From Bacteroidota bacterium (lineage in GTDB: Bacteria; Bacteroidota; Bacteroidia; Bacteroidales; Rikenellaceae), in assembly GCA_015222165.1 (NCBI GenBank), contig JADFUS010000045.1:1-35101 (forward strand): DNA of 35,101 nucleotides, in the 5' to 3' direction. Each line of letters begins with the position of its first letter. The first letter of the stretch is position 1. The notes under the pieces are model-generated. The model made no database searches, had not been told where the DNA came from, and worked only from the letters and a program-made list of their open reading frames with translations. This document shows positions 1 through 35,101 of this stretch, one piece after another. A program made the translations under genes and the position numbers.

Positions 1-10
1 AAATACAAAA

Positions 11-45
11 AACCTGCTAAATTTAATTTTAGCAGGTTTTTTTAT
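11..45 (-). terminator. Intrinsic terminator after yebC
   Basis: An 11-bp perfect inverted repeat (11-21 with 28-38) is flanked by an A-run on the left and a T-run on the right, so it can act in both directions. It lies just beyond the yebC stop codon on the minus strand and is its natural terminator. It may also stop plus-strand transcription from outside the window. Confidence 0.85.
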
Positions 46-56
46 ATGTTGAGGAG

Positions 57-812
57 TTATTCTCCTTCGTTTTCTTCTGTTTCTTCAGACTCTCTGATAT
101 TATGATATACGTTAGTTACGTCTTCATCATCTTCAAGTTTGTTAAGAAGTTTATCTAGGGCTGTTCTTTGTTCTTCGTTAAGCTCTTTAGTCTCAACGGG
201 TGTACGATCGAACTCACCACTTATAATTTCTAAAACATCGTCTTTCTCTTCAAGGAATTTTTGAATGTTGCCATATGCTTCGGGAGCTCCATAGATATTT
301 ATCTCTCCATCTTCTTCAAAAAGTTCATCTCCACCATAGTCAATTACTTCAAATTCAAGTTCTTCCATGTCTACTGTAGCTTCTTCTCGAACTCTTGCCT
401 TGAAAATGCAATGACGCTCGAATAAAAATTCTACACTACCACTTGTCCCCAAAGACCCATTATTTTTATTGAAATAACTTCTTACATTTGCTACTGTACG
501 AGTTGAATTGTCTGTTGCTGTTTCAACTAATATAGCAATACCAAAAGGACCATAACCTTCATAGACAATCTCTTTGTAATCGCCCATCTCCTTACCAATA
601 CCTTTTTTTATAGCTCTTTCTACAGTATCTTTAGGCATATTAGCTGCCTTAGCATTTTGAAGAAGTAATCGTAGGTGTGTGTTATTTTGGGGGTCAGGAC
701 CAGTAGATTTTACACTGATAGATATTTCTTTACCAATCTTAGTAAAAGTACGAGACATATTGCCCCAACGTTTCATTTTTCTTGCTTTTCTATATTCAAA
801 TGCTCTTCCCAT
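57..812 (-). CDS. yebC: YebC/PmpR family regulatory protein
   Basis: 251-residue YebC/PmpR (TACO1-like) protein, cytoplasmic. The N-terminus MGRAFEYRKARKMKRWG is the hallmark of Bacteroidota members, followed by the usual KIGKEI and a GPDP segment near residues 40-43. The central NMPKDTVERAIKKG segment and the EGYGPFG strand are typical of the family, and the acidic C-terminal tail is common in this phylum. Members were first described as transcriptional regulators; recent work links some of them to translation, relieving ribosome stalling. I cannot choose between these roles. Length is normal. A TAnnTTTG-like box on the minus strand (835-842, complement) overlaps the end of the upstream ATP-grasp gene, suggesting an own promoter besides possible read-through across the 27-base gap. 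Confidence 0.95.
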   Translation of the reverse strand: MGRAFEYRKARKMKRWGNMSRTFTKIGKEISISVKSTGPDPQNNTHLRLLLQNAKAANMPKDTVERAIKKGIGKEMGDYKEIVYEGYGPFGIAILVETATDNSTRTVANVRSYFNKNNGSLGTSGSVEFLFERHCIFKARVREEATVDMEELEFEVIDYGGDELFEEDGEINIYGAPEAYGNIQKFLEEKDDVLEIISGEFDRTPVETKELNEEQRTALDKLLNKLEDDEDVTNVYHNIRESEETEENEGE

Positions 813-839
813 AACTTATTATTTATAATGCTTACAAAA

Positions 840-1721
840 TTATAAAAATTTTTTTAAAAAAGTGGTTTTGACCCACTTAAATATTTCATTAGGTAAATTT
901 ACCCTCTTATTTGTGTTCCAAAGTGTTCTAAATCCCGCATTTGCATTTACTTCGCAAATACAGAAACCACCGTCTTTTTTGTATAAAATATCTACTCCGC
1001 TTATATCAAGTCCTAAAGCTAAACTGCTTTTTACAGCAATTTCTTCAATTTCTTTCGTTATTTCAACTTTTCGTGCCGAGCCACCCTGTGCGAAATTTGA
1101 TAAATATGAGTTATCATTATATCTTTCCACTGCCGATATGGCTTTATTTCCAATTACCCAAACACGAATATCTTTTCCTGAGCTAAACTCTATATACTCC
1201 TGAATTAAACAATTTTCGTGCTTATTAAAATCTTTTTCATTGTCAACTAAAAAAACACCTTCTCCTTTACTTCCGTTGAGAGTTTTCATGATAAATCTTT
1301 CACCAAGAAGTTCTTTTGCTGTTTGAAAATTATCTATGTTAAAATATGTTTGCGGTGTATCTATATTATTATTACATAAAATTTGGTGCGTCGCTATCTT
1401 ATCCTGCGACAAATTCATAGAGTTATGGCTATTATATACCCTTATACCCATCAATTCAAATTGTCTTGATAAGTTACTGTCATAACATCTCATAACGACA
1501 AAAAGAGGCTTCTCAACCTCTTTAAATTTATGTAGAATATCTAAAATTCCATTGTTTATAGAAATGGTTATATCTTCAAGAAAGAGAATATCTATCTCTA
1601 AATCATTAGCTAAAGCCATTTCACGCATCATCTCAAATGCGTTATTGCTTAATTGTTGTTTATTAGGTTTTGGATATATGACCCATCCATAATTAGATTT
1701 GTGAGTCTTCAGGTATTTCAT
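840..1721 (-). CDS. RimK-like ATP-grasp ligase
   Basis: 293-residue ATP-grasp enzyme of the RimK type, which joins a carboxylate to an amine using ATP through an acyl-phosphate. Visible signatures are DKIATHQIL before the grasp fold, the Gly-rich ATP loop KTLNGSKGEGV, LIQEYIE, then KDIRVWVIG, NFAQGGSARKVE, the GLDISGVDIL strand, and the metal-binding CEVNANAGF (Glu and Asn). RimK adds glutamate to ribosomal protein S6; relatives make cofactor tails or peptides, so the substrate here is unknown. The start overlaps the 3' end of the upstream lipoprotein gene by 29 bases in another frame, which suggests translational coupling. The C-terminus ends in a basic KTTFLKKFL. Confidence 0.9.
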   Translation of the reverse strand: MKYLKTHKSNYGWVIYPKPNKQQLSNNAFEMMREMALANDLEIDILFLEDITISINNGILDILHKFKEVEKPLFVVMRCYDSNLSRQFELMGIRVYNSHNSMNLSQDKIATHQILCNNNIDTPQTYFNIDNFQTAKELLGERFIMKTLNGSKGEGVFLVDNEKDFNKHENCLIQEYIEFSSGKDIRVWVIGNKAISAVERYNDNSYLSNFAQGGSARKVEITKEIEEIAVKSSLALGLDISGVDILYKKDGGFCICEVNANAGFRTLWNTNKRVNLPNEIFKWVKTTFLKKFL

Positions 1722-2175
1722 CTGGAATAGGTTCTATTTCAAAATTAAAGGTAGTATTTTTTATAAGGTCTTCATTTGAAAAACCTTTTTCAGAATACTT
1801 ATCTTTAATAGTATCATTAACATTTAGGTAACAATTTCCTAAATTGATATTTACAATTCTGTTTATATCTTTTATATTATCACTATTCTTTTCGCTATAT
1901 TGAAAATAGCCAGAAATTTTTACTACATCTAAAGGAGAAATAATAGATTTTTCTTTCCAAGGAAAAGATTTTATGACCTTTACGTCTACTAAGTTTTCTT
2001 TTGTTGTTAAATCTTCTCCAGTATAATAATTCAGAATAAGTTCAACATTTTCCATAGAGGTATCAACGTTATATGATACATCTCTTGGAGCAAAAGAGGC
2101 TTCGTCTTTATCAAAAGAGCAACTAATGACAAAGAGAAAACAAATAAGAATAAAGATGTTTATTGTTAGCTTCAT
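1693..2175 (-). CDS. Small hypothetical lipoprotein
   Basis: 160-residue protein with an N-terminal hydrophobic signal and lipobox ending VISC (Cys19), so it is predicted to be exported and lipid-anchored. The mature part is acidic and polar, with strand-like stretches (VELILNYYTG, VVKISGYFQY, IVNINLGNCYLNV) suggesting a small beta fold. I recognise no family. Its 3' end overlaps the start of the RimK-like gene by 29 bases, so the two are probably one transcript. Upstream on the minus strand TATCTTTG (complement of 2181-2188) sits only 5 bases before the ATG; if it is the -7 box the message would be nearly leaderless. Confidence 0.8.
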   Translation of the reverse strand: MKLTINIFILICFLFVISCSFDKDEASFAPRDVSYNVDTSMENVELILNYYTGEDLTTKENLVDVKVIKSFPWKEKSIISPLDVVKISGYFQYSEKNSDNIKDINRIVNINLGNCYLNVNDTIKDKYSEKGFSNEDLIKNTTFNFEIEPIPDEIPEDSQI

Positions 2176-2232
2176 AATTACAAAGATAATTTTTTTTACT
2201 TATTAAACGAAAAAAAACGAAAAAAATATCAA

Positions 2233-3261
2233 TTATAATGAAATTACCCCTCCACCGACAACAATATCTTTGAAATATAATACAATTGGTTGTCCGATTG
2301 TTACTGCCCAAGCGTAAGATTCTAGAGTAATTTTCAATCGATTATTTTTTATTTCCGAAAAATTACATTTTCCTTCAGGATTTTCGCCTATTCCCCGAAC
2401 TTTAATTCTTATATCTTCAAGGTTGTTATATATTATTTTTGTATTACAACAATAAAAATCAGAGATGGTTAGCTCTTTGGTATATAGTTTATTTCTATTT
2501 CCTACAACAATAGTATTTGTATCTTTATCTATTTTTATAACACATCTTCCATCTTTAATAGGAAGAAGTTTTTTTTGAGCTAAAGTATAAAAAGGATAAC
2601 CTAAATGTTTTCCAATGATATTATTTTCTTCGTCAACAAGATTTCCATCGTTGAGATGACTTAGATTTAAACTGCTTGAAAGGTATTCTTGAACTGTTTT
2701 TCCTTCCATAAAACAAATTCCCATGCTCTCTTTGCGTTTCATCTCTTCGTCGTAGCCTCTCTCTTTTACAAAGAGTCTAACATCTTTTTTTGTCATGCCT
2801 CCGAGAGGAAAATATGCACGTGAAAGTACCTTTTGAGTTAAGCCCCATAGATAATATGATTGATCTTTGATTTTATCAACACCTTGTTGTATATAAAAAA
2901 AATCATCTATAATTATTTTTCTACAATAGTGTCCTGTGGCTACCATTCCACCACCTTCTCTATCAGCTACTTCAATCAATGATTGCCACTTTATATGGTT
3001 GTTACAAACAACGCAAGGAGATGGTGTTCCTCCCTCTAAATATGTGTTAACAAAGTTGTTTATAACTACATTTTTGAAGCTGTTACTAACATCTGAAACT
3101 ATTATTGGGATATCTAATTTTTTCTCAAGAAGAGGTATGTTTTCTTTGCATTCTCCGTTCATGATAAGGTGTACGCCAATTACCTCATACCCTTTTTCTT
3201 TAAGAATTAGCGCCGAAGCAAAGCTATCTATTCCTCCACTTACACCTAAATATATTTTCAT
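2233..3261 (-). CDS. mnmA: tRNA-specific 2-thiouridylase MnmA
   Basis: 342-residue MnmA, which thiolates U34 in the anticodon of Lys, Glu and Gln tRNAs, using ATP to adenylate the base. The PP-loop GVSGGIDSF lies at residues 6-14. The catalytic cysteine is in CVVCNNHIK (Cys86) and the second, persulfide-forming cysteine is in GICF (Cys183). ATGHYCR and DQSYYLWGL (133-141) are also family signatures, and the C-terminal AVTIGQPIVLYF plus VVGGGVI is the usual end of the barrel domain. The start chosen at 3261 gives MKIYLGVSGG; a longer frame from 3327 would begin upstream of a clear promoter (3281-3311) and adds non-conserved residues. Bacteroidota often carry more than one MnmA, so this may be one of several paralogs. 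Confidence 0.93.
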   Translation of the reverse strand: MKIYLGVSGGIDSFASALILKEKGYEVIGVHLIMNGECKENIPLLEKKLDIPIIVSDVSNSFKNVVINNFVNTYLEGGTPSPCVVCNNHIKWQSLIEVADREGGGMVATGHYCRKIIIDDFFYIQQGVDKIKDQSYYLWGLTQKVLSRAYFPLGGMTKKDVRLFVKERGYDEEMKRKESMGICFMEGKTVQEYLSSSLNLSHLNDGNLVDEENNIIGKHLGYPFYTLAQKKLLPIKDGRCVIKIDKDTNTIVVGNRNKLYTKELTISDFYCCNTKIIYNNLEDIRIKVRGIGENPEGKCNFSEIKNNRLKITLESYAWAVTIGQPIVLYFKDIVVGGGVISL

Positions 3262-3280
3262 GTTATTTTTTTTATAGGTG

Positions 3281-3311
3281 CAAATATAATATTTTATAGA
3301 GTTCAGAACAA
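3281..3311 (-). promoter_or_regulatory. Promoter of mnmA
   Basis: Read on the minus strand, TTG (3311-3309) is followed after 20 bases by TATATTTG (3288-3281), an exact match to the Bacteroidota -33/-7 pattern. The -7 box is 19 bases before the ATG at 3261. This site decides the mnmA start. Confidence 0.75.
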
Positions 3312-3313
3312 AA

Positions 3314-3368
3314 AAAACTATAAACATCGCTTCTATTAAAATGTAATAGTAGCGATGTTTATAGTTTT
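3314..3368 (-). terminator. Long hairpin terminator after the DUF3276 gene
   Basis: An 18-bp perfect inverted repeat (3314-3331 with 3351-3368) continues inward past one mismatch as six more pairs (3333-3338 with 3344-3349), giving a roughly 25-bp stem with a 5-base loop. It lies 24 bases beyond the DUF3276 stop on the minus strand. A-runs at 3308-3317 give the T-run on that strand. It directly abuts the mnmA -33 element. Confidence 0.8.
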
Positions 3369-3391
3369 AATAAACTAAGAAGTAGTTTTTA

Positions 3392-3739
3392 TTATAAAGA
3401 ATCGAAATCTATATCAACAGTAGATTTTAATTCTGGTTCTTCGATATCATGACTAATTTCATAAGACCCAGGTTTTTGAGTTTTAATGAAATCTATAGCA
3501 CTACTTAATCCATCATTAAATTTTATAAAATCTTCTTTATATAAAAAAAGTTTACATTTTTCGAAAACAAATTCCCCTTCTTTATTCTGCTTTTTACGGC
3601 TCTCTGTTATAGTAAGATAATAGTCATCGTTCTTTGTTGTTTTGACATCAAAGAAATATGTTCTTCTTCCTGCTTTAATTTTTTTTGAAAAGACCTCGTC
3701 TTCTCTCTCCCCTCCATTGTAATTTTTAAAATCAGACAT
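3392..3739 (-). CDS. DUF3276 / PUR-alpha-like nucleic-acid-binding protein
   Basis: 115-residue protein of the DUF3276 family, bacterial relatives of eukaryotic PUR-alpha that bind single-stranded DNA or RNA. The family features are the EDEVFSKKIKAGRRTYFFDVK opening strand region, the DYYLTITES segment, and the FLYKEDFIKFNDGL stretch before the helix. The C-terminus is an acidic tail (VDIDFDSL). Length is normal and no signal peptide is present, so it is cytoplasmic. It is a single-gene transcript with its own promoter at 3772-3800 and its own hairpin terminator. The exact nucleic-acid targets in bacteria are not known to me. Confidence 0.9.
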   Translation of the reverse strand: MSDFKNYNGGEREDEVFSKKIKAGRRTYFFDVKTTKNDDYYLTITESRKKQNKEGEFVFEKCKLFLYKEDFIKFNDGLSSAIDFIKTQKPGSYEISHDIEEPELKSTVDIDFDSL

Positions 3740-3771
3740 AATAAATTTATGATTTTTTATTTGTTATAGTC

Positions 3772-3800
3772 CAAAGATAATGATTTTTTTTTATTTACAA
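3772..3800 (-). promoter_or_regulatory. Promoter of the DUF3276 gene
   Basis: On the minus strand TTG (3800-3798), an 18-base gap and TATCTTTG (3779-3772) match the Bacteroidota vegetative promoter. The -7 box lies 32 bases before the ATG at 3739. Confidence 0.6.
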
Positions 3801-3802
3801 TA

Positions 3803-3838
3803 AAAAAAGGTGAAAATATTACAATTTCCACCTTTTTT
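3803..3838 (-). terminator. Intrinsic terminator after tyrS
   Basis: The stem pairs 3803-3812 with 3829-3838 (AAAAAAGGTG with its complement) and extends inward by three or four pairs past a bulge. It follows the tyrS stop by about 19 bases on the minus strand and ends in a T-run in that direction. Confidence 0.75.
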
Positions 3839-3856
3839 GTTCTTATATGGTTAAAT

Positions 3857-5155
3857 CTATTTGATAATAACGAGAAAATAGTTTTTCTTGCCCTTTTGAA
3901 TTATAATGTATTTGTCAGAAATTAGATTTTTAGGTGTTATTTTCATATCACCATCTTCAATTTTTTGACTATTCATAGCTACTCCTCCGCCTTTAATAAG
4001 TCTTCGAAGTTCTCCTTTAGATGCAAATATATTACATTTTTCAGCAAACATATCTATAAAACCGATACTTTCAGAAGTTACATCTGTCATATCTATATTA
4101 AATTGAGGAACACCTTCAAAAATTTGAAGTAGTGTCTCTTCGTCTAGGCTTTTCAGTGTTTCGATGCTACTTTTACCAAATAGAATCTTAGAGGCTTCAA
4201 CAGCTTTATTATACTCTTCTTCAGAGTGAACCATGCAAGTAACCTCTTTTGCTAAGCGACTTTGTAGTGCTCTTTTATGAGGAGACTCTCTGTGTTCTTC
4301 AATAAGAGTTTCAACTTCTTCTTTATCTAAAATAGTAAAAATACGTATATATTTTTCAGCATCTTCGTCGCTTGTGTTAAGCCAGAATTGGTAAAATTTA
4401 TATGGAGAAGTATAGCGAGAATCAAGCCATATATTTCCACTTTCAGTTTTTCCGAATTTTGTACCGTCAGCTTTTTTTATCAATGGACAAGTGATAGCAT
4501 ATGCTTCTGCAGTAGAGCCAATTTTACGACGTATAAGTTCCGTTCCAGTAGTTATGTTACCCCACTGATCAGAGCCTCCCATTTGCAATTTGCAACCTTT
4601 AGCTTCGTATAAATGAAGAAAATCAAAACCTTGAACAAGTTGATAAGTGAATTCTGTGAAAGACATTCCCTCGCCTTCGCCACTAAAACGTTTTTTTACA
4701 GAATCTTTAGCCATCATATAATTTACAGTGATGTATTTACCAATATCACGTATAAATCCTAAGAAAGATTGCTCTTTCATCCAGTCATAGTTGTTTACAA
4801 GCTCTGCATTATTGTTTTTGTCGCTATTGAAATCTATGAGTTTAGAAATTTGTTTTTGAATATATTCTTGATTGTGTCTTAATGTTTTTTCGTCAAGAAG
4901 GTTTCTCTCATTAGATTTTCCTGAAGGATCACCGATCATACCAGTTGCTCCTCCTAATAAAATGATTGGTTTATGACCACAACGTTGGAAATGTTTCATA
5001 ATCATAAGACCTACCAAGTGACCAATATGTAGAGAGTCAGCTGTTGGATCAATACCAACATAAGCAGTAACCATCTCTTTTTTTAAGAGTTCGTCAATAC
5101 CAGGCATCATATCTTGAATCATGCCTCTCCATTTCAATTCTTCTATAAAGTCCAT
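3857..5155 (-). CDS. tyrS: Tyrosyl-tRNA synthetase
   Basis: 432-residue class I aminoacyl-tRNA synthetase that charges tRNA-Tyr. The Rossmann-fold signature HIGH is at residues 43-46 (SLHIGHLVG), the tyrosine-site segment [10 protein letters not shown] at 191-200, and the KMSKS-equivalent loop is KFGKT at 233-237. The C-terminal roughly 70 residues form an S4 RNA-binding domain ([19 protein letters not shown], then [11 protein letters not shown]). Length is normal for the bacterial TyrRS with S4 domain. thiC lies 21 bases upstream on the same strand, so the two are probably cotranscribed. No T-box leader is visible, as expected outside Gram-positives. Confidence 0.98.
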
Positions 5156-5176
5156 TTTTTTTATGTTGTTATATTT

Positions 5177-6724
<1,548 letters not shown>

Positions 6725-6867
6725 TTATTTTAACTGTACAAAAGTAATAAATAAAGCTAACAAAAAAAACATATCTAAAAATTATTAGTAATAAATAATT
6801 TTTCTATTTTAGGTATATATTATAGGAATATTTATAGCAAAAATAAAAATATTTATTACAAAAGGAT

Positions 6868-6896
6868 TGTTTTATACTAAATATAATTATATTTGT
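6868..6896 (+). promoter_or_regulatory. Promoter of the first GEVED-type lipoprotein
   Basis: TTG (6868-6870), an 18-base gap and an exact TATATTTG -7 box (6889-6896) lie 40 bases before the ATG at 6937. The same TATATTTG box recurs before the paralog (9478-9485). Confidence 0.6.
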
Positions 6897-6936
6897 AATT
6901 AAGTGAATAAACATATTTTTAACTAAATTAAATAAA

Positions 6937-9252
6937 ATGAAGAAATTTTTTAATTATTTAACAATGTCAGTAGCATTGTTAACTATTTTTTCTGGGTGTA
7001 GTAAGAATGAAATTCCAGAACCAATCAAAAAAGAAATTAAGATTGCACTTACTGCAGAGGGTAATAGTGTATTAATGGCGGGAGAAGATACTTCTCGTTC
7101 ATTTACTGTTACATCAGATGAGTCGGTAACTGAAGATCTTGCTATTACTATTGCAACAGATGCAGTAGCAACAGATGCTACGCTTGAAGCAAAAACTATT
7201 ACTATTCTTAAAGGAACAAAAATTGCAACTGGTAAAATTACTTTCTTAGGAAGTGCTTTTCCAATTGGAGGAACAGCTAAAAATATTAAAATAACTATTT
7301 CTGCTCCTAACGTTGAGATAACTGGTGATGCAAATGCTGTTTATGCAGTGACTTGTTCGGCTAAACCTTTAGAAAAATCAACAGCTACTTTAATATGTGA
7401 AACAACAGAGGTGTTTATTTCTGGTTCTGAAGTACGTGTTCCTGTTAAAGTTGTTCTTGATAAAGCTGCGCAACAATATGTGGATTTTAGACTTGTTTAC
7501 GGTGCTAAAAATACAATAGAAAAAGGTTCATGGACTTCAGTTTCTCCAATTTCTATTGAGGAAGGAAGTTCAGAAGTTACTTTTGATATTGTTTTTGCAG
7601 CTGAAAATTTTCCAGCAGGTTTTTCGGGAGTATCTAATTTAAAATTGACATCAGAAGGAGCAATCATTGGAACTCCATCTGAAATTATATTAAATGTTAA
7701 AGGTGTTGAGCCAACTTCTGCAATATTATCTACAGATGGTACAGACGTTGTAGTTGGAGATACTGATACTGAAAAAACTATTACAGTAACTCTAAGTGGA
7801 GAAGCTCGTGCAGACGTTCAATTTGACGTTGCAGTTGAGGGTAAAGAAGGTGATTTTGAAATTGTTGATAATACTATCACAGTTAAAAAAGGAGAAACAA
7901 CAGGAACAGGTGTCATTAAATTTTTACAAAAAGCTTTTCCTATCGAGCTTATGACTGGAACTGCAAAAGTTTCAATAACAACTACAGCTGGTGATATTAC
8001 TCTTGGAGAACCAAATAAATTACTTTTTAATATAAAAGGAATGGGTACTGCTCCTATGGGTACAATTTCTACAGAATTAACTACTATTAAAGTAGGAGCT
8101 GAAGATAAAGTAGTTGAATTTAGTGTTAAAGTTTCAGAAGTTTTAACTAAAGATGCTGTTTTTGCAATTACAGCTACTTCAGATAAAAATGATTCTTTTA
8201 CTTTAGATACAGAGTCTGTTACTATTTCTGCTGGTGCTCTTGAAGCAAAAGGAACAATTACTTTTAAAACTGCATCATTCCCTTATGATACAGATAAAGT
8301 AAATGTAAAAGTTGTTATTGCTTCTGAAGATGTTATAGTTATTAACAGTGCTTCAACATTAGATTTAAAAGTTTCGGGAGAAACAATTAATCCTGATAAA
8401 GAAGATATGAAATATATTTTTGAAACTACAAGTGGAACAATTTATGTTGGTGATGTTAAAACAGAAGCTTCTTTATTTTTTGTAGCAGAAGGAAGAGAGC
8501 CTAAGGCTACAAAAGAACATAATATTTATCCAGAAATTACAGGTGCTGTTGAAGGAATTGATTATGAATGGGTAAGTGAGTTGCCAGTTAAAATTGAAGC
8601 TGGAAATAATTATTCATATATAAAATTTAATATTCTTCCTGCGGGAGCAGATAAAACTTTTAATGTTGAACTTTTCTGTGACGAAGCTACTATTGGTTCT
8701 AGTAATGTTTATACATTAACAACAGAATATGTTGTTTGGCCTCCTGTAACTCGTCAAGCTCCTCGTATTAAAATAGGTACAGCTAATGATAATTATGGAT
8801 TCTGTGTACCAAAAATGGGATTTGGAGATGATCTATATGAATTTACATTTAGTAGAGATGCTTGGTTAGATTTATCAGAAACAAAAACATTTACTTTAAC
8901 AAGTAAAGAAGCTGTGTTAAATTTAAATGCTTTTACTATTGATAAATATTATCAAGAAAGAATGGTTTTATATATGTTCGCAGATTATAATGCTGATGGT
9001 AAATTCGATGGTGAAAATGAAAAAATAGTATCTAAAAAACTTGAAGGTATTGGTATTGGAGCTGAAAATGTTAAAGATTATGCAAATAATTTCACTGTTC
9101 CAGAAGGTGTTAACGAATTTATAGTTCGTATATGTGTTATTTATACTTCAAAAGAAGATTTTTCAGTAGATTTCAAAGATGGATATTTTGTAAATCCAGG
9201 GAATACTTCAATGGCTCACATGGCAGACTTTAAAGTTGTGGTAAGTGAATAA
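6937..9252 (+). CDS. Multi-domain surface lipoprotein with GEVED-type C-terminus, copy 1
   Basis: 771-residue predicted lipoprotein: signal with lipobox FSGC (Cys21) and no positive charge directly after the cysteine. The mature chain is about five tandem beta-sandwich repeats of roughly 105-120 residues (about 34-140, 143-255, 257-368, 370-484, 488-600). Four share a Calx-beta-like signature: a strand, a G-rich turn followed by IxF, FP, then (K)V(K)VxI, and a closing LxxxVxG. The last about 160 residues resemble a GEVED domain, with FADYNADGKFDGENE (a D-x-N-x-D-G loop that could bind calcium) and NFTVPEGVNEFIVRI. Such proteins usually sit on the outer membrane surface in adhesion or glycan contexts; no ligand can be assigned. 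A paralog lacking the first repeat follows 265 bases downstream. Confidence 0.88.
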   Translation: MKKFFNYLTMSVALLTIFSGCSKNEIPEPIKKEIKIALTAEGNSVLMAGEDTSRSFTVTSDESVTEDLAITIATDAVATDATLEAKTITILKGTKIATGKITFLGSAFPIGGTAKNIKITISAPNVEITGDANAVYAVTCSAKPLEKSTATLICETTEVFISGSEVRVPVKVVLDKAAQQYVDFRLVYGAKNTIEKGSWTSVSPISIEEGSSEVTFDIVFAAENFPAGFSGVSNLKLTSEGAIIGTPSEIILNVKGVEPTSAILSTDGTDVVVGDTDTEKTITVTLSGEARADVQFDVAVEGKEGDFEIVDNTITVKKGETTGTGVIKFLQKAFPIELMTGTAKVSITTTAGDITLGEPNKLLFNIKGMGTAPMGTISTELTTIKVGAEDKVVEFSVKVSEVLTKDAVFAITATSDKNDSFTLDTESVTISAGALEAKGTITFKTASFPYDTDKVNVKVVIASEDVIVINSASTLDLKVSGETINPDKEDMKYIFETTSGTIYVGDVKTEASLFFVAEGREPKATKEHNIYPEITGAVEGIDYEWVSELPVKIEAGNNYSYIKFNILPAGADKTFNVELFCDEATIGSSNVYTLTTEYVVWPPVTRQAPRIKIGTANDNYGFCVPKMGFGDDLYEFTFSRDAWLDLSETKTFTLTSKEAVLNLNAFTIDKYYQERMVLYMFADYNADGKFDGENEKIVSKKLEGIGIGAENVKDYANNFTVPEGVNEFIVRICVIYTSKEDFSVDFKDGYFVNPGNTSMAHMADFKVVVSE

Positions 9253-9321
9253 TATATAAATAAAATATTTCATTTAAATTTAGAACCAATACTTTTTTTG
9301 AGTATTGGTTCTTTTTTTATA
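9248..9321 (+). repeat. Duplicated 3' flank, copy 1 (pairs with 11487-11560)
   Basis: The last codons, stop codon, spacer and terminator of this gene recur after the paralog at a constant offset of 2239 bases, with one mismatch that I can see in about 74 bases. The noncoding part is more alike than the coding sequences, so the duplication unit included the terminator. Confidence 0.85.
9282..9318 (+). terminator. Intrinsic terminator after lipoprotein copy 1
   Basis: A 12-bp perfect stem (9282-9293 with 9301-9312), a T-rich 7-base loop and a 7-base T-run. It is identical to the terminator after copy 2. Confidence 0.9.
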
Positions 9322-9477
9322 AAATAATTCTTTATTTATTAATATGTAGTTTTGAATTTATGAAATTAGAGTATAATTTATGGTGATTAGTAATTTATTT
9401 TATGTGTGTTTTTAAGTCTTTTTATGGGACATTGTTAATATTTTTTCATGAGGATATATGATTCATTAAAAAAAGAT

Positions 9478-9485
9478 TATATTTG
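9478..9485 (+). promoter_or_regulatory. -7 box of lipoprotein copy 2
   Basis: An exact TATATTTG lies 32 bases before the ATG at 9518, in a leader resembling that of copy 1 (AATAAA repeats up to ATAAAATG). No good -33 TTG is seen at the right distance, so copy 2 may be expressed more weakly. Confidence 0.45.
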
Positions 9486-9517
9486 TATTTAAATAAATAA
9501 ACTAATATATAAATAAA

Positions 9518-11491
9518 ATGAAAAACTTTTCTAGCTATTTAACGTCGATAATAGTGTTGTTGGTGATAGTTTCTGGTTGTAGTAAAAAGAGTATACCAGA
9601 ACCAAAACCAATTGAAAAATCGACAGCTACTATTATAACTTCTAAAAAGGAAGTATTTATTTCTGGTTCAGAAGTACGTGTACCTGTTAGGGTAGTTCTT
9701 GATAAACAAGCTCAACAACTTATAGAGTTTAAAATTGTTTATGGATCTAAAAATTCAATTGATAAAGGAATTACTTTTTCAATGCTTCCATTAGTTATAA
9801 CTAAAGGAAATTCTAAAGTAGATTTTGATATTATTTTTGATGCAACAAAATTTCAAGTAGGGTTTTCGGGTGTTTCACATTTAGTTTTAACTTCAAATGG
9901 TGCAAATATCGGAGTCCCATTAGAAATAATATTGAATGTTAAAGGTGTATCATCAACTTCTGCAACACTTTCTACAGACGGAACAGATGTAGTTGTTGGA
10001 AAAACAGATTTTGAAAAATCTATTACCGTAACTTTGAATAAAGAAGCTCTTGCAGATGTTAAATTTAATATTTTAGTTGAAGGTAAAGAAGGTGATTATG
10101 AAATTGTTGATAAAATTATAACGGTTAAAAAAGGAGAAAAAAAAGGTATTGGAGTTATTAAATTCTTTCAAAAATCATTTTCAAATGAACTTATGACAGG
10201 AACAGCAAAAATATCAATAACAACTACTGCTGGTGATATAATTCTTGGAGATCCAAATAAGTTGCTTCTTAATATTAAAGGTACTGGTACTGCTCCTATA
10301 GGAACAATATCAATAGAAACATCTGATATAAAAGTGGGTGAAGATGATAAGATAGTTGAATTTTCAGTTAAAATATCGGAAACTTTAACTAAAGATGCAG
10401 TTTTTGCAATTACGGCTACTTCAGATAAAGATGATTTTTTTACTCTTAATACAAAATCTATTACTATAATTTCTGGAACTCTTGAAGCTAAAGGAACTAT
10501 TACTTTTAAAGCTTCTTCTTTTCCATATAGTACAGATAATGAGAATGTTAAAGTTATTATTGCTTCAGAAGATGTTATTATAAATAGTGATTCAACATTA
10601 GATTTAAACATTTCGGGAGAATCTTTAAATCCTAATATAGACGATATGAATTATATTTTTCAATCTGATAAAGGTTTAATGTATGTTGGAACTGAAAAGA
10701 AAGAAGCATCTTTATATTTTGCAGCAGAAAAATTAGGTGATGTTGCGACAAAAGAACATAATATTTATTGTAAAATAACTGGAGGAGTCGAAGGAGTAGA
10801 TTATGAATGGATAACAAAATTCCCTCTTAAAATAGCTATTGGCTCAGATAATTCACATGTTTATTTAAATGTTCTTCCTGCAGGAGCTGGAAAAACTTTT
10901 AAAATTCAACTCTCTTGTGCTGAAGCTACAATAGGCTCAAAGGGTATTTATACATTAACAACAAAATATTTATTATGGCCTCCACTAACTCGTCAAGCCC
11001 CTCGTTTGAGAGAAAGTTATATTTTTAATGATAATGAATTTGCTGTTATTAAAATGGGTTTTGGAGATGATAATTATGAATTTAAGTATCCTTGTTCAGA
11101 TTGGTTAGATTTGTCAGAAATAAAAGAATTTACTTTAGCAAGTAAAGATGCGGTATTAAATATTAGTGCTTTTTCTATTGATACATATCATAAAGAAAAG
11201 ATAGTGTTATTTATGTACGCGGATTATAATGCAGACGGAAAATTTGATGGTGAAAATGAAGAAGTATTTTCTAAAAAACTTGAAAATGTAGGTGTTGGAG
11301 CTGAAAATATTAGAAATTTCGCAAATAATTTTACTGTTCCTGATGGAGTTTCTGAATTTATAGTTCGAGTTTGTGTAACTTCAATTTCAGGAAGTGATTA
11401 TTCAGCTACTTTTGATGATGGTTATTTTGTACTTCCTGAGAGCTTTATTTTGGCTCACATGGCGGACTTTAAAGTTGTTGTTTCTGAATAA
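9518..11491 (+). CDS. Multi-domain surface lipoprotein with GEVED-type C-terminus, copy 2
   Basis: 657-residue paralog of the preceding protein, with lipobox VSGC at Cys21. It matches copy 1 from the second repeat onward (EKSTAT, then EVFISGSEVRVPV) through to the common end AHMADFKVVVSE, so it is about 110 residues shorter because the first beta-sandwich repeat is missing. It has four repeats plus the GEVED-like region with ADYNADGKFDGENE and NFTVPDGVSEFIVRV. The divergence is spread over the whole protein, with the C-terminal region best conserved. No frameshift or premature stop is present, so both copies look functional. The ligand is unknown. glnS starts 118 bases downstream, after the duplicated terminator. 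Confidence 0.88.
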   Translation: MKNFSSYLTSIIVLLVIVSGCSKKSIPEPKPIEKSTATIITSKKEVFISGSEVRVPVRVVLDKQAQQLIEFKIVYGSKNSIDKGITFSMLPLVITKGNSKVDFDIIFDATKFQVGFSGVSHLVLTSNGANIGVPLEIILNVKGVSSTSATLSTDGTDVVVGKTDFEKSITVTLNKEALADVKFNILVEGKEGDYEIVDKIITVKKGEKKGIGVIKFFQKSFSNELMTGTAKISITTTAGDIILGDPNKLLLNIKGTGTAPIGTISIETSDIKVGEDDKIVEFSVKISETLTKDAVFAITATSDKDDFFTLNTKSITIISGTLEAKGTITFKASSFPYSTDNENVKVIIASEDVIINSDSTLDLNISGESLNPNIDDMNYIFQSDKGLMYVGTEKKEASLYFAAEKLGDVATKEHNIYCKITGGVEGVDYEWITKFPLKIAIGSDNSHVYLNVLPAGAGKTFKIQLSCAEATIGSKGIYTLTTKYLLWPPLTRQAPRLRESYIFNDNEFAVIKMGFGDDNYEFKYPCSDWLDLSEIKEFTLASKDAVLNISAFSIDTYHKEKIVLFMYADYNADGKFDGENEEVFSKKLENVGVGAENIRNFANNFTVPDGVSEFIVRVCVTSISGSDYSATFDDGYFVLPESFILAHMADFKVVVSE

Positions 11492-11560
11492 TATATTAAT
11501 AAAATATTTCATTTAAATTTAGAACCAATACTTTTTTTGAGTATTGGTTCTTTTTTTATA
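11487..11560 (+). repeat. Duplicated 3' flank, copy 2 (pairs with 9248-9321)
   Basis: Second copy of the near-identical 3' segment (end of gene, spacer, terminator). Sequence similarity ends right after the T-run, where the glnS promoter begins, which marks the right edge of the duplicated unit. Confidence 0.85.
11521..11557 (+). terminator. Intrinsic terminator after lipoprotein copy 2
   Basis: A 12-bp perfect stem (11521-11532 with 11540-11551) and a 7-base T-run, identical to the terminator at 9282-9318. It separates the lipoprotein pair from glnS. Confidence 0.9.
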
Positions 11561-11562
11561 TA

Positions 11563-11589
11563 TTGTACAGAAAATAATCATTATATTTG
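11563..11589 (+). promoter_or_regulatory. Promoter of glnS
   Basis: TTG (11563-11565), a 16-base gap (somewhat short) and an exact TATATTTG (11582-11589) lie 20 bases before the glnS ATG, directly after the upstream terminator. Confidence 0.55.
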
Positions 11590-11609
11590 CATTTTAATAT
11601 CATATACTT

Positions 11610-13301
11610 ATGGCTGAAAATATATCTAATACTGCCGAAGAATCGGTAAAATCTCTGAATTTCCTTGAGGAGATAATTGAAAACGACATTGAAAATGGTC
11701 TGAAAGAGGTTCATACTCGTTTTCCTCCAGAGCCAAATGGCTATCTCCATATTGGTCATGCAAAGTCTATATGTCTTAATTTTGGACTTGCAAAGAGATA
11801 TAATGGCACATGTAACTTGCGTTTTGATGATACAAATCCTGCTAAAGAAGAGACAGAATATGTCGATTCTATTAAGGAGGACATCAAATGGTTGGGTTTC
11901 AAGTGGAACAAAGAGTGCTACACATCAGATTATTTCCAGCAACTTTATGATTGGGCGGTCGAGCTTATCAAGAAAAATCTTGCTTATGTTGACGATCAAA
12001 CTCAAGAAGAGATAAGAAAAGGTAGAGGAACAGTTATGAATAGTGGAGTTGAAAGTCCATATCGTAATCGTTCGGTTGAAGAAAATATCGACCTTTTAGA
12101 GCGTATGAAAAATGGAGAGTTTGCAGATGGCGAAAAAGTTCTTAGGGCAAAGATAGATATGTCTCACCCAAACATGCTTATGCGTGATCCATTGCTTTAT
12201 CGTATCCTTCATGCAGATCATCATCGTACGGGTAAAAAATGGAGTATATACCCAATGTATGATTATGCGCACGGAGAATCAGATTCTATAGAAAATATAA
12301 CACACTCAATATGCACATTAGAGTTTGATGTACACAGAGCTTTATATGAATGGTTTATTGAGAAATTAAATATATATCCAAGTCATCAATTTGAGTTTGC
12401 ACGTCTTAACATTACTAATACAGTGATGAGTAAACGTAAACTTTTGCAACTTGTTAAAGAAAATCTTGTTATGGGTTGGGACGATCCACGTATGCCGACA
12501 ATTTGTGGGTTACGTCGTAGAGGTTATACTCCTGCTTCAATTCGTACTTTTGCTGAAAAAGTGGGTGTTGCAAAACGTGATAATATAATAGATTTAGGAC
12601 TTTTAGAATTTTGTGTTCGTGAAGATTTAAATCATAGTTCTCAACGTCGTATGGCTGTTCTTGATCCTATAAAAGTGGTAATAACAAATTACCCAGAAGA
12701 TAAAACAGAGATTATTTCATGTATTAATAATCCTCAAGATGAAGAAGCTGGTCACCGTGATATATCTTTTTCTAGAGAGGTTTATATTGACCGTAATGAT
12801 TTTAAAGAAGAGGCTACAAAAAAATATTTCCGTCTTTCTCCAGGTAAAGAAGTTCGTCTTCGTTATTCATACCTTATTAAGTGTGAAGAAGTTATTAAGG
12901 ATTCAGAAGGTAATATTACAGAATTAAGATGTTCTTATGACCCAGAATCTATGGGTGGAAAATCTTCTGATGGACGAAAAGTTAAAGGAATTATTCATTG
13001 GGTAGATGTTAAAACAGCTGGTGAAATTGAAGTACGTTTGTTCGATAGATTGTTTCTTCAAGAAAATCCAGATGAAGCAGAAGAGGGAAAAACTTTTGTT
13101 GACAATATTAATCCTGACTCTTTGACAATTGTTAAAGGTTACGCAGAAAGTTCTCTTTTGAAGGCTAAAATTGGAGAATCTTTTCAATTTGAACGTATAG
13201 GTTATTTTGTTGTAGATAAAGATAGTACAGAAAATAAACAGATTTTCAATCGTACTGTAACACTTAGAGATACTTGGGCTAAGTCCTTAAAGAAAAAATA
13301 A
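11610..13301 (+). CDS. glnS: Glutaminyl-tRNA synthetase
   Basis: 563-residue class Ib synthetase charging tRNA-Gln directly. The HIGH motif is at 47-50 in PPEPNGYLHIGHAKSI, the KMSKS equivalent is VMSKR at 272-276, and RFDDTNPAKE at 71-80 and NMLMRDPLLYRI are typical of GlnRS rather than GluRS. The C-terminal half is the two-barrel anticodon-binding domain (residues about 345-563). Length matches bacterial GlnRS. Its presence means the cell need not rely on the GatCAB amidation route for Gln-tRNA. The gene is a single transcript between the promoter at 11563 and the hairpin at 13321. Confidence 0.98.
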   Translation: MAENISNTAEESVKSLNFLEEIIENDIENGLKEVHTRFPPEPNGYLHIGHAKSICLNFGLAKRYNGTCNLRFDDTNPAKEETEYVDSIKEDIKWLGFKWNKECYTSDYFQQLYDWAVELIKKNLAYVDDQTQEEIRKGRGTVMNSGVESPYRNRSVEENIDLLERMKNGEFADGEKVLRAKIDMSHPNMLMRDPLLYRILHADHHRTGKKWSIYPMYDYAHGESDSIENITHSICTLEFDVHRALYEWFIEKLNIYPSHQFEFARLNITNTVMSKRKLLQLVKENLVMGWDDPRMPTICGLRRRGYTPASIRTFAEKVGVAKRDNIIDLGLLEFCVREDLNHSSQRRMAVLDPIKVVITNYPEDKTEIISCINNPQDEEAGHRDISFSREVYIDRNDFKEEATKKYFRLSPGKEVRLRYSYLIKCEEVIKDSEGNITELRCSYDPESMGGKSSDGRKVKGIIHWVDVKTAGEIEVRLFDRLFLQENPDEAEEGKTFVDNINPDSLTIVKGYAESSLLKAKIGESFQFERIGYFVVDKDSTENKQIFNRTVTLRDTWAKSLKKK

Positions 13302-13320
13302 AACAAATTAAATAATTTTT

Positions 13321-13362
13321 AAATAGGGTGGCTAAAATATATTTTAAGTCACCCTATTTTAG
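13321..13362 (+). terminator. Intrinsic terminator after glnS
   Basis: A 10-bp stem (13321-13330 with 13350-13359), extended inward by the complementary CTAAAAT and ATTTTA stretches, with a short T-run. It lies 19 bases after the glnS stop. It overlaps a possible GTG start (13328) for the next gene, which argues against that start. Confidence 0.8.
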
Positions 13363-13375
13363 AATAAAGAATAAT

Positions 13376-14293
13376 ATGAGAAACGAATTTCGTTATAATA
13401 TTTTGGCAACGATAGCTTGTATAGTATGGGCTTCAGCTTTTCCTGCTGCAAAAGTCGGATTTGAATATTTGCCACCAATTTTTTTGTCAGGAATCCGTTT
13501 TACTCTTGCTGGGCTTATTCTTGCCCCTTTTCTTATAAAAAGAAAAGTAGATTGGCGAGATTTTAAACGTCAAGGAGGATATATTTTATTCTTTGCTTTT
13601 TTTCAAACTTTTCTTCAATATTATTTCTTTTATACAGGACTTATAAGAATTCCTGCAGAGGTTGGAGCTGTATTGGTAGGGCTAGGACCTATTTTTGTTG
13701 CTATTCTTGCCCATATTTTCATTGGGGGAAGAGATAGAATGTCTTTACGAAAAATTATAGCTATAGTACTCGGTTTCTCGGGGGTAGCTTATCTTAGTTT
13801 TAGCAAAGGACTTGAAATAGAAAATGCTGGAGCGGATTTTTATATAGGAGTATTATGTGTCGTTACGAGTTGTTTAATAGGTTGTGTGACAAATATAATA
13901 GTTGTAAAAAGAAAAAAACATCTTGATCACGTTGCTTTAAATACGTTTTCTTGTTTTTTAGGTGGTCTAATGTTAACCGCTATTTCACTTTTTTTAGAAC
14001 CACAAGAAATTGCAAATATAAAACCTCTTCCAATGGATTTCTATTTTGCAATGATATGGCTTGCTGGAATTCCAGCATTAGGTTTTTCTATATGGTACTA
14101 CCTTCTTAGTCGTCCACAAATTATCGTTTCTGAGATAAATATCATTAAATTTTTAATCCCTGTATTTGGCGTTATTCTGAGCTGGATAATTGTTGAGGGC
14201 GAAAATCCAAATTTTACGACAGTTATAGGTGTAGTGATAATATCTGTTGCAATTATTATTATTCAACTCCCAGAGCGTAAAAAAATAAAATAA
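13376..14293 (+). CDS. EamA/DMT-family membrane transporter
   Basis: 305-residue inner-membrane protein of the drug/metabolite transporter superfamily with two EamA repeats and about ten hydrophobic helices. The first repeat begins ATIACIVWASAFPAAKVG, with a G-x-R-F pattern (SGIRFTLAGLIL) in helix 2, and the second starts at ADFYIGVLCVVTSCLIG. Basic loops (RKVDWRDFKR, VKRKKHLDH) fit cytoplasmic sides. Substrates in this family range over amino acids, metabolites and drugs, and cannot be predicted here. I start it at the ATG at 13376 (MRNEFRYN); an upstream GTG at 13328 lies inside the glnS terminator. It is a single gene, ended by a strong bidirectional hairpin. Confidence 0.9.
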   Translation: MRNEFRYNILATIACIVWASAFPAAKVGFEYLPPIFLSGIRFTLAGLILAPFLIKRKVDWRDFKRQGGYILFFAFFQTFLQYYFFYTGLIRIPAEVGAVLVGLGPIFVAILAHIFIGGRDRMSLRKIIAIVLGFSGVAYLSFSKGLEIENAGADFYIGVLCVVTSCLIGCVTNIIVVKRKKHLDHVALNTFSCFLGGLMLTAISLFLEPQEIANIKPLPMDFYFAMIWLAGIPALGFSIWYYLLSRPQIIVSEINIIKFLIPVFGVILSWIIVEGENPNFTTVIGVVIISVAIIIIQLPERKKIK

Positions 14294-14296
14294 AAT

Positions 14297-14339
14297 AAAA
14301 AATCATCAATTGAGTTTTACCACAATTGATGATTTTTTT
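14297..14339. terminator. Bidirectional terminator between the EamA gene and focA-type gene
   Basis: A 12-bp perfect stem (14301-14312 with 14323-14334) with an A-run before it and a T-run after it, placed between two convergent genes. It can end the EamA transcript on the plus strand and the channel gene on the minus strand. Confidence 0.85.
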
Positions 14340-14385
14340 GATTTAGATGTATCGTCATCTTTTTTAGAGATGATAGATATGTAAA

Positions 14386-15171
14386 TTATTTTTTCTTATA
14401 TATTAATCCATATAAACCACCTACAAACATAGCTCCTCCAACAATATTTCCTAAAGTTGCAGGAATTAAGTTGTCTAAAAATAGAGAGCTAATACTTATA
14501 TTTGCTCCGTTAAACATTCCTAGAGGAATGAAAAACATATTTGCAATGCAGTGTTCATATCCTAAAACTACAAAACACGCAACGGGAAACCATAATCCAA
14601 ATATTTTTCCAGAAGAGCTTTTACTGCTCATGGCAAACCAAATTGCAAGGCAAACAAACCAGTTAGCTCCAATTCCTTTTATAAAAGTTGTTGTCCAACT
14701 CATAGAAACTTTTGCTTCACTCAATTTTATTATTGCGCTGTGCCAAGGTTCGGCGTCTGTAAGACCTATATAATATACAAATATATAGGTGAAAAATAGT
14801 GCTCCTAAAAAATTACCTAAATAAACTAAGCTCCAATTTCTTAGAACTTCTTTTATTTTAATTTTCTTTTTTAGTAAAGCGGGGATAAGCATAGCGTTGT
14901 TTCCTGTAAAAAGCTCGGCTCCTGCAAAGACTACAAACATTAGTCCTATAGGGAACATTGCTCCACAAAGTAGTTTTGTAAGTGCAGGATTAAATTCTGA
15001 AAATCCTGGAAATCCAAATCCTACAAGAATAGAAAAAGTGCCTCCCATAGCTATATATACTCCTGCTAAGAATGACAATGCAAGGGTTTTTACTGTTGAA
15101 AGATTTACTTTCGTTACAGCTACGGCTTCGGTACTTTTTACAATTTCAGATGGGGTAATGATTCCTAACAT
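14386..15171 (-). CDS. Formate/nitrite transporter (FocA/NirC family)
   Basis: 261-residue integral membrane channel of the FNT family, which forms pentamers passing formate, nitrite or related small anions. Six hydrophobic segments are visible. Family signatures are AGAELFTGNNAML (half-helix loop), WSLVYLGNFLGALFF, and GYEHCIANMFFIPLGMF with the conserved His of the pore, plus NLIPATLGNIVGGAMFVG near the end. The N-terminus (TPSEIVKSTEAVAVTKVN) matches the amphipathic start of FNT channels. It lies 31 bases downstream of the AspT/YidE-like exchanger and is probably cotranscribed. In a fermenting Bacteroidales a formate role is more likely than nitrite, but the sequence alone does not decide. 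Confidence 0.93.
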   Translation of the reverse strand: MLGIITPSEIVKSTEAVAVTKVNLSTVKTLALSFLAGVYIAMGGTFSILVGFGFPGFSEFNPALTKLLCGAMFPIGLMFVVFAGAELFTGNNAMLIPALLKKKIKIKEVLRNWSLVYLGNFLGALFFTYIFVYYIGLTDAEPWHSAIIKLSEAKVSMSWTTTFIKGIGANWFVCLAIWFAMSSKSSSGKIFGLWFPVACFVVLGYEHCIANMFFIPLGMFNGANISISSLFLDNLIPATLGNIVGGAMFVGGLYGLIYKKK

Positions 15172-15202
15172 ATTTTTTTAGTATTGGTTTTATTTTAACT
15201 TT

Positions 15203-16867
15203 TTAGCTAATGCTAAAAATAATCAATAACTGTGCGGTAAGAACTCGTAAAAACATTGTTAATGGATATACAGTTGCATAAGCTACAGATGCCATATCAT
15301 TATTTGATTGACTATTAGCAAACGCAAGAGCAGGTGGATCTGTTGTGCTACCTGCAAGTAATCCCATAAGTGTATAATAATTCATTTTGTAACGTAAGCG
15401 TGCAAATATACCAACTATAAGGATAGGTAAAATAGTTATTACAATTCCGTATAATACCCACCAATATCCACCACCGCAAACAGTATTTACAAAACCTTCG
15501 CCAGCTCCTAAACCAACTGCAGCAAGGAAAAGTGATATTCCTATTTCACGTATCATCATATTTGCACTAGTAGTGGTGAATGTTACCATTTTATAGTAAG
15601 GTCCAAATCTACTTATAAGAATAGCAATGATAAGAGGACCTCCAGCAAGACCAAGTTTTACTGGTTGAGGAATCCCTGGGAACATAAAAGGTATTGAACC
15701 AACCACGATACCTATAAAGATACCTAAGAATATAGGAATAAGGTTTGGGTGGTCAAGACGTTTTAGAGAGTTTCCTAAAAGATCAGCCAATTTTTTGATA
15801 TCGTCTTCTTTACCTACAGCAGTAAGTCTATCTCCAAGTTGCAGATGTAAATTTGGTGAAGCAACAAGTTCAATGCCAGCACGAGTTACACGTGTGATAT
15901 TTACACCATATAAAGCTCTAATGTCAAGATTACCAATAGTATGACCGTTTATATTCGTTTTTGTAACGACAATTCTGCGAGAAAGAAGATCGTGTTCGAT
16001 AGTTTCCCAAGCACTATTATCAACATTACATACTTTACCTAATAAAAGAGATATGCTATCAATGTTTGTTTTTTCAGTTATAACACGAACAGTATCTCCA
16101 ATTTTTAAATGGCTTTTATTTGTAGCAATTTCTACTTTTCCGTCGGCGTGAAGAATTCTTGAAATAACAAATTTATTGTCAGTTAAAGAATTTATATCTT
16201 CAATATGACGTCCTGAAATACTTTTATTCTCTATAAGAATATTTGTTGTTATCGCAATAGATTTAGGCTCTATTCTTGCGGCTTGTTCAGCCTCTGTAGT
16301 CATATTTATACGACAAATTTTCTTTAGAGATAGAGTTGAAAGTATTATCCCAATAACACCTAAAGGGTAAGCTACAGCATATCCCATAGCAATTGTTGGG
16401 TCGTTTTGTCCAGCAATATCATTAAGAGTTTGTTGTGCAGCACCAAGACCAGGAGTGTTTGTTACAGCACCCGATAGAATACCAACCATTGTTGTTAAAT
16501 CAGTACCTGTTATAATATGTAATGCGTAAGTTATTGAAACACCAAGCACGACAACCATTGTAGCGAGTAAGTTTAATCTTAGACCTCCTTTTTTAAGAGA
16601 TTCAAAAAATCCAGGTCCAACTTGTAGTCCAATAGAGTAGACAAATAAGATAAGTCCTAGTTCTTTAGCAAAATGTAGAACAGAACCATCAATTCTCATT
16701 CCAAAATGGCTAAGAATTATTCCGACAAATAGAATCCATGTTATTCCTAAAGATATGTTTGCAATTTTCAGCTTTCCCAGCTGTATTCCTGCGGCTATTG
16801 TTACTGCCAATAGCATTATGGAGTGGGCAACCCCTGACCCCATAAATAAATCCACTAACCAATTCAT
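15203..16867 (-). CDS. AspT/YidE-family putative anion exchanger with two RCK-C domains
   Basis: 554-residue inner-membrane protein of the aspartate:alanine exchanger (AAEx) family, YidE/YbjL type. An N-terminal set of about five helices (residues 10-180) carries GLQVGPGFFESLKKGG and the GAVTNTPGLGAAQQ loop. Two TrkA-C/RCK-C domains follow (about 205-290 and 295-375; KIGDTVRVI and QLGDRLTAVG are the matching ends). A second helix set (about 380-554) has GLAGGPLIIAILISRFG, GLGAGEGFV and GLLAGSTTDPPALAFA, mirroring the first. AspT exchanges aspartate and alanine; a dicarboxylate such as succinate is a possible substrate here, which is inference. It is the first gene of a likely operon with the FNT channel. 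Confidence 0.92.
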   Translation of the reverse strand: MNWLVDLFMGSGVAHSIMLLAVTIAAGIQLGKLKIANISLGITWILFVGIILSHFGMRIDGSVLHFAKELGLILFVYSIGLQVGPGFFESLKKGGLRLNLLATMVVVLGVSITYALHIITGTDLTTMVGILSGAVTNTPGLGAAQQTLNDIAGQNDPTIAMGYAVAYPLGVIGIILSTLSLKKICRINMTTEAEQAARIEPKSIAITTNILIENKSISGRHIEDINSLTDNKFVISRILHADGKVEIATNKSHLKIGDTVRVITEKTNIDSISLLLGKVCNVDNSAWETIEHDLLSRRIVVTKTNINGHTIGNLDIRALYGVNITRVTRAGIELVASPNLHLQLGDRLTAVGKEDDIKKLADLLGNSLKRLDHPNLIPIFLGIFIGIVVGSIPFMFPGIPQPVKLGLAGGPLIIAILISRFGPYYKMVTFTTTSANMMIREIGISLFLAAVGLGAGEGFVNTVCGGGYWWVLYGIVITILPILIVGIFARLRYKMNYYTLMGLLAGSTTDPPALAFANSQSNNDMASVAYATVYPLTMFLRVLTAQLLIIFSIS

Positions 16868-16944
16868 AGTTTATAGCAATTATTTTGTGTGTATAATTAA
16901 GTTTTCAGATAACTTTTTGATAGTGTTTTTTTTAAAATCAGACA

Positions 16945-16974
16945 CAAAGGTAGAGATATTATTTAACTTAACAA
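16945..16974 (-). promoter_or_regulatory. Promoter of the exchanger-channel operon
   Basis: On the minus strand TTG (16974-16972), a 19-base gap and TACCTTTG (16952-16945) match the Bacteroidota promoter. The -7 box is 77 bases before the ATG, leaving a leader of about 70 bases. Confidence 0.65.
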
Positions 16975-17282
16975 GCATTAGTTGTGATTAATTTGTTTAA
17001 GAAAAGCCTATATAGAGGATTATAATTATTTTTATTATAATATTTAAAGCATATAAATTGGAAAAAGATTATGAAAGTTGAATAAGTTTTCATTGCTATT
17101 TTTATAGGTAGTAACCAATGTTTTTTAAGGTAATTAGCACTATGATATTCTTTTGTAATTTGAATATCATAGTGCTAATTTTCAATATCTTTACTATTTT
17201 AATATTTTCGTTAAAATAGACTTGTATCTTTTTACTTATGTGTAATATTTATAATTTTTCGGATTCTAAAGTAAATTTAATA
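16975..17282. other. Gene-free stretch with two inverted repeats
   Basis: About 310 bases (415 counting the exchanger promoter and leader) hold no open frame with coding character. A 19-bp perfect inverted repeat lies at 17132-17180 and a smaller 9-bp one at 17194-17219. The rest is very AT-rich. It lies downstream of the DUF4374 gene and upstream of the exchanger operon, both on the minus strand, so one hairpin may be the terminator of the iron-uptake operon. I see no transposase remnant. Confidence 0.6.
17132..17180. repeat. 19-bp perfect inverted repeat, possible terminator
   Basis: 17132-17150 is the exact reverse complement of 17162-17180, with an 11-base loop. It lies 102 bases after the DUF4374 stop on the minus strand. 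There is only a short T-run on either side, so termination is possible but not certain. Confidence 0.75.
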
Positions 17283-18461
17283 TTAAAATTTTTTAAAGAA
17301 AAATGGTGCACCTTGAGTACTTATCTTTTTCCCTATTACTTTTTTTGTTTTATAATCATATAAATAATATCCAGTTCCTTGTTCTCCAGACATTCCGAAA
17401 ACTACAAAGTCATCATAAATACCTATGCATGCTGACCAGCCCGTTGTAGGTGGTAGATCTAATTTATGGAATGTTTTGTTGTATACATCTAGTTCAAAAG
17501 GTTGCATAGATTTGTCATTAACATAGTCTGGTGGATTACTTGCATTTGCTGGGACATTAAGAAAAGTATAGACTTTACCGTTTTCTACATATGCTTTGTA
17601 ATAGGAAAAGCTTGCAGTATTTTCAGCAATACCTTCAATAAATTGACCTTTTATAGGGAAAAAATAAGATTTGTCAAAATCTGTTTCTCCTTTTTTTATA
17701 CGTAGAAATCCATCATTCTCATCGCTATATCCAAAACAACCAGTACTATAGAAATAAAGATCTTCTTTTTCATCTATAAAAAGTCCTCCTGTTGGACCGT
17801 CACAGCCAACCATTCCTGCTCTGCTATCACTAACCATTTTTATTGGTTTGTCGGTTTTCGTATCTATAATTAAAACGTGTGAGCCTGGATTAGGGTTTAA
17901 TAAAGATTTTGTTTGCCATAGAGCGATGTATAATTCGTTACCACGTATAATAGCACCCATAGGTTCGGGATTATTATCATTTTCACCAATTGCAAATTTA
18001 GACAAATCAATTTCTTTTTCAATAGTCATGTTTGTAGGGTTGAAAACTATTATATTACCTGTTCCTGATGCTGTAATATACCCCTTATTATCGTTATAAA
18101 AAACTATTGAATTTGTTTTAGACTTTGCAGGAAGGATAAGTGTATTTCCAGATTTTTCAAGAGTATTTTTGTTTTTTTTATATTTAAATAACTTATCTGT
18201 AGATTCTTCTAAAACAAAAACATAATCTTTGTATGTATATAGGTATCCAGATTTACTGTGTATTAGTGAATTTGAAGTAGTAGTTTTTTCAACATCTAAA
18301 TCTTTGAAAAGATCAATGTAAGAGTGGTCGTCAATAACAACACTATGTAAACAAGTAGTTGTATTTTCTCTTTTTTCAGAACTTGGGTCGTCTTTGTCAC
18401 AAGCAGATACAAAAATGGATATTGTAGCTAAACTCATTAATAGAAATTCTTTAGTTTTCAT
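17283..18461 (-). CDS. DUF4374 (XusB-like) surface lipoprotein
   Basis: 392-residue lipoprotein with lipobox VSAC (Cys21) followed by the acidic DKDDP, a sequence type that favours surface export in Bacteroidota. The rest consists of repeated beta-strand blades (GYITASGTGNIIVFNPTN, PMGAIIRGNELYIALW, GSHVLIIDTKTDKPI, KVYTFLNVPAN, DDFVVFGMSGEQGTGYYLYD), fitting a beta-propeller and the DUF4374 family. Bacteroides XusB, a siderophore-binding lipoprotein working with TonB receptor XusA, belongs to this type as far as I recall. The gene begins 25 bases after the TonB receptor gene and is surely cotranscribed. Likely role: capturing ferric siderophore at the cell surface and passing it to the receptor. 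The ligand is not shown by the sequence. Confidence 0.8.
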   Translation of the reverse strand: MKTKEFLLMSLATISIFVSACDKDDPSSEKRENTTTCLHSVVIDDHSYIDLFKDLDVEKTTTSNSLIHSKSGYLYTYKDYVFVLEESTDKLFKYKKNKNTLEKSGNTLILPAKSKTNSIVFYNDNKGYITASGTGNIIVFNPTNMTIEKEIDLSKFAIGENDNNPEPMGAIIRGNELYIALWQTKSLLNPNPGSHVLIIDTKTDKPIKMVSDSRAGMVGCDGPTGGLFIDEKEDLYFYSTGCFGYSDENDGFLRIKKGETDFDKSYFFPIKGQFIEGIAENTASFSYYKAYVENGKVYTFLNVPANASNPPDYVNDKSMQPFELDVYNKTFHKLDLPPTTGWSACIGIYDDFVVFGMSGEQGTGYYLYDYKTKKVIGKKISTQGAPFFFKKF

Positions 18462-18486
18462 GTTTTTATATTTATAATTTTATTAT

Positions 18487-20967
18487 TTACAATTGCATAG
18501 CACCTCTTTCCGATTTATCTCTAAACCAGTTATATCGAAGTTTTATACTGAAAGTTCTTCCTGGTAAAGGCATTTTATAATCGTTATAAATTGTCGCATT
18601 AAAAATATTATTAACAGCAAGACATAGAGACATTTCGTTTTTTAAAAATGATTGTTGTATCCCTATAGAATAATTATGATATGCAGGAATAGTCCATTTT
18701 GTTTTTTGGCTTTTTTGGGAAGTTAATTTCCATGCGTTACAGTATTCTCCTACGTATGAAGCGTCTACATATATTCGAGAAAGTTCATCTTTTATAGGCC
18801 AATTGCTACGGTGATATTCTAAACCATAATTATAATAAAATGAAGGAGTGTTGGGGATATCTAATTTATAAGTTGGGTTTTCCACTTTCTTATCTTTAGT
18901 TTTCCATTTTAAATTATCTCGTAAAGATTGGAAGGTAACATTAAAATAGACATACCAATTTCGAGTAATATCTATTTTTAAATCTAAATCGACACCATAA
19001 ATTTTTGTTTTTCCTAAATTAGAATATGCTAAACGTGTATCTGCAGGAACTAACCTTATAAGATTAGAAGTGTTCATATAAAACCCGTTTACTTCGGCTT
19101 GTACGCGTGTTAATCCTAAAAAATCTGTCTTGTCGAATAATAATCCTAAATTGACATTGTCACTTTTTTCGGGTTTTAGATTTGTAGATGATTTAATATT
19201 AATACCATCGCCAAATAGTTCTTCAGGGTCAGGAAGACGTAGAGTATGTTCAAAAGATGTTTTTATTCTTAATCCTTTGATTAACTTATAGCTAAAACCT
19301 TCATTATAGCCAAAATACAAATCGTTATTCGTTGTTTGATCGGGTGTTTTTTTGACGCAGGTATCTTTGTATTTCTTATCTTCTGTACGATATACCTGAG
19401 AATTTAGATAGTATGTTTTTAGAGCTAAAGTGTTTTGAAAACGTTTGTTTTTACTAAAAAATGAGTAAGTAAATCCAGTTATATTTCCTGTCATTTTACT
19501 TGGGAAACCACTTGGATCGAAGCCTATATATTCCTTTATATAATCATCTTTAGGAGTTTTTTTAGAAAAAACAAATTGATTATTTAGATTTAAATAATGA
19601 TTTTCGTTTATTTTGTATTTAAGATTTATTTTACCTCTTAACTCTCTTGTCCAATCATCTGATAGATTAAATATATGATCTAACGTTTCTCCTTGGCTTG
19701 GAGATATTTTTCCTGTCCATTGATGGAAATTTCCTACAGTATCTACTAAATGTGTATTTACCATTGCATAAACCATAGATGCTTTAAAATCAAGACCTTT
19801 TAGAAAAAAATTTTCTTTTTCTAACTTTATGTTAGGCATTAAGTTAGTACCATGACTGTGTGAGTAGCGAGAATCAAAAGAGATATCTTGTAGCTCTTTA
19901 TAGTTTTCATAACCAGTAAATTCAAGTTCAATTTTATCAAACCAGAGTTTAGTAAATGTTAAAGAGCCATTAAGAATAGAAGAGTGATATTTATCATTAT
20001 TTCTGATTACATGGGAGTATGGTTCTATTGGATAATCTGGATCGAAGGCTCTTAAATCCATAGAGTAATTATTATTTGCTCTGTTATGTAAAAAAGCTAA
20101 ACTCATCTGTATACCAGGTTTTTCAAATAATTTTTTCCCACTTCCTATAAATCTAAAGTTTCCGTATGATCCAATTTCTGCAATAGCACTAATCATATCG
20201 CAATTCACTTCTCTTGTTACAATATTTATAGCACCACCTAAGCCATCGCCTCCATATTCTGCGGGAACGATTCCTTTATAAATTTCTATTCGTTCTATAA
20301 CATCAACAGGTAAATCATTTATATCAAAAGAGCCGTCTGGGCTGTTTAGGGCGAAACCATCAATAAAAATTGCAACTCTTTTTCCTTCTAATCCATGAAC
20401 AGAAACACGACTTTTTCCTCCTAAACCTCCTTCTCTACGTATGGTTAGTCCAGATGCTCTGCTTAAGATTTCTCCAATTCCTGAAGATCTACCCATCATT
20501 TTTTTTCCGTTGATAACAGAAACAGCCATAGGGCTTTCCTTAATCTCTTTAATGATTTTTTCGTTTTCCCTTTTTCCATTAATAACAACATCATTTAATG
20601 AAAAAGCATTCTCTTTCATTTTAAAATTTTTTGTTACAGATTCTTTTTCTAAGGTTATATCTGTTGTTACTTTTTTATAACCTATATATGATAAAACAAG
20701 AGTATATTTACCAGGGGAAGTTTTTATAGAATATGCACCTTTCTCATTAGTTATTGCACCTTTTTGGCTTCCATTTATACATATATATGCTCCGATTAGA
20801 GGTTTGTTAGTTTTTTTATTTGTAATGATACCTGAAATAGTTGAGTTGCTTATTGGTGCTTGTTGAGCGTAGCTTAAGGAGCTAATTATGATTAATAAAA
20901 CTAAGAAATAGAATTTTTTAGCTTTAAAAATACCTATTTTAAGTGATTGATAAATATTTTTTATCAT
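18487..20967 (-). CDS. TonB-dependent outer-membrane receptor (XusA-like)
   Basis: 826-residue TonB-dependent receptor. A signal peptide ends near SYAQQ (about residue 36). An N-terminal carboxypeptidase-regulatory-like domain follows (about 43-118: ISGIITNKKTNKPLIGAYI, GAYSIKTSPGKYTLVLSYIGYK), then the plug domain (about 125-255: SPMAVSVINGKKM, SGIGEILSRASGLTIRREGG, VHGLEGKRVAIFIDGF, ERIEIYKGIVPAEYGGDGLGGAINIVTRE), then a 22-strand barrel. It is TonB/ExbBD powered. It has no SusD partner, and pairs with a DUF4374 lipoprotein and a divergent PchR-type regulator, which points to iron or siderophore uptake rather than glycan uptake. A -7 box (complement of 20993-21000, TACTTTTG) lies 25 bases upstream. 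Confidence 0.93.
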   Translation of the reverse strand: MIKNIYQSLKIGIFKAKKFYFLVLLIIISSLSYAQQAPISNSTISGIITNKKTNKPLIGAYICINGSQKGAITNEKGAYSIKTSPGKYTLVLSYIGYKKVTTDITLEKESVTKNFKMKENAFSLNDVVINGKRENEKIIKEIKESPMAVSVINGKKMMGRSSGIGEILSRASGLTIRREGGLGGKSRVSVHGLEGKRVAIFIDGFALNSPDGSFDINDLPVDVIERIEIYKGIVPAEYGGDGLGGAINIVTREVNCDMISAIAEIGSYGNFRFIGSGKKLFEKPGIQMSLAFLHNRANNNYSMDLRAFDPDYPIEPYSHVIRNNDKYHSSILNGSLTFTKLWFDKIELEFTGYENYKELQDISFDSRYSHSHGTNLMPNIKLEKENFFLKGLDFKASMVYAMVNTHLVDTVGNFHQWTGKISPSQGETLDHIFNLSDDWTRELRGKINLKYKINENHYLNLNNQFVFSKKTPKDDYIKEYIGFDPSGFPSKMTGNITGFTYSFFSKNKRFQNTLALKTYYLNSQVYRTEDKKYKDTCVKKTPDQTTNNDLYFGYNEGFSYKLIKGLRIKTSFEHTLRLPDPEELFGDGINIKSSTNLKPEKSDNVNLGLLFDKTDFLGLTRVQAEVNGFYMNTSNLIRLVPADTRLAYSNLGKTKIYGVDLDLKIDITRNWYVYFNVTFQSLRDNLKWKTKDKKVENPTYKLDIPNTPSFYYNYGLEYHRSNWPIKDELSRIYVDASYVGEYCNAWKLTSQKSQKTKWTIPAYHNYSIGIQQSFLKNEMSLCLAVNNIFNATIYNDYKMPLPGRTFSIKLRYNWFRDKSERGAMQL

Positions 20968-20992
20968 TGTATTTTTGTTTAAAATTATAGTG

Positions 20993-21000
20993 CAAAAGTA
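20993..21000 (-). promoter_or_regulatory. -7 box of the TonB receptor operon
   Basis: The complement reads TACTTTTG, an exact TAnnTTTG, 25 bases before the receptor ATG. No good -33 TTG is present, which fits a promoter that needs the adjacent AraC-type activator. The 95-base divergent region would hold its operator. Confidence 0.5.
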
Positions 21001-21062
21001 TATGTTTTGCCTTGTTTCGGCTTACCTGAAAAGGAGTAAAATTTTAATATGAGGTATTTAAT

Positions 21063-22058
21063 ATGAAAGTTAAATTATTAAGAAACGATTTAAAAGAGAT
21101 AATAGAGGAATATTCTATTCATAATTTTTCAATGGGAAGTGGAATAGAGGAAAATATATTATCTTTTGATAATGACTATGGAAAATCAACAACAAGAGAG
21201 TTGATGTCTCAGAATTTTTGTATAACCGAATCTAATATTCAATGTTATAAAGATTGTGAATTGTATTCTGAATTTGAATGCAGTAAAATAATTTTATTTA
21301 GTGCTATTTTGCGTGGAAATATTAATAGTAGTTATTTTAAAGAAGAAAATTGGGTGGCAGGTAGTGCGAATATGTTCTCTATAAAAGATGGAATAAAAAA
21401 TTATTATTCTTTTAAAAAAGATAATTTAGTTAAGACTATTGATTTTAGGTTGTCTCTAGAGTATATGGAGCGTATAGCAAGTTGGTATCCTGAGTTATTT
21501 GAGAATATAGTTAGTTGTTTTAGAAAAAATAATTCATTTAAAGTTTTTTCTAAAAATATAATGTTGTGTCCTGAGATATTAAGAGTTTTGAATAATATTT
21601 TTGATTATAAAGTTGATGGTAATTCAGCTGTTATGTTTTTAGATTCAAAAATATTGGAAGTATTATCTTTGATGGTATGTAAAACAAAAAATATATATTG
21701 TGGTTCGTGTTATTCGGCAAAGGATAGTGATATGTTTTGTTATGGTAAAAATATTGTTGAAGAACAATATAAAAATCCACCATCATTACATCAATTGGCG
21801 TTAATGATGGGTACAAATGTATGTAAGCTTAAAACGGGATTTAAAGAGTTATTTGGTAAGACTGTTTTTGAATATCTTTTTGATTATCGTATGGAATTAG
21901 CTTGTAAGTATTTGTTAGATAGCTCTTATTCTATTCAAGAAGTTGCAGATAGTATAGGATATGAATATCACTCTCATTTTTCTACGGCATTTAAAAGAAA
22001 ATATGGACTTTCTCCATTAGAATATCGTAATTCTATTAAACAAGAGAGAAAGAAGTAG
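21063..22058 (+). CDS. AraC/PchR-type transcriptional regulator
   Basis: 331-residue AraC-family regulator. The C-terminal DNA-binding domain (about 237-325) has two helix-turn-helix units: SLHQLALMMGTNVCKLKTGFKELFG and SIQEVADSIGYEYHSHFSTAFKRKYG, ending in the family-typical LSPLEYR. The first unit resembles PchR-like regulators, which sense ferric siderophore and activate receptor genes. The N-terminal about 230 residues are a divergent sensor region without a recognisable cupin motif and rich in Cys. It is divergent from the TonB receptor operon across 95 bases, so it probably activates that operon when its ligand or iron state changes. The ATG at 21063 gives MKVKLLRNDL, a plausible start. 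Confidence 0.88.
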   Translation: MKVKLLRNDLKEIIEEYSIHNFSMGSGIEENILSFDNDYGKSTTRELMSQNFCITESNIQCYKDCELYSEFECSKIILFSAILRGNINSSYFKEENWVAGSANMFSIKDGIKNYYSFKKDNLVKTIDFRLSLEYMERIASWYPELFENIVSCFRKNNSFKVFSKNIMLCPEILRVLNNIFDYKVDGNSAVMFLDSKILEVLSLMVCKTKNIYCGSCYSAKDSDMFCYGKNIVEEQYKNPPSLHQLALMMGTNVCKLKTGFKELFGKTVFEYLFDYRMELACKYLLDSSYSIQEVADSIGYEYHSHFSTAFKRKYGLSPLEYRNSIKQERKK

Positions 22059-22176
22059 TCTTTATATGATAATAAGTGATTTTGGTTTAATTTTTGAGAT
22101 ATTATTATATACATAAGTTTGTTTAGTGTTTGATACTTGTGTAATAGTAGGTATGTTAAACTAAAAATTAAATATT

Positions 22177-22620
22177 ATGAAAAAATTAATTTTTTTATTT
22201 ATTGCAATGTTTGTGTTTGCATCGTCAGTTTCTGCACAAATGTCTTATTCTGAAAAGAATGCAATTGGTCTTCGTTTAGGTTACGGTGCTGAGATTTCTT
22301 ATCAACGATTTATCTCTTCTACAAATAGAGTAGAGGTGGATTTGGGCTTGATGGGTAAGAGTATCAATGCATCAGGAATATATCAATGGGTATGGGATAT
22401 ATCTTCTGTACAAGGATTAGGTTGGTATGCAGGTGCAGGTGTGGGACTTGGTGTTTGGGATAAAAAATTTGCAGGAAGTATTCTTGGTCAAATAGGGCTT
22501 GAGTATGCTTTTAATATTCCTCTTTCATTATCTATAGATTGGAAACCAGGGGTTTTCATAGGTGAAGAAACTAATTTTGGTTTTGAAGGACTTTGTCTAG
22601 GTGTTAGATATAGATTTTAG
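22177..22620 (+). CDS. Small outer-membrane beta-barrel protein
   Basis: 147-residue protein with a signal peptide cleaved after VSAQ (about residue 21). The mature part is a run of amphipathic beta strands with Gly and aromatic belts (IGLRLGYGAEISYQRF, GWYAGAGVGLGVW, GSILGQIGLEYAF) and it ends in Phe (LCLGVRYRF), the outer-membrane C-terminal signal. It looks like a small eight-stranded barrel, a type common in Bacteroidota. Function unknown. It is 118 bases after the AraC gene on the same strand and may share its transcript or have its own weak promoter. A strong hairpin terminator follows. Confidence 0.85.
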   Translation: MKKLIFLFIAMFVFASSVSAQMSYSEKNAIGLRLGYGAEISYQRFISSTNRVEVDLGLMGKSINASGIYQWVWDISSVQGLGWYAGAGVGLGVWDKKFAGSILGQIGLEYAFNIPLSLSIDWKPGVFIGEETNFGFEGLCLGVRYRF

Positions 22621-22646
22621 TTAAAGGTTTAAACTAAAGTAAATTA

Positions 22647-22691
22647 AAAATATGCATTAATCCCATTTTTAATGGAGTTAATGCATATTTT
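22647..22691. terminator. Bidirectional terminator
   Basis: A 14-bp perfect inverted repeat (22647-22660 with 22678-22691) with inner CCAT/ATGG pairing, A-rich on the left and T-rich on the right. It lies between the convergent outer-membrane barrel gene and the acetyltransferase gene and can serve both. Confidence 0.85.
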
Positions 22692-22706
22692 ATGTTGAGA
22701 TATTTT

Positions 22707-23555
22707 TTATAATATTTTAATCATTTCGAATTGTTTTCCTGTTAAAAGAATATTTTTAGATTTAAGAAAATTAGTAATTGAATCGCAAGTTGTTTCAGCA
22801 TTAATTATTTTTATTTCTTTATTTTCATTTATTTTTAATACTTCTTTTATAAGTAAAGATGCTATACCTTTTCTCCTATGATGCTTCTCAACAGCTAATT
22901 GGCTAATATCTCCAGATAAAGGTTCAAAAATTATATAACCTTTTAATTTATCATTAATAAATGCACCCAAAAAGATAAAGTCTTTTGGATTTTTATAAAT
23001 AGCTTCAAAATTATTTTGCCATGAAGGATTAAAATCCCAAAAATTATGTACTAATTTTAAATCATTATTGTTTAGATGCTTAATATTAAATAAATTTGGA
23101 TTGGTAATATCAATAGAAATATTTATATTTTTTTGTATAAAATAGTTAAATTCTCGACTTTTTGTAAAATCAAGTTTTTTGTAAATAGAAACAGCCTTTT
23201 CGTTATGTTGTAAAACTTCTAGAAGATATTGTTTTACTTCTTTTTCTTTTAGATAAGGGATAGAGTAGTTGAAAATTTTTGTTGCTAAACCTTTACCTCT
23301 ATATTTTTTTAGAGTTCCAGTTCCTGTGTCGTATGCTGTTTTTTTACCATTAAAAATTCCAATACCATTAAGAGTAAAAGCAATAATTTTATTTTTTTCA
23401 AATATGGCAAAAGATAATTCAGAATTAAAACCTCGTCTACTTAGCATTTTTTGAAGCTCCAATTCGTTTATATGAACATCATAATCTTCAAAAGCTTGAT
23501 TGAAAGCTTTATATATTGTGCTTTTTTCTATTTTAGCAAGTGATTTTATTTCCAT
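22707..23555 (-). CDS. Double-GNAT acetyltransferase
   Basis: 282-residue cytoplasmic protein with two GNAT folds in tandem. The first (about 1-150) carries the acetyl-CoA loop RGKGLATKIFN, preceded by TGTLKKY; the second (about 160-282) carries RRKGIASLLIKE preceded by ISQLAVEKHH. Each R/Q-x-x-G-x-A pattern binds the pyrophosphate of acetyl-CoA. The first fold keeps NEKAVSIYKKLDF, the typical strand 6-7 crossover, whereas the second ends with SITNFLKSKNI. One fold may be non-catalytic. Substrate unknown. Its codons are very AT-rich, like its neighbours. No clear promoter is seen; the gene starts 73 bases before the hairpin that ends the next gene. Confidence 0.88.
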   Translation of the reverse strand: MEIKSLAKIEKSTIYKAFNQAFEDYDVHINELELQKMLSRRGFNSELSFAIFEKNKIIAFTLNGIGIFNGKKTAYDTGTGTLKKYRGKGLATKIFNYSIPYLKEKEVKQYLLEVLQHNEKAVSIYKKLDFTKSREFNYFIQKNINISIDITNPNLFNIKHLNNNDLKLVHNFWDFNPSWQNNFEAIYKNPKDFIFLGAFINDKLKGYIIFEPLSGDISQLAVEKHHRRKGIASLLIKEVLKINENKEIKIINAETTCDSITNFLKSKNILLTGKQFEMIKIL

Positions 23556-23592
23556 ATTATTAAAAAGAATTAATTATTGATTTTAAAAAGCA

Positions 23593-23633
23593 AAAAAAAG
23601 CTATTTCAAAATATTTTGAAATAGCTTTTTTTA
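23593..23633 (-). terminator. Intrinsic terminator after the 164-residue lipoprotein gene
   Basis: A near-perfect palindrome centred at 23612-23613 (AGCTATTTC and its complement around AAAATATTTT) with an A-run at 23592-23598 that becomes the T-run on the minus strand. It lies about 18 bases beyond the stop codon at 23651. Confidence 0.85.
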
Positions 23634-23650
23634 GAACCTTGTTAAGAAGA

Positions 23651-24145
23651 TTATTTTATAGAATCATTAATCTTGTTAAGAAGCGATGAAATAGTCATAC
23701 CTTCACCTTTTGTTGCAGCTTCTTTAGAGTCATAGATAGTAGTAGAACCAAAGATAGTAATACCATTACTTTGGTCAGCTACAATATCACCTCTTTCAGT
23801 GTAAAGAGTAATGTTTGCTTCGTTACCGTAATTTGTACTTGATTCAGGAATTAGTTTAAAAGAAACTAAATATTTATCAGCACCTTCAACTTGAACTGTA
23901 GTAGATGATGAGTTTGTCAAAACATCTCCAATAGATTGAGTTTCCATTTCAATACCTTCAACAGAAGTAATGATTTGAGCTTCGTAAAGGCTTCCGTTAA
24001 GAGCTGGCTCTTTTGCAGAAACATAAGCTTCAGTTGCATTAGTTACTGTTGCAGTTGTTCCTGTTAATCCTTTTGATTCTTCTTTGCAAGAAGAGATTGA
24101 TACTATGCATAAAGATGCTATAGCTATCATGAATATTTTTTTCAT
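23651..24145 (-). CDS. Small hypothetical lipoprotein
   Basis: 164-residue lipoprotein with signal and lipobox SISSC (Cys20) followed by KEESKG. The mature part is rich in Thr, Ser and acidic residues with strand-like segments (KYLVSFKLIPESS, ANITLYTERGDIVADQ, GITIFGSTTIYDS) and a C-terminal helix (TISSLLNKINDSIK). No family recognised. It forms a monocistronic unit: a very good promoter at 24187-24217 and a strong hairpin terminator, which suggests steady expression. Confidence 0.82.
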   Translation of the reverse strand: MKKIFMIAIASLCIVSISSCKEESKGLTGTTATVTNATEAYVSAKEPALNGSLYEAQIITSVEGIEMETQSIGDVLTNSSSTTVQVEGADKYLVSFKLIPESSTNYGNEANITLYTERGDIVADQSNGITIFGSTTIYDSKEAATKGEGMTISSLLNKINDSIK

Positions 24146-24186
24146 AAGTTAGGTATAAATAAGTTTTTAATTTCACTTTAATGCTC

Positions 24187-24217
24187 CAAATTTATGAAAA
24201 ATAATTAGAGTACACAA
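24187..24217 (-). promoter_or_regulatory. Promoter of the 164-residue lipoprotein gene
   Basis: On the minus strand TTG (24217-24215), a 20-base gap and TAAATTTG (24194-24187) match the Bacteroidota promoter, 41 bases before the ATG at 24145. Confidence 0.65.
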
Positions 24218-24386
24218 ATAAACTATACATATATTTTAAAAATTGAATTTGTGACTTAGAATATATATGCAGTAAACAGCCTATATATGGTCATAATTTG
24301 TGATTATAAGCAATATATTATTTTAATATTAAAGTGAATATTTTTTATAATTGTTATAAATTTTCACAAAAAAATGAATTTTAGTA

Positions 24387-24995
24387 TTAAAAATGTCTAT
24401 TTATGTTTTCAATAATAATATTTGCACATCTTTCTATACCATAATACCCACTATCTAAACAAAGGTTATAATTTTTACTCATACCCCAAATTCTGTCGGT
24501 ATAATTTTTATAATATATTTTTCTTTTTTCATCTTTATCTCTAAGTTTTTTCTCTATTTTCTTAGTTTCTTCACCATAATCATTAATAGCTCTATCTATT
24601 CTGGTTTTGATATCGCAATGAATAAAAACGTTTAGGCAATTCTTTTTATCTTTTAAAACGTAGTCGGCATTTCTCCCAACTATTACGCATGGTTTTTTAT
24701 TGGCTATATCTTTTATTATATTTTGTTGTATGGTGTAAAGTCTGTCGGAAATAGAATATCCAAAATCGTATTCGCTAAGTCTTGCGTTTCCGAGGTTAAA
24801 GAGAAAGTTATTTTTCGAAAAGGCATATTCTCCTCCTTCGGCTATAAATTCTTTTGCAAATCCGCTTTTTTTAAAAATTTCATCAACAAGCTCTTTGTCA
24901 TAAAAAGCGTATCCGAGTTTTTCAGCGACTAACTCTCCAATAATGCGTCCTCCGCTTCCATATTCACGACTAATAGTAATAATTTGTGCTTCCAT
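24387..24995 (-). CDS. Cytidylate-kinase-like family protein
   Basis: 202-residue P-loop protein of the cytidylate kinase-like family (Cytidylate_kin_2), distinct from the canonical Cmk. The start MEAQIITISREYGSGG holds the family phosphate-binding loop (residues 9-16). KPCVIVGRNADYVLKD (the strand and GRNAD motif), FIHCDIKTRIDRAI and the Arg-rich lid segment around DKDEKRKIYYKNYT are also typical, as is YNLCLDSGYYGIERCANII at the end. Many Bacteroidales carry several such genes of unknown substrate. It is monocistronic, with 240 bases to the next gene downstream. Nucleotide kinase activity is likely but not shown. Confidence 0.88.
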   Translation of the reverse strand: MEAQIITISREYGSGGRIIGELVAEKLGYAFYDKELVDEIFKKSGFAKEFIAEGGEYAFSKNNFLFNLGNARLSEYDFGYSISDRLYTIQQNIIKDIANKKPCVIVGRNADYVLKDKKNCLNVFIHCDIKTRIDRAINDYGEETKKIEKKLRDKDEKRKIYYKNYTDRIWGMSKNYNLCLDSGYYGIERCANIIIENINRHF

Positions 24996-25173
24996 AAATA
25001 TCTTATTTGATTAATAATGATAAAGATAAGAATTTTAATTAAAAAGTGATACGTTTTTTATAAAAAATAAATAATCTTTGGGAAATCTCTTTTTTATTGT
25101 TAAAATTGTACTTATTAAGATATTCTTACAATAAATAATGATATTATTAAATATAAAAAGTTTAATTTAAAAG

Positions 25174-26238
25174 ATGAAAAATTTTATAAAAATTCAATTT
25201 CTGTTGATATTCGCGATTACAAGTTGCTCAGAAAAAAAGGTAAATAATTGTTTAGATGATTTCGAAGAGACGAAAAATCTTAAAACAGAAGAGATAGTAT
25301 TGCAAAATATAGATTCAGAGTCAAGAAATATGATTATGTTTGATTCGTTGTGCGTTTTGTCGTCTAATTTTGATGAAACATATTTATCTATGTATAATAT
25401 AAATAGTAAGAAAACTATAAAATGGCTAAATAAAGGTAGAGGGGAAGGTGAAATTTTACATTTCTCTGATATGCATAAATATAATGATAGTATTTTATAT
25501 GTAGATGCTGAACCTAAAATGTGTTTAATGTTTAATATTCATGACATTGAAAAAGGAGATTACAAATGTTTGAAAAATGTTAAATATAGTTTACGCCCTA
25601 GCAGGAACACAGTGTTAGTAAATGATAGTACTGTAATTTATCAAGGAGAGAATTCATCAAAGGATTGTTTGGATAATCGTTTTTGTATGGAAAACATAAA
25701 GACTAATAAATTTGTTAGTTTTGGAGAGTTCCCTAAGGAAGATGAGATTATATTTACGTTGCCAAAAGAAAATTCTGTTTGGTTTATAACATATCAAGGT
25801 AATATAAGATATAATAAAAAGAAAAAGAGAGCTGTCCTTTTTTATTATGGTGCAGTAGGTTTCGAAATAATGGATACGCAAAAACAAAAAATGGAAGTTA
25901 GTAAATTTTATCAATATCCAATAGTTACTATTACTCGTATTGAATGTCCAGAGTTTACAGCGAATAGAGCAGAAAATGTAAAAAGTAGTAAGCGTGGATT
26001 TATAGATGGTAGTTGTACAGATACAGCTATATATTTCCTATATTCAGATAAAACATTTGAAGAAGAAAATAAAGGTATGGGAGTATATGTGTTAAAATAT
26101 GATTGGAAAGGAAATCCTATTAAAAAATATATACTTGATACAGAAATCACAAGTTTCTCACTTTCAGAAGACGAACAATATTTATATGGATTATCATCAA
26201 ATGATGAGAGTGAATTTGTTATAAAATATAAACTATAA
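25174..26238 (+). CDS. BF3164-type beta-propeller lipoprotein
   Basis: 354-residue lipoprotein with lipobox ITSC (Cys18). The body consists of repeated strand blocks consistent with the TolB-like six-bladed beta-propeller of the BF3164 lipoprotein family, a Bacteroidales-specific group of unknown function. Segments supporting this are LYVDAEPKMCLMFNI, TIKWLNKGRGEGEILHFSDM (the GRGEGE turn is typical of the family), and MGVYVLKYDWKGNPIKKYILD near the end. It has several cysteines (about 9 in the mature part), unusual for a lipoprotein in this window. It is a single gene, ended by a strong hairpin. Confidence 0.82.
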   Translation: MKNFIKIQFLLIFAITSCSEKKVNNCLDDFEETKNLKTEEIVLQNIDSESRNMIMFDSLCVLSSNFDETYLSMYNINSKKTIKWLNKGRGEGEILHFSDMHKYNDSILYVDAEPKMCLMFNIHDIEKGDYKCLKNVKYSLRPSRNTVLVNDSTVIYQGENSSKDCLDNRFCMENIKTNKFVSFGEFPKEDEIIFTLPKENSVWFITYQGNIRYNKKKKRAVLFYYGAVGFEIMDTQKQKMEVSKFYQYPIVTITRIECPEFTANRAENVKSSKRGFIDGSCTDTAIYFLYSDKTFEEENKGMGVYVLKYDWKGNPIKKYILDTEITSFSLSEDEQYLYGLSSNDESEFVIKYKL

Positions 26239-26256
26239 TTTTTTATTACTCTAATT

Positions 26257-26304
26257 AATAACCTCCTTTAAAAATATAATATTTTTAAAGGAGGTTATTT
26301 TTTT
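26257..26304 (+). terminator. Intrinsic terminator after the BF3164-type gene
   Basis: A 19-bp perfect stem (26257-26275 with 26281-26299), a 5-base loop and a long T-run. It is one of the strongest terminators in the window. Confidence 0.9.
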
Positions 26305-26317
26305 TAAATATTAGGCA

Positions 26318-26352
26318 TAAAAAAAGAGTTGCAGAAATTTCTGCAACTCTTT
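26318..26352 (-). terminator. Intrinsic terminator after tRNA-Phe
   Basis: A perfect 30-base palindrome (26323-26352) preceded on the left by an A-run, so it ends in a T-run on the minus strand. It begins 5 bases after the tRNA 3' end. Confidence 0.85.
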
Positions 26353-26356
26353 ACGG

Positions 26357-26429
26357 TGGTGCCACCAAGAATCGAACTAGGGACACAAGGATTTTCAGTC
26401 CTTTGCTCTACCAACTGAGCTATGGCACC
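26357..26429 (-). tRNA. tRNA-Phe (anticodon GAA)
   Basis: Read on the minus strand, the 7-bp acceptor stem GGTGCCA/TGGCACC closes a 73-base cloverleaf. The D-arm is TAGCTCAGTTGGTAGAGC, the anticodon stem is AAGGA/TCCTT with loop CTGAAAA (anticodon GAA), and the T-loop is TTCGATT. The T-stem has one U-U mismatch (CCTAG with CTTGG). The discriminator is A; the genome continues CCG, so CCA is completed by tRNA nucleotidyltransferase. It is a single-tRNA transcript with its own promoter and terminator. Confidence 0.95.
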
Positions 26430-26469
26430 GCTGTAGTTATTATGACGTTATTCTGTCTTTTTTACGGTG

Positions 26470-26500
26470 CAAATATAGGCTCTTTTTTTTAAACTACCAA
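26470..26500 (-). promoter_or_regulatory. Promoter of tRNA-Phe
   Basis: On the minus strand TTG (26500-26498), a 20-base gap and TATATTTG (26477-26470) match the Bacteroidota promoter exactly. The -7 box is 40 bases before the tRNA 5' end. Confidence 0.75.
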
Positions 26501-26552
26501 ATATTTTTCGTTTTTTGTTCGAAAAAAGTTGCATTTTGTCTTATAATGCCAT

Positions 26553-26582
26553 AATGTCACGTTTAAAAGGATAAAATGTCAC
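26553..26582 (+). promoter_or_regulatory. Direct repeat upstream of groES
   Basis: AATGTCAC occurs at 26553-26560 and again at 26575-26582, start to start 22 bases (about two helix turns). They lie about 20-50 bases before the -33 element of groES and could be activator sites. The role is inferred from spacing only. Confidence 0.4.
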
Positions 26583-26590
26583 CTTAATTA

Positions 26591-26640
26591 TGCCAAATAG
26601 GGGTTGGCACAGAACGTGATATACTTACTTCTGTAAGTAT
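26591..26640 (+). promoter_or_regulatory. groESL promoter with two dyads
   Basis: A TTG -33 element (26604-26606), a 19-base gap and TACTTCTG (26626-26633, one mismatch to TAnnTTTG) form a plausible promoter 42 bases before the groES ATG. Two inverted repeats overlap it: TGCCAA-7 bases-TTGGCA (26591-26609) covers the -33 region, and ATACTTAC-4 bases-GTAAGTAT (26621-26640) covers the -7 box and start site. Neither is the CIRCE operator of HrcA. Confidence 0.55.
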
Positions 26641-26675
26641 GAAAAAACACAAATAATAATATAAAATTTAAAGTT

Positions 26676-26948
26676 ATGAAAATTCAACCGTTAGCTGATA
26701 GGGTCGTAGTTGAGCCTAAAGCGTTGGAACATAAAACTGCTGGTGGATTGATTATCCCAGATACAAATAAAGAAAAACCTCTTGAAGGAGTTGTACTTGC
26801 TGTTGGTGCAGGAACAAAAGATATTGCTATGGAAGTTAAAGTTGGTGATAATGTTCTTTATGGAAAATACTCTGGTACAGAGGTTTCTGTAGAAAATGAG
26901 GAATATCTTATTATGCGTCAAAGCGATATTTTAGCAATTTTAAAATAA
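26676..26948 (+). CDS. groES: Co-chaperonin GroES
   Basis: 90-residue Hsp10, forming a heptameric lid on GroEL. It begins [14 protein letters not shown], the mobile loop region is [18 protein letters not shown] (about 19-36), followed by GVVLAVGAG and [17 protein letters not shown]. It ends [15 protein letters not shown], as usual. groEL follows after 20 bases on the same strand, the standard heat-shock operon. Confidence 0.98.
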
Positions 26949-26956
26949 TAGTTTAA

Positions 26957-28600
<1,644 letters not shown>

Positions 28601-28616
28601 AATATCCCTTATAAAT

Positions 28617-28665
28617 AAAAGCAGAGGCGATAGTTCAAATTTTGAATTATCGCCTCTGCTTTTTT
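28617..28665 (+). terminator. Intrinsic terminator after groEL
   Basis: A long stem (about 28617-28639 with 28640-28664; GC-rich GCAGAGGCGATA core with one mismatch) followed by a T-run, 17 bases after the groEL stop. Confidence 0.9.
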
Positions 28666-28680
28666 ATTGTTTAAAGGTGT

Positions 28681-28709
28681 ATTCTTAAGTAAGAATTTTA
28701 ATATCTTTG
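28681..28709 (+). promoter_or_regulatory. Promoter and palindrome before the nuclease-helicase gene
   Basis: An exact TAnnTTTG box (TATCTTTG, 28702-28709) lies 21 bases before the ATG. A palindrome ATTCTTA-AG-TAAGAAT (28681-28696) lies where the -33 element would be, and no TTG is found there. It may be an operator controlling this gene. Confidence 0.5.
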
Positions 28710-28730
28710 TGAAATATAATAAAGATTAAT

Positions 28731-30776
28731 ATGAATAGATATTTTTACGGTAAGAGAATAAAAGATTTTTTAGTACAAAGTACAAATGAAATAGTAGGCT
28801 TGCTTACAAATGAGCATCATCATTTGCATTCATCTCTTGAAGGAATGCAGATTGATGCATGGGAGAAAGAAATAGAAGTATTAAAAAATATACTTTTAAT
28901 ATTTAAAGATAAAGGAAGTATTTATTTTGAATATACTATTCCCAGAATAGGCCGTCGTATAGATGTTGTATTATTAATAAATGGGATAATAATTATTTTA
29001 GAATTTAAAGCTTTTAATAAAGAATATTTAAAAGTAGATATAGACCAAGTTTGGGATTATGCTCTTGATTTAAAGAATTTTCATGAAGAAAGTCATGATA
29101 GATATATAATTCCTATTTTAGTTTCAACAAGTGCATTGTCAGTTGTAAATACGTTTTCTCCTTATGATGATAAAGTTTTTTTACCAATATTAGCAAATGA
29201 AGAAAATTTGTTAGATATAATAAATAAAGTTTTATTATTTTGTCCAAACGAAATTTATAGAGACGATTATTCATGGTCAATTAGTCGTTATTCTCCTACT
29301 CCAACTATAATTGAAGCAGCGAGTGCTTTATATAATAATCATTCAGTTGAAAATATTTCAAGAACAGATGCATCTGCAGAAAATTTAACTAAAACATGTT
29401 CTTATATTTCAGGAATTATAGACCGAGCTAAAAATGAAAAATTTAAAGCTATATGTTTTGTAACAGGAGTCCCGGGGGCAGGAAAAACACTTGTAGGGCT
29501 TAATGTTGCAACTCAACAGTTTAATAAAGATAATATTGCTGTATATTTATCGGGAAATGGGCCTTTGGTTAGTGTTATGACAGAGGCGCTTGCTCGTGAT
29601 AAGGTGAAAAGAAAGAAAGAAAAAGGTGAGAAATATAAAATAGGAGATGCTCGCTCAGAAGTGAAAACATTTATTCAGATAATACATCATTATAGAGATA
29701 CTTGTCTTGAAGGAACAAAAGTGGAAAATGATAAGATAGTAGCAGATATAGATTATTTTCGTTCCGAAAAAAACAAAGAAAAATCTTTTATTCCAATAGA
29801 TCACGTTGCAATATTTGATGAAGCTCAAAGAGCATGGACAAAGAATCAATTAACTAATTTTATGGTTCGAAAAAAAGGATATTCAAATTTTCCTTATTCA
29901 GAACCTGAATATTTAATATCTTGTCTTGATCGTCATAAAGATTGGGGTGTTGTAGTTTGCCTTGTAGGAGGTGGACAAGAGATAAATACTGGAGAAGCTG
30001 GAATAGGTGAATGGATAGAGTCTTTAAATCGTAGTTATAAAGATTGGCATGTATTTATTTCAAATAAATTACACGATAAAGAATATGCTGCGGGTAAATC
30101 ATTAGAATTACTTAAAGCTCATGAGCATATAATATATGAACCGTCATTGCATTTATCTGTATCTTTGCGTTCATTTAGAGCAGAAAATTTATCTTCTTTT
30201 GTACATAATCTTCTCGATTTAGAAGTGGGAAAAGCTCGTAAGGATTATGAGTTATTGAAGGATTATCCGATTGTTCTTACTCGTTCTGTTGAAAAAGCAA
30301 AACAATGGTTAAAAGAACATTCGCGTGGAACAGAGAGATATGGAATGATAGTTTCTTCAAAAGCAGAGAGGTTAAAACCTTTAGCTATAGATGTTAGATA
30401 TAAACCAGATGTAGTTCATTGGTTTTTAGATAATGCTGAAGATGTTCGTTCCTCGTATTATCTTGAGGATGTAGCTACAGAATTTGATATTCAAGGATTG
30501 GAACTTGATTGGAGTTGTGTAGTATGGGACGGAGATTTAAGATATACCTCAAATGGTTGGACAAATTATTCATTCAGAGGTTGTAAATGGCAAAATATAA
30601 ATAAAGAGGAAAGGAAATTATATCAGAAAAATGCCTATCGTGTATTATTAACAAGAGCGCGACAAGGAATGGTTATAGTTGTTCCTCAAGGAGATGAAAA
30701 AGATAAAACACGAAATCCAGAAATTTATGATTCTACATATAATTATTTAGAAAGTATAGGTTTAAAAAAGATATAG
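28731..30776 (+). CDS. PD-(D/E)xK nuclease / SF1 helicase (DUF2075, Schlafen-group-3 type)
   Basis: 681-residue cytoplasmic protein with two parts. The N-terminal about 200 residues hold a PD-(D/E)xK nuclease-like core: RRIDVV (Asp78), then ILEFK (Glu91, Lys93) and DQVWDY (Gln106, Tyr110). From about 238 a superfamily 1 helicase follows: Walker A GVPGAGKT (246-253), Walker B FDEAQRAW (DEAQ 363-366), motif III LVGGGQEINTGEAG (411-424), SLRSFRA (478-484), motif V ATEFDIQGLELD (582-593) and motif VI RVLLTRARQG (637-646). This is the DUF2075 family, renamed for Schlafen group 3 helicases. Such fusions often occur among phage-defence or DNA-processing genes, but the role is not proven. It stands alone between groEL and comF. 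Confidence 0.9.
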   Translation: MNRYFYGKRIKDFLVQSTNEIVGLLTNEHHHLHSSLEGMQIDAWEKEIEVLKNILLIFKDKGSIYFEYTIPRIGRRIDVVLLINGIIIILEFKAFNKEYLKVDIDQVWDYALDLKNFHEESHDRYIIPILVSTSALSVVNTFSPYDDKVFLPILANEENLLDIINKVLLFCPNEIYRDDYSWSISRYSPTPTIIEAASALYNNHSVENISRTDASAENLTKTCSYISGIIDRAKNEKFKAICFVTGVPGAGKTLVGLNVATQQFNKDNIAVYLSGNGPLVSVMTEALARDKVKRKKEKGEKYKIGDARSEVKTFIQIIHHYRDTCLEGTKVENDKIVADIDYFRSEKNKEKSFIPIDHVAIFDEAQRAWTKNQLTNFMVRKKGYSNFPYSEPEYLISCLDRHKDWGVVVCLVGGGQEINTGEAGIGEWIESLNRSYKDWHVFISNKLHDKEYAAGKSLELLKAHEHIIYEPSLHLSVSLRSFRAENLSSFVHNLLDLEVGKARKDYELLKDYPIVLTRSVEKAKQWLKEHSRGTERYGMIVSSKAERLKPLAIDVRYKPDVVHWFLDNAEDVRSSYYLEDVATEFDIQGLELDWSCVVWDGDLRYTSNGWTNYSFRGCKWQNINKEERKLYQKNAYRVLLTRARQGMVIVVPQGDEKDKTRNPEIYDSTYNYLESIGLKKI

Positions 30777-30783
30777 ATAAAAG

Positions 30784-30816
30784 TTGTAACCGCCGTTACT
30801 GTAACGGCGGTTACAA
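30784..30816. repeat. GC-rich perfect hairpin between convergent genes
   Basis: A perfect inverted repeat (30784-30799 with 30801-30816, core ACCGCCGTTAC) of 15-16 bp around a one-base centre. It lies between the convergent nuclease-helicase and comF genes and could end both transcripts, though only weak T-runs follow. Its GC richness stands out in this AT-rich region. Confidence 0.8.
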
Positions 30817-30852
30817 AGTTAATATTTTAAAGATTAAGAAGTTAGATGTCGT

Positions 30853-31551
30853 TTAATGCGTGGCGGCTAGGGTTGCTATGCTGATTTTGGGGGCGGGCGT
30901 TATGCTGTTTAGTGCCTCAATCATCGATTTTATCGTTTCACCAGTCGTTGTTACGTCGTCAACTATTAATATATGTTTCTCGTGGAATAATTCGGGCGTA
31001 TCTACCCTAAAAGCATTCTTCATATTTTCTGCTCTTTCATGTGTATTCTTTAATCTCGATTGTGGATGAGTGCTTTTTATTCGTGTTATCCCCTTTGTTA
31101 TAAGCTCTTTATCTAATGAAATGGCTATCTCTTTAGCGATAATTTCCGATTGATTATAACCTCTCAAATAATGTCGTCGCCAATGTAAAGGAACGGGAAT
31201 TACAAAGTCTATATCTTCAAATTCTGTTGAGCTGTCGATCATATCTCCAAAAGTGTGTCCGAAATATTTTCCTAGGCGAAAGTCTCTGCCAAATTTCACA
31301 TCTTTAACGATATTGCTATATTCGTGTTCTTTGTCATAAACGAACATACAACACCCTTTGTCGATGTCTAAATCTTCAAATTTTTTGGTAACAAAATTAT
31401 TGTGAGGGTGGTCACATTGCATTGTTAATGGGAGTTCTACCATGCAGTCACCACACAAAAAACTCTCCGTTTCTAGGAGTTTTCTGCCACAGCACCTACA
31501 AGTAGGAGGAAATAGCAATTGCCTCAGAGAGTCGAAGAGTTTTCTATACAT
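30853..31551 (-). CDS. comF: ComF-family phosphoribosyltransferase-like protein
   Basis: 232-residue ComF-type protein: an N-terminal zinc-finger-like Cys cluster (Cys18, 20, 21, 33, 36 in PPTCRCCGRKL and FLCGDC) and a type I phosphoribosyltransferase fold with the PRPP loop ILIVDDVTTTGETI near residues 191-204. FVIPVPLHWRRHYLRGYNQSE is the other signature stretch. ComF relatives act in DNA uptake during natural transformation, although many Bacteroidota carry the gene without known competence. It is the last gene of an operon, 11 bases after the upstream S9 peptidase gene. Confidence 0.93.
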   Translation of the reverse strand: MYRKLFDSLRQLLFPPTCRCCGRKLLETESFLCGDCMVELPLTMQCDHPHNNFVTKKFEDLDIDKGCCMFVYDKEHEYSNIVKDVKFGRDFRLGKYFGHTFGDMIDSSTEFEDIDFVIPVPLHWRRHYLRGYNQSEIIAKEIAISLDKELITKGITRIKSTHPQSRLKNTHERAENMKNAFRVDTPELFHEKHILIVDDVTTTGETIKSMIEALNSITPAPKISIATLAATH

Positions 31552-31562
31552 GATGAATTTTA

Positions 31563-34001
31563 TTATTCGTGAAGTTCTTTAATATCAGTAATATCACGAT
31601 TACTTTCGCCTAAAAGATGTTGGCTAAAGTAGTCTGCCATACGCCAGAAAAAATAGGTGTCTTTATTTCTGAAAGAGTGATCTTCACTTGGTAAAACAAC
31701 AAAGTCAAAACGTTTATTAGCTTTGATAAGGGCTTCGATAACTCTATAAGTGTTTGCAATGTGTACATTATCATCTACAACTCCGTGAACAAGCATCAAT
31801 TTACCTTTAAGATTTTTCGCAAGATCTTGATTTTTAGTGATTTCAAATACAAATTTTGTCTCTCCGTCTGTAGTCTCTTCATAAACACCTTGATGTTTTT
31901 CACCCCACCAACTATTATATATTGTGTTATCATGATTTCCTGCACACGAAACGGCAACTTTGAAAAAATCTGGATAAGTTAGAATTGCTGCAGTACTCAT
32001 AAAACCACCTCCAGAGTGTCCTTGTATGCCGACACGGTTTATATCTATAAAGTCATGTCGTGCTGAAAGAGCTTCGATAACACGCTTTTTATCTGCTAAA
32101 CCATAATCTCTAAGATTGCCATAGCCAAACGAGTGATACCACTCAGAACGAAGAGGGCTACCTCCTCTATTTCCGACAGTTATAACTATGAAACCTAATT
32201 GAGCAAGTTGTTCAAGACGTGTCATGCTTGGCGAAAAATAAGCATTTACAGCTTCTGTTTGTGGACCTGGATAAACATATTCTATGATTGGATATTTTTT
32301 ATTTGGGTCAAAATCAAAAGGTTTATACATAACACCATATAAATCTGTCATTCCGTCGTCTGCTTTAACGGTAAATCTTTCAGGGAATTTATAGCCAAAA
32401 GCCATAAGTTGAGTAAGATCGGCAGTTTCAAGATTCATTATCTTTCTGCCTTTATTGTTATAAAGAGCAGTTTCTGGATTAGCATCTACACGAGAATAAT
32501 TTGAGACAAAATAGTTTTTTGAGTCACACATAGAAGATGAAAAAGTGTAGTCTCCTTTATTCAAAATTTTGAAGTTCGAGCCGTCTAAATTTATACTACA
32601 AAGATGTTCGTAATATGGATTTTGACTTTTATTTGCTCCATAAGCTGTGAAATATAAAATTCTGTTTTCTTCATCAACATTAACAAGTTTATCTGTGTGC
32701 ATCTCGCCTTTAGTAATTTGATTTTTCAAATTGCCTTCAGTGTCATAAAGATAGAAATGTCCCCAGCCGTCAAGTTCTGACCAAGCTATAAGTTCGTCTC
32801 CTTTTTTAGTGATATATGGACTACGAGTTTCTATAGATACGTTCATGCTATCTGCGTATAACTCTTTTACAGATAGAGTGCTAATATCAACTTTTGCAAC
32901 GTCAATACGTTTTATATCACGACTTTGACGAGTAACAAAAATTGTGTTTTTATCGCCAGCCCAAATAGAAGGATTTATAGTATCTCTGTAATTCTTTTTT
33001 AGAGTTCTTATAGAGTTTATAGATAAAGTTTGGTCTTTATATTTTGCGATATCAACTTCTTTAATCTCTTTTGAAGCCATATCAAAAATATATAGGCTCT
33101 CTTGTGGTGCATTGTCTTCACCAGGCATCAAATAAGAGTATGATTTTAGTGTAGGACGTGGGCTTGAAAGAGGATTTATCACCCAAAGTTTACGTGTTTT
33201 TCTAGTGTCATAACGAACTATAGCAAATTTCTTAGAATCTGGAGACCATATAATATAAGGAGATTTTCTTTTGTCCTTATTTTTCTCAACGGTAACATTA
33301 TCTTTATAATCTATGCCTTCGCCATATTCAAAACCTACAACGCCGTCAGTAGTCAATTGATGTTCGATAATTGTGCTATCTTCCTCATTAACAACAACTT
33401 TATTATAATTTTCTTTGTCCATATAAAAAAGATTGTTGTTTTTAGCAAAAACTATTGTCTTTTTATCTGGAGAAAATGAAGCCCAATCTTTAGAGTCTTT
33501 TGGGCTATTATAATTTTTTAGAAGTTCTAGTTTTTTGTTATTTAAGTTATAGCTAAAGAAAAAAGCATCTCCTTTTTCGCTATCTTTTTTACCTTTTATA
33601 GTGTCTTTTTTGTTTTCGTGATGATATTTATTCGCTATCTCAAAAGTGAAAGATGTTGAAGCGTTATTAAAACGAATATTCTCAATTGGTAGATGTTGTG
33701 CGTCAAAAGGAGTTCTTGCAAGAAGAGTAATCTCTCTTGCCATATAAGCATTATCAAAAAGTTCTGTTTTCGATTTCTTAGCTGGGTTGACGATATACCA
33801 TTTTTTACCTTGAGAAGTTTTGTAGCTGTACCAAAACATATCTCCAGTTTTCAACCAATTTGGATTTACAGTCCTATTATAAATCATCTTATGGATTTTC
33901 GTAGGAGTAAAACGTTCTGCCAACTCATAGTTAGGCTTTTGTTGAGCCATTGAGCTAAGTGTTATAGCACATAGCATCAACGAAATATAAAGTTTTTTCA
34001 T
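31563..34001 (-). CDS. S9 family prolyl oligopeptidase/dipeptidyl-peptidase-like enzyme
   Basis: 812-residue exported serine peptidase with signal peptide (MKKLYISLMLCAITLSSMAQ). An N-terminal beta-propeller of the DPP-IV type (about 60-560) is followed by an alpha/beta-hydrolase domain. The catalytic triad is visible: Ser in GHSGGG (about 663), Asp in HGVVDDNVH (about 743) and His in SEDHSF (about 775). YVYPGPQTEAVN before the nucleophile is the oxyanion loop region. It likely trims proline-containing peptides in the periplasm. Another S9 gene lies 17 bases upstream and comF 11 bases downstream. Confidence 0.93.
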   Translation of the reverse strand: MKKLYISLMLCAITLSSMAQQKPNYELAERFTPTKIHKMIYNRTVNPNWLKTGDMFWYSYKTSQGKKWYIVNPAKKSKTELFDNAYMAREITLLARTPFDAQHLPIENIRFNNASTSFTFEIANKYHHENKKDTIKGKKDSEKGDAFFFSYNLNNKKLELLKNYNSPKDSKDWASFSPDKKTIVFAKNNNLFYMDKENYNKVVVNEEDSTIIEHQLTTDGVVGFEYGEGIDYKDNVTVEKNKDKRKSPYIIWSPDSKKFAIVRYDTRKTRKLWVINPLSSPRPTLKSYSYLMPGEDNAPQESLYIFDMASKEIKEVDIAKYKDQTLSINSIRTLKKNYRDTINPSIWAGDKNTIFVTRQSRDIKRIDVAKVDISTLSVKELYADSMNVSIETRSPYITKKGDELIAWSELDGWGHFYLYDTEGNLKNQITKGEMHTDKLVNVDEENRILYFTAYGANKSQNPYYEHLCSINLDGSNFKILNKGDYTFSSSMCDSKNYFVSNYSRVDANPETALYNNKGRKIMNLETADLTQLMAFGYKFPERFTVKADDGMTDLYGVMYKPFDFDPNKKYPIIEYVYPGPQTEAVNAYFSPSMTRLEQLAQLGFIVITVGNRGGSPLRSEWYHSFGYGNLRDYGLADKKRVIEALSARHDFIDINRVGIQGHSGGGFMSTAAILTYPDFFKVAVSCAGNHDNTIYNSWWGEKHQGVYEETTDGETKFVFEITKNQDLAKNLKGKLMLVHGVVDDNVHIANTYRVIEALIKANKRFDFVVLPSEDHSFRNKDTYFFWRMADYFSQHLLGESNRDITDIKELHE

Positions 34002-34018
34002 CTTTTTATAAATAGGGA

Positions 34019-35101
34019 TTATTTATTAATTCCACCAGCTTTAAGATTCTGCAACCAGTAGTTTTCTTGGGTCATACGTAGGTGATATCTTGTGTTTTCT
34101 CTTTCGCTTAAAGAGTGGCTACACATAGGATATACCATTGTTGAAAATGCTTTTTTATTGGCAACAAGTCTGTTAACAACTCTTTCAAAACATTGATAAT
34201 GAACATTATCGTCCGCAGAGCCATGAACCATTAAAAGTTTACCTTCAAGCCCAGAAGTATAATTTATAGGTGATGCTTTTAAATAGCCTTCAGGGTTATT
34301 TTGTGGTGTATCCATATATCTCTCTTGATAGATAGTGTCATAAAGTTTTTGGTCGGAAACAGCAGCAATAGCGATACCTACTTTATATACATCTGGGAAG
34401 CGAAACATACAGTGAAGAGTCATAGAACCTCCTCCACTCCAGCCTGTTACGCCAAGACGGTCTCTGTCCATATAATCATAAGTCTCGGTCATTTTTACAA
34501 CTGCTTTTGCTTGTTCTTCTGCTGCCAAAACTCCAACGCTACCATAAATACATTTTCTCCACTCTCTGCCTTTTGGTAAATTCACTCCTTCGTTGTCCAT
34601 GCAAACAACAATATATCCGTTGTCAGCCATTTTTTGATTCCAAAGGTTTCCTCCACCCCAACGATTATTTACCATAGGTATGCCTGGTTCACCATAAACT
34701 TCTACGATAACTGGATATTTAAGTGAAGCATCAAAATCACGAGGTTTCATAATCCATGCGTCAAGGATAACGTTATTTCCAATATCTACTTTTACAAACT
34801 CTTTTGGAATTATTTCTAGAGCGTCATATTGTTCTTTAGCACGTTTATTATCTTCAATAATACGAACACTTTTTCCTTTTGGAAGAGATACCATATCATA
34901 AATATATGGTTGTGTATCTGAGCTATAATTGTGTAAAGCCCATTTTCCTGTAGGTGAAATATTATAACCGTGATATCCTTTTTGGTTTGCAGGCGAAATA
35001 AGTTCAGGCGAGCTTTTACCGTTTAATTTTGAACGATAAAGATATCTTTCAGTAGCATTTTCTAATGAAGCAAGGTAATATAAATATCCTTTTTTCATAT
35101 C
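34019..35101 (-). CDS. S9 family peptidase, partial (5' end outside window)
   Basis: The C-terminal 360 residues of a second S9 peptidase; the frame continues past the window's right edge (codon GAT before the first Met), so the Met at 35098 is internal. It shows the end of the propeller (YLYYLASLENATERYLYRSK), then the hydrolase domain with PVIVEVYGEPG, nucleophile in GWSGGGSM, Asp in HGSADDNVH, and His in CSHSLSERE. It is related to but distinct from its neighbour 17 bases downstream, not a recent copy. Both probably act on peptides in the periplasm. Confidence 0.92.
   Translation of the reverse strand, partial: DMKKGYLYYLASLENATERYLYRSKLNGKSSPELISPANQKGYHGYNISPTGKWALHNYSSDTQPYIYDMVSLPKGKSVRIIEDNKRAKEQYDALEIIPKEFVKVDIGNNVILDAWIMKPRDFDASLKYPVIVEVYGEPGIPMVNNRWGGGNLWNQKMADNGYIVVCMDNEGVNLPKGREWRKCIYGSVGVLAAEEQAKAVVKMTETYDYMDRDRLGVTGWSGGGSMTLHCMFRFPDVYKVGIAIAAVSDQKLYDTIYQERYMDTPQNNPEGYLKASPINYTSGLEGKLLMVHGSADDNVHYQCFERVVNRLVANKKAFSTMVYPMCSHSLSERENTRYHLRMTQENYWLQNLKAGGINK

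Follow-up and report, generated by a model that had tools for sequence, protein, structure and literature searches.

Tandem Modular Lipoprotein Genes in a Probable Rikenellaceae Genome Pair Diverged Coding Regions with a Nearly Unchanged 3' End

Two adjacent lipoprotein genes in a Bacteroidota contig raise the question of how the non-coding 3' ends of paralogs can be nearly identical when the coding regions have diverged. The window, by which we mean the whole 35,101-nucleotide stretch analysed, is contig C27 of a binned genome of 61 contigs and 1,196,223 bases that is 57.9% complete. Because its GlnRS is closest to Rikenellaceae bins (best match at 74% identity, with Rikenellaceae, Rikenella, Alistipes, or Tidjanibacter in the titles of 20 of the best 21 matches listed), the host is probably a member of the Rikenellaceae. 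The pair lies on the + strand between genes that we take, from their translations, to be thiC (- strand) and glnS (+ strand); both ORFs are complete and adjacent, separated by 265 bp. By tblastn (1e-3), ThiC, TyrRS, the EamA-like and NirC-like proteins, GroEL, and either lipoprotein were absent from the 80 glnS loci listed, several of which were fetched as stretches short on one side. Elsewhere in the window, a beta-propeller-like lipoprotein, a TonB-dependent receptor, and a divergent AraC-type regulator (names read from translations) adjoin at positions 17283-22058.

Both proteins begin with a hydrophobic stretch followed by SGC at residues 19-21, a lipobox pattern read by eye, and continue with repeats of approximately 115 aa, D1-D5 in copy 1 and D2-D5 in copy 2, before a GEVED-like stretch within the last 170 residues (Table 1). 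From this pattern we infer that both copies are lipidated and would reside at the outer membrane, exposed on the surface. From the lipobox cysteine onward, copy 1 reads C-S-K-N-E and copy 2 reads C-S-K-K-S; neither matches C-X-K-(D/E)2-X, the optimum surface-export signal in Capnocytophaga canimorsus (PMC5080379). Other genera use other signals. Each of D2-D5 is 56-76% identical to the same-numbered repeat of the other copy and 12-25% identical to the pair's other repeats, in keeping with the preliminary description of two tandem genes with the same domain order. D1 has no counterpart in copy 2 and shares 13-29% identity with the pair's remaining repeats.

Table 1. Positions of the features of the lipoprotein gene pair in the window.
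Feature	Positions	Strand	Basis or remark
Copy 1 lipoprotein gene, 771 aa, signal, D1-D5, and GEVED-like C-terminal region	6937..9252	+	
Extra repeat D1 region, residues 30-142, copy 1 only	7024..7362	+	in-frame 339-bp gap in copy 2
Copy 1 repeat D2	7366..7710	+	repeat alignment
Copy 1 repeat D3, predicted Calx-beta-like	7711..8058	+	domain with predicted structure
Copy 1 repeat D4	8059..8394	+	repeat alignment
Copy 1 repeat D5, divergent	8401..8736	+	repeat alignment
Copy 1 GEVED-like stretch	8968..9153	+	profile search
Copy 1 3' block: last 7 CDS bases including stop, 29-nt AT-rich leader, intrinsic terminator	9246..9321	+	
Terminator stem-loop 1: 13-bp stem, 5-nt loop, then T tract	9282..9312	+	
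Copy 2 lipoprotein gene, 657 aa, without D1	9518..11491	+	
Copy 2 repeat D2	9605..9952	+	repeat alignment
Copy 2 repeat D3	9953..10303	+	repeat alignment
Copy 2 repeat D4	10304..10627	+	repeat alignment
Copy 2 repeat D5	10640..10978	+	repeat alignment
Copy 2 GEVED-like stretch	11207..11410	+	profile search
Copy 2 3' block, 75/76 bases identical to copy 1 block	11485..11560	+	
Terminator stem-loop 2, sequence identical to stem-loop 1	11521..11551	+	
Copy 1 5' flank and signal region, 70.7% like 9437-9605 (ordinary divergence)	6848..7024	+	
Copy 2 5' flank and signal region	9437..9605	+	

The two proteins share 66% amino acid identity, and their coding regions are 75.1% identical over 657 aligned codons, with a dS of 0.61 and a dN of 0.235. 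Along the genes dS varies from 0.28 to 0.94 (sixteen 40-codon windows and the last of 17), dN/dS by domain lies between 0.24 (in D3) and 0.50 (in the C-terminal region) and gives no hint of positive selection, and 82 of 206 four-fold sites (40%) differ. Within the aligned CDS, no 74-nt window exceeds 65 matches and no identical run is longer than 21 bases; no tract of recent conversion or exchange was found along these coding parts, and therefore the exchange, if any, hit the 3' end only. Residues 30-142 of copy 1 are missing from copy 2 in a single in-frame gap at a domain boundary, which bears out the earlier claim of one more N-terminal repeat in copy 1; the only other gap, further on, is of one residue. 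D1 scores best against P2_D4 (39 bits) and c33a_D1 (38 bits), and the domain tree, in which one of 14 forks is well supported, does not decide between gain of D1 in copy 1 and its loss from copy 2. Shared domain order, overall identity, and a common 3' block support the conclusion that the genes are tandem paralogs that arose by duplication of a gene together with its terminator, as had been suggested.

An AlphaFold2 model of D3, computed with nine repeats as the alignment, gave a confident sandwich (mean pLDDT 92.6); the full-length model (mean pLDDT 35.6) is too poor for use. Foldseek ranked NCX and CALX Calx-beta chains first, and the best 11 structural matches listed are CALX/NCX chains with Z of 11.2-12.5, 3ead_B (CALX CBD1) aligning in VIA-align with Z 12.5 and an rmsd of 2.3 A over 110 residues. 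The N-terminal domain of Bacteroides BT_3987 (6t8l_A) gave Z 11.1 over 115 residues at 3.2 A, and the predicted D3 superposes over nearly its whole length on this domain and on Calx-beta domains, including those of NCX/CALX CBD1 and integrin beta4. Sequence identity to the best 20 structural matches listed is, however, low (11-18%), and neither copy matches the Calx-beta Pfam family at E <=1, a search in which HMMER filters drop most weak matches; the repeat profile likewise found nothing among PDB sequences at E <=1. The Calx-beta-like fold is hence seen through structure and not through the sequence libraries alone. D3 is accordingly presented as a predicted Calx-beta-like sandwich, consistent with the beta-sandwich likeness first proposed, and the other repeats are assigned by alignment alone.

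The assignment of the C-terminal region to the GEVED family (PF20009) is borderline. Searches of the whole proteins with hmmscan gave 17.9 and 21.5 bits against a curated cut-off of 24.4; in the genome search copy 1 scored 23.3 bits, below the cut-off, and copy 2 scored 24.9 bits, above it. The letters GEVED, a motif reported for more than 88% of the family sequences studied (PMC10952558), are absent by eye from both proteins, whose C-terminal ends are HMADFKVVVSE. NCBIfam yielded five matches for copy 2, all far under their cut-offs. In CshA-type adhesins, the same study places a ligand-binding CshA_NR2 domain upstream of GEVED (PMC10952558); CshA_NR2 gave no Pfam match in either copy at E <=1 by sequence search. 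CshA-type fibrillar adhesins resemble the pair in being modular proteins, prone to domain shuffling, in which a GEVED-like stretch accompanies serial stalk-type repeats, whereas the pair differs in its lipoprotein-type N terminus, the position of its GEVED-like region near the C-terminal end, and its borderline GEVED score (PMC10952558). For lipid-anchored stalks of beta sandwiches with a GEVED-like end, the likeliest role is binding to an extracellular surface or polymer. A variable surface antigen or adhesin, as proposed in the preliminary description, is a candidate identity for the pair.

Contig C33 of this genome carries two further repeat-bearing genes, one of them truncated at the contig end, and others lie on C25 and C52; the pair's other matches within the genome reach 28-30% identity versus 66% within the pair, so that the excess similarity of the two copies over other family members was confirmed. 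The cut C33 gene (L018 1-567) and the C25 gene (L004 1474-3501) have a signal and first repeat in common at 87% aa identity; their N-terminal DNA is 84% identical over 503 columns and then unlike, the C25 gene continuing, by reading, with an Ig-like stretch and leucine-rich-type repeats. These two genes, one of them incomplete, are evidence of module reshuffling in the window's genome. No silent or partial donor copies were seen in the 57.9%-complete genome. Direct repeats of other kinds also occur: a tandem 268-column repeat, 90% identical, upstream of the C25 lipoprotein gene (L019 1134-1398 and 1423-1688), a tandem 265-column repeat, 88% identical, directly after an ORF on C12 (L143 493-754 and 762-1023) with no Rfam match at gathering scores, and two cobalamin riboswitches 2.5 kb apart on C4 (L135 5091-5289 and 7558-7778) that are 85% identical over 182 columns.

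Beyond this genome, the search for the same pair or for extra copies in related genomes, as raised in the preliminary description, came back empty: the pair profile matched none of 392 other genomes of the order at 1e-8. None of 100 other relatives matched the copy 1 protein (P0001) at E <=1e-6, the repeat profile went unmatched across 119 further family genomes at 1e-5 and gave only two weak matches (E 2.1e-6 and 7.0e-6) among the 392 of the order, and GEVED was absent from 60 other family genomes at 0.001; the initial screening step of these searches could miss distant relatives. Two short peptide probes applied to named genomes returned 148 stretches that matched one peptide, none of which encodes a relative. 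A mobile origin was considered and rejected, as P0001 had no protein match in plasmids, phages, or viral contigs. The pair is a set of lineage-restricted modular lipoproteins of a known kind, and its odd feature is the nearly unchanged 3' end.

Base-by-base alignment of 9248-9321 with 11487-11560 (offset 2239) gives 73 matches in 74 positions, as first noted for the sequence around stop codon and terminator, and the full matching block, 9246-9321 versus 11485-11560, spans 76 nt with a sole mismatch at 9258. Of the 69 non-coding positions that follow each stop codon and close with the T tract, 68 are the same in both copies, compared with the divergence of the coding regions given above. Mismatches resume at 9245, two codons before the stop, and at 9322, directly after the T tract, and the identical stretch 9259-9321 covers 63 bases. 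The terminator hairpins fold strongly (z -5.0 and -5.4), and the loop and unstructured leader are also unchanged between the copies. The 5' flank and signal region of the pair are, unlike the 3' block, only 70.7% alike. At most one difference in 69 sites would arise with a probability of approximately 3e-14 under the four-fold rate and 6e-8 under that of the whole CDS; assumed rates of 10% and 5% give 0.006 and 0.13, respectively.

A general terminator element, the alternative named in the preliminary description, was rejected for the available part of the genome: full matches to the 3' block occur only at these two genes, the next best match being 21 bases. Of 294 further genomes in the order, 25 gave matches at E <=0.001; the 28 matches listed are all partial (23 to 71 bases at 74-96% identity) and consist in large part of AT-rich query sequence. 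An exact stem with a free 7-base loop was not found in viral contigs. Rfam has no family at the 3' block, and its single match in 6700-11700 at E <=1, to a microRNA model, lies inside the CDS and far under the gathering score.

To place this likeness in context, tandem same-strand paralogs were sought among 986 ORFs of at least 120 aa in 105 stretches totaling 1,327,734 bases (the window, 24 stretches of its genome, and 80 glnS loci of other genomes), requiring BLASTP E <=1e-15, a distance within 6 kb, at least 60% of the shorter ORF aligned, and a 60-base 3' flank. Eight pairs passed, the window pair included. In two of them the 3' flanks scored above all 100 shuffles, namely the window pair (66.5 versus a shuffle maximum of 16) and a pair in L086 (34.5 versus 9); the 3' flanks of the remaining six are no more alike than shuffles. 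In three of the six (L148, window 31563/34019, and L095) the following gene begins within 4, 18, and 78 bases, respectively, which makes the flank partly coding and the control weak; C8 (L139), C3 (L037), and L106 leave room for a terminator. The C3 and C8 lipoprotein pairs, both from the window's genome, carry unrelated terminators at 277/441 identical aa and 73.5% nt identity (C3) and at 60% aa (BLASTP) and 72.6% nt identity (C8), and other lipoprotein genes of this genome have different terminator hairpins. The 3' block looks younger than the genes because 68 of 69 positions match, the block is restricted to the pair in the 57.9%-complete genome, and six of the seven other tandem pairs lack alike 3' flanks.

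The L086 genes, at 10595-12403 on the - strand of a Bacteroidales bin, are two large tandem surface-type genes, 32% alike by BLASTP, with a similar C-terminal coding end and a similar 3' flank containing GTAGAGACG palindromes and a terminator. The window is thus not the sole place where dissimilar tandem surface genes have 3' ends that resemble each other; the L086 likeness is lower than that of the window pair and takes in coding sequence. Within 288,538 bases of the window's genome (24% of it), a non-coding direct repeat after the stops of two different genes was found, besides the window, only on C3, and terminator-flanked cassettes as a genome-wide feature were rejected, C3 being the only such locus in these bases, which include the window. 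There (L037 1850-1941 and 3409-3501), 93 columns of hairpin-bearing 3' flank are 80.6% identical after unrelated genes, by reading a UvrD-type helicase and a GEVED-like lipoprotein, as if the lipoprotein gene lay between two copies of one intergenic segment.

The leading explanation, to which we give an even chance of being correct, is duplication, coding drift, and repeat change, followed by late local recombination of the 3' end. A lipoprotein gene and its terminator would have been duplicated in tandem in a Bacteroidales host with a small family of modular proteins, each copy being an outer-membrane lipoprotein with a lipidated cysteine, a stalk of five or four Calx-beta-like sandwiches, and, toward the C terminus, a GEVED-like region with a possible contact to ligand or matrix. 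Thereafter the coding parts would have drifted (dS ~0.6), with copy 2 losing or copy 1 gaining one N-terminal repeat, and, much later, gene conversion or template switching at the hairpin would have copied approximately 76 bp, comprising stop codon and terminator, between the copies. We infer this late event from the near-identity of the 69 non-coding positions against 40% change at four-fold sites, from the restriction of the block to the pair in the 57.9%-complete genome with a 5' flank of ordinary divergence, and from the unrelated terminators of the C3 and C8 pairs, whose CDS divergence is similar. The unchanged loop and unstructured leader, which go beyond what base pairing alone requires, and the module reshuffling of the C33 and C25 genes favor it as well. 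Against it, the likeness sets in two codons ahead of the stop, near where constraint on a 3' UTR would also place its left limit; one difference in 69 is unremarkable if 5% change is expected; the coding segments lack a recent conversion tract, and a donor set was not found in the available genome; and the identical runs left of the block (13 and 14 bases) suit RecA-type exchange poorly.

A possible but rather unlikely alternative is purifying selection on the transcript tail of both genes, which could, for instance, yield a small RNA from the 3' UTR, stabilize the transcript, or hold a binding site. In reaching from approximately the stop codon through the T tract, the block has the limits expected of a functional 3' UTR, the hairpin is strong, and at the assumed 5% rate the likeness is unsurprising. 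However, the block matches no Rfam family, the observed difference becomes improbable already at a rate of 10%, and the genome's other lipoprotein genes use different terminators; the two cobalamin riboswitches of the same genome, a pair of unfixed age, retain only the 85% identity noted above.

Improbable in our estimation is a recent tandem duplication after which a divergent allele of a different strain or species took the place of the 5' flank and coding part of one copy, the terminator being kept. Such a replacement would account for a near-identical tail next to divergence across the whole gene and 5' flank, and surface-protein genes are often exchanged whole. No donor allele was found, however, in the 100 relatives, the 392 genomes of the order, or the named genomes probed with two peptides, searches that are blind to a donor from the same species.

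We consider it very improbable that the adjacency is an assembly effect, in which two strains or loci were joined through the identical stretch 9259-9321, given that base 9258 and the right flanks differ, both genes are intact, the surroundings are sensible, and such a join would anyway need both block copies to exist, even though the bin is fragmented and incomplete and 63 bases is of the order of short-read k-mers.

Returning to local recombination, the nearest parallels come from antigenic variation systems that operate by gene conversion, of which a conserved element beside divergent gene copies is a trait; this trait is present here as the 3' block. In Borrelia hermsii, approximately 60 silent genes feed one expression site, and the downstream element, with a homology sequence of 214 bp, contains a 31-bp inverted repeat needed for switching (PMC6011951). 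Like that element, the 3' block is a shared non-coding inverted repeat downstream of divergent surface-lipoprotein genes; unlike it, the window pair consists of two intact genes, with no donor in the 57.9%-complete genome and a block of 76 bp versus 214 (PMC6011951). The neisserial Sma/Cla repeat, 66 bp long, terminates pilE and is also present at pilS loci (PMC4023411). By description it resembles the 3' block as a short element at the end of a surface gene, a variable one in Neisseria (PMC4023411), but no pilS-like partial copies were found in the available genome of the window. These parallels are resemblance, not membership: neither donors nor switching were seen in this one genome. That the hairpin-bearing block of a gut-type Bacteroidales acts as a recombination handle through which whole lipoprotein genes would be swapped at the locus, like the relapsing-fever Borrelia element, is a conjecture we hold to be highly improbable. 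Among the papers listed on gene conversion, paralogs, terminators, and untranslated regions, none concerned bacterial 3' UTRs to judge from titles and the beginnings of abstracts, and we do not claim that homogenization of this kind is new to the literature.

The window pair is a single case from one genome. Tandem surface genes with an exact 3' end and divergent coding parts mark places where recombination may still act. If the block is a crossover site, commensal Bacteroidales would have in it a simple way to diversify their surface; if it is constrained, surface genes would seem to share a regulatory RNA tail.
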